Below are positions 1 through 64,000 of a stretch of 64,000 nucleotides of DNA, one piece after another. Positions within the stretch are counted from its first letter, which is position 1; each line of letters opens with the position of its first letter. The stretch comes from Luteibacter mycovicinus. Lineage in GTDB: Bacteria > Pseudomonadota > Gammaproteobacteria > Xanthomonadales > Rhodanobacteraceae. A program made the translations under genes and the position numbers. The notes beneath the pieces are model-generated. The model did not search any database and was not told the DNA's origin. It saw only the letters and a program-made list of their open reading frames with translations. The stretch is taken from contig NZ_JQNL01000001.1 in assembly GCF_000745235.1 (NCBI RefSeq), forward strand, positions 1,550,001 through 1,614,000, given 5' to 3'.

Positions 1-771
1 GACCGCGTAGATATGGCGACCGAACACGGTCTGGGTCGAAACGTAGGTGAACACGGCCAGCAGGCCGAGCAGGATCATCACCGGAATGGGAATGCCGTTG
101 GCGTCGTTGAGCGTGCGCACGAAGCCGAAGATGACCGCGCCGATGGCGACCAGCTTGACCGCATCGACCCAGACCGCGCCCTGCTGCAGACCGAGCTTGC
201 CCCGACGCATGCGCCGGCGGACGGTCAGCGCGACCATGGCAAGGAAGATGATGCCGCCGATCCAGCGCGACATCGCCACCGGGACGAAGCCCTGGCCGAG
301 CTGGATGAGGTCATCCGGCGCTGGCGCGATGGTGGAGCTGCCGGTGATGTAAAGCACGATGCCGCGGAAAGCCAGCATGCCGCCGAGACCGACGATGAAC
401 GACGGCACGCGCATCTTGGTGACCACGAAGCCGTTGAACGCACCGATAAGCAAGCCGAGCACCAGCACGGCGCCGATGGACGTCCACGTGCCCCAGCCCT
501 GGTTGACCGTAAGGATGGCGACCACACCACCCAGCAGGCCGAGCTGCGAGCCGATCGACAGATCGATCTCGCCCGCGATGATGACGAACACCATGCCGCA
601 GGCAAGCATGCCGGTGATGGCCATCTGCCGGAACAGGTTGGACAGGTTGCCGGGCGTGATGAAGGCCTGGTCGGTCTTTACGTGAAAAAACACCCAGATC
701 AGCGCGACGGCGATAAGCAGCGCGAGGATCTTGTAGCGGACGAACAGTTGCTGGATTTGCTGGGCCTGCAT
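1..771 (-). CDS. xylH: xylose ABC transporter permease XylH (3' end outside window)
   Basis: Inner-membrane permease of the D-xylose ABC importer, last gene of the operon xylA-xylB-xylF-xylG-xylH. The reading frame starts at ATG 771-769 (MQAQQIQQLF...) and stays open for 257 codons to the left edge, so the C-terminus is missing. The visible part has the hydrophobic segments of the RbsC/XylH family, including the conserved stretch GMVFVIIAGEIDLSIGSQLG near residues 60-80, which is characteristic of sugar permeases. It starts 40 nt downstream of the xylG stop. Identity as a sugar permease is certain; xylose specificity is inferred from the neighbours. Confidence 0.93.
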   Translation of the reverse strand, partial: MQAQQIQQLFVRYKILALLIAVALIWVFFHVKTDQAFITPGNLSNLFRQMAITGMLACGMVFVIIAGEIDLSIGSQLGLLGGVVAILTVNQGWGTWTSIGAVLVLGLLIGAFNGFVVTKMRVPSFIVGLGGMLAFRGIVLYITGSSTIAPAPDDLIQLGQGFVPVAMSRWIGGIIFLAMVALTVRRRMRRGKLGLQQGAVWVDAVKLVAIGAVIFGFVRTLNDANGIPIPVMILLGLLAVFTYVSTQTVFGRHIYAV

Positions 772-811
772 GGAGGAGCTTCCGTGGTGGCGCGTGGATG
801 GGTTCGAAGGA

Positions 812-2359
812 TCAGGCCGCGTGTGCGGGCCCCTCGGCGGCGTGTGAAATCGCGGCGGCGAGCACCTGCTCCTGCGTCAGACCGACGTTCTTGAAGTCGC
901 CGCGAAGCTTGCCCTCGCCGACGACGAGAACGCGATCGCTCACGCCGAGCACCTCGGGCATCTCCGAGGAGACCATGATGATGGCGACGCCCTTGGCGGC
1001 CAGTTCGAACATCAGCTTGTAGATGTCGTACTTGGAGCCGACGTCGACGCCGCGGGTCGGCTCGTCGAGGATAAGCACCTTGGGGCCCGGCAACAGCATC
1101 TTGGTCAGGACCGCCTTCTGCTGGTTGCCGCCGGACAACCCGACGATCGCCAGTTCGGGACTGGCCGTCTTGACGCGCAGCCGCTTGATCTCGGTGTCGA
1201 CCACCTGCAGCTCGGCCTGACGGTCGATCTGCCCGGCGTGCGCATAATGCGCCAGCGTGGCGAGCGTGATGTTGTCGCCCACACCCAGCAGCGGCACGAT
1301 ACCCTGGCGTTTACGGTCTTCCGGCACCAGCGACAGACCGGCCTTGATCGCCTGCTCGGGCGAACGGATCTTGATCGACTTGCCCTCGAGCACCAGCTCG
1401 GCCTCGTAGCGGCCGGGGTAGGCGCCGAAGATCGCCGAGACCAGTTCGGTACGACCCGCGCCCACGAGCCCGGCGATACCGACGATCTCGCCGCGACGCA
1501 CTTCGAACGAGATGTCGTCGACGCGCTTGCGGTTCGGGTTGGCCACGTCCCAGCAGGTGACGTGCTTCGCCTCGAAGATCACCTCGCCGATGTCGTGGTC
1601 CATCTTCGGGAACAGGTTTTCGATCTCGCGCCCGACCATCGCGGTGATGATCGTGTGCGTGGTCATCTCGCTCATCGGCTTCGTGACGATGTGCTTGCCG
1701 TCGCGGATGACCGTGACCGTGTCGCACACGCGTGCCACTTCGTCGAGCTTGTGCGAGATGTAAACGCAGGCCACACCGTCGCGCTTGAGGTCCTCGATGA
1801 TCGACAACAGCGTGTCGGTCTCGGAGGAGGTCAGCGACGACGAGGGCTCGTCGAGGATCAGCAGGCGCGCGTTTTTCGCCAGCGCCTTGGCGATCTCGAA
1901 CAACTGCTGGTAGCCGCCGCCGTAGTTCATTACAGGGGCCGCTACGTTGACGTCCTTGAGCTTGAGCCGGGCGAGCAGCGCCTCGGCCTTCGCATACATG
2001 GCGTCGTAATCCATCACACCGCCGAATTTGCGGATCTCGTTGCCGAGGAAGATGTTCTCGGCGACGGAGAGCTGCGGTACCAGCATCAGCTCCTGGTGGA
2101 TGATGACGATGCCGGCCGCTTCGCTGTCACGCACCGAGTGCGCCCGCAGCGGCTTGCCGTCGAACAGGATCTCGCCTTCCCACGTGCCATAGGGGTACAC
2201 GCCGGAGAGGACTTTCATCAGGGTGGACTTACCTGCGCCGTTTTCTCCGCACAGGCCCACGCATTCACCGGGCCGCACGGCCAGGTCGATGCCATTGAGC
2301 GCACGCACGCCGGAGAATTCCTTGACGATCTGGCGCATCTCGAACAGGTATTCGCTCAC
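812..2359 (-). CDS. xylG: xylose ABC transporter ATP-binding protein XylG
   Basis: Cytoplasmic ATPase with two fused ABC domains (515 aa, as usual for XylG/RbsA) that powers xylose import. The first domain has Walker [10 protein letters not shown] at about residues 38-46, a Q-loop (IIHQELMLV) and Walker [12 protein letters not shown]. The second domain has the degenerate Walker [11 protein letters not shown] usual for this family, then LSGGNQQK and [14 protein letters not shown] chose GTG at 2359 because AGGAAG lies just upstream and the N-terminus MSEYLFEM then matches the family; an in-frame GTG at 2371 would add four residues. A perfect 10-bp hairpin separates it from xylF. Confidence 0.95.
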
Positions 2360-2378
2360 GGTCTTCCTCACTCAAGGT

Positions 2379-2403
2379 GGCGCCCCGCACGAAGCGGGGC
2401 GCC
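2379..2403 (-). terminator. intercistronic hairpin between xylF and xylG
   Basis: GGCGCCCCGC (2379-2388) and GCGGGGCGCC (2394-2403) form a perfect 10-bp GC stem with a 5-nt loop in the 51-nt gap between xylF and xylG. There is no T-run after it on the minus strand, so it is better read as a 3'-end-stabilising or partially attenuating hairpin than as a full terminator. Such a hairpin after a binding-protein gene commonly explains why the binding protein is made in excess over the membrane components. Confidence 0.7.
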
Positions 2404-2410
2404 CCCGATC

Positions 2411-3424
2411 TTACTGACCCACCTGGGCCTGGGTATAGAAGCCGTCCTTGACCACGAGATCGACGTTCTGCTTCGTCAGCAGGGTCGGGGTCAGCAGGAT
2501 GGTGTTGATGTCGCCCTTGCCGTTGTTCATCTTGGAGGTGAAGTTCGGCGCCTTGCCCTGGGCGAGGTCGACCGCCAGGTTGGCGGCATCCGTGGCGATG
2601 GTCTTGATCGGCTTGTAGACCGTCATGGTCTGCGTACCGGCCTTGATCCGCTTGATCGCGGCGAGATCGGCATCCTGACCCGACACGGCGACCTTGCCGG
2701 CGAGCTTCTGGCCGTTCAGCGCGGCGATGGCACCACCCGCGGTGCCGTCGTTCGAAGCGACGATGCCCTGGATGTTGTTCTTGTTGGCGGTCAGCGCGTT
2801 TTCGATGATCGACTGCGCGTTGGAGGCCAGCCACTCGTTGGTCCACTGCTGACCGACGATCTTGATGTCGCCCTTGTCGACCAGCGGCTTGAGCACCTTC
2901 ATCTGGCCTTCGCGGAGGATCTTGGCGTTGTTGTCGGTGGGCGCGCCGCCGAGCAGGAAGTAGTTGCCCTTGGGTGCGGCATTGACCACGCCCTGGGCCT
3001 GCATCTGACCGACCTTGTCGTTGTCGAACGAGATGTAGGCGTCGACGTCGGCGTTGAGGATCAGGCGGTCGTAGGAGATGACCTTGATGCCAGCCTTCTT
3101 CGCTTCGGCCACGACGGTCGTCAGAGTCTTGGCGTTGAACGGCACGATGACGATGACGTCGACCTTGCGCGAGATCAGGTTCTCGATCTGCTGGATCTGC
3201 TTCTGCTCGTTGGCATCGGCGGACTGCACCGAGACCGTGGCGCCCTTGGCTTCAGCGGCAGCCTTGAAATAATCGCGGTCCTTGGTCCAGCGCTCGACGC
3301 GCAGGTCGTCGATGGAGAAGCCGATAACCGGCTTTTCCTTGCTGGCGTGGGCCTGCGGCGCCGCGAAAATGCCGGCGCTGGCCATCGATACGGCGAGCAA
3401 CGTGTATAGGGCCTTGTGCTTCAT
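2411..3424 (-). CDS. xylF: D-xylose periplasmic binding protein XylF
   Basis: Secreted substrate-binding protein of the xylose importer (337 aa). Residues 1 to about 25 form a Sec signal peptide (MKHKALYTLLAVSMASAGIF, then a stretch ending AHA). The mature part begins KPVIGFSIDDLRVERW, the typical Peripla_BP_4 opening of XylF, and contains AYISFDNDKVGQMQAQG and GIVASNDGTAGGAIAAL. The third in-frame ATG (3424) is preferred over those at 3436 and 3430 because GGAG precedes it at good distance and the signal peptide starts there. It lies 52 nt downstream of xylB. Confidence 0.95.
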   Translation of the reverse strand: MKHKALYTLLAVSMASAGIFAAPQAHASKEKPVIGFSIDDLRVERWTKDRDYFKAAAEAKGATVSVQSADANEQKQIQQIENLISRKVDVIVIVPFNAKTLTTVVAEAKKAGIKVISYDRLILNADVDAYISFDNDKVGQMQAQGVVNAAPKGNYFLLGGAPTDNNAKILREGQMKVLKPLVDKGDIKIVGQQWTNEWLASNAQSIIENALTANKNNIQGIVASNDGTAGGAIAALNGQKLAGKVAVSGQDADLAAIKRIKAGTQTMTVYKPIKTIATDAANLAVDLAQGKAPNFTSKMNNGKGDINTILLTPTLLTKQNVDLVVKDGFYTQAQVGQ

Positions 3425-3476
3425 GCTCATCTCCATGCTTCTGGGTTCACCCTCTTCAGGGCGGAAATTCGTCGCC

Positions 3477-4958
3477 TCAGGCGGCGTCGGAATACAGCGG
3501 CTTCAAACGCTCGTACGAGCGGCGGAACAGAGGGTGACGTGTTTGAAGAAAATATGCATGACGCGCTGCATCGGGCTCGCGGACGGCGGTAACCTCCGGC
3601 ATCGGACAGACCTCATCCAGCGTGGCTTGCGGGTCTACCGCCAGGCGTGCGAGACGGGCCGCGCCGAGCGCCGGGCCGACTTCGCCACCGGCGCGCAACA
3701 CCAGCTTCTTGCCCAGAATGTCGGCCAGCATCTGAGTCCAGTAGGCACTACGCGAGCCGCCGCCGATGACCGTGATCTCGTCGGCCACCAGGCCGGTCGA
3801 CTCGACCGCCAGCAAGCCGTCGAGCAGACCCAGGCCGACGCCCTCGAGCGTGGCGTTGGCGAGATCCGCGCGCAGCGTGCCCGGACCCAGGTTGGTGAAT
3901 GAGCCGCGTGCATGAGCATCGTTGTGCGGCGTGCGCTCACCCGTGAGGTAAGGCAGGAACACCGGGCCGTCGGGTTTCAGGCCGGCGGCTTCGGCCTCCG
4001 CCAGCAGTGCCGGGACATCCTTGAAGCCCGTGAGGCGGGCGGTGAAGTCCAGGCAGCTGGCCGCGTTGAGCATCACCGACATCAGGTGCCAGGTGTCCGG
4101 CAAGGCATGGCAGAAGCTGTGCACGGCCTGCTCGGGGCTGGCACGGAAACCATCGGACACCGCGAAGTACACGCCCGAGGTGCCCAGCGAGAGCATCGCC
4201 TGGCCGCTGCGGACGATACCCACGCCGACGGCACCCGCCGCGTTGTCGCCACCACCGGCGGCGACGGGCACGGTATCCATGCCCCATCGATCCGCCAGCT
4301 CCCGGCTCAGCCGTCCTGCCGGCTGGCTGCCTTCGAAGACCTCGGGCATGTGCGAGCGATCCAGGCCGGTCGCGGCGAGCATCGCATCGCTCCACTGACG
4401 CTTCTCGACATCGAGCCAGAGCGTGCCGGCCGCGTCGGAGGCATCGGTCATGTACTCACCGGTGAGCTTCAGCCGCAGGTAGTCCTTGGGCAGCAGCACC
4501 CTGGCGACCTGCGCGAAGATCTCGGGCTCGTGCTTGCGGACCCAGGCGAGCTTGGGCGCCGTGAAGCCCGGAAAAGCGACGTTGCCGGTGATCGAGCGGA
4601 AGCCCGGCACCTTTTCCAGTTCGGCACCCTCGATATCGGACCGGGTGTCGTTCCAGAGAATCGCGGGCCGCAGGATATTGTCTGACTTATCGAGAAGGGT
4701 CGCGCCATGCATCTGGCCCGAGAGACCGATGGCCGCCACGCGGCGGGCATCGGCACCCTTGAGGACATCCGTGACCGCCGCCTCGGTGGCCGCCCACCAG
4801 GCCGCGGGACCCTGCTCGGACCAGCGCGGCCTGGGATGGGACACCTCGAGCGGGCTGGACGCACTGGCCCGCACCGCCCCCGTGTCGTCGATCAGCACCG
4901 CCTTCACCGACGAGGTGCCGAGGTCGATACCGAGGTACATGCGTGCCTGTGCTTCCAT
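3477..4958 (-). CDS. xylB: xylulokinase XylB
   Basis: FGGY-family kinase (493 aa) that phosphorylates D-xylulose to xylulose 5-phosphate in the cytoplasm, the second catabolic step. The N-terminal phosphate-binding motif YLGIDLGTSSVKAVLID, the catalytic-aspartate region GGGDNAAGAVG and the C-terminal motif GGGSRSAYWTQML are all present. The start is ATG 4958 (MEAQARMYLGID), preceded by GGGAG; the frame is open further upstream but that part overlaps the end of xylA and does not resemble the family. It starts 16 nt after the xylA stop, so the two are almost certainly co-transcribed. Confidence 0.96.
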   Translation of the reverse strand: MEAQARMYLGIDLGTSSVKAVLIDDTGAVRASASSPLEVSHPRPRWSEQGPAAWWAATEAAVTDVLKGADARRVAAIGLSGQMHGATLLDKSDNILRPAILWNDTRSDIEGAELEKVPGFRSITGNVAFPGFTAPKLAWVRKHEPEIFAQVARVLLPKDYLRLKLTGEYMTDASDAAGTLWLDVEKRQWSDAMLAATGLDRSHMPEVFEGSQPAGRLSRELADRWGMDTVPVAAGGGDNAAGAVGVGIVRSGQAMLSLGTSGVYFAVSDGFRASPEQAVHSFCHALPDTWHLMSVMLNAASCLDFTARLTGFKDVPALLAEAEAAGLKPDGPVFLPYLTGERTPHNDAHARGSFTNLGPGTLRADLANATLEGVGLGLLDGLLAVESTGLVADEITVIGGGSRSAYWTQMLADILGKKLVLRAGGEVGPALGAARLARLAVDPQATLDEVCPMPEVTAVREPDAARHAYFLQTRHPLFRRSYERLKPLYSDAA

Positions 4959-4974
4959 CAAAACGAACTCCCTA

Positions 4975-6291
4975 TCAGCCGTAGATATAACGGTTGACAA
5001 TATTTTCGAGCAATTCCTGACCGCCGGAGACGTGCTTCGGGTGGATGTCGCGTGCGATCGCCTCGTCCGACAGGGAAGCGAGCGTGAAACCACCGTTGAG
5101 GATCTTCGCACCCAGCTCGGCATCCCAGCCAGCGTAGCGCTTCGCCTTGAAGTCGGCGAGGGCGTCGCGCTCGATCAGTTTCGCCGCGCGCTCGAGGCTC
5201 AGCGCCAGCGCGTCGATACCACCGATGTGACCGTGGAAGAGATCCTCCGCCGCGCTGCTCTGGCGACGCACCTTGGTGTCGAAGTTGTAACCGCCCGTGG
5301 TGAAGCCGCCGGCCTTGAGGATCTCATAGGTCACCAGGGTGAGCTCTTCGACACTGTTCGGGAACTGGTCGGTGTCCCAGCCGTTCTGCGGATCGCCGCG
5401 GTTGGCGTCGATCGAGCCGAACAGACCCAGCGCGATGGACGTGGCGACCTCGTGCTGAAACGAATGGCCGGCCAGCGTGGCGTGGTTGGCTTCGAGGTTG
5501 GTCTTGACCTCGTTTTCCAGACCGAAGTCCTTGAGGAAGCCGTACACCGTGGCGCTGTCGTAGTCGTACTGGTGCTTGGTGGGCTCCTGCGGCTTCGGCT
5601 CGATCAGGATCGTGCCCTTGAAGCCGAGCTTGTGCTTGTGTTCGACGACCATCTGGAAGAACCGGCCCAGCTGCGCGCGCTCGCGCTTGAGGTCGGTGTT
5701 GAGCAGGGTCTCGTAACCTTCGCGGCCACCCCAAAGCACGTAGTTCTCACCGCCGAGGCGATGCGTAGCTTCCATGGCATGACGGACCTGCGTCGCGGCG
5801 TAGGCGAACACTTCCGGCTGCGGATTGGTCGCGGCGCCGGCGGCGTAGCGCGGGTTGCTGAACACGTTGGCCGTGCCCCAGAGCAGCTTCACGCCGGTTT
5901 CGGCCTGCTTCTTCTCGAGCACGTCGACCATCGCGGCGAAGTTGTTCCGGTATTCGGCGAGGTTCGCGCCTTCCGGTGCCACGTCGGTGTCGTGGAAGGT
6001 GTAGAACGGCGTGCCGAGGCGGGAAAAGAAGTCGAAGGCGGCGTCGGCTTTCTCACGCGCCTTCTCCAGCGGGTCGCCCGCGGTCTGCCAGGGACGCTCG
6101 AACGTGCCGGCACCGAAGACGTCCGAGCCCGGCCACACGAAGGTGTGCCAGTAGCAGACGGCGAGACGCAGGTGCTCGGCCATGCTCTTGCCAAGGATCT
6201 GCTTCTTCGCATCGTAGTGATGGAAGGCGAGCGGATTGTCCGACTGCGGACCTTCGTAGGCGATCTTCGGAATGTGCGAAAAGTACGACAT
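4975..6291 (-). CDS. xylA: xylose isomerase XylA
   Basis: Interconverts D-xylose and D-xylulose, first gene of the xylose operon. It has 438 aa against about 440 in the E. coli enzyme. The catalytic His/Asp motif ([12 protein letters not shown]), the metal-binding glutamate block ([17 protein letters not shown]), [10 protein letters not shown], and the [18 protein letters not shown] metal site are intact. A good AAGGA ribosome site precedes the ATG. It is divergent from xylR across a 153-nt shared control region. Confidence 0.98.
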
Positions 6292-6444
6292 AACAAATCC
6301 TTGACAAACAGGGGGGCGAATTCCGTCGATGCTGACGATCCGGGGGCATACCGCGCAATTGCGATTTCAGTCGCCACCCCGGTACTTTTCTTTGCCGCGG
6401 TGCGTCATGGCCGGGAGCGCGGATTCCTGCTAGTTTTCGCCGCC
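6292..6444. promoter_or_regulatory. xylA / xylR divergent control region
   Basis: This 153-nt gap is the only place for the xylA operon promoter and the xylR promoter. A perfect 10-bp palindrome CGCAATTGCG lies at 6354-6363 in the middle and is a candidate operator core, preceded on the minus strand by TGAAAT, which could form one half of a XylR-type site. I found no convincing -35/-10 pair on either strand, so the boundaries of the functional elements are not resolved. Confidence 0.5.
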
Positions 6445-7620
6445 ATGGCACCGCACCGCATCGCCCTGCTTTTCAATGCCAACAAGGTGTATGACCGTCA
6501 GGTCATCGCCGGGATTGGGCATTACCTCAACAGCACGCGGGTAGAGTGGGACCTCTTCATGGAAGAGGACTTCCGCAGCCGGATGCGCGACATCCACGAT
6601 TTCCAGGGCGACGGCGTCATCGCCGACTTCGACGACCCCGACGCCCCGGATGCGTTGCGCGACCTGCACATCCCCGTGGTGGCCGTCGGCGGCTCTTACC
6701 ACGACGCTTCCGCCTATCCGGCGGGCGTTCCCTATATCGCCACCGACAATGCGCGCCTCGTGCGGCTGGCCTATGACCACCTGATCGAACAGGGCCTCAC
6801 GCGCTTCGCCTTCTATGGCATCCCCCCGAGCCCGGGCAGCCGCTGGGCGCAGGAGCGCGAACGCGCCTTCGAGGCCATCGTTCGCGAGGAATCCATCGAC
6901 GGCGTCGTCTACGAAGGCTCCCCCACCAGTGCAGGTGGCTGGGGCCACGCGGTGGAGGAACTGATCACGTGGCTGGCCGAGCTGCCCAAGCCCATCGGCA
7001 TCATCGCCGTGACCGACGCCCGTGCGCGCCAGCTCCTGCAGGCCTGCGTCATGGGCGGCTTCGCGGTACCGGAGCAGATCGCGATCGTCGGTATCGACAA
7101 CGACCCGATGGCCCAGCTGCTCACACGCATCCCGCTGACCTCGGTGATTCAGGGTGCCGAGGAGATGGGGCGCACCGCGGCGCACCTGCTGCACCAGATG
7201 CTGCGGGGCGTGGATTGCTCGAGCTCGCGCATTCTCGTGCCACCGGTAGGCATCAACGTGCAGGTCTCGAGCCGCTTCCAGCCGATGCGCAGCCCGCACG
7301 TCATGCGCGCCAGCCACTATATCCGTCAGTACGGCTGCCTCGGCATCAAGACCGAACAGGTCGCCGACTACGTGGGCGTATCGCGGACCGTGCTCGAGGA
7401 GCATTTCAAGCGCGAGCTCAAGCAGACGGTCCACCAGGTGATCCTGAAGCACAAGCTCGACACGGCCTGCGACCTCATCGCCAACTCCGACGTGCCGCTC
7501 GCGGACATCGCGCTGCGTTGCGGCTTCACGTCGCTGCAATACATGTATGCGGTATTCCGTCGTGAGTACGACTGCACGCCGCGCCAGTACCTCGACCTCC
7601 ATCGCAAGACGACGACCTGA
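6445..7620 (+). CDS. xylR: xylose operon regulator XylR (AraC family)
   Basis: Transcription activator (391 aa, same size as E. coli XylR). The N-terminal two thirds is a periplasmic-binding-protein-like xylose sensor (HRIALLFNANKVYDRQVIAG... with IAIVGIDNDPMAQLL near residue 215). The last ~105 residues are an AraC DNA-binding domain with two helix-turn-helix motifs (VADYVGVSRTVLEEHFKREL and DIALRCGFTSLQYMYAVFRR). The open frame extends far upstream antisense to xylA, but ATG 6445 is the natural start because sensor-domain homology begins there. It is divergent from the operon it is expected to activate in response to xylose. Confidence 0.94.
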   Translation: MAPHRIALLFNANKVYDRQVIAGIGHYLNSTRVEWDLFMEEDFRSRMRDIHDFQGDGVIADFDDPDAPDALRDLHIPVVAVGGSYHDASAYPAGVPYIATDNARLVRLAYDHLIEQGLTRFAFYGIPPSPGSRWAQERERAFEAIVREESIDGVVYEGSPTSAGGWGHAVEELITWLAELPKPIGIIAVTDARARQLLQACVMGGFAVPEQIAIVGIDNDPMAQLLTRIPLTSVIQGAEEMGRTAAHLLHQMLRGVDCSSSRILVPPVGINVQVSSRFQPMRSPHVMRASHYIRQYGCLGIKTEQVADYVGVSRTVLEEHFKRELKQTVHQVILKHKLDTACDLIANSDVPLADIALRCGFTSLQYMYAVFRREYDCTPRQYLDLHRKTTT

Positions 7621-7647
7621 TCGCCGTCCGCAGGGAACGCTCTACCC

Positions 7648-8691
7648 ATGCCCGTATCGAATGCCACCGCCTGGGGCCATCTCCCCGACGGCCGCCCGCT
7701 CCACCGCTGGACCCTGCGCAACGCCCGCGACGCGCAGATCGACATCACCGACCTCGGCGGCACCCTGCTCTCGTGGCAGGCGCCGGACCGCCAGGGACGC
7801 GTCGGCGACATTCTGCTCGGTCACGCCGACGCGCAGCAGTACCTCGCCTCCACGGCGTATATGGGCGCCATCGTCGGACGCTGGGCCAACCGCATACGCG
7901 GGGGACGCTTCAGCGTCGACGGCATCGACTACCGGGTGGACCGCAATGACGGCGGCAACCACCTGCACGGCGGCCACGACGGTTTTCACCTGCAGCGCTG
8001 GGATGTCGAACCGGACGGCGACGCCTTGCTGCTACGCCTCGTCTCACCCGAGGGGGATGGCGGCTTTCCGGGCGAAGTGCGGGTGACCCTGCGCGTGCAG
8101 CTGGAGGACGACGGCAGCCTCGACCTCCGCTATGAGGCGGAAAGCGATGCCCCCACGCCGCTCAGCCTCACGGCGCACCCGTACTTCAACCTCAACGACC
8201 GGCGCCCGGATATCCGCGACCACGTCATCCGTATCGACGCGGATGAGTTCCTGGCCATCGACGCGGGCGCGATCCCGGTCGGCCGCCAGCATGTCGCCGG
8301 CACGGCCTTCGACTTCCGCGAACCGGCGCCGATCGGATCGCGGCTGCACTGGCCGGACCCCCAGCTACAGCTGGTAGGGGGCTTCGATCACTGCTATATC
8401 CCGCACGCCCGTCCGGGCGAGGCGGGCCGCGTCGTCGCCGTGGTCAGCGAGCCGTCCAGCGGACGCCGCCTCACGGTGAGGACCGACCGGCCGGGGCTGC
8501 AGTTCTACAGCGGCCAGAAACTGGCCGGCCAGCCGGGCCGTCACGGGGACGCCTACGGCCCGTTTGCCGGCTTCGCGCTCGAGGCCCAGGCCTTTCCGGA
8601 CCAGGTCAACGGCAGCGAGGCCGAGGGTGCGATCCTCCGGCCCGGCGTCACCTGGCGCCAGCACACCCGGTACACCGTCGATACGGACTGA
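7648..8691 (+). CDS. aldose 1-epimerase (mutarotase), GalM family
   Basis: 347-aa GalM-type mutarotase, which interconverts alpha and beta anomers of aldoses. Family motifs are present: the first His in GGNHLHGGHDGFH, the second in TAHPYFNL, and the catalytic glutamate region FALEAQAFPDQVN near the C-terminus. It follows xylR by 27 nt on the same strand, so it is probably co-transcribed and would supply the xylose anomer used by XylA. The N-terminus starts directly with the mature fold, so it is cytoplasmic. Confidence 0.93.
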   Translation: MPVSNATAWGHLPDGRPLHRWTLRNARDAQIDITDLGGTLLSWQAPDRQGRVGDILLGHADAQQYLASTAYMGAIVGRWANRIRGGRFSVDGIDYRVDRNDGGNHLHGGHDGFHLQRWDVEPDGDALLLRLVSPEGDGGFPGEVRVTLRVQLEDDGSLDLRYEAESDAPTPLSLTAHPYFNLNDRRPDIRDHVIRIDADEFLAIDAGAIPVGRQHVAGTAFDFREPAPIGSRLHWPDPQLQLVGGFDHCYIPHARPGEAGRVVAVVSEPSSGRRLTVRTDRPGLQFYSGQKLAGQPGRHGDAYGPFAGFALEAQAFPDQVNGSEAEGAILRPGVTWRQHTRYTVDTD

Positions 8692-8715
8692 AGGGCAGCG
8701 CTGGCTCCCGCCGGG

Positions 8716-8721
8716 TACAAT
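8716..8721 (+). promoter_or_regulatory. candidate -10 element of uup
   Basis: TACAAT sits only 5 nt before the uup ATG. Transcription from it would begin at or very near the start codon, giving a leaderless or near-leaderless mRNA. No good -35 is visible at the right spacing, so this is tentative. Confidence 0.3.
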
Positions 8722-8726
8722 GGGGG

Positions 8727-10607
<1,881 letters not shown>

Positions 10608-10623
10608 GCAGAGCCCGGCTCCC

Positions 10624-10662
10624 GCCGGATAGCTGCCGGTTCTCGACCGGTCAGCTACCGGC
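10624..10662. terminator. stem-loop between convergent uup and ppc
   Basis: TAGCTG (10630-10635) and CAGCTA (10652-10657) pair, with CCGGT/ACCGG inside and GCCGG/CCGGC outside, giving a long imperfect stem in the 63-nt gap between two convergent genes. There is no T-tract on either side, so termination activity is inferred mainly from location and symmetry. Confidence 0.5.
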
Positions 10663-10670
10663 GCTGTGAA

Positions 10671-13376
10671 TCAACCCGTGTTCTGCAGACCCTGCGACAC
10701 GCCGTTGACGCAGGCCACGAGTGCGTTGAGCAACGCATCGTCCTTGCCTTCGGTGGCACGCCAGCGTCGCAGCAGGTCGACCTGCAGGAGGCTCATGGGG
10801 TCCACGTACGGGTTGCGCAGACGGATCGAGGTCGCCAGACGGGGATCGCCGGCCAGCAACTCCGAGGCGCCCTTGAGCTTCAGCACCCAGGCCGCGGTAC
10901 GCTCGAACTCGGCGCGGATCATGGGGAAGAACCGTTCGTGGAGCGGCCCGGCCAGCTGCGAGAACGCTTCGGCGATGTCGATGTCGGCCTTGGCCAGCAC
11001 CATCTCGACGTCGTCCAGCATGGTCGAGAAAAACGGCCACTCGCGGGCCATGTGGACCAGCGCCTCTTCGCCGCACTCCTTCGCCACCACATCGAGCGCG
11101 CCACCGAGGCCATACCAGCCGGTGAGCACCGCACGGCACTGCGTCCACGAAAAGACCCAGGGAATGGCGCGCAGATCTTCCACGCCCTTCATGCTGCGAC
11201 GACGCGCCGGACGCGACCCGAGCGTCATGCGCTCGATGACGTCGATGGGCGTGGCACCGCGGAAGTAATCGACGAAGCCCTCCGTGTCCACGAAGGCACG
11301 GTACGCCTTGCGGCTCTCGTCCGACAGGCGGGCCATGACGTCCTTCCAGCCGGCCTCGCGCGCTTCGGTCTCACGCGGCCGCAGCGAGGCACGCATCACC
11401 GCACCGAGTGTCTGCTCGAGATTGCGCACCGCGAGTGCGCGAATGCCGTACTTGCGGTGGATGACCTCGCCCTGCTCGGTAACGCGCAACACGCCACCGA
11501 CCGAGCCGCGCGGGGACGCCATCAGAGCGGGCGTGATGCGCGACCCACCCCGGCTCGCGGAACCTCCACGGCCGTGGAAAAAGCCGATCCGGATACCCGC
11601 CTTCGCGGCGACGTCGAGCAGTTCGACCTGCGCACGCTGCAGGCTCCACTTGGAGGCGACCGTACCGCCGTCCTTGCCGCTGTCGGAGTAACCGAGCATC
11701 ACCCACTGGCGATCGCCGCGTGCCTTCAGATGGGCACGATAGACGGGATCGTCCAGCAGTGCCTGCAACGTGCTCGCGCCACCGGCGAGGTCGTCGATGG
11801 TCTCGAACAGGGGCGCGACGTCGAGCGGCACGCGACCGTCTTCGAGCAGGCCACCACGGCGTGCCAGCGCGAGTACGGCAAGTACGTCCGCCGCGGTTTC
11901 GGCCATGCTGATGATGTACAGGCCGGTCGCTTCGGTACCGTAGCGCGTGCGCGAATCGGCCAGCGTCGCAAACACGTCACGCAGCATGCCCGCGGCTTCA
12001 TGGTCCTCGCCGGCGACGAAGCTGCGCTCACCCGCCGCGTACGGACGCAGGGCTTTCACCCGCGCATCGGTATCGCGGCCCGACCAGTCCGCATCGTCGA
12101 GCAGAGCCGACAGGGCTTCGTCATGCACGCGCGCGTCCTGACGCACATCCAGACGCGCGAGATGGAAACCGAACGTCCGCGCACGCCAGAGCAGGCGGCC
12201 GACGGCATACGCACCCGCGTGCCTGCCGTCGTGCTGAACCAGGCTCTTTTCGATCAGGGCGATATCGTCGATGAAGGCGTCCGCATCGGGGTACGACTGC
12301 GCCTGCTCATGCAGCGTCGCTTCGAGTCGCGCCGCGACGAAGGCGAGAAAGGTGCGATACGGCATGTCCGCGTGACGGGGACGGATCCTCGCCGCGGCCT
12401 CGGGCAGGTCCTCGCGATACGTCTCCAGCCGACGCACCAGCGTGTCGTCCAGCGTCACGCGATCGTCGGTCTGGCTGAGCAGGCGGCCGAGCGCCGCCAC
12501 GTCCTCCAGATAGCGCTCGAGGACCAGCGCGCGCTGCGCGGACAGCGTCGCGGCGATGGTCTCGGCGTTGACGTTGGGATTGCCGTCCATGTCGCCGCCC
12601 ACCCAGGTGGCGAAGCGGAGCACCCGCGGAAGGGTCAAACCTTCGCCGTAGGTCTCGTCGATCGCCTGCTGGAGCGATTCGTACAGGGCCGGCAGCACGC
12701 GGTAGATCGGCCGCGCGATGTAGAAGCCGACATGATCGAACTCGTCCTGCACGCTGGGGCGGACCGGCGACGCTTCCGCCGTCTGCCAGCCCGACGACAA
12801 CGCCATCAGGATGCGCGCATCGTCATCGCGTCGTTCCTGCGGGGTACGCGTGGGATCGAACTCGTCGACCAGCGCACGGACGATCTCCTGCTCCTTCTCG
12901 AGCAGCGAACGGCGCACCGCTTCCGTCGGGTGGGCGGTGAACACCGGCTCGACATCGAGACGGTCGAGCAAGGCACGCAGTTCGTCGCGACTCACGCCAT
13001 CCCCTTTCAGGCGCGCCAGCACGGCGGCAAGCGATTCAGGCTGGGGCGCACCGCCTTCGCGCTGATAGTCGCGGCGGCGGCGGATACGGTGCACGCGCTC
13101 GGCGGTATTGACCGCCTGGAAGTAGGTGGCGAAGGCACGCGCCAGGGATTCGGCGTCGGCCGGGTCGAGGCCCGTCAACGGGTCGGCCAGGGCGTCTACC
13201 GCGGCGCCGCTGCGGCGGCGGTGGATCGCGGTGGTGCGCACATGCTCGACGCGGTCGAAGAAGGGCTGGCCGCCCTGTTCCGCCAGCATCTGACCGACGA
13301 GGGCGCCCAGTCGGCGCACGTCCTCGCGGAGGGGGTCGTCGTGGGGCAGGAATTCCGGATCGCGCGCAGCTTCCAT
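10671..13376 (-). CDS. ppc: phosphoenolpyruvate carboxylase
   Basis: Anaplerotic enzyme (901 aa) that makes oxaloacetate from PEP and bicarbonate. Diagnostic motifs are intact: [12 protein letters not shown] with the catalytic His, [35 protein letters not shown] and the invariant C-terminal QNTG. ATG 13376 is chosen because the protein then starts at normal length; an in-frame extension reaching 13661 would run across the ahcY promoter and riboswitch. It is divergent from ahcY. Confidence 0.96.
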
Positions 13377-13450
13377 CGGAGTCTCACGTGGGGTCGAAAC
13401 CCTGAGAGTACCTAAAAAAATGTGTTCATCCCTGCATTCGGATTCCGCGA

Positions 13451-13456
13451 TATAAT
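13451..13456 (+). promoter_or_regulatory. -10 element of the ahcY promoter
   Basis: A perfect TATAAT lies about 18 nt upstream of the SAH riboswitch aptamer, placing the predicted transcription start near 13463. The -35 is weak (TTCATC at 13425-13430 is a possibility at long spacing). Confidence 0.65.
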
Positions 13457-13473
13457 CGGAAAACCGTTTTGCC

Positions 13474-13548
13474 CGCCGAGGGGCGCTGCGACCATGGGTC
13501 CGACCCATAGGCCAGGCTCGGCGCGGCGTCCCACCAAACGGCGCCCCC
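13474..13548 (+). ncRNA. S-adenosylhomocysteine (SAH) riboswitch
   Basis: The conserved core of the SAH riboswitch is readable: GCCGAG (13475-13480) pairs with CTCGGC (13517-13522) as P1, the segment GGGGCGCTGCGACC follows, a variable hairpin formed by ATGGGTC / GACCCAT (13494-13508) comes next, then GCCAGGCTCGG, and a 3' segment GCGCCCC (13541-13547) complementary to GGGGCGC (13480-13486), the expected pseudoknot. It is directly upstream of ahcY, the classic target. SAH binding is known to raise expression of the hydrolase that removes it. The ahcY ribosome site (GGAG 13560-13563) lies just past the pseudoknot. Confidence 0.93.
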
Positions 13549-13572
13549 GTGAAACTTCCGGAGCTACGCCAG

Positions 13573-15003
<1,431 letters not shown>

Positions 15004-15028
15004 TCGGCTGCGTTATCGCAAACGACGA

Positions 15029-15056
15029 AGGCGCCCCGCGAGGGGCGCCTTTTTTA
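15029..15056 (+). terminator. rho-independent terminator of ahcY
   Basis: AGGCGCCCC (15029-15037) and GGGGCGCCT (15042-15050) form a perfect 9-bp stem closed by the GNRA tetraloop GCGA, followed by a T-rich run. The T-run overlaps the stop codon of the convergent gene. Confidence 0.95.
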
Positions 15057-15545
15057 TTTTTTCACCGACAGGGGCGGCTGCTCGACCGCCGCCGGCGCGT
15101 CCCCCGGCGAACAGATGCGACCACTCGCCAGGCCCTCCACGAGCGCCTTCGCACCGTAGCGCACTCGCACCCGGGCGATCGACACACAACGACTGTCGTC
15201 GTAAACCTCGCCACTGACCCAACGCAACGGCGTCGAGGCTTCCGCGCCGGGCGCCAGCCGTACCGGCAGCACCACCGGACCGGGATGCATCCCAGCCGGC
15301 GCCTTACGCTCCGTGGCGAGGGTCTTCCCGTCGGCGTCCAGGAAGATCACCGTCGGCAGTCCCGGCAGCAGGCAGTCGGAGGAGCCCGTATTGCGCACGA
15401 TCAGACGGGTGCCGCCGTGCGACATGCCGTTGAAGTTGCCGTTCTCGCCGTCCGTTCTCAGCGCCAGCGATTCCGCGCGGCAGGGTGACGCAGGGACGGT
15501 TGCGGGAGCGGCGGCGAGGGCGGTCATCGCGAGCAATGCGAGCAT
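15054..15545 (-). CDS. exported DUF4232-like protein of unknown function
   Basis: 163-aa secreted protein. The start ATG 15545 follows GGAGG. Residues 1-20 (MLALLAMTALAAAPATVPAS) form a short signal peptide. The mature part has the pattern NTGSSDCLLPGLPTVIFLDADGKTL, resembling the immunoglobulin-like DUF4232 fold, and about four cysteines that could form disulfides. It converges with ahcY and its final codons lie in the ahcY terminator T-run. Function is unknown. Confidence 0.75.
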   Translation of the reverse strand: MLALLAMTALAAAPATVPASPCRAESLALRTDGENGNFNGMSHGGTRLIVRNTGSSDCLLPGLPTVIFLDADGKTLATERKAPAGMHPGPVVLPVRLAPGAEASTPLRWVSGEVYDDSRCVSIARVRVRYGAKALVEGLASGRICSPGDAPAAVEQPPLSVKK

Positions 15546-15616
15546 GGGTTGCCTCCTTGGGGGAGGCTCCCTTGTAGGAGGAAACGCTTGAACGCGGCTG
15601 CAACGGCGATTTAGCC

Positions 15617-15647
15617 ATCTTTCCATCTGGATGGAAAGATATATACT
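15617..15647 (+). promoter_or_regulatory. metF operator-promoter with 24-bp inverted repeat
   Basis: ATCTTTCCATC (15617-15627) and GATGGAAAGAT (15630-15640) form a perfect 11-bp inverted repeat with a 2-nt spacer. TATACT (15642-15647) follows immediately as a -10, so the palindrome covers the -35 and spacer. A repressor bound there would block RNA polymerase. Position before metF suggests a methionine-cycle regulator such as the ArsR-family SahR; the regulator is not encoded in this window. Confidence 0.75.
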
Positions 15648-15674
15648 CGGAGCACCTTTCAGGGATCCGCGTCC

Positions 15675-16496
15675 ATGCCGGCCATCAGCTTCGAGTTCTT
15701 CCCGCCCAAGACCGACGAACAGCGCGATCAGCTCGACGCCGCGGTCAGCCGTCTCAAGGGACGCGGGCCGGACTACGTGTCCGTGACGTTCGGCGCGGGC
15801 GGCTCGACACTCAGCTACACCGACGACACGGTGAAGCGGCTGCGTGCGGATCACGGGCTCTCGGTGGCCCCTCACCTCTCCTGCATGGGCGGGACGAAGG
15901 CGGAAATCGGCGCGCTGCTGGACACGTACAAGGCATCAGGCTGCCGACGCATCGTTGCGCTGCGCGGCGACCTGCCCTCAGGCATGGCGACGCCCGGCGA
16001 CTTTCGCTACGCGGCGGAACTGGTCGGCTTCATCCGCGAACACAGCGGCGATCATTTCCACATCGAAGTCGCCGCCTACCCCGAAACCCATCCCCAGGCC
16101 GAGAATGCCCTGGCCGATCTTCGCCATTTCAAGACCAAGGTGGACGCAGGCGCGGACGGCGCCATCACGCAGTACTTCTTCAATGCCGACGCGTACTTTC
16201 GTTTCGTCGACGACGTGACCCGCCTCGGCGTCAAGGTGCCGGTCGTTCCGGGCATCATGCCGATCGCGAACTTCAGCCAGCTGCGTCGGTTCTCGGAGCA
16301 GTGCGGCGCGGAGATTCCCCGCTGGATCGTCAAGCGCATGCAGGCGCATGGCGACGATGCCGCCGCGGTGCGCGAGCTCGGCGCCGATGTGGTCGCGGAG
16401 CTTTGCCGTCGACTGCTCGAGGGCGGCGCGCCGGGTCTGCACTTCTACACGATCAACCGCGCGCGCGCGACGACGTCGGTACTCGATCGCCTGTAG
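15675..16496 (+). CDS. metF: methylenetetrahydrofolate reductase MetF
   Basis: Cytoplasmic FAD enzyme (273 aa) that reduces 5,10-methylene-THF to 5-methyl-THF for methionine synthesis. Typical motifs are SFEFFPPKTDEQ at the start, LSCMGGTKAEI, VALRGDLPSG, AAYPETHPQA, ITQYFF and PVVPGIMPI. It is located beside ahcY, so remethylation and SAH removal genes are clustered, each with its own control element. Confidence 0.96.
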   Translation: MPAISFEFFPPKTDEQRDQLDAAVSRLKGRGPDYVSVTFGAGGSTLSYTDDTVKRLRADHGLSVAPHLSCMGGTKAEIGALLDTYKASGCRRIVALRGDLPSGMATPGDFRYAAELVGFIREHSGDHFHIEVAAYPETHPQAENALADLRHFKTKVDAGADGAITQYFFNADAYFRFVDDVTRLGVKVPVVPGIMPIANFSQLRRFSEQCGAEIPRWIVKRMQAHGDDAAAVRELGADVVAELCRRLLEGGAPGLHFYTINRARATTSVLDRL

Positions 16497-16555
16497 AGCC
16501 CGGCGAGCGGCGGGTCTTCTATACTCGAAGCCTTCGAGCTCATCAGGAATCCCGC

Positions 16556-17593
16556 ATGCGCGCATGCGTCATGTTCGCCACCGAAACCTATGCCTTGCCG
16601 ATCCTGAGGCCACTGGCTGCGGCGGCGGTGGCGCGCGGCGTCCAGGTTCGCTGGCTGGTGACCGACGCGGTGGCGCAGCGACTGACCGTCGACGAGCAGC
16701 GCCTGCGCAACATGGCCGACATACGCGCCTTTTCGCCGGACGCGACATTCTGCGCGGCGAACTGGGCGCCCCCCGGTGTCCCCGGTCTCAAGGTCCAGGT
16801 ATTCCACGGTTTCAACGCCAACAAGCGTGAGCCCGACCGCGGGCATTTCGCCATTCGTGGGTTTTTCGACCTGTACACGACGCAAGGCCCGGCGACCACG
16901 CTTCCGTTCGAAGCGCTCGCCAGAGAACACGGCCATTTCGCAGTGGTCGAAACCGGCTGGCCCAAACTCGATCCCTTGTTCGCCGGGAACGTCGCCCATC
17001 CGATCGAGCGCGACGCACGGCCACTCATCATGTTCGCTTCGACGTTCAGCCACCGACTGAGCTGCGCACCGGCGATGCTCGACACGCTGCGCACACTCAT
17101 CGCGCGTAACGACCGCCAGTGGTTGCTGACGCTTCACCCTAAATCGGATCCCGGGCTGATCCGCGCCTACCAGGCGCTCGAGGCCTCCAATGCGCGCTTC
17201 ATGGACTCGGAACGCCTGGTCGATATGGAGCGCGCCGCCGACATGCTCGTGTGCGACACGTCGTCGGTGATCCACGAATTCGCGGTACAGAACAAACCCG
17301 TCGTCACCATCGCCAACCGTCGGCCCGAGCCTTTCATGCTTGACGTTGCCACGCCCGGCGACGTGGACGCGGCCATCGATCTCGCGCTTTCGAAGCCGCC
17401 GTCACTGATGGCGGCGATCCAGGCCCATGGTGACGACATCCATCCCTACCGCGATGGCCGCTCCAGCGAACGCGTGCTCGACGCGACGGATGCGATGATC
17501 GCCGCCGGCAAGGCGAAACTGCACCGCAAGCCGCTCAATCTGGTCAGACGCTACAAGGCGTGGCGCGACCGCGCGTCGCTGTTCCCGGCCTGA
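16556..17593 (+). CDS. CDP-glycerol glycerophosphotransferase-like family protein
   Basis: 345-aa cytoplasmic-face transferase. The motif VQVFHGFNANK near residue 80 (the FHG box) and the C-terminal ADMLVCDTSSVIHEFAVQNKPVVTI match the CDP-glycerol:poly(glycerophosphate) glycerophosphotransferase (TagB/TagF-like) fold. ATG 16556 follows AGGA, and TATACT at 16520-16525 is a plausible -10. Its convergent neighbour, ending 3 nt away, is a glycosyltransferase for LPS core, so a role in decorating surface glycans is likely. The donor substrate cannot be read from sequence. Confidence 0.75.
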   Translation: MRACVMFATETYALPILRPLAAAAVARGVQVRWLVTDAVAQRLTVDEQRLRNMADIRAFSPDATFCAANWAPPGVPGLKVQVFHGFNANKREPDRGHFAIRGFFDLYTTQGPATTLPFEALAREHGHFAVVETGWPKLDPLFAGNVAHPIERDARPLIMFASTFSHRLSCAPAMLDTLRTLIARNDRQWLLTLHPKSDPGLIRAYQALEASNARFMDSERLVDMERAADMLVCDTSSVIHEFAVQNKPVVTIANRRPEPFMLDVATPGDVDAAIDLALSKPPSLMAAIQAHGDDIHPYRDGRSSERVLDATDAMIAAGKAKLHRKPLNLVRRYKAWRDRASLFPA

Positions 17594-17596
17594 TCC

Positions 17597-18385
17597 TCAG
17601 GGCTTGAAACCTTTCTGCAGCAGATACTGCTTGAGATATTTGCGGCGCACGTACTCGACACGAAGCAGCGCATAGACAAGACCGCGCCACCCGTCGAGAA
17701 AGCCGCCGCGGAAGACGTAGCCCTTGAGGAAACGGAACATCGGACTCAACACGATCTGCGCGAGCCCGGTGCGCTTGTTTTTCGCGAAGGCTTCTTCCGC
17801 CATCAGGTGCGCGTAGCGTTCCTGCTTGGCAAGCATCGCCGACAGCGAGCGGTATGGATCGTGATCCAGCCAACCGTCGATGGCGCGCGTCTCGCCCCTG
17901 ACGACGACGGATTCGTGAATCTCCCGCGCGCCGTGCCAGCCGGCCTTGCGGCGGTCGAAAAGACGCACGACACGATCCGAGCCCGCATTGCCGTACTTCA
18001 TCACCTTGCCGAGGAAGCGGTTGCGGCGAACGATGCGAAAGGCGGCCGTATCGCCGAAGCCCTCGGCAAAACGTTTTTCCAGGGCCGCACGCAGGCCAGG
18101 GTCGACGCACTCGTCGGCATCCAGGCACAGGACCCATTCGTGCCGGGCGGCAGCGACGGCAAAGTCCTTCTGCGTGCGAAACCCGTCGAAGGGGCGATGA
18201 ATCACCCGGGCACCCGCGGACTCCGCGAGGGCCACCGTGTCGTCGGTCGAGCCGCCATCCACCACGACCAGATCGTCGCAGAACGACGCCGAGGTCAGGC
18301 AGGCGACGATGCGATCGGCTTCATTCTGCGCGATGACGCAGACGGAAATCGGCAGACGCGTGGCGTCGGGGGAGCGCTGGGCCAT
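17597..18385 (-). CDS. family 2 glycosyltransferase, WaaE/KdtX-like
   Basis: 262-aa GT-A fold enzyme: ISVCVIAQNEADRI at the nucleotide-binding start, DDLVVVDGGSTDDTV, and the DxD-type metal motif LCLDADECVD near residue 95. The C-terminal part (MFRFLKGYVFRGGFLDGWRGLVYALL) resembles LPS-core beta-1,4-glucosyltransferases of the WaaE/KdtX group, which act at the inner membrane on lipid A-core. Its stop lies 3 nt from that of the convergent glycerophosphotransferase-like gene. Confidence 0.85.
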   Translation of the reverse strand: MAQRSPDATRLPISVCVIAQNEADRIVACLTSASFCDDLVVVDGGSTDDTVALAESAGARVIHRPFDGFRTQKDFAVAAARHEWVLCLDADECVDPGLRAALEKRFAEGFGDTAAFRIVRRNRFLGKVMKYGNAGSDRVVRLFDRRKAGWHGAREIHESVVVRGETRAIDGWLDHDPYRSLSAMLAKQERYAHLMAEEAFAKNKRTGLAQIVLSPMFRFLKGYVFRGGFLDGWRGLVYALLRVEYVRRKYLKQYLLQKGFKP

Positions 18386-18508
18386 GGACTCGGTGGGGGG
18401 CTTGAGAAGCGCCTACTCTACCAAACCGGGGCCGCGGCTCCCGATAGCGTGCTCGCCGTCACCCTCCGTGGAGTCGCCGTCACCGATGATGGCGCACCCC
18501 GACCATGC

Positions 18509-19036
18509 GTGCCTGCCGTGATCCGCGCCCTCCTTCTGCTGGCCCTGCTTCTGCTCGCCCTCCCCGCTTCGGCGCAGACGGAGATTCACCGTTGCGTCGG
18601 CGCCGACGGGCGTCCCGCGTTCAGTGACCAGCCCTGCGCGAGCATCGGCGCGACATCCGTGCTGCCGCCTGCCAGTGCCCCTGCCTTCGCCTCGACCACG
18701 GGCGATTCGGCGGCCGGTCCGTCCGGCCCGTCGGCCGGGCTGCTCTGCGCGAAAAACCTGGCCGACCTGCGCCAGGGGATAAGCCAGGCGTTTGCGACCC
18801 GCAATGCCAACCGCATCGGCGGCCTGATTCTCTGGAATGGTTCGAGCCAGGGCGCCGTCGATGGCATCCGCGGAATCGAGTCGCTGATCCGGCAACCGCT
18901 GGTCGCACTCGAGGGCAACGAAGCCAGCGGCATCGACGCCGTGACCTCATCGCCCGGGGCCGACGCATCCACCCGCCGGGCACATTTCGACGTGGTGCGC
19001 GACGCGGGTTGCCTGTGGCTGCGGCCACCCGCCTGA
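18509..19036 (+). CDS. exported DUF4124-like hypothetical protein
   Basis: 175-aa secreted protein with a very leucine-rich signal peptide (IRALLLLALLLLALPASAQ). After it comes TEIHRCVGADGRPAFSDQPC, the usual DUF4124 opening (small Cys-containing N-terminal domain common in Xanthomonadales). The C-terminal half has no recognised domain. GTG 18509 or GTG 18518 are the only sensible starts; neither has a clear ribosome site, so the start is uncertain. Confidence 0.65.
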   Translation: MPAVIRALLLLALLLLALPASAQTEIHRCVGADGRPAFSDQPCASIGATSVLPPASAPAFASTTGDSAAGPSGPSAGLLCAKNLADLRQGISQAFATRNANRIGGLILWNGSSQGAVDGIRGIESLIRQPLVALEGNEASGIDAVTSSPGADASTRRAHFDVVRDAGCLWLRPPA

Positions 19037-19121
19037 GCCCTCCGGACGCGTACTGACGCAACGCGCCATGTGACCAGGGCCGCCACCCGCTATCATGAGC
19101 GGTCCCCTCCGGAGCGCTCAC

Positions 19122-20039
19122 ATGTCGCAGAACTACCCCGAATGGATCTGGCAGAACGGGCAGATCAAGCCCTGGCGCGATGCCACTGTCCATGTCATGG
19201 CCCACGCGCTGCACTACGGATCCTCGGTGTTCGAGGGTATCCGCAGCTATGAGACGCCGGATGGCGCGGCCATCTTCCGCCTTACGGATCATCTCAAGCG
19301 CCTGTATCTCTCGGCGAAAATCTACGATATCGAGATTCCGTACCCGATCGACGAACTGGCCGCCGCCTGCCGCGACGTCGTCAAGAAGAACGATCTTCGC
19401 GCCGCCTACCTCCGTCCGGTGGCCTTCCGCGGCCTGGGTGGTTTCGGGCTGTCTGCCGACTGCCCGACCGACGTCGCCGTGGCGACCTGGCCGATGGGCC
19501 CCTACCTCGGACCCGAGGCGCTCGAAAACGGCATCGACGCCTGCGTTTCCAGCTGGCAGCGTTTTGCACCCAACACGATTCCGGCAGGTGCCAAAGCCGG
19601 CGGCAACTATCTGTCGGGTCAGCTGATCGCGCGTGAAGCGCGTCGCCTCGGCTTCGGCGAAGGCATCGCGCTCGCCTCGTCGGGCCTGCTCAGCGAAGGC
19701 GCCGGTGAGAACCTGTTCCTGGTGTTCGACGGTGCGCTGCATACGACGCCCGCCAGTGCCTCCATCCTCACCGGTATCACCCGCCACACGCTGATGACCC
19801 TCGCACGCGAGGAAGGCATCGACGTGATCGAACGGGACCTGCCGCGCGAGTACCTGTACCTCGCCGACGAGATCCTCATGTGCGGTACCGCCGCCGAAGT
19901 CACGCCGATCCGCTCGGTCGACGGCAAGAAGATCGGCACCGGCAAGGCCGGCCCGGTCACGCGTCGTCTGCAGGAGCTCTTCTTCGGCCTCTTCAGCGGC
20001 AAGACGGCCGATCGCTGGGGCTGGCTCGAGAAGCTTTGA
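19122..20039 (+). CDS. ilvE: branched-chain amino acid aminotransferase
   Basis: Class IV PLP aminotransferase (305 aa) that catalyses the last step of Ile/Leu/Val synthesis and the first of their breakdown. ALHYGSSVFEGIRSY, the PLP-lysine site GAKAGGNYLSGQ and SEGAGENLFLV are conserved. ATG 19122 follows GGAG at 8 nt; the earlier in-frame ATG 19095 lies inside TATCAT (19091-19096), a likely -10, so it would not be translated. Confidence 0.96.
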   Translation: MSQNYPEWIWQNGQIKPWRDATVHVMAHALHYGSSVFEGIRSYETPDGAAIFRLTDHLKRLYLSAKIYDIEIPYPIDELAAACRDVVKKNDLRAAYLRPVAFRGLGGFGLSADCPTDVAVATWPMGPYLGPEALENGIDACVSSWQRFAPNTIPAGAKAGGNYLSGQLIAREARRLGFGEGIALASSGLLSEGAGENLFLVFDGALHTTPASASILTGITRHTLMTLAREEGIDVIERDLPREYLYLADEILMCGTAAEVTPIRSVDGKKIGTGKAGPVTRRLQELFFGLFSGKTADRWGWLEKL

Positions 20040-20043
20040 TGCG

Positions 20044-20093
20044 TCGCGCGCAAGGCGCGCTCCTACCCTTGTAGGAGCGCGCCTTGCGCGCGA
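20044..20093. repeat. REP-like inverted repeat downstream of ilvE
   Basis: Two perfectly complementary 23-nt arms (20044-20066 and 20071-20093) are separated by CCTT. The arms contain GTAGGAGCGCGCCTTGCGCG, the type of motif found in dispersed REP elements of pseudomonads and Xanthomonadales. It lies between convergent ilvE and the CYTH-like gene and could also act as a bidirectional terminator; TTTTCTT follows on the plus strand. Only one copy is in this window. Confidence 0.85.
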
Positions 20094-20099
20094 TTTTCT

Positions 20100-20975
20100 T
20101 CAGTTGCAGAAGCCGTTCGGGAACGCGGACGAGCGATAGGCGTACAGCCAGCTCGTCTTGCCGCCGTCGTTGGCGATGTTCCAGTTGTTGCCGATCGAAC
20201 CCAGTGCGGTGTTCAGCACCTGCGAGCGCTGCAACACCGGCGTGGTGAAGTACTTGTCCTCGTCCGCTTCGACGCGGAACGACAGCTCGGCCAGTGCGGG
20301 CGTCGCCGCACCGTCGATGTACCACAGGGTCAGTGCGAACTCCGCCTTCGACTGTCCGAGATCCGATTCCGGACCGTCGTATTCCTGCTGCGTCACCGTC
20401 ACGCCGGCCACCTTCGACAGTGTCGACGACGAAAGCGACGACAGCGCCGAGGCACCAGGGAACTGCTTGATGAGATCCGCCACCGTAGCCGGCGTCGTCG
20501 TCGCGTCCTGCTTGGTCGAATGCGCGAGCACCAGACTACCGGGCGTCACATCGGTTTCCAGCTTCGTCGACGTGTTCTTGCCCGCGCCGGAGACGTCGGT
20601 CCAGTACGAGAGCTCTTCGTCCGGGTGACGGAACTTGAACTGGATGTCCGAGTGGTCGCCGGCACGCGTGCGGACCGAGTAGCCGGCCTTCATCAGCGAA
20701 CAGCTTTTCGCCGTGTCGTAATAGGCCAGCGTATCGCGGTCGCCGGCGCTGAAGTTTCCGGTGACGGTCTTATCGAAGCCGAGCGCACTGAGACGCGTCG
20801 AGAGGTTCTGCAGCAGCGTCGCCGCAGCCGTCGATGGATTGCTCGCGAAGCGCGAGGGGTCGATCAGCACCTTGTACTCCTTGCTGTCGACGTAGGCCGG
20901 GGTATTGGCGTGGCTGGCGACGGAGCCCAGCAGGAGGCTCGCCGAGAGCAGCGAGAGAACCGTACGTTTCATCAT
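20100..20975 (-). CDS. exported CYTH-like protein of unknown function
   Basis: 291-aa protein with a signal peptide (residues 1-23, ending SHAN). The mature part resembles the CYTH/triphosphate-tunnel fold: an early charged strand SKEYKVLIDPSRF, then LAYYDTAKSCSLMKAGYSVR with TR next, followed by IQFKFRHPDE and a later ELSFRVEADEDKYF. CYTH enzymes act on triphosphates or polyphosphate, but the match here is by pattern only. It is the last gene of the receptor-phytase-like operon, 11 nt after the preceding stop, so a periplasmic role in phosphate metabolism is an attractive inference. Confidence 0.6.
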   Translation of the reverse strand: MMKRTVLSLLSASLLLGSVASHANTPAYVDSKEYKVLIDPSRFASNPSTAAATLLQNLSTRLSALGFDKTVTGNFSAGDRDTLAYYDTAKSCSLMKAGYSVRTRAGDHSDIQFKFRHPDEELSYWTDVSGAGKNTSTKLETDVTPGSLVLAHSTKQDATTTPATVADLIKQFPGASALSSLSSSTLSKVAGVTVTQQEYDGPESDLGQSKAEFALTLWYIDGAATPALAELSFRVEADEDKYFTTPVLQRSQVLNTALGSIGNNWNIANDGGKTSWLYAYRSSAFPNGFCN

Positions 20976-20986
20976 GCGCGTGACCC

Positions 20987-22507
20987 TTACTTGTGGTGAG
21001 GAGCGGTGTTGGAACGCATGCCCGGCAACGTCAGCCGGTACACGAGGATGCGATTGTCGTTATCGATGTCGGAATCGCAGCGCTGGCCATCCATGACGCA
21101 GTGCTTCGCGATGAAGTCGTTATCGTTGCCGACCAGCAGGAACCAGTCGTCCGGATGCGACGCGTCGAGCGCGGGAACGAGGTCCATCGCTTCCCACTTC
21201 TCCGAGATCTGCGCCTTGCCCGACTCGCCGGCATGGATGCCCAGACCGAAGCGCGCGAGATCCGCCGGATCGATCAGGTTGATGAATGACTTCCACGTGA
21301 CCGCGCGAATGTCGGCACGCAACACACCGCCCTCGCCCAGCACGGAGGCCGTGCCCGTCTCGTAGAGGGTGCCGGCGAGGTTACTGGCATCCGTCGTGTC
21401 GACCAGCAGCACGCTCTTGAAGACGATGGGCTTGCCGCCGTCCGCACCGTACCCACTGCCGTCGCGCGCGAGCATCAGGAAGCGGTGATCGTCCAGCACA
21501 CGGATCTCGCTCTGCGCGGCCGTCCGGTTGGGAGCCCCTCCATGCCCGGTGTCGTCGTAGGAAGGCAGGCGAACGACGTAGTGGCCGATGGGCGATTTCG
21601 GTACCGCCGAGTGGCTGACGTCATAAACGAGTACGCGGGTCAGCGTGCGCCCGGACGCATCGCCGGGCGCGCTGTCCTGCACGAGGGCACTCTGCAAGAC
21701 GACGAAGAGGCGCGTGCCATCCGGTGACAGTGCCATGCCCTCGACACCCTGATTGTTGCGCCGCCCCGAGGCCGGCGGCATCAGCGACGTAAAGTCGGGC
21801 CGACCCTGCGCATCGAGCGGACGCACCGCCTTCGGCGGCACGAGGATCCCCGTCAGCTTGCCCTGCCTGTCGAAGCGGTAGACGTTGGCCGCGTATTCGT
21901 CGCCGATGTAGAAGCCGCCGTCGCGGGTGAACTGCAACGATTCCGCATCGAGCGAGATTTTCCCGGCGCCGATCCCTTTCTCCGGCGACGGCAACACGAT
22001 GCCGTGCTCCTTGCGCAGGCCCCCGGCAGGCTCGGCACCCGTGAACGGCTTGCCGGTGAAATCGCGCAACTCGCGACCGCCATCGACGGCGAAGGAGACC
22101 GTGCCCTTCCCGGGGTCGGCTCCGTCGGCCGACGGGAGCGTCATCGTGAAGCGGAACCGATGCAGGCGCCCGCGATAATCGAAGAAGACGTTGTGCTCGG
22201 GGTCGTTACGCCCCCGGTCGGGCAAGGTCCACAGCACGCCGGTGTACGTATCGCCTTCCCGCTTCCATGTGCCTGGCTCGATCGAGAGCGACGAGAACGA
22301 CCCCAGCGTGTCGCCCAGGAAATCGATCGTCCCCGCCGGAAGCGACCCGGCGGCGACCAGCCCCTGATCGACGTAGGTCATGCCGCCGACGTCGACGCTG
22401 CGAGGCAGCGGCGTCGAGGCCAGGTCGGGCACACGCACTTCGAGGGTTTGTGCCAGCGCCCCGCCGTACAGAGCCGTGGCAACGATTCCGGCGATCAGAC
22501 GACGCAT
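20987..22507 (-). CDS. esterase-like activity of phytase family protein (PF13449-type)
   Basis: 506-aa secreted protein with a signal peptide (MRRLIAGIVATALYGGALAQ). It contains the beta-propeller pattern of the phytase-like esterase family: KEHGIVLPSPEKGIGAGKI, FTRDGGFYIGDEYAANVYRF and NNQGVEGMALSPDGTRLFV. The family is thought to hydrolyse phosphoesters outside the cytoplasm. Its ATG shares a base with the receptor stop codon (TGATG), so translation is coupled to the TonB receptor. Confidence 0.85.
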   Translation of the reverse strand: MRRLIAGIVATALYGGALAQTLEVRVPDLASTPLPRSVDVGGMTYVDQGLVAAGSLPAGTIDFLGDTLGSFSSLSIEPGTWKREGDTYTGVLWTLPDRGRNDPEHNVFFDYRGRLHRFRFTMTLPSADGADPGKGTVSFAVDGGRELRDFTGKPFTGAEPAGGLRKEHGIVLPSPEKGIGAGKISLDAESLQFTRDGGFYIGDEYAANVYRFDRQGKLTGILVPPKAVRPLDAQGRPDFTSLMPPASGRRNNQGVEGMALSPDGTRLFVVLQSALVQDSAPGDASGRTLTRVLVYDVSHSAVPKSPIGHYVVRLPSYDDTGHGGAPNRTAAQSEIRVLDDHRFLMLARDGSGYGADGGKPIVFKSVLLVDTTDASNLAGTLYETGTASVLGEGGVLRADIRAVTWKSFINLIDPADLARFGLGIHAGESGKAQISEKWEAMDLVPALDASHPDDWFLLVGNDNDFIAKHCVMDGQRCDSDIDNDNRILVYRLTLPGMRSNTAPHHK

Positions 22508-24855
22508 CAGAAGCGCACGTCCAGCGTCGCGAAGAGCTGGCGGGGCGCCGAAGCGTGGAACACGTAGGCCGTACCGGCCGGGTCGCTGGACACGAAGGCG
22601 CTCGAATCCAGGTTGCTCGCGTAGCGCTTGTCGGTCAGGTTGGTCACGTTGAGCGTCAGGCGAATGCCTTTCGCCACCGAGAACGCGCCAAAGTCGTAAC
22701 CGGCCGACACGTCCCACGTGGTGAAGCCACCGAAGCCCTGATCGTTGGTGTAGGTGTAGAAGCGCTCGCCGGTGTACTTGCCACGCAGCGAGGCAAACCA
22801 GGGGCCCTGGTTCCAGTCGATCTGCGTCGCGAAGAGCTTGGTCGGCGTATCGGTCTGGATCTTGCCGCGGGTGTGTTGCACGACGCCCGCCTGGGTGTAG
22901 TCGCCGGCGTAGGTCGAGCGGTTATACGACGCGGAGTTGTACCAGCGCAGGTCGCTGGTCGGCTGCCAGACAAAGGTGGCTTCGACACCGCGGCTGTTCA
23001 CCCCGCCCACGTTGTAGAAGCGGTTACCGCAGGTGGGACCGACCGGCTGACGCGAGTCGCATGGATTGTACTGAAGGAGACGATTGTCGAAACGCACGTT
23101 GTACGCCGCCAGCGACGCGGCGAAATCGTCGCGCTCCAGGCGGTAGCCCGCCTCCAGGCTGCGCGACTTCTCGGGCTTCAGATCGCCCTGACTGTTCCAG
23201 ATCGACTGACTGACCGCCTGCGGGCCCAGCTTGAAGCCACCCTGGAACATGGCGATGTTCTTCGAGAAGCTGGCGAACACTTCCTGGCCCTCGGCCAGCT
23301 TGTAGCGCGCACCGAACTGCGGCAACAACGCCTTGCTCGCACTGAGCTTGCCCGTGGCGAACTGGTTGTTCGACGCCGGGTTGATCGGCGTTTTCGCCTC
23401 GCCCGGAAGCGCGTGCGCGTCCGACGTGACGTGAGGGCTCTTTACGCCGACGTCTACGGTCAGAGCATCGTCGAGGAAGCGCATCGTGTCCTGCAGGAAG
23501 GCCTGACGCGTATTCCACACGGTCCGCTGATCGAACACCCCCAGGTCGGGCTGTGTATCGACAGGTGCGCTGAGGTCGCGCGGACCCGTCACGTAGCTGC
23601 TGTAGCGCGACGCGCTGGAGACGTTGTGCTCGTACCAGACACCGCCTTCGAGGTGATGGTTGGCGAAGTCCCACGCGGCGGAAAGAATCGCCCCCGAGCG
23701 GTTGATGGTGTACAGCGTGTTGCGGAAGATGATCGGCAACTGCCGTGCTGTGCCCGGATACGAGTACGTACCGCTGTTCCAGTTATGCCCCTCACCCGCA
23801 TCCTCGTGGTGGTAGACCTGCGCATGGATGGTCACGGAGTCGCTGGGAAAGAAATCGCCGGCGAGGTAATAGAGGTCGTCGCTACGCAGGATCTGGCCCG
23901 CCGTGAATGCACCGTCCGCATCCGTATCCGCGCCGCTGCGGTCGCAACGGCTCGCGTTGAACGTGGCGGCGTTGCAGTAGGCCTTGCCGAGCGCGCGCTG
24001 CCAGTTCGGGGCCGAACCGCCCCAGTCGTAGCCGAGGCCACGCGCCAGCTCGCTCTTCGACAGGTAGAAGTAGTCCGCCTGCGAGGTGCGCGACGTATCG
24101 GCGAAGCCGGTGAGGCGTGCCCAGTCGAAGTCCCACACGGCCTTGCCGTTGAACTGCTTCGTCGTCGACCCGTTGTACGCGCTCTGGTTGTTCCAGAGGT
24201 CCGACGTGGTGCGCGCGCCCGAGAGGTACATCGAGAAACCGTTGTATTCGCCCGTGTCGAAGCGCGCGTACGTACGGCGGTTGGCGTCACTGCCGAAAGT
24301 CTGCGACACGCGGCCGCCCATCGTCTTCAGCGGATCGTTCGAGCTGTAAGCGATGGTACCGCCCAGGTTGCTCGTCGACGGCGTGCCGAGGTTGCCGATA
24401 CCTTCGGAGAGTTCGGCACCGGCGAAGTTCTCGGAGATCAGCGCGCGGTTGATCGAAAGACCGTTGTAGTTGTTGTAGGCACTGTCGCCGAGGGGCAGGC
24501 CATCCAGCGTGTAGCCGAGGCGCGTGCCGCTGAAGCCTCGCAGACTCAGCGTCATCGACTGCTCGTTCGTACCCAGGGCATCGGCCGACTGCGCATTCAC
24601 GCCTGGCAGCGTGTTCAGCACCTTCTGCAGGCTGGTGCCAGGCGGCAGCGCCTTCTGATCGGCCGTACGCAAGCGCTGCACCTGGCGTGTCTCACCGGTA
24701 CCGATGACGGAGACGGTATCGAGGTCCTGTACCTTCTCACGTTTGCTGGCGGTGCCAGTCGTATCGGTCGATGACGTGGTATCGGTATCCGACGCGTAAG
24801 CAGCGGAAGCGAAGGCCATGCCGAGGGCGACGGCCAGAACGGTGTGCTTGAACAA
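22507..24855 (-). CDS. TonB-dependent outer-membrane receptor
   Basis: 782-aa receptor with signal peptide (residues 1-21), plug domain (LDTVSVIGTGETRQVQRLRT through about residue 180, including LRGFSGTRLGYTLDGLPLGD) and 22-strand-type barrel ending in FATLDVRF, with the terminal Phe needed for assembly. It is the first gene of an operon with a phytase-like esterase and an exported CYTH-like protein. Together with the PhoB-box-like repeats upstream this suggests import of a phosphorus-containing compound; the actual ligand is unknown. Confidence 0.92.
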   Translation of the reverse strand: MFKHTVLAVALGMAFASAAYASDTDTTSSTDTTGTASKREKVQDLDTVSVIGTGETRQVQRLRTADQKALPPGTSLQKVLNTLPGVNAQSADALGTNEQSMTLSLRGFSGTRLGYTLDGLPLGDSAYNNYNGLSINRALISENFAGAELSEGIGNLGTPSTSNLGGTIAYSSNDPLKTMGGRVSQTFGSDANRRTYARFDTGEYNGFSMYLSGARTTSDLWNNQSAYNGSTTKQFNGKAVWDFDWARLTGFADTSRTSQADYFYLSKSELARGLGYDWGGSAPNWQRALGKAYCNAATFNASRCDRSGADTDADGAFTAGQILRSDDLYYLAGDFFPSDSVTIHAQVYHHEDAGEGHNWNSGTYSYPGTARQLPIIFRNTLYTINRSGAILSAAWDFANHHLEGGVWYEHNVSSASRYSSYVTGPRDLSAPVDTQPDLGVFDQRTVWNTRQAFLQDTMRFLDDALTVDVGVKSPHVTSDAHALPGEAKTPINPASNNQFATGKLSASKALLPQFGARYKLAEGQEVFASFSKNIAMFQGGFKLGPQAVSQSIWNSQGDLKPEKSRSLEAGYRLERDDFAASLAAYNVRFDNRLLQYNPCDSRQPVGPTCGNRFYNVGGVNSRGVEATFVWQPTSDLRWYNSASYNRSTYAGDYTQAGVVQHTRGKIQTDTPTKLFATQIDWNQGPWFASLRGKYTGERFYTYTNDQGFGGFTTWDVSAGYDFGAFSVAKGIRLTLNVTNLTDKRYASNLDSSAFVSSDPAGTAYVFHASAPRQLFATLDVRF

Positions 24856-24942
24856 GGGACGGCATCCTTACTTGCGCGGGCACGCTGCGGCAAGCACCTC
24901 CCCTGAGGGCCGCCCATCACGTGCCGTGAAGCCCTGGATACT

Positions 24943-24983
24943 CGGACAGAAAAATGAAAGCTTAGTGACAGCTTTGGTTACAG
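24943..24983 (-). promoter_or_regulatory. PhoB-box-like heptamer array upstream of the TonB receptor operon
   Basis: Read on the minus strand, CTGTCAC (24971-24965), CTTTCAT (24960-24954) and CTGTCCG (24949-24943) are spaced exactly 11 bp apart with AT-rich 4-nt spacers, the layout of a PhoB box. A further CTGTAAC lies upstream (24983-24977) at 12-bp spacing. TATCCA (24940-24935) could be the -10. The array is about 90 nt before the receptor start. Phosphate control is inferred from this pattern and the gene content. Confidence 0.6.
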
Positions 24984-25052
24984 CGACGTCTGGATGTCCA
25001 AACCGTGACGGCAGGCCCATCGCCGGCTGAGTAATGTCTCAGACGATCCGGA

Positions 25053-26336
25053 TCAACGGAAATCGATCGTCGAGATGGCGCCCGCCATGTCGGGGCGCGG
25101 ACGCAACGAGACGTCCCAGCCGTAGAGTTCACACAGGCGACGCACGATGGCCAGGCCAAGGCCCGCACCGCCGCCCGTCGCGCTCTCGCCGCGGATACCG
25201 CGCTGGAACAGCTTCTCGGCATCCTCCGGCTTGATGCCCGGGCCCGTATCGATCACATCGACGCGGCCGTCGAGCACGCGCACCGTGACCTTGCCTTCCA
25301 TCGTGTACTTGATCGCGTTGCCGATCAGGTTGGTGAGTGCGACCGAGAGAACCGAGGCCGGCGCATTCACCGTGACGCTGCCGTCGGACACCAGCTCGAT
25401 CTCGATCGGCTTGCCGCCCATCTGCGGGCGCTGGCTCTCGATCACATCGGATGCGACCCTGGCCACGTCGGTGGTCTCGCCACGCGTCGGGCCCCGGCGC
25501 TCTGCGCGGGACAGGAGCAACAGGGCCTCGATCAGTTCCGTCGCCTGACGCGACGCGCGCTCGATGCGCTTGAGCCGCTCGCGCAACTTGTCGGTCATGT
25601 CCGGCGAGCCCTGCAGCAGCTCGGTGGTGCTGGCAATCACGGCAAGCGGCGTGCGCAGCTCATGACTGACGTCGGAGTTGAACTCACGATCGCGCTCGAC
25701 CACCGAGGTCAGACGCATGGCGTATTCATCGAGTGCTACGGCCAGCTCACCGACTTCGTCGTCGGCGAAATGCGGCGCCAGCGCCTCGGCTTTGCCGACA
25801 CGACGGAAATCACGCAAACGCTTCGCCAGATCGGTCACGGGGCGCAACACGCGCGAGGACAACCACACGCCGAGCACCAGCGAGAACAGGCCGAACAGAA
25901 ACACCGCGGCGATCACGCTGATCACGAGCTGCCGCTTGCCCAGCTCGTCACGCGACACGTCGAACTGCACGAAGCTGATGATGCCCTGCTCGTGACGGAC
26001 GCCCACCTTGTAATGCCGCGGCTTACCGTCAGGGCCGGTCTCATAGAGATCGTGCACGCCGGTTTCCAGAGGCTGCCAAGTCAGAGGTGCCTTGTAGATC
26101 GTCCGATCGCTGTACGTGGCGGCCTTGACGATTTCGATCTCGGGACGCTTGTCCGGATTCGCTCGCACCTTGGCATTGAGCGAATCGACCTCGTCCTGCA
26201 AGGCGGAGTTGATCAGCTGCTCTTCGACGCGCGTACGGATGTTGATCGCCGCGTACGCGAAAAGAGCGCTCAGCCCGAGACCGAACAGCGTGAAGGTGAC
26301 TACCAGGCGGAAACGAAGCTTACGTCTGGACCGCAT
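25053..26336 (-). CDS. sensor histidine kinase, ColS-like
   Basis: Inner-membrane kinase (427 aa): TM1 near residues 8-28, a periplasmic loop of about 110 residues, TM2 (VISVIAAVFLFGLFSLVLGVW), HAMP, HisKA with phospho-acceptor SHELRTPLAV, and HATPase motifs NLIGNAIKYT, DVIDTGPGIKP and GAGLGLAIV. ATG 26336 overlaps the regulator stop by 17 nt; an in-frame start 24 nt upstream is possible. The pair resembles the ColRS system (envelope stress/metal sensing) of Xanthomonas and Pseudomonas; the name is an inference. Confidence 0.88.
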   Translation of the reverse strand: MRSRRKLRFRLVVTFTLFGLGLSALFAYAAINIRTRVEEQLINSALQDEVDSLNAKVRANPDKRPEIEIVKAATYSDRTIYKAPLTWQPLETGVHDLYETGPDGKPRHYKVGVRHEQGIISFVQFDVSRDELGKRQLVISVIAAVFLFGLFSLVLGVWLSSRVLRPVTDLAKRLRDFRRVGKAEALAPHFADDEVGELAVALDEYAMRLTSVVERDREFNSDVSHELRTPLAVIASTTELLQGSPDMTDKLRERLKRIERASRQATELIEALLLLSRAERRGPTRGETTDVARVASDVIESQRPQMGGKPIEIELVSDGSVTVNAPASVLSVALTNLIGNAIKYTMEGKVTVRVLDGRVDVIDTGPGIKPEDAEKLFQRGIRGESATGGGAGLGLAIVRRLCELYGWDVSLRPRPDMAGAISTIDFR

Positions 26337-27006
26337 CCGGATCGACCATGCGATAGCCAATACCGTGACGCGTGTGGATCAACGGTTTTTCGAAGGGTTT
26401 GTCGATCGCCGCACGCAGGCCATGGATGTGCACACGCAGGGAATCGGAATCGGGGAGTTCTTCGCCCCACACGCGCTGTTCGAGATCCTGGCGCGTCACC
26501 ACGGACGGGCTGGCCTCCATCAACGCCTGCAAAAGCTTGAGGCCGATCGGGTTGAGCTGGATCGACTTGCCTTCACGACTGACCGTGAGGGTGTCGAGGT
26601 TGTACGTCAGGCCGCCGACCTTGAGGACGCGACTCTGCGGACCCTTGCCGCGACGGGCCAGGACCTCAAGGCGTGCCGCCAGTTCCTGCAAGGCGAACGG
26701 CTTGGTCATGTAGTCGTCCGCGCCGGACTCGAAGCCGGTGAGCTTGTGCTCCAGCGAGTCGCGTGCGGTCAGCATCAGGACCGGGGTCTGCTTGTGCGCC
26801 TCGTGGCGCAATTTCTTGGCGACATCCAGGCCATCCATGCCCGGCAGGGTGAGATCCAGCACGATGACGTCGAAGTCGTGGACCACGGCGAGATGCAGGC
26901 CGGTCACGCCGTCGCCGGCGAAATCGACCACATGGCCGCGGTCTTCGAGGTAATCCCCGATGTTCGTCGCGATGTCGGTGTTGTCTTCGATGACCAGGAC
27001 GCGCAT
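26320..27006 (-). CDS. OmpR-family response regulator, ColR-like
   Basis: 228-aa regulator. The receiver has the acidic pocket (VIEDN), the phospho-Asp in VIVLDLTLPGMDG, the Thr in MLTARDS and Lys in MTKPF; the C-terminal winged helix ends with HTRHGIGYRMVDP. The phrase RGHVVDFAGDGVTGLHLAVV is typical of ColR proteins. It is translationally overlapped by its kinase gene. Possible targets include envelope genes; the TonB operon immediately downstream has its own promoter region. Confidence 0.9.
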   Translation of the reverse strand: MRVLVIEDNTDIATNIGDYLEDRGHVVDFAGDGVTGLHLAVVHDFDVIVLDLTLPGMDGLDVAKKLRHEAHKQTPVLMLTARDSLEHKLTGFESGADDYMTKPFALQELAARLEVLARRGKGPQSRVLKVGGLTYNLDTLTVSREGKSIQLNPIGLKLLQALMEASPSVVTRQDLEQRVWGEELPDSDSLRVHIHGLRAAIDKPFEKPLIHTRHGIGYRMVDPDAVQT

Positions 27007-27101
27007 GCGGCACTCCGTTGGGCGGTCGCTTTTGGAATCTTATGATTATTGCGACAGCAAGCTTAACGGGGATTCCGTGAAGCGGACAGCACTAAAAGAG
27101 A

Positions 27102-27128
27102 GGCCCGGGCGGAAAAACCGCCCGGGCC
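27102..27128 (-). terminator. terminator downstream of rimK
   Basis: GGCCCGGGCGG (27102-27112) and CCGCCCGGGCC (27118-27128) form a perfect 11-bp stem around a 5-nt A-loop (T-loop on the minus strand). On the minus strand it is followed by TCTCTTTT, so it acts for the rimB-rimK transcript about 70 nt after its stop. Confidence 0.8.
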
Positions 27129-27201
27129 GAAAGAACTACTGCCCCGATACCGTCACCCCGCGTCGCGGAATCACAGTGGGACCTTTATAGGGGACCGGCG
27201 T

Positions 27202-28137
27202 TTAAATCGCTGTTAATCCCTTGGGCGCCTTGGGCTTGCGAGCTTTGGGCGTGACCGGACGCGAGGCCAGGCGCTGCTCGCAGTGGGCGATGATCGCACC
27301 GGCCACGTCCACGCCGGTGCTGCCCTCGATGCCTTCGAGGCCGGGCGAAGCGTTGACCTCCAGCAGGAGCGGACCACGGGACGAGCGCAGCAGATCGACG
27401 CCCGCCACCTCCAGGCCCAGGGCCGACGCCGCCTCGATCGCCACCCGTCGCTCATCGTCGGACAGCTCGACCTGGGCGGCCGAGCCGCCCCGGTGCAGAT
27501 TGGCCCGGAACTCACCCGGTGCCGAGGAGCGCTGCATCGACGCCACCACTTCGTTACCGACGACGAAGCAGCGCAGGTCGCTGCCGTTGGCCTCGCGGAT
27601 GAACTCCTGGACCAGGAAGTTGGCGTAGAGGCCACGGAAGGCCTCGATCACGCTCTGCGAGGCCGAGCGCTTCTCGGCGAGCACCACGCCGGCGCCCTGC
27701 GTGCCTTCGTTGAGCTTGATGATGTGCGGGGGGTCACCCAGCATCGCCAGCAGGTCGGAGGTATCGTCCGGGTTGTCGCCGAAGGCGGTCAGCGGCATGT
27801 CGATGCCGCGGGAGGCCAGCAGCTGCAGGCTGCGCAACTTGTCGCGCGCGCGCAGCACGGCGTCCGACGGGTTCGGCGAGTACACGCCCATGAGCTCAAG
27901 CTGGCGCAGCACCGCCGTACCGTAGAAGGTGCTGGAAGCGCCGATTCGCGGGATCACGCAGTCCACGGGCCCCAGTGGCTTGCCCTTGAAGTGAATGGCG
28001 AACGACCCCGGCGAAATGCTCATGTAGCAGCGCAGGGGATCGATCACGCGCACCGTATGGCGGCGTTTGCGCGCGGCCTCCACGAGCCGCTGCGTCGAGT
28101 ACAGCCGCGCGTTGCGCGACAGGATGGTGAGCTTCAT
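27202..28137 (-). CDS. rimK: RimK-type ATP-grasp ligase
   Basis: 311-aa ATP-grasp enzyme of the RimK family, which adds glutamate residues to the C-terminus of ribosomal protein S6. Features seen: the N-terminal [23 protein letters not shown]-grasp segments [18 protein letters not shown] and [19 protein letters not shown], and the metal site [19 protein letters not shown] 28137 overlaps the rimB stop as ATGA. A basic C-terminal tail ([11 protein letters not shown]) may contact RNA. Confidence 0.92.
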
Positions 28138-28583
28138 GGATGGTCCCGGACGACGCGGCGCGGCGTCTGCGAATAGGAAAGCGCGGGATCGACCAGAAAG
28201 CGCCCGAAGAGCGCGGTCCGGCCGAGCAGAAGAGGAAACAGCATGTGTCGGCGGTCGGTCAGATTGACCTCCGCGACGAAGCGCTGGCCGGCCAGTTCGA
28301 TCTCGGCCTCGATGAACCAGCGCGTGGTCCGATGACCGCCGGAGTCGGTGACCGTACGCCGCCCGGTGGCTTTGGCCTCGCAAGGCTCCGACAAACCGCC
28401 GCGGCGGGTGGTACGGACCTGAAAACGCAGCCACGAACCGTCCGCGCGCTCCTCTTCCTCAAGCCACTCCACGTGCAGCGACGAGGTACGCGCGCCCGTG
28501 TCGAGTTTGGCCTTGAGGACGGAGACGCCGAGCGACGGAAGTGCGAGCCGTTCGCGCCAGCCAAGGGTGATGACATCAGTCAT
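28134..28583 (-). CDS. rimB: RimB-type retropepsin-like aspartic protease
   Basis: 149-aa small protease of the PF05618 family (annotated elsewhere as ATP-dependent zinc protease). The catalytic motif is [15 protein letters not shown] near residue 30, and the C-terminal block [21 protein letters not shown] is typical. It overlaps rimK by 4 nt; in Pseudomonas a protease of this type works with RimK in controlling S6 glutamylation and translation. The start is ATG 28583, where family similarity begins. Confidence 0.85.
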
Positions 28584-28769
28584 GGGTCTGGAGCGACGGT
28601 ATGGGGGACGACGGGACCGGGGGAACGATCCGGACTGCCGCGACGACATGTCGCGATAGCGAAAGCATGCCGAACCCCGAACCCGCGCGCAACTGTGACG
28701 GCGCCTCCGTGGAGAGACGCCGCCGTCACCGCCATGAAATCGACGTGAAGGCTTCCGGCCGCGCCGTCG

Positions 28770-30077
28770 TCAGTCGGCGCGGACGCCGCGCTGTCCGGCG
28801 ATCATGTAGATCGACGCCGCTACACCGACCAGCGACACGATGGCGACGTAATGCGCGGGCCCGATGCCGCCGACACCTTTGGCCAGATAGCCGACCAGCA
28901 CGGGCGTGGCGGCGCCGGCAATGGCGTAGGCGACGTTGTAGGACACCGAAATGCCCGAGAAGCGGATCGGCGCGGGGAACGACGCCACGAGGACCGCGGG
29001 CACGATGCCGGCGACACCGGCGAAGGCACCGGCAATGGCGTAGAGCGGATAGAGATGCGCGCCGCCCGCCTGGAGATCGAAATACAGCGCATAGGTGCTC
29101 AGCATGAGACCCAGCGAGGCGATCAGCATGGCTGTACCACGGCCAAGCCAGTCGACTAGCAGACCGCCGCCGATGCACCCGACGCAGAGCGTGAACGCAC
29201 CGATGCTGCCGCCGGTGAAGGCGCGCGCCGGATCGATATGGAAGGCCGTCTGCATCAGGGTCGGGGTCAGCAGGATGACGACCACGATGGCGGCGGTGAG
29301 CACCCAGGTAACCGCCATCGACAGCAGCACGCCCGGCAGATGGTCGCGTACGACCACCCATGCCGGCAGTTCTTCCGACAGCTGCTTGCGCTCGCGCATC
29401 CGCGCGAAGACCGGTGTTTCGCTGAGCCAGCGGCGGAGGTAGACGGCGACAAAGCCGAACACGCCACCCAGCACGAAGGCGATGCGCCACCCGTGGTCCA
29501 TCAGCGCTTCGGGCGTCATGTGGGCGTTGAGGTAGGCCGCGAGCAACGAGCCGATGAGAATGCCGAAGGTCAGGCCGGCCGACAGGCTCGCCACCGCAAG
29601 ACCCTTGCGATGCGCGGGCACGTGCTCGGACACGAACACCCAGGCACCCGGCACTTCGCCACCGATCGCGATGCCCTGGACGACACGCAGCAGGGTCAGC
29701 AACACCGGGGCGATGACGCCGATGCTGGCGTAGGTCGGCAGCGCACCGATGAGCAGGGTCGGTACCGCCATCAGAAACACGCTGAGCGTGAACATCCGTT
29801 TGCGGCCGATACGGTCACCGAAGTGAGCCATCACGATGCCGCCGAGCGGGCGTGCGAGATAGGCGACGGCAAACAGGCTGAAGGCCTGAAGCTGCGCCAG
29901 CCAGTCGGAGCCGCCCGGCGGGAAGAAAAGATGCCCGATGGTCTTCGCGAAGTACACGAAGATCACGAAGTCGTAGAACTCGAGCGCGCCACCGAGCGCG
30001 GAGAGAATCAGCGTCTTGGCATCGCCGCGGTCGAGTGGTCGGCGGTCGATGGTTTCATCTGAAAGTGTTGCGCTCAT
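28770..30077 (-). CDS. MFS transporter, metabolite:H+ symporter (ProP/ShiA-like)
   Basis: 435-aa inner-membrane protein with 12 predicted TM segments. The MHS-type motifs are clear: LGGALEFYDFVIFVYFA in TM1, HFGDRIGRKRMF between TM2 and TM3, and VQGIAIGGEVPGAWVFVSEHVP. Substrate is likely a small organic acid or zwitterion, but cannot be decided from sequence. It is divergent from a DUF1302 outer-membrane protein, suggesting joint use of one substrate. Confidence 0.9.
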   Translation of the reverse strand: MSATLSDETIDRRPLDRGDAKTLILSALGGALEFYDFVIFVYFAKTIGHLFFPPGGSDWLAQLQAFSLFAVAYLARPLGGIVMAHFGDRIGRKRMFTLSVFLMAVPTLLIGALPTYASIGVIAPVLLTLLRVVQGIAIGGEVPGAWVFVSEHVPAHRKGLAVASLSAGLTFGILIGSLLAAYLNAHMTPEALMDHGWRIAFVLGGVFGFVAVYLRRWLSETPVFARMRERKQLSEELPAWVVVRDHLPGVLLSMAVTWVLTAAIVVVILLTPTLMQTAFHIDPARAFTGGSIGAFTLCVGCIGGGLLVDWLGRGTAMLIASLGLMLSTYALYFDLQAGGAHLYPLYAIAGAFAGVAGIVPAVLVASFPAPIRFSGISVSYNVAYAIAGAATPVLVGYLAKGVGGIGPAHYVAIVSLVGVAASIYMIAGQRGVRAD

Positions 30078-30114
30078 GAGTGGTTTTCGATCGTCCCGCG
30101 GAAGAAAAAGGCGA

Positions 30115-30134
30115 TGTGCGACGAAAGTCGCACA
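30115..30134. promoter_or_regulatory. inverted repeat in the MFS / DUF1302 divergent region
   Basis: TGTGCGAC (30115-30122), GAAA, GTCGCACA (30127-30134): a perfect 8-bp inverted repeat midway between two divergent genes. GACGTC palindromes follow at once. Position favours an operator serving both promoters; a GAAA-loop RNA hairpin is the alternative. Confidence 0.5.
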
Positions 30135-30211
30135 CGACGGACGTCCAGACGTCTTGCGTGCAATATAGCTGCCATGTCTAGAATGCCGTCAAGTTTTTAA
30201 CGGAATAGCCG

Positions 30212-32080
30212 ATGCATCCACGTCGATGGATCTTCGCCGTGGCGTCGCTCACGGCCCTCTCCGCCTCCGCACTGCACGCGACCGATTTCCGACTCGCCGA
30301 TGGGGAGGTCCAGGGGACACTCAAAACGCGGGTGGTCGCCGGCGCCGGCGAGCGCCTGAATGACCCGTCGAAGCATCTCGTCGGCAAAGGCTTCCGCTCC
30401 GACGGTAAGCCGAAGGGCGGCGATGGTGCGGACACGGCTGACGACGGCAACCTCAACTACGGCAAGGGCGATATCTACTCGAGCCTGTTCAAGGTTACCA
30501 GCGCACTGGACCTGAAATACAAGAACGTCGGTATCGTCGCCAGCGCCCGGGCATGGTACGACAACACACAGGAAAACCACGACGTACCCCAGGGCAGCGG
30601 CGCCAGCGCGTTCGCCGCCGATCGGCCGCTGGACGATCATGCACTGTCGAAGTCCAACCGCTTCTCCGGCTTCATGTGGCTCAACGCGTATGTCTACGGC
30701 CACTTCGCACTGGACGACGAGAGCGCACTGGACCTGCGCCTCGGCAAGCAGACGGTCAAGTGGGGCGAGGGCCTGTTCATGCAGGGCGTCAACCAGATCA
30801 ATCCGACCGACTACACGACGCTGCACCGCCCGGGGACGGATCCCGCCACCGAAGCGCAGCTTCCGGTCGAAATGCTCTGGGGCAAGCTCACGATCGATCC
30901 GCACTGGAGTGTCGAAGGCTTCTACCAATGGAAGTGGCGCCCCTCCGAACTCGATCCCTGCGGCACCTTCTTCTCGGGCACCGACCTCGGCATCGATCCG
31001 GGCTGCGGCGGCATCGAGAGCAACGCGTATTACCCGCTCAATGCGTATAGCCCCGGTGCTGGCCAGTGGCTCAGCGACGGCTACCAGAATTCCGTCGGCG
31101 GCGTGCTGCCCCGTGCCAGTACGCTCGACGGTCGCGACCACGGTCAGTACGGTGCCACGCTGCGCTACACCTTCGATCGTCCGGCGACGAACATCGCCGC
31201 GTATTACCTGCGTTACAACTCACGCAACCCCATTCTCGATGCGACCACCATCGACGCCTCGCAACAGAACAACGGGGTGATTCCGCTACTGGTCGCCGCG
31301 GGCGCACCGCTCGCCGACGCGCAGTTGTCCGCACGCCTGTCCTCGATTCATGTGTTGTGGGAATACCCGGACGACATCCGTCTCTGGGGCCTTTCCGGCA
31401 GCACCATGCTCGGGAAGTGGAAGGTGGCCGGTGAGGCCAGCTACACGAAGGACCTGCCCGTACAGATCAATACCGCGGACATGTTCGCGGCACTGACCCG
31501 CAGCGGCGGACCGATCGGTGTGCGCAACACGCTGATTCCTCCGGGCGGGACGCTGCTCGGCTACGACCGCTACGACCGCACGCAGCTGCTGTTGAACACG
31601 ACGCGCGCGTTTACCGGCGTGCTGGGCGCGAGCGGCGCCACCCTCGCGGCCGAGCTTGCCTATAGCCATACCGACCTGCCGAGCCTGACCGATGTGCGCT
31701 ACGGGCGTGGCTTCCACTGGGGCTTCTCCAGCGAAGGCTTCGTCAACACCTGCACGGCCATCGTGAACCCCGCGGGGTGCCATAACGGCGGGTATTACAC
31801 GCGGTCCGCATGGGGTTATCGCGTCAAGGGCGCGCTCACCTATCCGGTCGCGCATGGCTGGGTGCTGTCGCCAAGCCTGGGCATCGGTCAGGACGTGCAT
31901 GGCTACTCGGTCGACGGGCAGCTGGTCGGTGGACGCAAGCAGGCGACGCTCGGCCTGGGCGCCACGCTCGACAAGACCTGGTTCGCCAACCTGACGTATA
32001 CGAACTACCTGGGACATCCCACGTACGACACGCTGGCCGACCATGACTTCGCCACGTTGTCGATCGGAGCGAATTTCTGA
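30212..32080 (+). CDS. DUF1302 family outer-membrane protein
   Basis: 622-aa protein with signal peptide (residues 1-23) and beta-barrel-like composition. Motifs typical of DUF1302 are present: DLRLGKQTVKWGEGLFMQGVNQINP and the amphipathic strand pattern ending FATLSIGANF with a terminal Phe. Members are often found with DUF1329 and RND genes; here only the divergent MFS transporter is adjacent, so it may be a porin-like partner for that substrate. Confidence 0.85.
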   Translation: MHPRRWIFAVASLTALSASALHATDFRLADGEVQGTLKTRVVAGAGERLNDPSKHLVGKGFRSDGKPKGGDGADTADDGNLNYGKGDIYSSLFKVTSALDLKYKNVGIVASARAWYDNTQENHDVPQGSGASAFAADRPLDDHALSKSNRFSGFMWLNAYVYGHFALDDESALDLRLGKQTVKWGEGLFMQGVNQINPTDYTTLHRPGTDPATEAQLPVEMLWGKLTIDPHWSVEGFYQWKWRPSELDPCGTFFSGTDLGIDPGCGGIESNAYYPLNAYSPGAGQWLSDGYQNSVGGVLPRASTLDGRDHGQYGATLRYTFDRPATNIAAYYLRYNSRNPILDATTIDASQQNNGVIPLLVAAGAPLADAQLSARLSSIHVLWEYPDDIRLWGLSGSTMLGKWKVAGEASYTKDLPVQINTADMFAALTRSGGPIGVRNTLIPPGGTLLGYDRYDRTQLLLNTTRAFTGVLGASGATLAAELAYSHTDLPSLTDVRYGRGFHWGFSSEGFVNTCTAIVNPAGCHNGGYYTRSAWGYRVKGALTYPVAHGWVLSPSLGIGQDVHGYSVDGQLVGGRKQATLGLGATLDKTWFANLTYTNYLGHPTYDTLADHDFATLSIGANF

Positions 32081-32101
32081 GCGGCGCGATCCATCGGACT
32101 A

Positions 32102-32704
32102 TCAGGCCTTCATGACTTCGCAAAGCGCGATCAGCTCCTGGAGGCGACGCGCTTTCGTCCGACGGACGAGGTCCGCGGCGATCTTGCCGATGAGCGCCTT
32201 GACCAGCTGGGTCTTCGACAAGCCTGTTTCGTTCATGACGTAGTCGACCTTTGCGTTCGCTTGCTCGGAGAGCTTGAACGAGAGTCGCCGGTTCGGACCG
32301 GACGCAGACTGCTCGGCGCCTCCCGCCAGCCCGACCAGTTCAGCCATGGCTTCATCTCCCCGCGCGTAGCGGTGAAGGTAGTACATGAGCAGTCGCTTGC
32401 GGAATTCCTTGCTTGCCTCGGTATCGACGAGGGATACGGCGGCGTCGAGCGTGTCCACATAGGATGCGGGAAGACTTGCTTCGAGCGGCCCCGTCGAGCG
32501 ACGGCGTGATGCCGCTATAGCGGGAACCGATTGCGGCGGAACCAACAGGACTTCGCTGCAAACGTCGCAGATTCCCGCCAGCACGTTACGAGCCATGCCT
32601 GAGCCATCGGAAAAAGGAACATCCCGGTAACGGTAGGTCACCGTCACTCGGCCATCGAGATCACAGAGGGCCGGCTCGGTATCGCCCTGATGAAGAATTT
32701 TCAT
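32102..32704 (-). CDS. antitoxin with YgiT-type zinc knuckle and ribbon-helix-helix-like domain
   Basis: 200-aa protein. The N-terminus resembles the zinc-binding domain of MqsA/YgiT antitoxins, with C14 and the pair C46-x2-C49, but the usual first CxxC is degraded to a single Cys (His5 might replace the other). After a variable middle, residues 140-180 (RLSFKLSEQANAKVDYVMNE, then TGLSKTQLVKALIGK) look like a ribbon-helix-helix DNA-binding domain rather than the HTH of MqsA. It overlaps the toxin gene by 4 nt (ATGA), toxin first as in mqsRA. It probably neutralises the toxin and represses the operon. Confidence 0.7.
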   Translation of the reverse strand: MKILHQGDTEPALCDLDGRVTVTYRYRDVPFSDGSGMARNVLAGICDVCSEVLLVPPQSVPAIAASRRRSTGPLEASLPASYVDTLDAAVSLVDTEASKEFRKRLLMYYLHRYARGDEAMAELVGLAGGAEQSASGPNRRLSFKLSEQANAKVDYVMNETGLSKTQLVKALIGKIAADLVRRTKARRLQELIALCEVMKA

Positions 32705-32997
32705 GACTTCTCCGTCCTGTGCACACTGAGCAGATCGACTGCTCCTTCGAAGAAATAGAACTTGATGTACCAACCGCCGCTGACGATCACGTGCACGTCG
32801 ATGTCGGGTTGCCGATGGTGCGGTGTCACCCGATGCTCGGTGCCCCGGGACCCCATGAGGATCAGAAGCAGGTCTTCGAGATCGAGCTCGCCCGTATAGA
32901 AGACATTTTTCGAGTCAAGGGAGGCACGATGGGCGATGCGATATCGGCCCTCGATCAACGCAAGCAACACCTGCCGTTTCACGTCCTTGTATCCCAC
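32701..32997 (-). CDS. MqsR/DUF4258-type toxin
   Basis: 98-aa protein with the RelE-like layout of MqsR or DUF4258 toxins: an early helix (DVKRQVLLALIEGRYRIAHR), a middle LDLEDLLLILMG helix, and C-terminal strands DVHVIVSGGWYIKFYFFEG and DLLSVHRTEK, comparable to the YLKITVIHDVLIVSFKEK end of MqsR. Such proteins are ribosome-independent or -dependent mRNA interferases. The start used is GTG 32997; GTG 32982 is an alternative. It is preceded by a promoter with an operator-like palindrome. Confidence 0.7.
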   Translation of the reverse strand: MGYKDVKRQVLLALIEGRYRIAHRASLDSKNVFYTGELDLEDLLLILMGSRGTEHRVTPHHRQPDIDVHVIVSGGWYIKFYFFEGAVDLLSVHRTEKS

Positions 32998-33011
32998 TGC
33001 ACACGCCCCAG

Positions 33012-33038
33012 AGTATACGAAAGGTTTCGTATGATCAA
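33012..33038 (-). promoter_or_regulatory. toxin-antitoxin promoter with embedded operator
   Basis: On the minus strand TTGATC (33038-33033) and TATACT (33017-33012) form -35 and -10 with a 15-nt spacer. The perfect 8-bp inverted repeat ATACGAAA / TTTCGTAT (33015-33032, 2-nt spacer) occupies that spacer, an ideal place for autorepression by the antitoxin. Confidence 0.7.
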
Positions 33039-33158
33039 GGTCGTTTTAAGGCCCCGTCATCGCCTTCGACACGCTAGTGCGCCGAGCAAGGCGACGCGGT
33101 CGGCGGGCGCACGCGAGGCACGTAAGGAGAAGGCCTGGCATGCTGTGGGATCTGCGAG

Positions 33159-33941
33159 TCAGCGAAAGACGACAAACTTCAGCCAGCCTTCCCAGATGTC
33201 CGACCAGCCATGCGCCAGCATGTTCGCTCGCAGGTTGCGGCGCCAGACAGCGAGGGCGCCGTAGAGCACGCCGAGGATCGCGATGACGAGGGCGTGGTTC
33301 CAGCCCTGATAGCTATGCGCCATACCGAAGAAAACCGCCTGACCGATGACGGCCAGGGCGGTGCTCTCGGTCAGCCAGAACAGCTGCTGCTGGAAGTAGC
33401 CGCGGCTCTGAATCTCCTCCGCGAAACCTGCGACGACGGAGACGATCATCCAGCCAGCCGCTTCGACGGGCGTCTGCGGCAACATCGAAGGAACCCCCTC
33501 CCCGGCCACCGCTGGCACGAGTTGCCAGGCGGCCCAGGCGACGCCTTCCCAGACCAGCCAGAAGACCGCCGCGATGGCGACGTCCCTGACCACCCCACGC
33601 AGCGACGTCCAGCGGCCGCCCGTGAGCGTTGCCAGCGTGCCGCCTTCGCGATGGACGCCGACCCAGCAGTAGTAAAGAACACCGACGTTGCCCAGCACGG
33701 ACAACGTGTAAAAAGGCCAGGGTGACGCTCGCAGCGCCTGTGCCCCCTCGGCGACGGGCCCGGCGGCTGCGTGGCCGAACGACGAGAAAATACCCCACGC
33801 CGTGATCGAAAGGACGATGAGTACGTAACCGGCGAGGTGCCATAACGATGCAATGCGCCTCGGCTTTACGAACGGGGCACCCTGGAGCGAAGGCCCGGGC
33901 TTCGAACGATCTCTCGAAATGTCGCCGGTGTGCACGACCAT
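33159..33941 (-). CDS. CPBP family intramembrane metalloprotease
   Basis: 260-aa multi-pass membrane protein with the Abi/CPBP motifs EEIQSRGYFQQQL (EExxxR) at about residue 180, FGMAHSYQG with the conserved His, and ANMLAHGWSDIW near the end. The family includes CAAX-type proteases and bacteriocin self-immunity proteins. ATG 33941 follows a GGAGACTAGG ribosome site. It stands alone between the toxin-antitoxin pair and the PhnA-domain gene, so its substrate is unknown. Confidence 0.85.
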   Translation of the reverse strand: MVVHTGDISRDRSKPGPSLQGAPFVKPRRIASLWHLAGYVLIVLSITAWGIFSSFGHAAAGPVAEGAQALRASPWPFYTLSVLGNVGVLYYCWVGVHREGGTLATLTGGRWTSLRGVVRDVAIAAVFWLVWEGVAWAAWQLVPAVAGEGVPSMLPQTPVEAAGWMIVSVVAGFAEEIQSRGYFQQQLFWLTESTALAVIGQAVFFGMAHSYQGWNHALVIAILGVLYGALAVWRRNLRANMLAHGWSDIWEGWLKFVVFR

Positions 33942-34037
33942 CCTAGTCTCCTGCGGATGCCATGACCCCTGTGGCCGATGGCCAGACAAGCATCGGGAGG
34001 CGGACGGTCCAAGTCAACGCCACGACCGCGACTCACA

Positions 34038-34247
34038 TCACGCCTTCTTGAGAAACTCCGTTTTCAGCACGAGCACGCTCTTGCCCTCACGGACCTCGAT
34101 GGCGTCTTCGTCATCGGTGAGGTGGATGCTCTTGAACTGCTTGCCGCGCTTGAGGGTGATCGACGAACCCTTGACCTTGAGGTCCTTGATGACCGTGACG
34201 GCATCGCCCTCGACCAGCTCGTTGCCGTTGGAATCGCGTACCGCCAT
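34038..34247 (-). CDS. PhnA (YjdM) domain protein, short form
   Basis: 69-aa protein equal to the C-terminal half of E. coli PhnA/YjdM: DSNGNELVEGDAVTVIKDLK, VKGSSITLKRGKQFKSIHL and the ending LVLKTEFLKKA. The N-terminal zinc ribbon of the long form is absent, and no upstream in-frame remnant with CxxC is visible. Despite the name, the family has no proven role in phosphonate use. The start is ATG 34247. Confidence 0.85.
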   Translation of the reverse strand: MAVRDSNGNELVEGDAVTVIKDLKVKGSSITLKRGKQFKSIHLTDDEDAIEVREGKSVLVLKTEFLKKA

Positions 34248-34355
34248 GAGTGCTCACACCTGATTTCGGGGGCGACAGATTACCACCGGTCACCCATCCG
34301 TCAGGCGGGTGCGCCATTACGGCTCAGCCAGGACGGCCGACCAGCCGGGGCGTGG

Positions 34356-35534
34356 TCAGGCGGCGTCGAGGCTCAGCCGGAAGATCGTTCCGCCAGTGGC
34401 GCCGGGATGTATTTCCACCTCCGCATGCATCGCGGCGGCGCTCTGCCGGATCAGCCACAGGCCAAGACCAAGCCCTTCGGCCTGCGGATCGGCCTGGCGA
34501 AACGCGCTGAACAATTCCTCGACTTTTTCCGCAGGAATACCGCAACCGTTATCCTGGATGTCGATCGTTATCTTTCCATCGCCGGATCGCGCCAGCATGG
34601 TGACCGCACCACCGCCGGGCGTATATTTCACGGCGTTCGAAAGCGCGTTGCCGAGCACGGTTTCCAGAAGCAACGGATGCCCTCGCACGATGGCGTCGGT
34701 GCGCCCGATGGTCAGTGCGACGCGCTTGCGCTGCGCCGCCCTCGTCCAGGTCGACGACAGAGCGTCGAACACCTCATGCAGAACGACGGGGCCGAGCTCG
34801 GCATCGCCGCCGGCGATGTCGGCATGCGTCGAAGCGAGCAGCCGGCTGAGCTGCTGGTCGGCGCTGAGAAGATCGGTCCTCGCGTCGTCCAGACGCGCGG
34901 CGTGCTCGCCGGACACGCCGCTGCGCACCTTCGACATGGCGTACAGCGCCGAGCGCAGCGGCGCCTTCAGGTCGTGCCCCGCAGTCGCGAGCAGCCGCGA
35001 GAGGTGATCGCCGCGGCGCTGCGACTGGCGCAGCATACGGCGGAGTTCCATCTGCGCCATGACCTGGCGCGCCAGGCGGCGCAGGGTGTCGATCTGGTCG
35101 TCATCCAGCGTCCGCGGCTGGGTGTCGAGCACGCAGACCGTGCCCAACGGCAAGCCATCGGCGGTTTTCAGCAGCGCGCCCGCATAAAAACGCAGGCCGG
35201 GTTCACCGGTCACCAGCGGATTGGCGGCAAAACGGGGGTCCTGGGTGGTATCGGGTATGACCAGCAGGTCGTGTTCGAGAATCGCGTGCGCGCAGATGGA
35301 GGTGTCGAGCGGCGTTTCCCGCACACCCAGGCCGACTTCCGCCTTGAACCACTGCCGGTCGGCGTCGATCAGGTTGACCACTGAGATAGGGGCACGGCAG
35401 ACATACGAGGCGATCCGCACGATGTCTTCGTATGCGCTTTCCTTCTCCGTGTCCAGAATATCGAACGACGACAGCGCCGCAAGGCGGCGAGCCTCGGAAA
35501 CGGCAGGCAGTTTGGGGGCGGGCGCGTGGGGCAT
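34356..35534 (-). CDS. soluble GAF-domain sensor histidine kinase
   Basis: 392-aa cytoplasmic kinase without membrane segments. The N-terminal GAF domain (residues about 15-165: LSSFDILDTEKESAYEDIVR, then FKAEVGLGVRETPLDTSICA) is the type found in stress- and light-related kinases. A HisKA-like segment contains the phospho-acceptor in TAGHDLKAPLRSAL, and the ATPase domain has NALSNAVKYTPGGG, DIQDNGCGIP and GLGLGLWLI. The start ATG 35534 follows GGAG. No response regulator is adjacent, so it is an orphan kinase. Confidence 0.88.
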   Translation of the reverse strand: MPHAPAPKLPAVSEARRLAALSSFDILDTEKESAYEDIVRIASYVCRAPISVVNLIDADRQWFKAEVGLGVRETPLDTSICAHAILEHDLLVIPDTTQDPRFAANPLVTGEPGLRFYAGALLKTADGLPLGTVCVLDTQPRTLDDDQIDTLRRLARQVMAQMELRRMLRQSQRRGDHLSRLLATAGHDLKAPLRSALYAMSKVRSGVSGEHAARLDDARTDLLSADQQLSRLLASTHADIAGGDAELGPVVLHEVFDALSSTWTRAAQRKRVALTIGRTDAIVRGHPLLLETVLGNALSNAVKYTPGGGAVTMLARSGDGKITIDIQDNGCGIPAEKVEELFSAFRQADPQAEGLGLGLWLIRQSAAAMHAEVEIHPGATGGTIFRLSLDAA

Positions 35535-35696
35535 CGGGTTCTCCGGGACGACGCATTCTGGCAGGTCGGCGCGTGGACGCAATGTCAGTCCATGCTCGCC
35601 TTCAGGCAGGCGTCGTCACGATTTCGTTCGCCTGCTTACGACGCCTCATGAACACGTCGGTGCCCAGACTCGGGGTTCTGCCTGAAGGAGTATCCG

Positions 35697-36821
35697 ATGT
35701 CCGACTCGACCAACACCTCGCGCAAGATCCGCTACGGCTTTGTCGCCCTCGGTGACATCACCCAGGAAGCCATGCTGCCCGGGGTCGCGCACACCGGAAA
35801 CTCGGTCGTCACCGCCCTGGTCAGCAGCGATACGGACAAGGCGGCCAAGGTGGCCGAGCGCTACGGCATCGGCAGCGTCTACAGCTACGACCAGTTCGAC
35901 GAGCTGCTGGCCTCCGGCGGCATCGATGCGCTTTATATTGCGACGCCGAACTGGCGCCACGCCGAGTTCGTGATCCCCGCCCTGAAGGCCGGGATCCATG
36001 TGCTGGTGGAGAAACCGCTCGAGATCACCCACGCCGCCAGTCGCGAGATCCTTGCGACGGCCGCCGCGTCGACGGCGAAGCTGATGGTGGCTTACCGGCT
36101 TCATTTCGAGCCCGCCACGCTGTCCCTCATCGATCGCATTCGCGCCGGCGAGCTGGGCCAGGTGCATACCTTCAGCGCGACGTTCGCGCAGATGGTCGAC
36201 CCGAAGAACCACCGGGCGACCAACGGTGCCAAGGCCGGACCGGTCTTCGACATGGCGCCCTACCCGATCAACGCGGCACGTTACGTCTTCGATGCCGACC
36301 CGATCGAGGTGGTGTCGGCTGTGGGCCTGCGCCATCCGGAGTCGGGACTTGGCGACGATTTCGACCACACCGTGGCCGTGACCCTGCGCTTTCCCGGAAA
36401 CCGCGTGGCCCTGTTCACCGTGTCCTACTACGGCAACGCCGTCGATGCGTTCTATGTAGCGGGGACCAAGGGCAGTGTGCACATGCGCCCGTGCTTCACC
36501 TACGGCACGCCCTTCGAACAGACCATCACCGTGGGCGACAAGGAGCGGAAGATTTCCGCCCCGGCGACCGACCAGTTCGGCGGTGAGCTGAAATATTTCT
36601 CCGCATGCCTGCTCGACAACGAAGATCCGGAGCCGGATGGCCAGGAAGGCCTGATCGACGTGCTGATCGTCGAAGGCATCATGGAGGCGCTGGCCTCGGG
36701 CAAGCCGCAGAAGCTGGACCTGCCCGAGCGCAAGCGCCGGATCGATACGACACGACAGAAAATGAATCTGCCCAAGGTGGAAGCGCCGGAACCGGTCGAC
36801 GCCGCCAAACCCTCGAAGTAA
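35697..36821 (+). CDS. Gfo/Idh/MocA family oxidoreductase
   Basis: 374-aa NAD(P)-dependent sugar-type dehydrogenase. The N-terminal Rossmann fold starts IRYGFVALGDITQEAMLPGV; the conserved EKP motif is in HVLVEKPLEITH, and MVAYRLHFEPA plus FDMAPYPINAARYVF match the glucose-fructose oxidoreductase branch. There is no signal peptide, so it is cytoplasmic unlike the exported GFOR of Zymomonas. A long acidic/Lys-rich C-terminal tail ends the protein. Substrate unknown. Confidence 0.88.
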   Translation: MSDSTNTSRKIRYGFVALGDITQEAMLPGVAHTGNSVVTALVSSDTDKAAKVAERYGIGSVYSYDQFDELLASGGIDALYIATPNWRHAEFVIPALKAGIHVLVEKPLEITHAASREILATAAASTAKLMVAYRLHFEPATLSLIDRIRAGELGQVHTFSATFAQMVDPKNHRATNGAKAGPVFDMAPYPINAARYVFDADPIEVVSAVGLRHPESGLGDDFDHTVAVTLRFPGNRVALFTVSYYGNAVDAFYVAGTKGSVHMRPCFTYGTPFEQTITVGDKERKISAPATDQFGGELKYFSACLLDNEDPEPDGQEGLIDVLIVEGIMEALASGKPQKLDLPERKRRIDTTRQKMNLPKVEAPEPVDAAKPSK

Positions 36822-36826
36822 TCCGG

Positions 36827-37603
36827 TCAGTCGTCGAGCAGATCCGCCACGGAGGAAAGGATTTCCGCCGGGCGGAACGGGTAGCGATCCACCTCCGCGC
36901 GGTCGGCGATACCGCTGAGCACAAGCACCGTATGCAGACCCGCTTCGATACCGGCGACGACGTCGGTATCCATGCGGTCGCCGATCATGCCGGTGTTGTG
37001 CGAATGCGCGCCGAGCTTGTTCATCGCCGAGCGAAACATCATCGGGTTGGGCTTGCCGACCATATAAGCCTGACGCCCGGTGGCCTTGGTGATGAGCGCG
37101 GCCACGGCGCCTGTCGCCGGCAGCGGACCCTCCGCACTGGGGCTGGTGACGTCCGGATTGGTGGCGATGAATCGCGCGCCCGCGCCGATCAGACGGATCG
37201 CCTTGGTGATGGCTTCGAACGAGTAGGTACGGGTCTCGCCGAGCACGACGTAGTCGGGCGCGGTGTCGGTCATGATGAAGCCCGCCTCGTGCAGGGCAGT
37301 GGTCAGGCCCGCCTCGCCGATGACGAACGCCGAGCCGCCGGGCGACTGGTCCTTGAGGAACGCCGCGGTCGCCAGCGCCGATGTCCACAGCTGCTCTTCG
37401 GGCACGTCGATACCCGACGTCCGCAGGCGCGCACTCAGGTCGCGCGGCGTGAAGATCGAATTATTGGTAAGCACGAGGAAGGGCTTGCCCTGGTCACGCC
37501 ACTGGCGGATCAGCTCGGGCGCGCCCGGCAGGGCTTTGTTCTCGTGGACGAGCACACCGTCCATGTCGGTCAGCCAGCACTCGATGTCTTTACGGTCAGC
37601 CAC
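36827..37603 (-). CDS. HAD-IIA family phosphatase, NagD-like
   Basis: 258-aa phosphatase. HAD motif I is in CWLTDMDGVLVHENK, motif II in FLVLTNNSIFTPRDL, motif III Lys in YMVGKPNPMMFR and motif IV in MIGDRMDTDVVAG. The cap domain and size fit the NagD/4-nitrophenylphosphatase group that dephosphorylates nucleotides or sugar phosphates in the cytoplasm. It is convergent with the oxidoreductase gene, with 5 nt between their stops. Confidence 0.9.
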   Translation of the reverse strand: MADRKDIECWLTDMDGVLVHENKALPGAPELIRQWRDQGKPFLVLTNNSIFTPRDLSARLRTSGIDVPEEQLWTSALATAAFLKDQSPGGSAFVIGEAGLTTALHEAGFIMTDTAPDYVVLGETRTYSFEAITKAIRLIGAGARFIATNPDVTSPSAEGPLPATGAVAALITKATGRQAYMVGKPNPMMFRSAMNKLGAHSHNTGMIGDRMDTDVVAGIEAGLHTVLVLSGIADRAEVDRYPFRPAEILSSVADLLDD

Positions 37604-37670
37604 AGGGTGTCCTTCGGAGGGGAAGCGGGATCGTCGACGAGGATAGCGCGCCGCGCAGGCAAGGATTGGC

Positions 37671-38867
37671 TCAGGGCGTCGCCGGCGTGCGTGCGGTCAC
37701 ACGAAGGACGGCCCAGCCGGCGAGACCCGCAAGGACGGAGCCTGCAAGGATGCCCAGCTTCACCTCGTCGCGTAGCTCGGGATGATCCGGGAAGGCGAGC
37801 ATCCCGATGAACAGGCTCATCGTGAAACCGATGCCGCACAGCAGCGCCGTGCCGAACAGCTGCCCGCGCGAGGCGCCGCGCGGCATCTCCGCCCAGCCGA
37901 AGCGGATGGCGAGCCATGCGGCACCGAACACACCGATGAGTTTGCCCACGAGCAGGCCGAGGCCCACGCCGACCGTGGTCGCGGCGAGCCATTGCGCCAG
38001 GCCCACACCGGCGAACGAGATGCCGGCGTTGGCGAAGCCGAACAGGGGCAGCACCGTGATGGGGACCAGTCGATGGAGCGCGTGCTCGAGCCTCAGCAGA
38101 GGCGAATGGGTGCAGTCGCCGTCGGACGGCAGGCGCCCTTCACTGTCGCTAAGGGGGATGCACAACGCGGTCGCCACGCCCGCGAGGGTCGCATGGACGC
38201 CGGACTTCAGCACCAGCACCCAGAGAACGACACCGATGAGCAGATAAGGCCACAGGCGGCTGACGCCGAAGCGGTTCATCAGGGCCATCGTGGCAACGGC
38301 AAGCAGTGCCAGACCGAGATAGGCAAGCGACAGATCGGGGGTGTAGAACAGCGCGATGATGATGACCGCACCGAGGTCGTCGATGATCGCCAGGGCCGCG
38401 AGAAACGCCTTGAGGGACGTGGGCACCCGGCTGCCGAGCAAGGCCGCCACACCGAGCGCGAAGGCGATATCGGTCGCCGAGGGAATGGCCCAGCCACGCA
38501 TCGATTCCGCGTTGCCCCGGTTGACCAGCAGGAAGATGGCCGCCGGCACGACCATGCCGCCCAGCGCCGCCAGACCCGGCAGGACTCGCAGACGGTTGGA
38601 GGCCAGCTCCCCGTCGATGAACTCGCGCTTGATCTCGAGGCCCACCAGCAGAAAGAACACCGCCATGAGACCGTCGTTGATCCAGTGCAGCACGCTCAGC
38701 GGGCCGACGTGCGCCTGCAGCGCGTCGAAATACACGGAGGCGAGCGGCGAATTGGCCACGATCATCGCGAGCGCCGCGGCACCCATCAGCACGAGGCCGC
38801 CCACGGCCGATCCGGCGGCGAAGTCGGCCAGCCGCTGGAGCGGACGCCATATCAGTGTCTTGAGCAA
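37671..38867 (-). CDS. nhaA: Na+/H+ antiporter NhaA
   Basis: 398-aa inner-membrane antiporter. The ion-binding aspartate pair is in [18 protein letters not shown] (NhaA D163/D164 equivalents), the TM4 region reads [16 protein letters not shown], and the N-terminus contains [15 protein letters not shown]. Length matches the E. coli protein (388). It pumps Na+ out using the proton gradient, for salt and pH homeostasis. Confidence 0.96.
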
Positions 38868-38978
38868 CGGACTCTCCTGTCCCTGGTAAGTCCGTGATGG
38901 TCACACCACCCGTCGCCGAGGGCAAACGGGGCGAAAGACGCATGGCCGGAACGACGCGCCCATCACGGCATTACGGCG

Positions 38979-39434
38979 TCACTCCGCGCGCAGCCTTTTC
39001 TCGTGCGCGGCGAAGTCCTTCCGATATTTCTTTGCCAGCCCTGTCTTCTGGGGCGCCGTCAGGATCTTGCCGGCCAGCTGAAAGAAGATTTTCTCCTCCT
39101 CGCGCAGATGATCGTGCAGCTCTTCGGAAAGCTTGGCGAGGTTCGCCGTCCAGCTGCGACCCGCGTGGTTCCGCGTCTGCATTTCCTCGATCAGGTCATC
39201 CATCTTGTGATGGTCGGCCAGCGCATCGCGCGAGGAGTGCAAGCCGCGATCGTCCATCAGCATCGGCACGTAGAGGTAACGCTCCTCGGCCGCCTCATGC
39301 GCCGCGAGTTCGATCCGTAACGCGGTGAACAACTCGACCCGGTGAGGACCCGGCTCCGAGCGCTGCAGCTTGCGGACGAGTGAGCGCTGCGTGGCGTGGC
39401 TTTCGCGGAGGGCTTCGAAGATGGTTTCGGACAT
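38979..39434 (-). CDS. hemerythrin HHE cation-binding domain protein
   Basis: 151-aa four-helix protein. Iron-ligand candidates are spaced as in hemerythrins: ESHATQRSL, LAAHEAAEERYLYVPML, DHHKMDDLIEE and HDHLREEEKIFFQLAGK. Such proteins store or sense oxygen or protect from nitrosative stress. ATG 39434 is selected because the domain starts there. It stands 111 nt from nhaA on the same strand. Confidence 0.88.
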   Translation of the reverse strand: MSETIFEALRESHATQRSLVRKLQRSEPGPHRVELFTALRIELAAHEAAEERYLYVPMLMDDRGLHSSRDALADHHKMDDLIEEMQTRNHAGRSWTANLAKLSEELHDHLREEEKIFFQLAGKILTAPQKTGLAKKYRKDFAAHEKRLRAE

Positions 39435-39480
39435 GGCGTCGGCTCTGTCATGGGACGGCCCGGGTGGGCGGGTGCCACGA

Positions 39481-40287
39481 TCATCCCGATGCGGATGTCG
39501 ACGAAGCGTCTGCCAGGCCACAGGTGCTCCATAGCCAGACCGCACACAGCGGGAACAACAGGAAGCAGGAGACGACCGAGAATATCCACGCGATCGTGCC
39601 GTACGAACCGGACATCCCGCCCGCACCGAAGAACAGGAAGAACCAGCAAGCGGTCACTACCGCCATCAGCAGCCATCGGGCCGGGTCACCGTGGGTCACG
39701 TTCTGACAGACACCCGGAAACGTCTTCCTGAAGAAGTGCCAGGCGATATAGCCCGACACCGCCATCAGAAACGGGAACTGCAGCCACACCGGGATGCCGA
39801 AGCCCTGGGCGGACAGCGCGATATCCGCATGCGTGGAGAGTGCCCTGATGGGCACATAGCTCCACACGTTGCCCGCGCACATCAGGCACAGCCAGTACAC
39901 GAAGGACTGCAGCCCCCGCCGCGACCGCACCGCGTCCATGCGCGACACGGCGTCCAGGATGAAAAAGAGCACGCCGTTGCCGACGAACGGGCCGGCCAGT
40001 GCGATGAGAGAGGCCTGCCACCCGGCGCCACTCGCGATGATCGGCGCGTATTCCACGTTGTCGGAAACGTCGCCCAGCAGGAGGATGTTGCCGGGGGTAG
40101 CCGAGCCGTAATCGATGTCGAAAGGCGACTTCATCCAGCCAAACGCCCACGCGGCCATCGAGTGGCTGTATTCATGGGCCAGGTAGGCCACCGCGTGGGC
40201 GACGATGGTGAGTACGAACGTCAGGACAGCGAAACGAACGACGCGCCACCCGCCGGATCTTGCAAAGCCCATCCCGTCATCGACCAT
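39481..40287 (-). CDS. integral membrane protein with HExxH motif
   Basis: 268-aa protein with about seven hydrophobic segments. The first TM region ends in AYLAHEYSHSMAAWAFGW: HEYSH is a zinc-protease-type HExxH inside a membrane helix, as in M50 site-2 proteases. A second-motif NPDG-like ligand was not found, so enzymatic function is uncertain. The start ATG 40287 gives a soluble N-terminus of about 15 residues. Its neighbours (hemerythrin protein, DesT-like regulator) do not define a pathway. Confidence 0.65.
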   Translation of the reverse strand: MVDDGMGFARSGGWRVVRFAVLTFVLTIVAHAVAYLAHEYSHSMAAWAFGWMKSPFDIDYGSATPGNILLLGDVSDNVEYAPIIASGAGWQASLIALAGPFVGNGVLFFILDAVSRMDAVRSRRGLQSFVYWLCLMCAGNVWSYVPIRALSTHADIALSAQGFGIPVWLQFPFLMAVSGYIAWHFFRKTFPGVCQNVTHGDPARWLLMAVVTACWFFLFFGAGGMSGSYGTIAWIFSVVSCFLLFPLCAVWLWSTCGLADASSTSASG

Positions 40288-40326
40288 GTCACTCCCCCGG
40301 TGAGGAGCGAACTATAGCGCCCGGAG

Positions 40327-40980
40327 TCAGCCTTTGGACTGCTCCAGCACGCGGGATCCGGTGATGATCATCCGCAACATCGTCGAGATCTGCTCGATCA
40401 CCTCGGGGTCGCGCTCAGGCGGCTGATCCATGGCGCTGGCGCCCATCGCGAAAACGAGGCGGGTGATCGCCTTGGAGACCAGCGCCGGTTCGTGCAGCGT
40501 CGCGCGCTCGGCGGCGGCGAGGCGGATCAGGTCGACGCGGAGCTCGTCCTCGAAGTACATCAGCTCGCGCTCGACCGCCTGCTTGAAAGCGTCCGACCCT
40601 ACCGCGCCTTCGCGCAGCAGCACATGCAGGAGTTTGTCGTCCGCGCGCAGCTGCTCCATGAAGGTCTCGACCGAAACACGGATCACGCTGCGATCGGTCG
40701 AGGTAGCACGCTCCCGCGCCGAGCCGATGATGATGCGCAGCGAGCGCCCCGCCAGGTCGATCAGGGCGATGGCCAGCTCGTCCATGTCGCGGAACTGACG
40801 ATAGAAGCTGTTGGGCGCGATGCCGGCTTCGCGCGCCACCTCGCGCAGGCTTACCGTGGACAGGCTGCGGTTGGGACCGATCAGCTTGAGCGCGGCGGCC
40901 AGCAGGTCCTCACGGGCGATCCCCGCCTTGCGCGGAGGCGTCGGGAAATCCGGGGACGGGGTGAGAATGATCGAGGTCAT
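40327..40980 (-). CDS. TetR-family regulator of unsaturated fatty acids, DesT/FabR-like
   Basis: 217-aa repressor. The N-terminal helix-turn-helix reads LSTVSLREVAREAGIAPNSF, followed by YRQF, typical of FabR/DesT. It is divergent from a ferredoxin reductase and acyl-CoA desaturase pair, the same arrangement as desT-desCB in Pseudomonas aeruginosa, where DesT senses the acyl-CoA saturation ratio. The start is ATG 40980. A near-palindromic operator lies in the shared intergenic region. Confidence 0.88.
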   Translation of the reverse strand: MTSIILTPSPDFPTPPRKAGIAREDLLAAALKLIGPNRSLSTVSLREVAREAGIAPNSFYRQFRDMDELAIALIDLAGRSLRIIIGSARERATSTDRSVIRVSVETFMEQLRADDKLLHVLLREGAVGSDAFKQAVERELMYFEDELRVDLIRLAAAERATLHEPALVSKAITRLVFAMGASAMDQPPERDPEVIEQISTMLRMIITGSRVLEQSKG

Positions 40981-41028
40981 GAGGCGCTGATAACGGACTA
41001 GGCCCGAATCATACCCCCAGTCATGAAT

Positions 41029-41067
41029 GCACAACTGTATACACAGCTGTGCGGATGCGCGTATAGT
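41029..41067 (+). promoter_or_regulatory. desaturase operon operator and -10
   Basis: A 24-bp imperfect palindrome (41029-41052, 10 of 12 base pairs matching; left arm begins GCACAACTGTAT, right arm ends AGCTGTGC) sits between the divergent TetR gene and the desaturase operon. TATAGT (41062-41067) is a good -10, so the palindrome covers the -35 region. The -10 is only 6 nt from the ATG of the reductase gene. Confidence 0.65.
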
Positions 41068-41073
41068 GACTCT

Positions 41074-42144
41074 ATGAACGCCATTCCCGTTCCGAAAACC
41101 TCCTGGCGCCAGCGCGCCGTGCGCCGCGCCGTCTCACCGGCGTTGTTCGACTTCTGGGCGACCCGCCTCAACCCGTTGTGGACCCTCGAGCAGCCGTTGG
41201 CGCGCCTGGTCTCGCGCACGGCGGCGAGCCGCGACGCCGTGACCCTCGTGCTCCGCCCCAACCGGCATTGGCAGGGCATGCTCCCCGGCCAGCACGTCAA
41301 TATCGGCGTGGAAATCGAGGGTCGCCGGCTGGTGCGCAGCTACAGCCCGACGCCACTGGACGACGGCACGCTGGCGATCACCGTCAAGGCGATGCCCGGC
41401 GGCGTGGTCAGCGGTCATCTGGCGAAAGCCGCCCGGATAGGCGACGTGGTAACCCTCGGTCAGGCCTTCGGCGAGATGACCCTGCCTTCCGACACCGACG
41501 ACCTGCTCCTGCTGGCCGCCGGCAGCGGCATCACGCCGATGCGTGCCCTGGTGCGCTCGCTCGCCGCACGCGGCATGCCGGTCAAGGTCGACCTGTTGTA
41601 CTGGGCGCGCGATCGCGCCGACCTTTGCTTCGTGGACGAACTCAACCAGCTGGCCGCTACCCACCCGCGGCTGCGTGTGCGCACCTTGCTCACACGTGCC
41701 GGGGTCGAGCCCGAGCGTCGCGTCGACGACGTGTCGCTGGAGTCGATCGAGGACCTGCAGGCACGCCGTGTGCTCGCCTGCGGCCCGGGCGGATTCGTCG
41801 AGGCGGCACGCGGGCGCCTTCAGGGCTACGTCGCGCACTTCGACGCGGAAGCCTTCAGCACGCCGGCCACCGTCGAGGGCGAAGCCGGCGAGGTACAGGT
41901 ACACCTCGCTCGCAGCGGGCGCACGCTGACCCTCGCCCGCGGCACCTCGTTGCTGGAAGGTCTCGAAGCCCAGGGCCTTCGCCCGCGTCATGGCTGCCGC
42001 ATGGGCATCTGCAACACCTGCGCCTGCGGCCGCGCCTCGGGCACCGTACGTCACACGCTGACCGGCGACCGCGACAGCGAGCCGTCGACCCCGGTACGAC
42101 TGTGCGTCAGTGCGCCGAGCACCGAGCTGGTCCTGGACCTCTAA
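41074..42144 (+). CDS. desC: ferredoxin reductase (flavin + 2Fe-2S) for the acyl-CoA desaturase, DesC-like
   Basis: 356-aa electron-transfer protein: FAD/NAD(P)-reductase domain (LVRSYSPTP flavin motif, LLLLAAGSGITPMRAL nucleotide motif) followed by a plant-type 2Fe-2S ferredoxin domain with HGCRMGICNTCACG and a fourth Cys in VRLCVSAP. It supplies electrons to the desaturase encoded 9 nt downstream. ATG 41074 lacks a ribosome site and lies about where transcription from TATAGT should begin, suggesting a leaderless mRNA; an in-frame ATG at 41023 is the alternative. Confidence 0.92.
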   Translation: MNAIPVPKTSWRQRAVRRAVSPALFDFWATRLNPLWTLEQPLARLVSRTAASRDAVTLVLRPNRHWQGMLPGQHVNIGVEIEGRRLVRSYSPTPLDDGTLAITVKAMPGGVVSGHLAKAARIGDVVTLGQAFGEMTLPSDTDDLLLLAAGSGITPMRALVRSLAARGMPVKVDLLYWARDRADLCFVDELNQLAATHPRLRVRTLLTRAGVEPERRVDDVSLESIEDLQARRVLACGPGGFVEAARGRLQGYVAHFDAEAFSTPATVEGEAGEVQVHLARSGRTLTLARGTSLLEGLEAQGLRPRHGCRMGICNTCACGRASGTVRHTLTGDRDSEPSTPVRLCVSAPSTELVLDL

Positions 42145-42153
42145 GGAATTCAC

Positions 42154-43275
42154 ATGGCCCGCATCAAGAACCGCATTCTTTCCGCCGCCGAGCTGCAGTC
42201 CTTCGGCGACGAGCTCGACGCCCTGCGTGCCCGCGTCGCTGCCGACGTCGGCGCACGCGACGCCCGCTATATCCGTCGCATCGTCGCCGCCGTGCGCTGG
42301 ACCGGCGTGACCGGGCGCGCACTCCTCTTCTTCGGCGCCTTCGTGCACAGCGTGCTCGTCCCCGCCTGGATCGTCGGCACGATCTGCCTGGCCCTGTCGA
42401 AGATCCTCGACAACATGGAGCTCGGCCACAACGTCATGCACGGCCAGTACGACTGGATGGGCGACCCCAAGCTGCATGGCCAGACCTACGAATGGGATAT
42501 CGTCGCCACCGGCGATGCCTGGCGCAAAACGCATAATTTCCAGCACCACACGTACACCAACGTGCGCGGCATGGACGACGACATCGGCTACGGCCTGCTG
42601 CGCATCTTCCCCGAGCAGCGCTGGCGTCCGTTCTATCTGATGCAGCCCGTCATCGCGGTGTTCTTCATGCTGCTGTTCCAGTGGGGTGTGGCTATCCAGG
42701 ATCTGCGCATCGGCCGCTGGTTCGCGGGCAAGATGAAGACAGCGGAACTGCGTCGCAACTTCCGTCCGGTCGGTCGCAAGATGGCGCGTCAGCTGATCAA
42801 GGATTACATCGTGTTCCCGCTGCTGGCCGGCCCGTTCTTCCTGCCGGTGCTGCTGGGCAACCTCGTCGCCAACGGCATGCGCAACATCTGGACCTTCGTC
42901 ATCATCTTCTGCGGCCACTTCACCGCCGATGCCGAAGTGTTCCCCAAGGAAACCATTCGCGACGAAACGCGCGGCCACTGGTACCTGCGCCAGCTGCGCG
43001 GTTCGTCCAACATCGCCGGCGGCAAGCTGCTCAACGTGCTGTCGGGCAACCTGAGCCATCAGATCGAGCATCACTTCTACCCGGACCTGCCGGCCAACCG
43101 CTACGCGGCGATGGCGGTCGAGGTGAAGCAGATCTGCGCCCGTTACGGCCAGCACTACAACACGGGCTCGTTGCCTAAGCAGTTCGGTCAGGTCATCTGG
43201 CGGATCGTGCGTCACGCCTTTCCCAGCCGCGTGCGTACGGCAACCCTGCCATCGGCCGCCCTCCAGCGGGGCTGA
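42154..43275 (+). CDS. desB: acyl-CoA desaturase, DesB-like
   Basis: 373-aa membrane di-iron desaturase that introduces a double bond into saturated acyl chains. All three histidine boxes are present: HNVMH near residue 94, HNFQHH near residue 128 and HQIEHHFYP near residue 306, along with hydrophobic segments (residues 55-80 and 160-180). It is the second gene of a DesT-regulated operon and depends on the preceding reductase. Confidence 0.95.
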   Translation: MARIKNRILSAAELQSFGDELDALRARVAADVGARDARYIRRIVAAVRWTGVTGRALLFFGAFVHSVLVPAWIVGTICLALSKILDNMELGHNVMHGQYDWMGDPKLHGQTYEWDIVATGDAWRKTHNFQHHTYTNVRGMDDDIGYGLLRIFPEQRWRPFYLMQPVIAVFFMLLFQWGVAIQDLRIGRWFAGKMKTAELRRNFRPVGRKMARQLIKDYIVFPLLAGPFFLPVLLGNLVANGMRNIWTFVIIFCGHFTADAEVFPKETIRDETRGHWYLRQLRGSSNIAGGKLLNVLSGNLSHQIEHHFYPDLPANRYAAMAVEVKQICARYGQHYNTGSLPKQFGQVIWRIVRHAFPSRVRTATLPSAALQRG

Positions 43276-43614
43276 TGCTCGCGATGGGAGACCCCGCGCC
43301 TTCCGACAGCGCGTCCTCCGCAACGACATCCACGAAGGCGTCGTTTCAGGCACTGCACGATTTCGGCAACATAAGCCGCTGACCGGCCAGCAAACGCGAC
43401 CCGATGCACACATCGCCACCGCTCATTTTCGGCGGTGGATGCGCCTGTCTGGCTCATGACAATCAAATTCATGCCGTGTCCATCATTTCACCCGCTATAA
43501 CTGGCTTGACACTGAACGCCGTTACAGGTATCCAAGGCCAAGGGACTACTTCGACTGATCGGGGGACCGGATGGCACGGATGCACCGAACACGCACTCTC
43601 CGCATGGCATCGCC
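43276..43614 (+). promoter_or_regulatory. intergenic region with the promoter of the RiPP locus
   Basis: No protein gene is supported in these 339 nt. A stem-loop CCACCGC (43416-43422) / GCGGTGG (43432-43438) may end desaturase transcription, though no T-run follows. TTGACA (43506-43511) and TATCCA (43529-43534) are separated by exactly 17 bp, the best sigma-70-type promoter in this part of the window, with a predicted start near 43541. This is the likely promoter of the 43.6-51.1 kb peptide locus. Base composition drops here relative to the flanking desaturase gene. Confidence 0.7.
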
Positions 43615-43752
43615 ATGAAATGGCCCAACGCGGGCTCCGTTAACGACGCAAATGACGTGACTCCCCCGCCTTCGGCAGGGTGGATCGTGCTCGTCTGCGC
43701 CATCTCAATCGCCACATGCCTGACGGTGGCGTACGCGTATTTCAAAGGTTGA
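43615..43752 (+). CDS. 45-residue single-TM protein at the head of the RiPP locus
   Basis: A short frame ATG 43615 to TGA 43750-43752. The protein has a polar N-terminus (MKWPNAGSVNDANDVTPPPS) and one clear transmembrane helix at residues 22-42 (GWIVLVCAISIATCLTVAYA) with a short basic end FKG. ATG 43615 is the only ATG/GTG/TTG start in the open frame, but its ribosome site is weak. It ends 21 nt before the radical SAM gene and begins about 75 nt after the predicted transcription start. It could be an immunity peptide, a small transporter subunit or a membrane anchor; no homolog is recognised. Confidence 0.55.
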   Translation: MKWPNAGSVNDANDVTPPPSAGWIVLVCAISIATCLTVAYAYFKG

Positions 43753-43773
43753 ACTGAACGACAAGGGGATGTC

Positions 43774-44835
43774 ATGCGTCACGACGGAAATAGGCACCTT
43801 CACCTCACCATTCTTCCGACCGAGCGCTGCAATTTTCGCTGTACGTATTGCTATGAAGATTTTGCAATCGGCAAGATGAAACCGCCGGTAGTCGATGCGA
43901 TCAAGAGCCTGATCAGACGACGCGTCGAGCAGGGTGGTCTTCGATCACTGCAGTTCGAGTGGTTCGGCGGAGAACCTCTCGTGGCCAAAGATATCGTCCA
44001 CGATATTGCCGCGTACGCACACGGTTTCTACGAACGCGGTGAACTCGAGGAGTTCGAAGGCGGCCTGACGACCAATGCGTTTCTCCTCGACCCCGCCACG
44101 CTGCAACTGCTGGTATCGCGTCGCCAACGCAACTTTCAGATATCCCTCGATGGCGATGAGGAAGCCCATAACCGATCCCGTCAGTATGCGAACGGCTCGG
44201 GCACCTTCAAAGAGATCTGGGCGAATCTAACCGCGGCACACACGTCCGACCTCGACTTCGAAATCATCGTACGCCTGCATATCATGCCGGGAAACGAACA
44301 GGGCCTGCTTCGACTGACCGAAAAGATCGCCGTCGAACTCGGCGGAGACCCCAGGTTCAGTATCTACGTCCGCCACATCTCGGATCTCGGCGGAACGAAC
44401 GAGAATCAGAAGGAAATGCAGACCATTTCCATGGACGAGGCACACCGCATCTCGCTGGTCATCGAGGAACGTCTCGTCAGGGCGGGCTTCAAGGTATCCA
44501 ACGGCGTAGGTAACCTGTTCGAGAGCGCGATCAAGGTCACCGATATCAAGCGCAAATCCGACCTGCCAGTCGCTGGAGATGCATCACCTTCGGGTGCGGA
44601 CGACCACGAGTTCGGCTACATCTGCTACGCCGCGAAGCCCAACCACCTCATGATCAGGGCCGATGGAAGACTCGGGAAATGCACCGTCGCTCTCAATAGT
44701 CAGGGCAACGTGGTCGGCCGACTCCTGGACGATGGCCGCGTTCAGATCGACGACGAGCGTATGAATTTCTGGCTGCGCGGACACCTGAGCCGAAACGCAG
44801 ACGAACTGGGCTGTCCCGCGCATTCGTACGGATGA
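43774..44835 (+). CDS. radical SAM peptide-modifying enzyme with reduced SPASM-like C-terminus
   Basis: 353-aa enzyme. The radical SAM cluster motif is C19-x3-C23-x2-C26 (TERCNFRCTYCYED), followed by WFGGEPL and FQISLDGDEEAHNRSR, typical of RiPP maturases. In the C-terminus C284-x13-G-x4-C303 fits the first half of a SPASM/twitch cluster (ICYAAKPNHLMIRADGRLGK), but the usual CX2CX5CX3C block is missing; only C347 (LGCPAHSYG, at the very end) remains. No RRE domain is visible. It precedes two precursor genes and probably installs a carbon- or sulfur-linked crosslink in their C-terminal cores. Confidence 0.9.
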   Translation: MRHDGNRHLHLTILPTERCNFRCTYCYEDFAIGKMKPPVVDAIKSLIRRRVEQGGLRSLQFEWFGGEPLVAKDIVHDIAAYAHGFYERGELEEFEGGLTTNAFLLDPATLQLLVSRRQRNFQISLDGDEEAHNRSRQYANGSGTFKEIWANLTAAHTSDLDFEIIVRLHIMPGNEQGLLRLTEKIAVELGGDPRFSIYVRHISDLGGTNENQKEMQTISMDEAHRISLVIEERLVRAGFKVSNGVGNLFESAIKVTDIKRKSDLPVAGDASPSGADDHEFGYICYAAKPNHLMIRADGRLGKCTVALNSQGNVVGRLLDDGRVQIDDERMNFWLRGHLSRNADELGCPAHSYG

Positions 44836-44913
44836 AGCCGCCGCTTTTCACGGATGAAAACTCAGGCGCCAGGACCCGCGCCTACCTCGTTGAGTACAAC
44901 TGGAGAATGGACC

Positions 44914-45096
44914 ATGAGTAACGGAACCACCGGACACGACATCGTGTTCGTCTACGACGAAGATGGCCTCTTCGACATCCAGGGCGACGCGGCCCCGTTC
45001 GATCTGACGGGCGGCATCCAGGGATCCATGGCAAACGTCGGCGAAGGCCTCGTCGTGTCTGGATTTGCATGCACCAATGACAAGAACTGTAAGTAA
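44914..45096 (+). CDS. RiPP precursor peptide 1 (GG leader, CX5C core)
   Basis: 60-aa peptide starting at ATG 44914, 8 nt after GGAG; an in-frame ATG at 44854 lacks a ribosome site. Leader: residues 9-22 DIVFVYDEDGLFDI, nearly identical in precursor 2. A double-glycine site L31-T-G33-G34 suits the C39 exporter encoded downstream. Predicted core: residues 35-60, starting IQGSM and ending SGFACTNDKNCK, with C53 and C59 five residues apart. It is not a fragment of a larger gene and sits 78 nt after the radical SAM gene. Confidence 0.85.
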   Translation: MSNGTTGHDIVFVYDEDGLFDIQGDAAPFDLTGGIQGSMANVGEGLVVSGFACTNDKNCK

Positions 45097-45105
45097 GGAA
45101 ACGAC

Positions 45106-45270
45106 ATGAGCACTGAGAACAAGCTGTTCGTTTATGACGAAGATGGGCTCTTCGATATCGTGGACTCCACCAAGGCGGAACACCTGAGTGGCGGCATCCA
45201 GTCGTCCATCGGACTCAGCACCGAGGCGGTCTCCGGTGTCTTCTGCCACAACAAGGATTCGTGCTCCTGA
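45106..45270 (+). CDS. RiPP precursor peptide 2 (GG leader, CX5C core)
   Basis: 54-aa peptide starting ATG 45106, 9 nt after the stop of precursor 1, preceded by AAGGAA. It repeats the leader block LFVYDEDGLFDI at residues 7-18, carries L27-S-G29-G30, and has a predicted core of residues 31-54 starting IQSSI and ending SGVFCHNKDSCS, with C47 and C53. Paired with precursor 1, the constant features are DEDGLFDI, L-x-GG-IQ, SG and C-x-N-x3-C; the rest varies. This is what a duplicated substrate pair for one maturase looks like. Confidence 0.85.
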   Translation: MSTENKLFVYDEDGLFDIVDSTKAEHLSGGIQSSIGLSTEAVSGVFCHNKDSCS

Positions 45271-45323
45271 CAAGGGCGGGGGCCACGTGCCCTTGAATTC
45301 CCGGTGCCGCTTCGGCGGCACCG
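45271..45323 (+). terminator. two stem-loops between precursors and transporter genes
   Basis: CAAGGGC (45271-45277) pairs with GCCCTTG (45289-45295), and CGGTGCCGC (45302-45310) pairs with GCGGCACCG (45315-45323) around the very stable tetraloop TTCG. They start 1 nt after the precursor 2 stop. No T-tract follows, so partial termination or 3'-end protection is more likely than complete termination. Either would give more precursor than transporter transcript. Confidence 0.75.
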
Positions 45324-45350
45324 TTCGCGCAGCCAGATTAGGAGCGCAGC

Positions 45351-46658
45351 ATGTTAGGTTATTACGTGGAGTCCGCATGGCACGGAACCCGCAGGCACCC
45401 ACTCATGTCCGTCTTCATGATGCTTGCAGTCGCGATCGGCATCAGCGCTCCGTTCTCCGCCGTTGCGCTCGTGGAGAGCCTGGGGGGCGACCCGCTTCCC
45501 GGCTACAGCACATCGGTGTTTCATCCGCAGATAGAACCGCGCCCAGCCGATATCGTGGCAGGCGATAAAGCCATGCCGGCAGATCTGACGCTGCAGGATG
45601 CGAACGCGCTCTACCGGTTATCGTCTGCGCCACCTGGCGCGATCATGAGCACGAATCGCCTGCCTTCGAAGCGCGGGGACGACGCGTCCCCCCTTCGAAT
45701 GACGCCTACGCGTGCGACCACCTGGCGCTTTTTCGAGCTGTTCGGTCTTCACTTCATCGTGGGACGCGGCTGGACAGAGGCCGAGGACCAGTCGCGAACG
45801 CCTGTCGTCGTGCTGTCACGCCGGGCCAACGATCGGATGTTCGGAGGTGAGAACAGCGTCGGCAGGGAGATGCAGATCGCCACCCGCAGCTTCCGCGTCA
45901 TCGGTGTCGTCGACGACTGGAATCCGAAACCGCACTTTTACGATTTGGGCACGGGCGCGTTCGCCAACGCCGAAGACCTGTACATGCCGTTCGCCACGTG
46001 GCTCGACCTTCCTCAGGACTATGGATTCGGACCCGTAAAATGCTGGTCCTCGGCAGGCCAGACTGGCGAGAAGCCGACCGCTCCGAACTGCACGTGGGTG
46101 CAATACTGGGTCAACCTGGCCAGTGCGGACGCGGTTGCACGCTTCAGCGATACCCTGCGCGCGTACGTCAGGACACAGCGCGATGCCGGAAGGTTCCAGC
46201 TCGACGTTCGTCCGCGCGTATCGAACGTACGCAACTGGGTAGCCATCAATAATGTCGTTCCGCCCGCCGTGCGCATGCAAGCGGTCATCGGAACAGGCAT
46301 CTTCGTCGTCTGCATGATGAGCGCCGTCGGCCTTCTCGTAGCCAAGTTCTCGCGCTACGGCTCCGAGCTTGCGATACGCCGCGCGCTGGGCGCCACGCGA
46401 CACGACATCTTCATGCAGTGCTTCCTCGAAGCCGGCATCGCAGGGCTGGCTGGCGGTGTGCTGTCGTTGCCGCTGACATGGCTCGGCTTCCGCATGATTC
46501 AGAAACAGACGCCATCGCTGGTCGAAGGAATTCATATCGACTTCGCGGCGCTTTCCCAATCGGTCATGGTGGCGATTGTCGTGATGTTTGCCGTGGGCTT
46601 GTATCCGGCAGTTCGCTCATCCCGCATCGCTCCGGCACAACTGATAAAAACCGCATGA
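45351..46658 (+). CDS. MacB/FtsX-like ABC transporter permease 1 of the RiPP locus
   Basis: 435-aa membrane protein: one N-terminal TM (about residues 18-40), a large periplasmic MacB-core-like domain, and three C-terminal TMs of the FtsX type (GIFVVCMMSAVGLLVAKF; AGIAGLAGGVLSLPLTW; VMVAIVVMFAVGLYPAV) with ELAIRRALGATRHDIFMQ between them. GGAG precedes the ATG. It overlaps permease 2 by 4 nt. No ATPase of the LolD/MacB type is encoded nearby. Confidence 0.9.
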   Translation: MLGYYVESAWHGTRRHPLMSVFMMLAVAIGISAPFSAVALVESLGGDPLPGYSTSVFHPQIEPRPADIVAGDKAMPADLTLQDANALYRLSSAPPGAIMSTNRLPSKRGDDASPLRMTPTRATTWRFFELFGLHFIVGRGWTEAEDQSRTPVVVLSRRANDRMFGGENSVGREMQIATRSFRVIGVVDDWNPKPHFYDLGTGAFANAEDLYMPFATWLDLPQDYGFGPVKCWSSAGQTGEKPTAPNCTWVQYWVNLASADAVARFSDTLRAYVRTQRDAGRFQLDVRPRVSNVRNWVAINNVVPPAVRMQAVIGTGIFVVCMMSAVGLLVAKFSRYGSELAIRRALGATRHDIFMQCFLEAGIAGLAGGVLSLPLTWLGFRMIQKQTPSLVEGIHIDFAALSQSVMVAIVVMFAVGLYPAVRSSRIAPAQLIKTA

Positions 46659-47863
46659 ATCGATTTCTCATCATGGTCCCGACCGTGCTGGCCATGCTGC
46701 GGCGGCAAAAGTTCATACATCTCATGCTGCTTGCGGAGATCGCGGTACTCACCGCGTTGATCGTCAACGCTCTGGCAGTCGTTGCCGCCACGCAGCAGCG
46801 ATGGCAGACACCGACCGGCGTCGACGAAGCCAACATCGGTGTCATCCGAAGCATAGGCGTCGTCGGCGCGGCTAACCCGTCAACGGCGGCACAGAACCTC
46901 CAGCTCCTCCGTGAGATCCCCGACGTTCGGTCCGCGGCATACGGCGCACCGCCATTGATGAACACCTCCACGATCGATGTCCGCCGTGATGCCGGCGCTC
47001 GGTCGGCTACCACCCGTGCATACCTCTTTCAGGGGAGCCAGGGGCTCACGGCCACACTCGGACTCGACGTGGTGGCCGGGCGTACGTTCACCTCGGATGA
47101 TCCGCCACCTGCCGGCACACTGGACGACAACAGCGTTCTTCCCGTTCTCATCACGCGGGAGTTATCGCAAAGATTGTTTCCCGACTCGGATGCTCTCGGA
47201 AAGGTCGTCTACACCAATGGCAATCCCATGCGGGTGATCGGTATCGTCCGATATCTTCGATCCCAGCTTACCGGCGCCGACAACGACGACATGGGTGTCG
47301 TCAGCGAGATTCGTATCGAGAATGAAAATGTCGGTGGCGCATTCACCATCCGCGCGAAGAACGGCTCGCTCGGACGGGCACTACCCGCCGCGGCTGCCCT
47401 TATGGAGCAGCATAATACCGGCCACGTCCAGGCCGATGTCTTCACGCTCACGGGGAAGCGCCTGGAATACTTCGCCTCCGATATGGCCGTGTCGCGCATG
47501 CTCCTGACCGTGATTATCGTCCTTATCGTCATGCTTGCCTGCGGACTGGCTGGCCTCACGCATTTCCTTGTGAATAAGCGTCAGAGGCAGATTGGAGTGA
47601 TGCGCGCCGTCGGTGCCATGAAGCGGGATATCGTCTTCTTCTTCGCCTGCGAAAACCTGATCGTTTCAGGTAGTGGCGCGATCCTCGGCATCGTCATGGC
47701 GATTTCCCTTCACGTCCATCTCTCGGAACGTTACGGTCTGGCGGCGCCCACGTCAGCACTGGTTCTGGTGACCGCGCTTGGAATGATGGCCGTCAGCCTG
47801 TCTGCCGTGGCGCTTACTGCCGGACGCGCGGTACGTCGCACCCCCATGACGCTTTTCGGATAA
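46655..47863 (+). CDS. MacB/FtsX-like ABC transporter permease 2 of the RiPP locus
   Basis: 402-aa protein with the same architecture as permease 1: N-terminal TM (HLMLLAEIAVLTALIVNALA), periplasmic domain (VVAGRTFTSDDPP; VLITRELSQRLFPDSDALGK), then FtsX TMs with RQIGVMRAVGAMKRDIVFFF. ATG 46655 overlaps the previous stop as ATGA, so the pair is coupled and probably forms a heterodimer. Function may be self-protection or extraction of the peptide from the membrane; an ATPase must come from elsewhere. Confidence 0.9.
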   Translation: MNRFLIMVPTVLAMLRRQKFIHLMLLAEIAVLTALIVNALAVVAATQQRWQTPTGVDEANIGVIRSIGVVGAANPSTAAQNLQLLREIPDVRSAAYGAPPLMNTSTIDVRRDAGARSATTRAYLFQGSQGLTATLGLDVVAGRTFTSDDPPPAGTLDDNSVLPVLITRELSQRLFPDSDALGKVVYTNGNPMRVIGIVRYLRSQLTGADNDDMGVVSEIRIENENVGGAFTIRAKNGSLGRALPAAAALMEQHNTGHVQADVFTLTGKRLEYFASDMAVSRMLLTVIIVLIVMLACGLAGLTHFLVNKRQRQIGVMRAVGAMKRDIVFFFACENLIVSGSGAILGIVMAISLHVHLSERYGLAAPTSALVLVTALGMMAVSLSAVALTAGRAVRRTPMTLFG

Positions 47864-47868
47864 GCACC

Positions 47869-48984
47869 ATGTCGCCGGACGATATGTTCAGGGAGCTCAT
47901 CACCACCGATTCGCTGGTGGATACGGGGCGGACCGCCCGCAAGCCTGTCGCGGCATGGCTCGATGAACTGATTTACAAGACCGAGCAATTGCCACGAAAT
48001 CGCACGCGCTCCCTCGGTGAATTCTCCTCGATCCAGAACAATTTTTCGCTCATCACCATGCTGATCGACGGCACGGAGGCGGCTCGGAACGAATGCGCCG
48101 CACAGATTGAACATGCTGTCCAGGAGGGGTTTCCCGGTGAGGCCATGCAGCCCTGGGTGAACCTCGCGCGACTCGACCGCATCGACGGTAAGGCGAGGGC
48201 CGCGGCACGGAAACTATCCGCCGTGCGACGTCTCGCCGAGTGCGGCCGCGTCACACTGGCGGGGACTCGCTTTGGTTCCGACGGCGCCGACAGGCGGTTC
48301 GCCGCAAGCGTATACGCCAGCGAAAATTTCTATGCCGCGCTGGCACAGAGCGATGCACTCGCCACTCATTTCCGGCGCGTAGAGCGCCAGTTGGGCCGCA
48401 AGGAACATCCACTCCTCGCCGAGCAACAGGTCGTCGCCGGCACCCTCACGGGCGACTTCGACATGGTCAACGCGGGATTGTCCAACCGAGCCTGGTTCAT
48501 GGACGCGCGAACCCGCCTGGCCGGCATGTTCTACCGCGCCGCGTGGTCGTGGCGTCAGGGCGTGCCGGAACCGGTCGACCGTCTGGCTGTGGAACTGCTT
48601 CGGCAGTCATCCCCCAAGGCCGCCGAACGAATGCTCGACCATGTGGTGCTTCGCCTTGTGTATCGCGGTGGCCTGCTGGCCCTCCAACGCGGGGACCGAG
48701 AGCGTGGCGTCGCATTGCTTGAGCGAACCCGCCACTACGCCACGCGACTGTCCGATGCGGAGTATGTGGCTCGCGCGGGCGCCCGTCTTGAAACACTCGG
48801 AGAAGCGAGCGCCTGGAAAGTAGCCGCTGCACGGAGCGGCTACCGGTCTTTCCGCGGCGTGCCGTCATTCGCGGAAGGTCGGCAGGACCAAGGCATCGCT
48901 ACGCGCATCGATAAGCTGAAGGAGCTTGTGCATACCATTCGCCGCAATGTTCCGCTGCGCACTTACGCGTCGGTGGAAGCATGA
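47869..48984 (+). CDS. protein of unknown function in the RiPP locus
   Basis: 371-aa cytoplasmic protein, no signal peptide or TM. It is rich in Ala, Arg and Leu and looks all-helical; segments such as GEAMQPWVNLARLDRIDGKA and GGLLALQRGDRERGVALLER resemble TPR-type repeats, but no family is recognised. It follows permease 2 by 5 nt and overlaps the exporter gene by 4 nt (ATGA), so it belongs firmly to the operon. A role as leader-recognition adaptor or second modification protein is conceivable but not shown. Confidence 0.8.
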   Translation: MSPDDMFRELITTDSLVDTGRTARKPVAAWLDELIYKTEQLPRNRTRSLGEFSSIQNNFSLITMLIDGTEAARNECAAQIEHAVQEGFPGEAMQPWVNLARLDRIDGKARAAARKLSAVRRLAECGRVTLAGTRFGSDGADRRFAASVYASENFYAALAQSDALATHFRRVERQLGRKEHPLLAEQQVVAGTLTGDFDMVNAGLSNRAWFMDARTRLAGMFYRAAWSWRQGVPEPVDRLAVELLRQSSPKAAERMLDHVVLRLVYRGGLLALQRGDRERGVALLERTRHYATRLSDAEYVARAGARLETLGEASAWKVAAARSGYRSFRGVPSFAEGRQDQGIATRIDKLKELVHTIRRNVPLRTYASVEA

Positions 48985-51074
48985 AGCGGCGTGTTCCGAT
49001 CGTGCTCCAGGCCGAGCTGACCGAGTGCGGCCTCGCGTGCGTCGCCATGATTGCCCATTACCACGGGCATGGCATCGATCTGGGCTGGATGCGTTCCCGT
49101 TACGCGTCCTCACTATCGGGCATGTCCTTGCGCCGCACCGCCGAGATCGTGGCGGAGATCGGCTTGCATCCGCGCGTGATCAAGTGCCCGATGAGCATTC
49201 TCGCCCGCCTTGGCCGCCCGACCATCCTCTACTGGGGGAGCAATCACTTCGTGGTGTTCATCTCAGCCAAGGATGGCCGTTACGTCATCCATGACCCCGC
49301 GAAGGGTCGATGCGTGCTGAACGAAACGGAGTTCGCGCGTCTTTTCACCGGCTACGCGATCGACGCCCAACCAGGGCAGGATTTCACGCCGATTGTGCCC
49401 GCGCGAAAACCACGATTCAACGCGCAGGTCCGAACCATCATGCGCTCCCTGGTGGGAGCGGGCCTGCTACTGCTCTGTTTGGCGGTTTGCCTCGAGCTAC
49501 TGGGGCTCGTTGGTCCATTACTGCTTCAGTGGGTCATCGAGCGTGCCATAGGAAGACGGGATGTCGATCTTCTCTATCTGCTAGCGGGTCTGTTTTCGTT
49601 CGCCATCCTGATCCGGTCCGTGCTTAGCCTGGCCCGTGACTGGTCGATCGCCTCGGTGAGTGCAGCGTTCGTTCGCCGATGGGGAGCGGACGTTTTCCGG
49701 CATCTTCTCCGGCTTCCGCTGGCCTACTTCGAAAAGCGGAACATAGGAGACGTGCTGTCGAGATACCTCTCGATCCAGTCCATCCAGTCGATCCTTTCGA
49801 CCAATATCGTGTCTTCGCTCATCGATGGTGGGACTTCCCTCATCGCCCTGGTGTTGATCGCGGGCTATTCGTTGAAGTTCGCGCTGATCGCGCTGGTGAC
49901 CCTGGCTTTCTACGGGGCGATCAGGCTCTACGTCTACACACCGCTGATGCTCGCCAATCAGGATCAGCTCAATGCCAGCGCGCGGCAGGAAAGTCTCATG
50001 ATCGAATCCGTGAGGGGCATCGCCACGGTCAAGCTGTTCAACGACCACGAAGGTCGAACGAACCGCTTCACCTCGCTGTTCACCCTTACGCTCAACAAGC
50101 TGATCCGCGTGAAGTACCTCAGTTCGATAGCGAGATCCGCGAACGACTCCATCATGGGGCTCTGCCGTATCGGCATCGTCACTCTTGGCGCAAGGCAGGT
50201 ACTGGATGGTCATTTCACCGTTGGAGCTTTTGTCGCCGCCATCGCCTACGTCGAAATGTTTCTTCTAAAGGGCGCCGCCCTCGTCGATAACATCATCGAA
50301 CTGCGCTTGCTCGATCTGCATGTCGACCGACTCCGCGACATCACGGATCAGCCCCAGGAGGAGCTCGGCGCGGGTGCGCTGCCTGCATCCATCGGCACCC
50401 TTCGCTTCGAAAATATCGGATTCCGTTACGCGTCGGATGAGCCGTGGATAATTCGGCACTTCGACGAGACGATCCTGCCCGGTGAGTCGGTAGCGCTGGC
50501 CGGCCCTTCGGGGGTCGGAAAGACAACGCTAATCAAGCTCATTCTTGGCTTCCTCGAGCCTACCGAGGGTCGCATCCTCTATGACGGCGTCGATGTCACG
50601 ATGATCGGGCGCGCCGCTTTCCGCGCAATCTGCGGTACGGTCCTGCAGAGCGACCGCCTCTTCTCAGGGTCGATCGAGGAAAACATCTGCTTTTTCGACC
50701 CCGCCATGGATAGCGCCAGGGTGTCGCGCGCGGCGCATCTCGCAGCCGTGGATGGGGAAGTCATGAGCTTCCCGATGGGCTATAAGACACTGGTTGGCGA
50801 TATGGGCTCGGCCTTATCCGCAGGTCAGGAGCAGCGCATTCTGCTCGCGCGCGCCATCTACCGGAATCCACAGCTGCTGCTGCTCGATGAGGCAACCAGC
50901 CACCTGGACGTCGTCAACGAGCGGCTGATCGGACGACACATCGCTGGCTTGCCGATGACCAGGCTCATGGTGGCGCACCGCCCGGAAACCATAGACTCGG
51001 CTGATCGGGTCATCCATCTCCATTATCCGCACGAAAACGGAAAGCCTTCGGTAGCGGCAACGGCCTCCCGATGA
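48981..51074 (+). CDS. peptidase-containing ABC transporter (C39 protease, PCAT)
   Basis: 697-aa exporter that trims double-glycine leaders and secretes the product. The C39 domain has the full triad: C16 (QAELTECGLAC), H89 (GSNHFVVF) and D105 (VIHDPAKG). A six-TM core follows (about residues 155-430), then the ATPase with Walker A GPSGVGKTT, a C-loop LSAGQEQR (Ala instead of the usual Gly at the third position) and Walker B LLLLDEATSHLD. Last gene of the operon. The two precursors in the same operon carry matching L-x-GG sites. No HlyD-type adaptor is encoded here. Confidence 0.95.
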   Translation: MKRRVPIVLQAELTECGLACVAMIAHYHGHGIDLGWMRSRYASSLSGMSLRRTAEIVAEIGLHPRVIKCPMSILARLGRPTILYWGSNHFVVFISAKDGRYVIHDPAKGRCVLNETEFARLFTGYAIDAQPGQDFTPIVPARKPRFNAQVRTIMRSLVGAGLLLLCLAVCLELLGLVGPLLLQWVIERAIGRRDVDLLYLLAGLFSFAILIRSVLSLARDWSIASVSAAFVRRWGADVFRHLLRLPLAYFEKRNIGDVLSRYLSIQSIQSILSTNIVSSLIDGGTSLIALVLIAGYSLKFALIALVTLAFYGAIRLYVYTPLMLANQDQLNASARQESLMIESVRGIATVKLFNDHEGRTNRFTSLFTLTLNKLIRVKYLSSIARSANDSIMGLCRIGIVTLGARQVLDGHFTVGAFVAAIAYVEMFLLKGAALVDNIIELRLLDLHVDRLRDITDQPQEELGAGALPASIGTLRFENIGFRYASDEPWIIRHFDETILPGESVALAGPSGVGKTTLIKLILGFLEPTEGRILYDGVDVTMIGRAAFRAICGTVLQSDRLFSGSIEENICFFDPAMDSARVSRAAHLAAVDGEVMSFPMGYKTLVGDMGSALSAGQEQRILLARAIYRNPQLLLLDEATSHLDVVNERLIGRHIAGLPMTRLMVAHRPETIDSADRVIHLHYPHENGKPSVAATASR

Positions 51075-51154
51075 ACGTCAGTCCCGGGTTTTGGTCGCGG
51101 ATGTCGACATTGGCCGCGTCGCCGACCGGACTACGCATGACCTGACCGGGCGGG

Positions 51155-51574
51155 CTATCGGCTGTTTCTGCGAATCAGCCATACCGCAAGCAGAGCTGCA
51201 CCGCTCCCGAGAGCTACGGCGCGCACTCCTGGCTTGATCGCGACGTCCGCAACCATCCCCTCGGCAGCGTCGACCCGATCGGCCGCAAGCAGCATCAGCC
51301 AGTGGCGGAGGTCGTTCTCACTGTGGCGGAAAGCCCTGCGGCGTATCCACCCGCTGATTCCGCGCGGCGGAACAGTCGTGCCGAACACCGGCGGCCGAAC
51401 GAAGTGCTCAGTCGATTGCAATATTTCGACCGCGCTCTCCTGCGCAGGCGGCGGCGTCCAGTGCACGCCTTCCAGCCGTGGCGGCGTGCGCTCCATCGGC
51501 ACCGCCGGACGGTTCGCACGGTCAAGGTCGGCGCCCCAACCGGGGATGGTGCTGCGGTCAATGGGCTGGTTCAT
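51155..51574 (-). CDS. small membrane protein linked to the alcohol dehydrogenase
   Basis: 139-aa protein with a proline-rich soluble part and one C-terminal TM helix (AVALGSGAALLAVWLIRRNS). ATG 51574 overlaps the stop of the preceding dehydrogenase as ATGA, so it is translationally coupled. No family is recognised. Confidence 0.7.
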   Translation of the reverse strand: MNQPIDRSTIPGWGADLDRANRPAVPMERTPPRLEGVHWTPPPAQESAVEILQSTEHFVRPPVFGTTVPPRGISGWIRRRAFRHSENDLRHWLMLLAADRVDAAEGMVADVAIKPGVRAVALGSGAALLAVWLIRRNSR

Positions 51575-52773
51575 GCCGGCTCTCCGGGGACGATGGAAGG
51601 GTTCGGAGTCTTGACGGACGACCCCGTTGCCGTCGGCGGGATCAATACGGCCTTGATGCAGCCGTCTTTCTTGCCTGAGAACATCTCGTACGCATCACTG
51701 ACCTCTTCGAGCGGAACGCGATGGGTAATGATGGCCTTGGGGTTGAGCCGGCCAGCGCGGACGTGCTCGATGAGGCGCGGAAGATGACGCTTGACGCTTG
51801 CCTGATTCATTCGCAAGGTCAGCCCCTTGTTGACCGCATTGCCGATGGGCACGGCGTTGAACGTCGGACCGTACACGCCGACAATGGACACGTTGCCGCC
51901 CTTTCGCACCGAGTTGATGGCCCAGTGCAGCACCGTGGCCGCTCCCGCCTGGAGCTTCATCGTGACACCGGTCAGCTGTTGAAGAGCGCTGCCTGCCGCC
52001 TCGCATCCCACCGCATCGATGCACACATCCGCACCGAGCCCGTCGGTCATTTTCTTGATATGGATGGCCATGTCGCCCACTTCCCGAAAATCAACGGTCT
52101 CGGCCGGGCCATACGCACGGACGAAGTCGAGCCGGTAGTCGACGTGGTCCACGACGATGACCCGCCCCGCCCCCATCAGCCACGCGGACCGGGCGGCCAT
52201 GATGCCAACCGGACCGGCACCGAAGACGACAACGGTGTCGTTTTCCTTGATGTCGCCCATCTCGGCGGCCTGGTAGCCCGTGGGCACCACGTCGGTAAGC
52301 AGCACGGCGTCTTCGATGTCGATATCGTCGGGAATGACGGTTGGCCCGATGTCGGCGAAGGGCACGCGCACATATTCGGCCTGCCCGCCGGCGTAGCCAC
52401 CCGTGGTATGTGAATAACCGTAGATTCCACCCACTGCGGTCGCCGACGGGTTCACGTTGTGACAGTTGCTGTAGAGCTCCCGCTGGCAGAAGTAGCACGT
52501 ACCGCAAAAGATGTTGAACGGGACGAGTACGCGGTCACCGACCTTCAGTCGTTCGACGCCATTTCCCACCTCGACGACCTCACCCGTGAACTCGTGCCCG
52601 AATACCGAACCCACGCGCGTATCCGGGACGAGGCCATGGTAGAGGTGCAGGTCCGACCCGCAGATGCAGGTCCGTGTGACGCGGACGATGGCGTCGAACG
52701 GGTGTTCGATCACAGGATCGGGAACTTGCCGCGCGGCCACACGGTAAGGGCGGCGATAGGTGGTCGCGAGCAT
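51571..52773 (-). CDS. zinc-dependent alcohol dehydrogenase, formaldehyde-dehydrogenase-like
   Basis: 400-aa MDR enzyme. Catalytic zinc ligands are in CICGSDLHLYHG and FGHEFTGEVVE; the structural zinc site is the four-Cys block CGTCYFCQRELYSNC. The NAD-binding motif is VVFGAGPVGIMAARSA. Length and the insertion after it (DMAIHIKKMTDGLGADVCID) match the glutathione-independent formaldehyde dehydrogenase group. The start is ATG 52773; the longer upstream open frame lacks similarity to the family. Confidence 0.9.
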   Translation of the reverse strand: MLATTYRRPYRVAARQVPDPVIEHPFDAIVRVTRTCICGSDLHLYHGLVPDTRVGSVFGHEFTGEVVEVGNGVERLKVGDRVLVPFNIFCGTCYFCQRELYSNCHNVNPSATAVGGIYGYSHTTGGYAGGQAEYVRVPFADIGPTVIPDDIDIEDAVLLTDVVPTGYQAAEMGDIKENDTVVVFGAGPVGIMAARSAWLMGAGRVIVVDHVDYRLDFVRAYGPAETVDFREVGDMAIHIKKMTDGLGADVCIDAVGCEAAGSALQQLTGVTMKLQAGAATVLHWAINSVRKGGNVSIVGVYGPTFNAVPIGNAVNKGLTLRMNQASVKRHLPRLIEHVRAGRLNPKAIITHRVPLEEVSDAYEMFSGKKDGCIKAVLIPPTATGSSVKTPNPSIVPGEPA

Positions 52774-53087
52774 GGGAGACTCCGGGGGGGGGTTAATGCT
52801 CCAGCGTGTCCCTCGGTTCGTGACCAAAGCGGGAAAAATTGCATGGTCCTTGCTCACGCCACCTGAGCGCGTGTAAGCGGAGCTTCGAGGCAGCCGCCGG
52901 CCGCACGGGCGTACAGAGCCCGAAGGCAGGGGTATGGCGGCACCGAGCGGAAGCAACGGGCTGGCAGTGCGAGGCCGACGCCGCCTGCGCGCTTGGACAC
53001 CCAGACGTCCATAGACAAAAAACGCACCGTACCTTGCGGCACGGTGCGTTTGGCCTCGCCTGTGGCCGGACCAGCCGGCGCAGGAAG
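52774..53087. other. intergenic region without a supported gene
   Basis: These 314 nt hold the promoter of the dehydrogenase and the terminator of the downstream minus-strand gene (53021-53050). No protein with a plausible start, ribosome site and composition was found on either strand. Confidence 0.7.
53021..53050 (-). terminator. terminator of the crystallin-SGNH gene
   Basis: AACGCACCGT (53021-53030) and ACGGTGCGTT (53041-53050) form a 10-bp stem with a 10-nt loop. On the minus strand the stem is followed by TTTTTTG, 38 nt after the stop codon of the gene it serves. Confidence 0.85.
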
Positions 53088-54533
53088 TTACAGGGACTTC
53101 ACCGGGTTCTGTGCAAGCACCTGCCAGGCAAGGGACTCCGCGGCCGTGGCCTGCGCAGGGGTGAGTCCCATGCCCGCCGCCGCGGCGTCGTTCGAGCCAA
53201 GGCTGCGCGGATCGCGTCCGGTGATCCGACCGAAGGCGATGAAGGCCTCCATGGTGCTGCTGAAAGCGCTGGCGTGGTAACCATCGACATTCCACGGATC
53301 GACCTTGCCCTCGTCGATACCATCGTATGGATTACGGTCGGCGACGCCCTGGGAAACCGCGGCGACGAACCCATCACCGACGGGCAGCATGCCGGCGAGC
53401 CCGGCGTTCGTATCCAGTGCCATCTGGTAGTTGTCATGCAGCAAGGCGACTGCCTGCTCGAGGGTCTTGCCCTTCCAGACGCCACCCGCGGCGTAGAGCT
53501 GGTCGGCACGCGCCCAGTTTTCCAGCACGTAGACCGACGCCGCGGGGTTCGGATGGGGGCCGACGGCATGCACGTAGCCTTCCAGCAGCGCCGAGTACTT
53601 CAGGAAACTCGCGGGGTTGAGCGGCGCCGATGGATTGAGCGTGCTGTACTCCTGCAGCACCACCACGTCCCACGCTTTCGAGCCGATGAGCGGCAGCCTG
53701 TTCTGGTAATGGTACGCAAGGGTCTGACCGCTCACCGCCTCGATGCTCACGTCATAGGACAGGCCAGCGTCGACGGTCATCTGCTTGAAGATACCGGGGA
53801 CACCGCCCATGCCGGAACCGTTGAGGTCGGTCACGTTAGCCGCGTTGAAGTGGTAGGCCGGCTCGAACTCGCCGTGCGTAAAGCTGTTGCCTACGAAGAG
53901 CACGTTGCGGGCCGGCGTCGGCGTCGGGGGCGTCACCAGCGGGAGCACGTCGAACGACGAGGTGAGGTTGTTGAACTGCAGGTCCGTGAGGTTCGGTGCA
54001 TCGGCCGTGATTTCCAGCGCGAGGCCGCCACGTCCCGGGTGCTGATAGAGCATCACTCGCGAACCTGCCGGGATGCGCACAGACGAAATCTTGTCGACGA
54101 CCGGGCCTGACACGATGTCGCCGGTGGCGGCATCGGTGCAGAACGACGCGCCCTGGTACTGGTAGTTCTCGTAGAAACACGTGCCGGATGTCGTGGGAGC
54201 GGGTGCCGCTGTCGCGCCATCGACCCGAAAGGACGACGCGAGGTTGTTGAAAGCGACGTTGCTCAGGTTGGGCGTATCCGCCGTAACTTCCAGCACCTTC
54301 CCGGTGAAGTCGGGGTGCTGGTAAAGCGTTACCTTCGACCCGTCCGGGACGCGTACGGCTGAGATCTTGTCAACCACGGCGCCGGTGACATTACCCTCGA
54401 GCGTCGTCGGGCACCACTCCGCCCCCTGATAGTTGTAGTCGGCATAGAAGCAGAGGCCGCCCGTCGCCGAAGCGGTCATGGAGGCAAGAAGAAGTGGCAT
54501 AGCCGCGCCCAGGCGGGAAAGCGTTCTGTACAT
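53088..54533 (-). CDS. secreted protein with two beta/gamma-crystallin repeats and an SGNH-hydrolase-like domain
   Basis: 481-aa exported protein; signal peptide residues 1-23 (ending MTASA). Two crystallin-like repeats follow (about 25-100 and 116-195), each with the pattern CFYxxYxYQG...C, VVDKIS, and VTLYQHPDFTGKVLEVTADT or its relative. After a short TPPTPTP linker comes an SGNH-type fold: block I VLFVGNSFTHGEF with the Ser, and the C-terminal D-x-x-H in NVDGYHASAF. It may hydrolyse an ester on an extracellular glycan bound by the crystallin domains. ATG 54533 follows GGAGAG. Confidence 0.85.
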   Translation of the reverse strand: MYRTLSRLGAAMPLLLASMTASATGGLCFYADYNYQGAEWCPTTLEGNVTGAVVDKISAVRVPDGSKVTLYQHPDFTGKVLEVTADTPNLSNVAFNNLASSFRVDGATAAPAPTTSGTCFYENYQYQGASFCTDAATGDIVSGPVVDKISSVRIPAGSRVMLYQHPGRGGLALEITADAPNLTDLQFNNLTSSFDVLPLVTPPTPTPARNVLFVGNSFTHGEFEPAYHFNAANVTDLNGSGMGGVPGIFKQMTVDAGLSYDVSIEAVSGQTLAYHYQNRLPLIGSKAWDVVVLQEYSTLNPSAPLNPASFLKYSALLEGYVHAVGPHPNPAASVYVLENWARADQLYAAGGVWKGKTLEQAVALLHDNYQMALDTNAGLAGMLPVGDGFVAAVSQGVADRNPYDGIDEGKVDPWNVDGYHASAFSSTMEAFIAFGRITGRDPRSLGSNDAAAAGMGLTPAQATAAESLAWQVLAQNPVKSL

Positions 54534-54760
54534 GTCGGTCTCTCCGGTTGATGAGTGCGATTCTTCATCCCCAGCCACGACATCGCCTCCCCCGTACGGG
54601 TGTAGAAGCGCGCGAGATATGTGCTGCGCATCACCAAATGAGGCGGAAGATCCGTTATTCGAGAAGGTCTCTTGCCACCCAATATCCTTCTCGTGGGGCG
54701 CTTGACCGCGAAACCGGCGCGCTACGCCGGTCTGGGGGGACGTGGCCTGCGGCGTCCGCG

Positions 54761-55270
54761 TCAGTAGGGCAGCGGATCTGGCTCTTGCGCAACGCTTTCC
54801 CAAATGCCATCGAGCAGCAGTTTTCGCGTACGGGCGATGTAACCCGGACGCGCGGCAATCACACGCTCCCGCGCTCGATCGCTGAATGACACGACGGAGC
54901 GATCGCGATCGCACAGCGCGGACACAACTGTCGGGCCCTTGTCGTTCGGCACCGAAGCAGGGGCGCCCGCACACAAGGTCTTCACTGGTCCGCTGAAGTG
55001 ACCGACCCAGATCTCCACGCGGCGCCCGCGTTCCGCTTCGACATCGGCTACGGGCTCGTTGAAAACATCGCCTCGACTGTCAAACGCGGCTGCATTACCG
55101 TTGGCGTCGTGAATAACGAACGGAATATGATCCATCCGTTTGTCCCACAAATCGTAGGTGTCATTCGCCTTGACGGTGCCCGTTTCGGTGACTGCGGCAC
55201 AGCCGGTCAAGCCACTCGTCGCAAGGAACAGCGTGATAGCGGTTCGCCTGGTCGTTAGTTTGAATCGCAC
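54761..55270 (-). CDS. putative lipoprotein of unknown function
   Basis: 169-aa protein; the start GTG 55270 follows GGGAG. A signal sequence ends in a lipobox SGLTGC, predicting lipid anchoring. The rest (YDLWDKRMDHIPFVIHDANG... and a C-terminal helix) has no recognised domain; two more Cys could form a disulfide. It lies between the crystallin-SGNH gene and the efflux operon on the same strand and may be independent of both. Confidence 0.7.
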   Translation of the reverse strand: MRFKLTTRRTAITLFLATSGLTGCAAVTETGTVKANDTYDLWDKRMDHIPFVIHDANGNAAAFDSRGDVFNEPVADVEAERGRRVEIWVGHFSGPVKTLCAGAPASVPNDKGPTVVSALCDRDRSVVSFSDRARERVIAARPGYIARTRKLLLDGIWESVAQEPDPLPY

Positions 55271-55347
55271 GGGGTATATCTCCCTCTTACGGGCTACGCA
55301 TGAGTTTCTCGCGAGCTCACGCTCTACGGTGGTGGAAAAGCCTCGGA

Positions 55348-56811
55348 TCAGCGTGAGCTCACCTGAGGCTGGTCTTGAGCAGCGGTATGCCATCCGCCAC
55401 CCAGGGCGCGGATGAGATCCACGCTTGCCTGGAGCTGCCGCGTGCGTACCAGCTCGGCTGTGCGTTCGGCCTTGAGCGCCGCGGTCTGCGCCGTGACTAC
55501 CTCCAGATAGCTGACGACGCCCTCGTTGTACCGGTTGGTCGCCAAGGTCTCGGACTGCTTGGCGGCGTCGGCCGCTGCCATCTCCTGCTGACCTTCCCGG
55601 CCTAACTCCTGAAGCAAGGACAGGTTGTCTTCGACTTGCTGGAACGCGTGCAGCACCAGGCCGCGGTACTGCGCTGAGGCCGCAGCAAACTCCGCTTTGG
55701 CTTCCGCCTCGCGGCCGCGCCGCGCGCCGCCGTCCAATAGATTGAGAGAGGCCAACGGCCCAAGGCTCCAGAACTGGTTGCTGGCCGCCAGGAGATTGCC
55801 GTGCCCCACGTCCTGCCAGCCCAATGCCGCGCCCAGGCTGATGGTCGGGTAGAACGCCGCGCGCGCGACCCCAATGCCGGCGTTGGCGGCGAACGCACGG
55901 CGTTCGGCGGCAGCAATATCCGGCCGGCGCTCCAACAAGGTCGAAGGCACACCCAGCGGAATGCCAGGCAGGGTCAGAGCCGTGGTCTGGGCGGGCAGGA
56001 AAAAGGTCGACGGGGATTCGCCGACCAACGCCGCGATGGCGTGCTCGGTGAGTGCCCGCTGCACACGCAGCTCCGTTTCCTGGGCCTGGGCATCGGCGTA
56101 TTGCGCGTTCGCGCGGGCAAGATCCAGCCCCGACGAAACACCCCCATCCATGCGCTTTTGCGTGATCGACTGGCCCTTGCCGAACGCGGCCAACGAGTCC
56201 TGGACGATGCGCAGCTCCACATCATCCCCCCGCAATGCGATGTACAAGTCCGCAAGGCGCCCCTGGAGGCTCAGGCGGGCGGAGGCCAGGTCCGCCTCCG
56301 CCGCAACGCTACGCGCCTTGCCTTCGGCCACCTCATTGCGAATCCGGCCCCATAGATCCAGCTCGTAGCTGGCGCTGAAGGCGACCGTCCGCGTGTCGTA
56401 TTCGTTGGGCTGGTTGGAGCCCCGAAGCGGCCGGTTATCGGACTGCCGCGCGTTGGTCGGTGAGGCGTCGATGCCTGCTTGGGGCGACTGTTGCGCCCCA
56501 AGCTCCTGGAGATAGGCCCGCGATGCATCCAGACGAGCCAGAGCTACGCCGATGTCGGGGTTGTTGGCGTCCAGTTTGGATTCGAGGCCATCGAGAGTGG
56601 GATCGCCGTAGACTTTCCACCACGGACCGCGCGCGACAGCATCTTTGGGATCGGCCTGCGTCCAACCTTCGGGATTAGCGGCGCCCTTAAAGGCCTCCGG
56701 CAGGGCACCGGCGTTGGGCTTCACGTAGTCCGGCGCCAGCGAGCAGCCGCCCAGCGCCATGAACAAGACCAATGCTCCGCTACGGATGGCAAGATCATGC
56801 TTTCTTGGCAT
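55348..56811 (-). CDS. RND efflux outer-membrane lipoprotein (NodT/OprM family)
   Basis: 487-aa outer-membrane channel of a tripartite efflux pump. The lipobox MALGGCSLAPDYVKP, the repeated OEP helices (TVAFSASYELDLWGRIRNEV and LNLLDGGARRGREAEAKAEF) and SLLERRPDIAAAERRAF are diagnostic. The gene overlaps the adaptor by 17 nt and is the last of the operon. Confidence 0.95.
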   Translation of the reverse strand: MPRKHDLAIRSGALVLFMALGGCSLAPDYVKPNAGALPEAFKGAANPEGWTQADPKDAVARGPWWKVYGDPTLDGLESKLDANNPDIGVALARLDASRAYLQELGAQQSPQAGIDASPTNARQSDNRPLRGSNQPNEYDTRTVAFSASYELDLWGRIRNEVAEGKARSVAAEADLASARLSLQGRLADLYIALRGDDVELRIVQDSLAAFGKGQSITQKRMDGGVSSGLDLARANAQYADAQAQETELRVQRALTEHAIAALVGESPSTFFLPAQTTALTLPGIPLGVPSTLLERRPDIAAAERRAFAANAGIGVARAAFYPTISLGAALGWQDVGHGNLLAASNQFWSLGPLASLNLLDGGARRGREAEAKAEFAAASAQYRGLVLHAFQQVEDNLSLLQELGREGQQEMAAADAAKQSETLATNRYNEGVVSYLEVVTAQTAALKAERTAELVRTRQLQASVDLIRALGGGWHTAAQDQPQVSSR

Positions 56812-57982
56812 GGTGGCTCTCGTCGGTGGCAGCGGGGGCCAACTGGACCAGATCGCCTTGGCTCAGCGAATCGGTAGGATGATCGATGATGCGGTCGTCC
56901 GGCTGAAGGCCCTGGTCGATCTCCAGCTTGTCGCCCAGGTCCATCGCGATGTGTACATCGCGCAGCACCACATGGTGGTCCTTGCCGAGCACCGCGATCT
57001 GCGGCCCCTGCGCGCGAAACAGGAGGGTCGTGGCCGGAACGGTCACCGTGTGGGCGTCGGCGTGTGTGGAGAGCTGCACCTCGGCAAAGTCGCCCGGCAA
57101 CAGATCCTGGCGCGGATTGTCGACCTTGAACTGCGCCAGCAACGTGCCGGAGGCCCGGTTGATGGCCCTGGACGTCCCGATGAGCGTGCCGTCGACCGTC
57201 TCGCCGCCATGGCCCAGCACGAGCAACTTCACCTTCATTCCGGGGACGATGGAGGACGCGTAACTTTGCGGCACCTGCGTGTACAGGCGCATTTTGCTGG
57301 TATCGGCAATGGAAAAGAGCGGCTCGCCCCCGCTGGTGTTCGCCGTGATAAGGTCGCCGATGTCCGTGTTACGCGCCGTCACCGTCCCGTCGAACGGCGC
57401 GACGATGCGTTTGAATGATTCCAACGCGGCCAGGCGGTCTACATCGGCCTGGGCGCCCAGCTGATTGGCGCGCGCCGTCTCCGCTTCGCTCGACTTTTCA
57501 TCCGACTCCTGCTTGGACACCGAATGCGACGCGAGCAGGTTCTGCCAGCGCCTGGCGGTGGTGTCGGCCAGGCGCACATTGGCCTGGGCGCGCACCAGTT
57601 CGGCTTTGGCCTGTTCGAACTGCTGATCCAGTTCCGGCGTGTCGATGAGCGCCAGAACCTGGCCGGCTTTGACTTTTTCGCCGATGTCGACATTCCACTG
57701 CTTCAGATACCCTCCGACCCGTGCGTGGATGGGGGTGGCAATCCATGCATCGAGGTGACCCGGCAGCGTCAGACCCTGGTTGGCGCTGAGCGCAGAGGCA
57801 GAAATGACCTGCACGCTCGGCGTAAGTTGCGCCTGGGTCCACGTCGTCAGCTCGTGGGACTCCACGGACCGCAGAGACAGACCCGCAATCACCCCAACGG
57901 AGGCCAGGCCTAAGCCGATGGCCAGAATCAAACGGACACGGGGAGGCCGCCCGGGTATCGCGGCGGTGGCTTCATGCGACAT
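56795..57982 (-). CDS. RND efflux periplasmic adaptor (membrane fusion protein)
   Basis: 395-aa adaptor: N-terminal TM anchor (RLILAIGLGLASVGVIAGL), lipoyl half-motifs (VGGYLKQWNVDIGEKVKAGQ and APFDGTVTARNTDIGDLITA) flanking a coiled-coil hairpin (LDQQFEQAKAELVRAQANVR), then beta-barrel and membrane-proximal domains. The start ATG 57982 overlaps the pump gene by 11 nt. It bridges the inner-membrane pump and the outer-membrane channel. Confidence 0.94.
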   Translation of the reverse strand: MSHEATAAIPGRPPRVRLILAIGLGLASVGVIAGLSLRSVESHELTTWTQAQLTPSVQVISASALSANQGLTLPGHLDAWIATPIHARVGGYLKQWNVDIGEKVKAGQVLALIDTPELDQQFEQAKAELVRAQANVRLADTTARRWQNLLASHSVSKQESDEKSSEAETARANQLGAQADVDRLAALESFKRIVAPFDGTVTARNTDIGDLITANTSGGEPLFSIADTSKMRLYTQVPQSYASSIVPGMKVKLLVLGHGGETVDGTLIGTSRAINRASGTLLAQFKVDNPRQDLLPGDFAEVQLSTHADAHTVTVPATTLLFRAQGPQIAVLGKDHHVVLRDVHIAMDLGDKLEIDQGLQPDDRIIDHPTDSLSQGDLVQLAPAATDESHHAKKA

Positions 57983-60900
57983 GGGAGTGATCTCCGATAA
58001 GCGGCTGTTTGGAAGGGGCGGGAGCAGGCCGGCCGTGGACGATCGCGAAGATGACCGGCACAAACAGCAAGGTGGCAAGCGTGGCGAACATGAGGCCGCC
58101 GATGACCGCGCGACCCAGCGGGGAGTTCTGTTCCTGGCTGAGCGCCATGGGCAGCATGCCGATGATCATCGCCAGCGCCGTCATGCACACCGGACGGAAG
58201 CGGGTAAAACCGGCCTCGAGCGCCGCCTTGACCGGGTCCCCATGCTCGGCCAGCCGCTCGCGGCAGAAGGTCACCACCAGGATCGCGTTCGCAGTGGCCA
58301 CGCCCATGCACATGATGGCCCCGGTGAGCGCGGGCACGGACAAACTGGTGTGCGTGAGAAACAGCATCCAGACGATGCCGGCAAGCGCTGCCGGGAGGGC
58401 GGTGATGATGACGAACGGGTCCATCCACGATTGGAAATTGACCACGATGAGCAGGTAGATGAGGACCACAGCCCCGACCAGACCGAACAACAGACCGCTG
58501 AAGGCTTCGTTCATCGTGCCGACCTGCCCGTGCAGGCTGACCAGGGTGCCCTTTGGCCGTTGACTTGCAAACTGCGCCAGAACCTTTTCCACATCACTGG
58601 CCACGCCCCCCAAATCCCGGCCTTGAATCGAGGCATAGATGTCGTACGACGGCATGATGTTGTAGTGAGAGACCACCGCATCGCTGGGCCCGCGGGTGAA
58701 GCTAGCCAGACCACCCAGAATTTGCGTGGCACCGTTGACCGAGGAGGTCACCGGCAGCGCCTTCAGATCGGACATGGAATCCATGAGGTATTGCGGCGTC
58801 GAGGCTACGATGGCGTAGGACACGCCGTTTTTCGGATTGAGCCAGAAGGCCGGGGCGACCTGCGAGCTGCCTGCCAGAGACGCCACCATGCTATTGGTGA
58901 CATCCCGCTCGGTGATGCCCAACCCATCCGCCCGTACCCGGTCCACTTTGACGTTCAACTGCGGGTAGCTCGAGCTTTGCTGCAAGCGGACATCGACGAT
59001 GCCATCCACCTTGCGCAGCTCCTTCATAATTCTTTCTGAGTAGGCTTCGTTGGCCACGCGATCACGTCCGGCGATGGAGACATCCAGCGGCGAGGGCGAA
59101 CCAAAGTTAAGGATCTGACTGGTCATGTCGGCCGGCAGGAACGCGAACTGGGTGCCGGGGAATTCGCGCGGAAGCTTTTCGCGCAATTGCTTCATGAAAT
59201 CGGCCGCCGGCCGATGGCCTTCCTTCAAGGCGATCTGGATATCGCCGTCCTGCGAGCCGATGGTACCGCTGCTGCTGTAAACCAGGTTCACGCCGCTCAG
59301 CGGAAGGCCGATGTTGTCGATGATGGTGTCGAGCTGATCGGGCGGAATGACGGCGCGGATGGCGCGTTCGATGTGATCGAACTCGGCCGCCGTCTCTTCG
59401 ACCCGGGTGCCCATGGGCGCGCGCACATGCATCGAGATCGATTCCGAATCCACGGTCGGGAAGAAATCCCGACCCAATGCAGGAATCAGCGCAAAGGACA
59501 CCACGACGAACCCGAGGAAGCCGACGACAAAGCGCTTCCGGCTGTCGAGAGCCACCGCCAGCAAGCCGTAGTAGCCGTCGCGGACATGCGTGAAGCGCTG
59601 CTCAAAGCCCATCTGAAACCGCAGCAGCCCGCGCACTACGGCACTGCGGCGCTTGCGACCGTGCTGGTCGCCCTCGTGATGATTGAGATAGGCGTCCTCG
59701 GGATGCGCACCCTCGCCGCCTTCCACATGGTGAGGCTTGAGCAAGAACATCGCGAGCGTCGGCACCAGCGTGCGGGACAGCATGAAGGAGGACACCATGG
59801 CGAAGATCACCGCCAAAGCCATCGGGCGGAACAGGAAGCCGGCGATACCGTCGAGCATGAACATCGGCACGAAGACGATGCAGATGCACAGCAGCGACAC
59901 GAAGGCCGGCGTCACGATCTGCCTGGCGCCGTCCATGATGGCGTCCATCACGCCCTTGCCTTGCTCCAGATGCCAGTTGATGTTCTCGATGGTCACCGTG
60001 GCGTCGTCGACCAGAATGCCCACCGCCAACGCCAGGCCGCCCAGGGTCATCACATTCAAGGTCTGTCCGAACAGCGACAGCAAGGCAATGGCCGACAGGA
60101 TGGACAGCGGGATGGACAACGCGATGATGACCGTCGAGCGCCAGCTGCCGAGGAACAGCAGAATCATCACGGAAGTCAGAAGAGCTGCGATGACGCCCTC
60201 GCGAGCCACCGAGGCCACGGCGGCTTTGACAAAGATGGACTGATCGCTCAGCAGATGCATCTGCAGCGACTTGGGTTGGGTCTCGGCAATGAGCGGCAAC
60301 AGCTTCTTGATGCCGGCCACCACGTCCAGGGTCGACGCGTTGCCGTTCTTCAACGCGGGCATCAGCACGGCGCGTTTGCCGTCCACGCGGACCACATTGT
60401 TTTGCGGCGGCGCACCGTCGCGCACATGGGCCACATCGCCGATGGTGATCGTCGCGCCGTTGACGGTCTTGATGGGCAGGTTGTTTAGCTCATCGATGGC
60501 CGTTGGGCTGTTATTGAGTTGGATGTGATACTCGTAAGTCCCAATCTTGGCCGTGCCCACGGGGATAATCTGGTTCTGTGCGGCCAACGCGTTGCCCACG
60601 TCCTGCGCCGAAAGGCCTTTGGCCGCCAGCGAGCGCGGATTCAAGTCCAGCGTTACTTGCTTTTGTTTGCCGCCGTACGGCGTCGGTATGGCTACGCCGG
60701 GCACGGAAATCAGCGTCGGCCGCATGAAGTTCTGCGCGATGTCGCGAATGGTGGCTTCCGACAAGACCGGGCTCGACAGGGCCATCTGCAGCACCGGCAC
60801 CGTCGAGGCGTTGTAATTGAGGATGAGCGGCGGTGTGATGCCTGGCGGCATCTGCTTGACCACCGTTTGCGAGATGGAGGTCACCTGAGCCGTGGCTGTG

Positions 60901-61211
60901 CGAATGTCCACGCTCGGCTGGAAGAAAATCTTGACAATGCCAACGCCCGGCAACGACTGCGACTCGATGTGCTCGATGTCGTTGACCGAGGTGGTCAACT
61001 GGCGTTCGTAGTAATAGATCACGCGGCCCGACATCTGGTCCGGCGGCAGGCCGTTATAGGTCCACACGACGCTGATGACCGGGATACCGATGTTCGGAAA
61101 GATGTCTGTTGGCGTGCGCAAGGCGGCCAGCGGACCGGCGATGAGGATCAACAGCGCCAGCACGATGAAGGTGTATGGACGCGAGAGGGCGATGCGAACG
61201 AGGGCTAGCAT
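57972..61211 (-). CDS. RND efflux transporter, inner-membrane pump
   Basis: 1079-aa pump with 12 TM helices and two large periplasmic loops, proton driven. The TM4 aspartate pair is present in LALAVGILVDDATVTIENI, but the TM10 lysine that normally pairs with it is replaced: the motif reads MGVATANAILVVTFC, with Ala before Asn. This is known in one RND branch distinct from classical AcrB. The N-terminus RIALSRPYTFIVLALLILI and PTDIFPNIGIPVISVVW are standard. Substrate is unknown. Confidence 0.92.
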   Translation of the reverse strand: MLALVRIALSRPYTFIVLALLILIAGPLAALRTPTDIFPNIGIPVISVVWTYNGLPPDQMSGRVIYYYERQLTTSVNDIEHIESQSLPGVGIVKIFFQPSVDIRTATAQVTSISQTVVKQMPPGITPPLILNYNASTVPVLQMALSSPVLSEATIRDIAQNFMRPTLISVPGVAIPTPYGGKQKQVTLDLNPRSLAAKGLSAQDVGNALAAQNQIIPVGTAKIGTYEYHIQLNNSPTAIDELNNLPIKTVNGATITIGDVAHVRDGAPPQNNVVRVDGKRAVLMPALKNGNASTLDVVAGIKKLLPLIAETQPKSLQMHLLSDQSIFVKAAVASVAREGVIAALLTSVMILLFLGSWRSTVIIALSIPLSILSAIALLSLFGQTLNVMTLGGLALAVGILVDDATVTIENINWHLEQGKGVMDAIMDGARQIVTPAFVSLLCICIVFVPMFMLDGIAGFLFRPMALAVIFAMVSSFMLSRTLVPTLAMFLLKPHHVEGGEGAHPEDAYLNHHEGDQHGRKRRSAVVRGLLRFQMGFEQRFTHVRDGYYGLLAVALDSRKRFVVGFLGFVVVSFALIPALGRDFFPTVDSESISMHVRAPMGTRVEETAAEFDHIERAIRAVIPPDQLDTIIDNIGLPLSGVNLVYSSSGTIGSQDGDIQIALKEGHRPAADFMKQLREKLPREFPGTQFAFLPADMTSQILNFGSPSPLDVSIAGRDRVANEAYSERIMKELRKVDGIVDVRLQQSSSYPQLNVKVDRVRADGLGITERDVTNSMVASLAGSSQVAPAFWLNPKNGVSYAIVASTPQYLMDSMSDLKALPVTSSVNGATQILGGLASFTRGPSDAVVSHYNIMPSYDIYASIQGRDLGGVASDVEKVLAQFASQRPKGTLVSLHGQVGTMNEAFSGLLFGLVGAVVLIYLLIVVNFQSWMDPFVIITALPAALAGIVWMLFLTHTSLSVPALTGAIMCMGVATANAILVVTFCRERLAEHGDPVKAALEAGFTRFRPVCMTALAMIIGMLPMALSQEQNSPLGRAVIGGLMFATLATLLFVPVIFAIVHGRPAPAPSKQPLIGDHSHVA

Positions 61212-61399
61212 GCGGCGAGCCCGTGAGCCAATAGAGATGGCGGCGTCATGACGCGGACGGGTCGCTGCGCATGGCGCAGTGGCGCGGAAGGTTTCATCGG
61301 CGGTATCGCTCGGATCTGACCCGGGCAGAAGTGCCCTGGGTCATTATCCGAACCGATTCTTGTGGAAATCTTTTGTGCTCCGAATCTGTCGCTCGGCGC
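61212..61399 (-). promoter_or_regulatory. control region of the RND operon
   Basis: This 188-nt gap separates the two-component genes from the efflux genes on the same strand. It contains an inverted repeat TGACCCGGGCA (61317-61327) / TGCCC-T-GGGTCA (61332-61343) with a GAAG spacer. It is either a regulator operator for the pump or the terminator of the kinase gene; no T-run accompanies it, which favours the first. Confidence 0.45.
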
Positions 61400-62812
61400 T
61401 CAGCGTTTACTCGCGGCGTCGGTCAGCGGATCCATCAGGATGTGCACCAGAAGTCCATTGCCCGACGGGGCCTCCAGAAGCGCGATGGACCCGTCGTGCA
61501 GCTCTACCGCGCGCTGGACGATGCTGAGCCCAAGGCCGTAGCCCGGCTCTTTCATGTCCGCACCACGGTAGCCACGTTGAAAGGCAGCCTCCCTGCGGTC
61601 CTTGGGAATGCCGGGCCCGTCGTCGGAGACCGCAATCAGGATCTTGCCGTCCAGGCGGCACACAGCCACATCGACCTGGCCACGCTCCGGGGTGTAACGG
61701 AGTGCGTTTTCAATCAGGTTGCGAAACATCGCCGTGAGTGCGACCTCATGGCCCGACACCCACAATTCGGGCTCTTCGTGGTTGAGGCTCAGGGAGATGT
61801 CTTTCTCCGCGATGACGGGGGCCAACTCTTCGATGACCTCGGTGGCCACCATGACCAGGTCCAGAGGGACGCGGTGTTGTGAGGCGGCCCCGGCTTCCAA
61901 ACGCGCGACCGCAAGAATTTGCTCGATGCGGCGTCCCAGGCGGACCAGGCTTCGCCGCGCGTTGCCGACGGTGTATTGAACCTCGGCCGGGTCGTCGGCA
62001 ATGAGCGCGCTTTCCATGTGAATCATAGTGGCTGCCAGCGGTGTGCGCAGCTCATGCGCCACATCGCCAGCAAATCGGTGCTCTCGTTCGACCGCATCTT
62101 CCAACCGCTCGAGTTGCTGATTGAGCGTCTCGATCAGTGGCTTGATCTCGTCGGGAGAGCGGTCGATGGAGATGAGCTTGCGACTGCCCGGTTCGCGCTG
62201 CGCGAGCACTGCAGTCAGCACACCCAGAGGCTTGAGTCCCTGTTTGACCGCGAGTCCTGCCAACACGGCGAGCAGAGGCAGCCCGATGATGAGCGGCAAC
62301 GCGTGCTCAAGGATGAGACCGCGGGTGATGTCCGACCGGTTATCTGCCCGCTCCCCAATCCGCACCGTCAGGTCGAAGCGGTTGGTGAGGGTGAACAGTC
62401 GCCATTTGACCCCGTTATATTCGGCTTCATGAAACCCGCGTTCCCCCGGAGCCGGTGGGGGCAGGTCCGCCAGATTGGCGGTTGCCGCGACCAGTTTGCG
62501 CTGGGGGTCATACGCCTGAAAGCCGACTTCGGGCTCGTAGTTGCGTGGATGGACCGATACGACGACGGTACCCTTTTGCGCCTCGGTCGCGAGCTGCAGC
62601 GTCTTCGCCGGATCCTGTACTCCGTAGTTGCCATGCCCGTAGGCAATCAAGGTGCCCAGCGTTCGCCCGGCCTGGGCCAAACGCCCATCGAGCAACTGAT
62701 TCATCTCGTGAAGTTCGCGCTGGTAGCTGATGGTCCCCAGCGGAATGAGCACGGCCACCTGGACAAGGATGATGAGCCAGGTGAGTCGCGCGCGCAGGCT
62801 GCTGGAGGTCAC
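61400..62812 (-). CDS. sensor histidine kinase of the RND-operon two-component system (QseC-like)
   Basis: 470-aa inner-membrane kinase: TM1 at about residues 10-30, a periplasmic domain of about 130 residues, TM2 (LPLIIGLPLLAVLAGLAV), HAMP-like linker, HisKA with VAHELRTPLAAT, and ATPase boxes NLIENALRYTPERGQ, AVSDDGPGIPKD and GYGLGLSIV. The start is GTG 62812, overlapping the regulator stop as GTGA. It resembles QseC/TctE type kinases. It likely senses a pump substrate or membrane damage. Confidence 0.92.
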   Translation of the reverse strand: MTSSSLRARLTWLIILVQVAVLIPLGTISYQRELHEMNQLLDGRLAQAGRTLGTLIAYGHGNYGVQDPAKTLQLATEAQKGTVVVSVHPRNYEPEVGFQAYDPQRKLVAATANLADLPPPAPGERGFHEAEYNGVKWRLFTLTNRFDLTVRIGERADNRSDITRGLILEHALPLIIGLPLLAVLAGLAVKQGLKPLGVLTAVLAQREPGSRKLISIDRSPDEIKPLIETLNQQLERLEDAVEREHRFAGDVAHELRTPLAATMIHMESALIADDPAEVQYTVGNARRSLVRLGRRIEQILAVARLEAGAASQHRVPLDLVMVATEVIEELAPVIAEKDISLSLNHEEPELWVSGHEVALTAMFRNLIENALRYTPERGQVDVAVCRLDGKILIAVSDDGPGIPKDRREAAFQRGYRGADMKEPGYGLGLSIVQRAVELHDGSIALLEAPSGNGLLVHILMDPLTDAASKR

Positions 62813-63474
62813 TTGGGTTCCCGGGGCATCATGTAGCCAATGCCGCGCACCGTGTGGATGACCTCGGGACTCAACTTCCGGCGCAGCCAGTGCACATGCA
62901 CTTCGATGGCGTTGCGATCCACCACTGTGTCATATCCGTAGACCGACCCTTCGAGCGTTTCGCGGCGAACGATGCGGCCGGCGCGCTCGGTCAGGATGCG
63001 CAGCACCGAGAACTCCCGCCGGGTCAAGGTTACCATTTCACCTCGAAAGGTAACGCCATTCGTAGCCAGGTCCAGCACCAGACTGCCCACCTCCACTCGA
63101 TTGTCCACCAGGCCCTGCGCGCGGCGGGTCAGCGAGCGAATACGTGCCGCCAGTTCCCCCAGGTCAAACGGCTTGACCAGGTAATCGTCTGCGCCCAGGT
63201 CCAAGCCCTTGATGCGCGACTCTGTCGCATCCCGCGCGGTCATTACCAGGATGGGCGTTTTCACCCCCGCGCGGCGTGCTTCAAGCAGCACTTCCAAGCC
63301 GTCTTTCCCAGGCAGGCCCAGGTCGAGCAAGATCAAGTCGATGCCCGTGTCAGACAACGACGCCGCGCCTTGCCTGCCGTCGGTCAGCCACGTTACCGCG
63401 TAAGACTGGTGCTCAAGCGCATGCTTGATGGCCTCGCCCAACTCGATGTCGTCTTCAAGTAGCAAGATGTGCAT
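62809..63474 (-). CDS. OmpR-family response regulator of the RND-operon two-component system
   Basis: 221-aa regulator: receiver with LLLEDD, phospho-Asp in LILLDLGLPGKDG, MTARDA and LVKPF; winged-helix DNA-binding domain ending HVHWLRRKLSPEVIHTVRGI. ATG 63474 is the natural start. It is the first gene of a minus-strand run of five genes ending in the efflux channel, and most likely activates the pump. Confidence 0.94.
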   Translation of the reverse strand: MHILLLEDDIELGEAIKHALEHQSYAVTWLTDGRQGAASLSDTGIDLILLDLGLPGKDGLEVLLEARRAGVKTPILVMTARDATESRIKGLDLGADDYLVKPFDLGELAARIRSLTRRAQGLVDNRVEVGSLVLDLATNGVTFRGEMVTLTRREFSVLRILTERAGRIVRRETLEGSVYGYDTVVDRNAIEVHVHWLRRKLSPEVIHTVRGIGYMMPREPK

Positions 63475-63699
63475 GCGGTACGGGCTCGAGGAACGAAAGC
63501 GACCATGATCGCCGGAGAGTCTTTTGCCAACCTTTTGTGCCCTGGCATCCAGTCTACGCCAGGGCAGTGACGCGATGTCTGGTCTCAACCGGCTCTTGCA
63601 GGAGCCCGAACTCCGTCTGGACCGCAGCCCCCCGGGCCACGCTTGCCCCGCCCTGACCGGCCGATTGGGCTCTCCATCGATCGACCGCTTCGGATTCAC
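63475..63699. other. upstream region of the regulator, no gene seen
   Basis: These 225 nt precede the response-regulator gene on the minus strand and should hold its promoter; no confident -10/-35 was picked out. No coding sequence is supported. Confidence 0.5.
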
Positions 63700-63900
63700 A
63701 TGACCAACCCCCTGCCCGCCTTGCTCACCGCCCTGAACCACGCCATCGAGGCTGTTGCGCGCAATGACGACCCTTGGCTGCGCTCGATCGCCATCGCCGC
63801 CCTCCAGTGCGAGTTGGGGACCTGGTCTATCGGGTGCCCGCGGACCCCGACATCGCCCTCCCGCTCCAGCGCATTGCGCGCATGGTGGAGAATATTCATG
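63700..63900 (+). pseudogene. possible frameshifted remnant of an unknown gene
   Basis: From ATG 63700 one frame encodes a protein-like stretch (MTNPLPALLTALNHAIEAVA, then RNDDPWLRSIAIAALQCELG) and then becomes nonsense-like. Another frame takes over at the same point with DLVYRVPADPDIALPLQRIA followed by RMVENIHEG. A one-base shift near 63813 would join them. The downstream part then runs antisense into the partial gene at the window edge. No family is recognised and there is no ribosome site, so this remains tentative. Confidence 0.35.
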
Positions 63901-64000
63901 AGGGCCATTCCGCCCCGTTCTGTTCGACGAGGCCGCGCCGCATCGAGGTGGTGTAGAGCGGGTCGGTCGCATAGGTGTTGGTGTAGGGATCGAGGATGTG
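63896..64000 (-). CDS. 3' end of an unidentified gene (partial)
   Basis: An open minus-strand frame enters from the right edge and ends at 63896 after 34 codons (HILDPYTNTYATDPLYTTSM, then RRGLVEQNGAEWPS). The composition looks like a genuine protein C-terminus. The family cannot be named from so little sequence. Confidence 0.5.
   Translation of the reverse strand, partial: HILDPYTNTYATDPLYTTSMRRGLVEQNGAEWPS

Follow-up and report, generated by a model that had tools for sequence, protein, structure and literature searches.

Does a compact cluster of same-strand genes in Luteibacter mycovicinus encode a pathway for two radical SAM (rSAM)-modified, exported peptides, and by which chemistry would they be modified? 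The cluster lies within the window, that is, the whole stretch of 64,000 nucleotides analysed here, and was originally predicted to be an rSAM RiPP locus in which a PCAT exporter accompanies GG-leader precursors. That reading is supported: the precursors are conserved and the rSAM enzyme was not placed in any family of unrelated, established role. As a whole, we consider it moderately probable that this is a two-peptide operon in which the rSAM enzyme forms thioethers, the PCAT performs GG cleavage and export, the permease pair takes part and U371 serves as a scaffold.

Gene organization and conservation of the locus

ORF checking of the window found all eight genes on the + strand between 43615 and 51074, in the following order.

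43615..43752, + strand: small single-TM protein, 45 aa, hydrophobic segment 18-44
43774..44835, + strand: rSAM maturase, 353 aa, PF04055, with CX3CX2C and a three-Cys twitch (C284, C303, C347)
44914..45096, + strand: precursor A (preA), 60 aa, conserved peptide, leader ...FVYDEDGLFDI...DLTGG, core IQGSMANVGEGLVVSGFACTNDKNCK
45106..45270, + strand: precursor B (preB), 54 aa, conserved peptide, leader ...FVYDEDGLFDI...HLSGG, core IQSSIGLSTEAVSGVFCHNKDSCS
45351..46658, + strand: FtsX1, permease equivalent to the N-terminal half of a duplicated ADOP-type protein, PF12704 and PF02687, TIGR03434 positions 8-400
46655..47863, + strand: FtsX2, permease equivalent to the C-terminal half of a duplicated ADOP-type protein, PF12704 and PF02687, TIGR03434 positions 411-798
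47869..48984, + strand: U371, helical-repeat protein resembling TPR proteins, with a possible role as scaffold or partner
48981..51074, + strand: PCAT, C39 peptidase plus ABC exporter, 697 aa, PF03412, PF00664 and PF00005

The widest intergenic gap was 80 nt (preB to FtsX1), and 4-nt overlaps occurred at two junctions (FtsX1/FtsX2 and U371/PCAT). Pfam assigned Radical_SAM, two MacB_PCD plus FtsX proteins, and one Peptidase_C39, ABC_membrane and ABC_tran protein; no Pfam or NCBIfam family scored above cut-off for the small TM protein, the two precursors or U371. All eight proteins were found in the same order in Luteibacter jiangsuensis and in one MAG, so the full set recurs, and a shorter gene set was found at two Stenotrophomonas loci. 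At the DNA level, L. jiangsuensis aligned to window positions 43595-51028 with 70% identity, and the MAG aligned to 43606-51013 in two pieces with about 69-70% identity, while the flanks of the block did not align to either in the stretches compared. The confinement of DNA homology to the block in these stretches, together with the conserved order of eight proteins, indicates that the block is not a product of chance, and the tightly packed gene set originally described was confirmed by ORFs, Pfam and this conservation. In G005, the sole congener genome compared, the two flanks matched at different places, the left near 0.50 Mb and the right near 3.41 Mb, so no clean empty site could be demonstrated there.

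A strong promoter (TTGACA, 17-bp spacer, TATCCA) had also been proposed. TTGACA is located at 43506, but TATCCA agrees with the -10 consensus at 3/6 positions, and alignment of the upstream regions showed that this promoter is not conserved at the two sister loci, leaving the proposal unsupported. The consensus promoter scan did not report TATCCA, which it excludes by design because it requires T at the last position.

Twin precursors and a shared leader motif

Precursor A is preceded by GGAGA. Both precursors carry a GG site with a hydrophobic residue at -4 (DLTGG and HLSGG), as expected of a C39-processed double-glycine peptide, and the remaining leader positions fit the canonical double-glycine pattern only loosely. 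L and GG were invariant in an alignment of eight precursors; P0140 and P0141 do not have the conserved L ahead of GG. The precursors are conserved near homologous rSAM and PCAT genes, and their absence there had been named as grounds for rejecting the locus.

The leaders share a motif, phi-D/N-x-x-G-x-phi-x-phi (YDEDGLFDI in the window), which was defined after inspection of the same 79 relative loci in which it was counted. A short peptide with this motif and a downstream Cys was found on the rSAM strand within 1.5 kb in 51 of the 79 loci, compared with 1/79 on the opposite strand within 1.5 kb, and 5/79 (+) and 2/79 (-) beyond 4 kb; no motif-matching peptide lay within 1.5 kb in the other 28. 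The opposite-strand match and two of the five far matches (Stenotrophomonas) are themselves precursor-like, and at least 3 of the 61 counted motif ORFs (L051, L054:10800 and L063:9325) look like chance matches. For a held-out test, plasmid records replaced genomes, as a phylum-wide genome search at 1e-60 gave 2/398 genomes, the source genome included. Among six plasmid loci outside the motif definition, the motif was present in three of the four loci of the three-Cys type and in neither of the two others. E. coli genomes gave no DNA match.

The original prediction described the cores as CX5C. This Cys spacing is present in the window, but the exact C-x-N-x3-C spacing occurs in only 16/79 loci, and the cores are better read as having Asn at -4 of the last Cys (N55-C59 in A, N49-C53 in B); no Asn stands at -3 or -4 of the first Cys in either core. 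Read in this way, each window core is an instance of the N-x(2,3)-C rule seen across the family. Across 41 representative peptides, Asn stands at -3 or -4 for 95 of 141 Cys residues, with 61 at -3 and 41 at -4, compared with maxima of 24 and 25, respectively, in 500 shuffles. Within the precursor family of 19 members, a manual count that left out P0144 and P0145, where a normal core is absent, gave Asn at -4 of a Cys in 16/17; the exception, P0146, has Asn at -5.

The radical SAM enzyme

A total of 1722 rSAM genes matched the window enzyme. The family spans several phyla, with a three-Cys twitch and mostly short N-termini. In an alignment of the window enzyme with relatives from the 79 loci, six Cys columns were conserved: CX3CX2C, C284, C303 and C347, together with G298, five positions ahead of C303, were kept in 78 or 79 of 80 rows, the remainder being gaps. 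Thus, as read from the sequence, the enzyme has the C-terminal site for an auxiliary cluster that ranthipeptide maturases have; the putative cluster site is twitch-like rather than a full SPASM domain.

Only 18 residues precede the first Cys of CX3CX2C, which leaves no room for an RRE, and no RRE/PqqD model appeared in the Pfam and NCBIfam results. The enzyme therefore does not have the N-terminal RRE found in CteB, a feature common but not universal in ranthipeptides. In 4/79 relatives, more than 100 residues precede CX3CX2C when the longest ORF is taken, so an RRE is possible in these four.

The enzyme scored below the cut-off of all 25 NCBIfam models listed of 64, including the PapB family NF047865 (94.3 bits, cut-off 340) and the rSAM RiPP maturase model TIGR04463 (101.3 bits, cut-off 525). 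CteB (5why/5wgg) was the closest solved enzyme in both fold and sequence. In Foldseek, CteB (E 2.5e-13, TM-score 0.64) led anSME, a sulfatase maturase (E 1.2e-12, TM-score 0.61), by a narrow margin, and the fold therefore does not point to thioether chemistry in particular; SuiB, the epimerase EpeE and SkfB (6efn) were also on the list. Neither NCBIfam, sequence nor fold comparison placed the enzyme among families whose established function is unrelated.

Predicted chemistry

We estimate about an even chance that each peptide carries one Asn-Cys thioether. The enzyme would recognize the shared leader motif (YDEDGLFDI) without an RRE domain, and the last Cys of each core would probably be linked to the Asn four residues before it (N55-C59 and N49-C53), this Cys binding the three-Cys twitch cluster at its putative open site. 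The accessible text of PMC8326336 describes a Cys23-Asn20 thioether in NxxcA, which has the N-x-x-C spacing of the family (a likeness that concerns the link), and an auxiliary cluster with an open site in CteB.

Use of an acceptor other than Asn, either Asp as in PapB or an alpha-carbon link as in sactipeptides, appears rather unlikely. Both cores contain an Asp (CTNDKNC and CHNKDSC), PapB takes Asp/Glu acceptors according to the accessible text of PMC9413430, and the models for PapB, Clo7bot, CefB and RumMC, a sactipeptide maturase, are among those that NCBIfam matched below threshold. However, the Asp spacing differs between A and B, and across the 41 peptides Asn far outnumbers Asp at -3 (61 vs 12) and -4 (41 vs 6). 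Still less probable is a non-crosslinking change (epimerization, C-C bond formation or oxidation) with the two Cys residues forming a disulfide. The two-Cys loop could close in this way, and anSME (close behind CteB), SuiB and EpeE are among the fold matches, but the best structural and sequence match is a thioether enzyme, the three-Cys twitch suits the open-site clusters described for such enzymes, and the Asn rule follows the Cys positions.

With an Asn-Cys thioether as the preferred reading, the locus resembles the ranthipeptide systems (NxxcA, CteA/CteB and PapA/PapB) in combining an rSAM enzyme bearing C-terminal auxiliary cluster sites with a short Cys-containing precursor. It differs in having an enzyme with no RRE-sized N-terminus, only three twitch Cys and scores that fall far short of the PapB and SCIFF cut-offs, and in adding a GG leader, a PCAT and MacB-type permeases. 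The sactipeptide maturase SkfB, a fold match (6efn), has an auxiliary cluster with three Cys ligands, like the putative one here; in SkfB it was observed as [2Fe-2S], with a remote fourth Cys possible, and the enzyme carries an RRE (accessible text of PMC8326336). SkfB also differs in its alpha-carbon chemistry. Thuricin CD, a two-component sactibiotic, also has two related rSAM-modified precursors in one system, but there two rSAM enzymes act as a complex (accessible text of PMC12093266), whereas the window has one rSAM enzyme and GG/PCAT export.

Export and the permease pair

The PCAT matched PF03412 (E 3.3e-27) and carries the C39 Cys/His/Asp motifs (ECGLAC, HFVV and HDPAKG) as well as Walker A/B and signature motifs. 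Its residues 2-679 align with PCAT1 (4ry2) and residues 15-680 with HlyB; thus, it shares the Peptidase C39 plus ABC architecture of exporters such as PCAT1 and ComA over almost its whole length. The C39 domain would cut after GG, releasing two exported peptides of 26 and 24 residues with presumed biological activity. No HlyD adaptor, outer-membrane factor (TolC) or separate ATPase gene was found in the operon, in contrast to one relative's locus, which has HlyD. Within the DNA examined, 37 of 85 rSAM-family loci scanned contained a C39 protein.

The orphan MacB-type permease pair originally reported was confirmed as an FtsX/MacB pair for which the operon supplies no separate ATPase. FtsX1 matches the first half of ADOP (TIGR03434) and FtsX2 the second, but the two are encoded separately and scored 120.9 and 105.5 bits against a cut-off of 622.3, so that they represent a split ADOP-type permease rather than a single chain. 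Both keep a matching RALGA-like segment, which presumably faces the ATPase in MacB-type permeases. Elsewhere, the source genome holds further ADOP-type permeases, including two split pairs with no ATPase found nearby; the orphan state is therefore not special, and the pair was rejected as a unique RiPP gene.

These additional permeases favour the view that the pair is a passenger with no part in the pathway, one more generic split ADOP among those found across the genome. We consider this unlikely, as the pair lies inside the packed operon in the window, L. jiangsuensis, the MAG and both Stenotrophomonas loci. Moreover, similar fused permeases accompany this rSAM family elsewhere: eight marine loci combine one with a PCAT and an ABC ATPase, and an Acetobacter plasmid carries one adjacent to genes for an ABC ATPase and TolC. 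In the preferred reading, the pair would handle the peptides at the inner membrane or in the periplasm, in second-stage export or self-protection, with an ATPase supplied in trans. That an rSAM RiPP pathway can include such a permease has a precedent in the darobactin export permease DarB, a likeness by model name; the DarB model matched weakly (18 bits of 700). The pair would be a natural case in which to ask if a MacB-type pump lacking an ATPase of its own can work for a RiPP.

A wider family

Most likely, the locus encodes an rSAM thioether RiPP of a known general kind whose variant features are new, and the products of the compact gene set are probably two small secreted peptides with cross-links. 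The locus is part of a widely distributed group of peptide-making loci, whose testable leader and core rules can be deduced from genomes. With confidence slightly short of even, we suggest that this group is an undescribed RiPP class across several phyla, in which RRE-less three-Cys-twitch rSAM enzymes, a common leader motif and Asn-x(2,3)-Cys cores yield Asn-Cys thioether rings. In several Gram-negative members, a PCAT followed by a MacB-type pump would make up a two-stage export route; the Luteibacter locus would be a two-peptide version that has shed the pump ATPase. If so, one leader motif and one spacing rule would pair more than 1000 rSAM genes with their peptides, and the class would be a source of RRE-independent thioether-forming enzymes and a defined family in which to study the interplay of an open-site auxiliary cluster with Asn acceptors.

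By title, none of the matches listed from the open-access literature dealt with these eight genes or with the family defined by N-x(2,3)-C. The accessible text of PMC9062424 reports more than 250 clusters of related rSAM enzymes with 22 unexplored pathways, among which the family may be included; for this reason, and because subscription papers lie outside the scope of the search, its absence from print is not established. One antiSMASH ranthipeptide cluster is reported in S. maltophilia CSM2 (accessible text of PMC11138164), which may or may not be of the window's kind.

U371 and the small membrane protein

U371, originally described as an unknown 371-aa protein, indeed had no Pfam or NCBIfam match, and its search recovered 7 proteins, itself included, among the best 7998 candidates scored. 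Its AF2 model (pLDDT 81.3) gave TPR structural matches, all with E above 0.001, and no fold match at 0.001. Its profile matched a TPR-like protein encoded directly after the rSAM gene of a relative in Oleiagrimonas, a distant counterpart. On the basis of the weak fold matches and this one profile comparison, U371 looks like a TPR-type repeat protein and might act as a scaffold. The small TM protein shows 67% identity to its counterpart in the L. jiangsuensis locus and 73% in the MAG locus.

Organization and distribution of the operon

The operon encodes, in order, a small membrane protein, a radical SAM (rSAM) maturase, two precursor peptides (A and B), two FtsX-like permeases (FtsX1 and FtsX2), a 371-aa protein (U371) and a C39-peptidase ABC exporter (PCAT). 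Neighbouring genes overlap or lie at most 80 nt apart.

43615-51074, + strand, eight-gene block

Pfam and NCBIfam identified four of the proteins: the rSAM, a pair of MacB_PCD/FtsX permeases and the exporter. For the other four (the small membrane protein of 45 aa, precursors A and B, and U371), no family scored above cut-off. The GC content per kb was 0.585-0.646 in the block versus 0.628-0.692 in its surroundings.

The identical gene order was found in Luteibacter jiangsuensis (L005 and L009, one record counted once) and in one MAG contig, and the precursors of these sister loci were 75-82% identical to their window counterparts. DNA homology spanned 43595-51028 for L. jiangsuensis and 43606-51013, in two pieces, for the MAG, and no flank homology to either was detected in the stretches compared. 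The conserved order and the confinement of homology to the block in these stretches support the eight genes as a unit. The strong promoter of the original prediction (TTGACA, 17 bp, TATCCA) was not supported: its -35 element is perfect, its -10 element is poor (3/6; the promoter scan rule leaves out this -10 by design), and neither sister locus conserves it.

Precursor B was found in 2 of 61 genomes searched, the window's own and one congener, and an rSAM match at 1e-40 in 8 of 299 genomes of the order, own included. These results fit a patchy distribution of an operon that has probably moved horizontally. The operon lies at a junction. In the related genome G005, its left flank (43230-43595) has a match near 0.50 Mb and its right flank (51074-51635) one near 3.41 Mb. 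Another C39 exporter and large uncharacterised ORFs lie upstream of the RiPP operon in L. jiangsuensis (L005:11481-17661, equal to L009:2856-9036).

A widespread rSAM family

Among 5941 candidates, 1722 proteins matched the window rSAM at 1e-3 or better. None of the 25 listed NCBIfam models (of 64 matching) reached its cut-off, the top one among those listed being TIGR04463 (101 of 525 bits). In an alignment of 29 members, the first, for which alone bit scores were available, was likewise below the NCBIfam cut-off. The operon enzyme belongs to a widespread rSAM family for which we found no name. Members also occur on three contigs filed under Candidatus Micrarchaeota MAGs (L031, L058 and L070), possibly mis-binned bacterial contigs.

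When the window rSAM was aligned with those of 79 loci from genome contigs (80 rows), six columns exceeded 30% Cys: CX3CX2C, C284 and C303 (79/80 rows, one gap) and C347 (78/80, two gaps). No Cys for a fourth ligand was conserved in this alignment. C284-x13-G298-x4-C303 resembles the start of a SPASM/twitch domain. The window rSAM has 18 residues N-terminal to CX3CX2C; among 79 measured ORFs, this segment was shorter than 80 residues in 75 and longer than 100 in four. The AF2 model (mean pLDDT 84.9) was most similar to CteB (5why, 5wgg), slightly ahead of the sulfatase maturase anSME, and 5wgg was also the first match of the sequence profile. According to a review (PMC8326336), the CteB cluster has an open coordination site, the SkfB cluster is bound by three Cys, and the NxxcA thioether joins Cys23 and Asn20.

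Precursor peptides and a common leader motif

A profile built from eight precursors retrieved 19 proteins, all sharing the leader F-x-YD[ED][DN]GL[FC][DE][IV], with an additional L[ST]GG in the Luteibacter type. Luteibacter-type loci carry both an A form, with core C[ST]NDKNC (P0146 deviates), and a B form, with FCHNKD[ST]C; Stenotrophomonas-type precursors have a single form, CK[VI]NSGNCVSGCAC. By manual count, Asn stood at -4 of a Cys in 16 of 17 precursors, the exception being P0146 (Asn at -5). The two set aside are the metagenome entries P0144 and P0145. Both retain a Stenotrophomonas-type leader but have no normal core, and they resemble shifted or truncated ORFs.

Inspection of short ORFs next to the rSAM across the 79 loci suggested a common motif, phi-[DN]-x-x-G-x-phi-x-phi (phi, hydrophobic), which was scored mechanically, together with a downstream Cys, in all ORFs of 35-150 aa (see table). 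When at least two Cys were required, the near count was 56 versus at most 4 in 200 shuffles.

ORFs matching the leader motif, by distance from the rSAM
Distance; rSAM strand; opposite strand
Near (within 1.5 kb); 61/714, in 51/79 loci (two are sister loci); 1/865 (1 locus)
1.5-4 kb; 3/956; 4/1195
Beyond 4 kb; 5/2164; 2/2443

Three of the 61 near matches (in L051, L054 and L063) resemble chance hits, and discounting them would leave 50 loci. The sole opposite-strand match, a precursor-like peptide in a Caulobacterales MAG (L040:9397-9705, - strand), looks genuine, so this control is not wholly free of real precursors; so do two of the five far matches, Stenotrophomonas precursors 4.7 kb away from their rSAM. 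No near match was found in 28 of the 79 loci, some of which have likely precursors missing the pattern by one position. In a groundwater Gammaproteobacteria MAG, seven different Cys/Asn-rich precursor-like ORFs surround one rSAM (L010:9691-12757).

Since the motif was derived from the 79 loci themselves, it was also tried on six plasmid loci. Four peptides matched, all near the enzyme on the rSAM strand, in 3/6 loci overall and in 3/4 with three-Cys enzymes (Streptomyces twice, Sinorhizobium), enzyme types having been read alongside the matches. In the fourth, from Acetobacter, whose enzyme has extra Cys, a peptide lies one position off the motif. Neither of the two Deinococcus loci, whose enzymes differ in Cys pattern (L151, SPASM-like; L152, shorter), yielded a motif peptide; in L152, the related rSAM and an LLM-class oxidoreductase lie beside lantibiotic dehydratase genes (L152:278-5885). 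No control ORF matched on the opposite strand nearby (0/78) or further away (0/118 and 0/136).

Asn-Cys spacing

Near ORFs of the rSAM strand contained 38 copies of the pattern C-x-N-x3-C (mean 2, maximum 7 in 200 shuffles). The opposite strand gave 3 copies and the far ORFs 6 and 2. The pattern was present in 16 of 79 loci, including both sister loci. With the sister loci omitted, 57 leader-matched peptides from 49 loci gave 42 representatives, 41 with Cys in the scored tail. Of the 141 Cys in these 41 peptides, 61 had Asn at -3 and 41 had it at -4 (maxima of 24 and 25 in 500 shuffles), with 95 having it at one or the other; one or more such Cys were present in 33 of the 41 peptides (mean of 17.6 in the shuffles). 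Asp was rarer (12 at -3, 6 at -4). Asn was also enriched at +2 (31/134 Cys, against at most 24 in the shuffles), as expected from repeats. In window precursors A and B, the rule holds at the last Cys and fails at the first.

The earlier picture stands and can be refined to a two-peptide GG-leader rSAM RiPP operon, whose products most likely would carry Asn-Cys thioethers. The operon would work like ranthipeptide systems, and its assignment to that class depends on the bond formed.

Export genes

The window PCAT has C39 and ATPase motifs and can be aligned with PCAT1 over almost its full length. Within the scanned DNA of 85 loci, some hits perhaps lying outside the RiPP locus, a C39 protein was present in 37 and an ADOP-like permease (duplicated MacB type) in 16, four of them profile sources. 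In eight marine loci (L018, L020, L022, L024, L047, L048, L060 and L071; Pseudoalteromonas, Shewanella and Colwellia), the rSAM is followed on the same strand by a PCAT, a short ABC-ATPase-like ORF and a fused MacB-type permease. A Pfam run covering one of them, L018, placed HlyD between the PCAT and the ATPase and identified a prolyl-oligopeptidase after the permease. The peptide and rSAM of the Acetobacter plasmid are preceded by genes for an ATPase, a fused ADOP-like permease and TolC. FtsX1 and FtsX2 are counterparts of the two halves of such a fused permease, and the marine loci would represent a fuller two-pump version of the window operon.

The window operon contains no ATPase for its permease pair. 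Other ADOP-type permeases, split or fused, are encoded elsewhere in this genome. Some adjoin an ABC ATPase; for two split pairs, no ATPase was detected by motif in the stretches read. Loci with such permeases are:

L115, near 1.06 Mb
L116, near 1.93 Mb
L117, near 1.95 Mb
L118, near 2.11 Mb

An ATPase could therefore act in trans on the window pair.

U371

A search with U371 found 7 proteins, itself included, among the best 7998 candidates scored. Its model (pLDDT 81.3) is helical except for two short strands, and its top structural matches, all with E above 0.001, were for the most part TPR proteins. The U371 profile aligned with a 364-aa Oleiagrimonas protein (275 columns, probability 87%, E 4e-6, 24% identity), which has a sub-threshold TPR_12 match and whose gene overlaps the rSAM gene end. 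We infer that U371 may serve as a scaffold.
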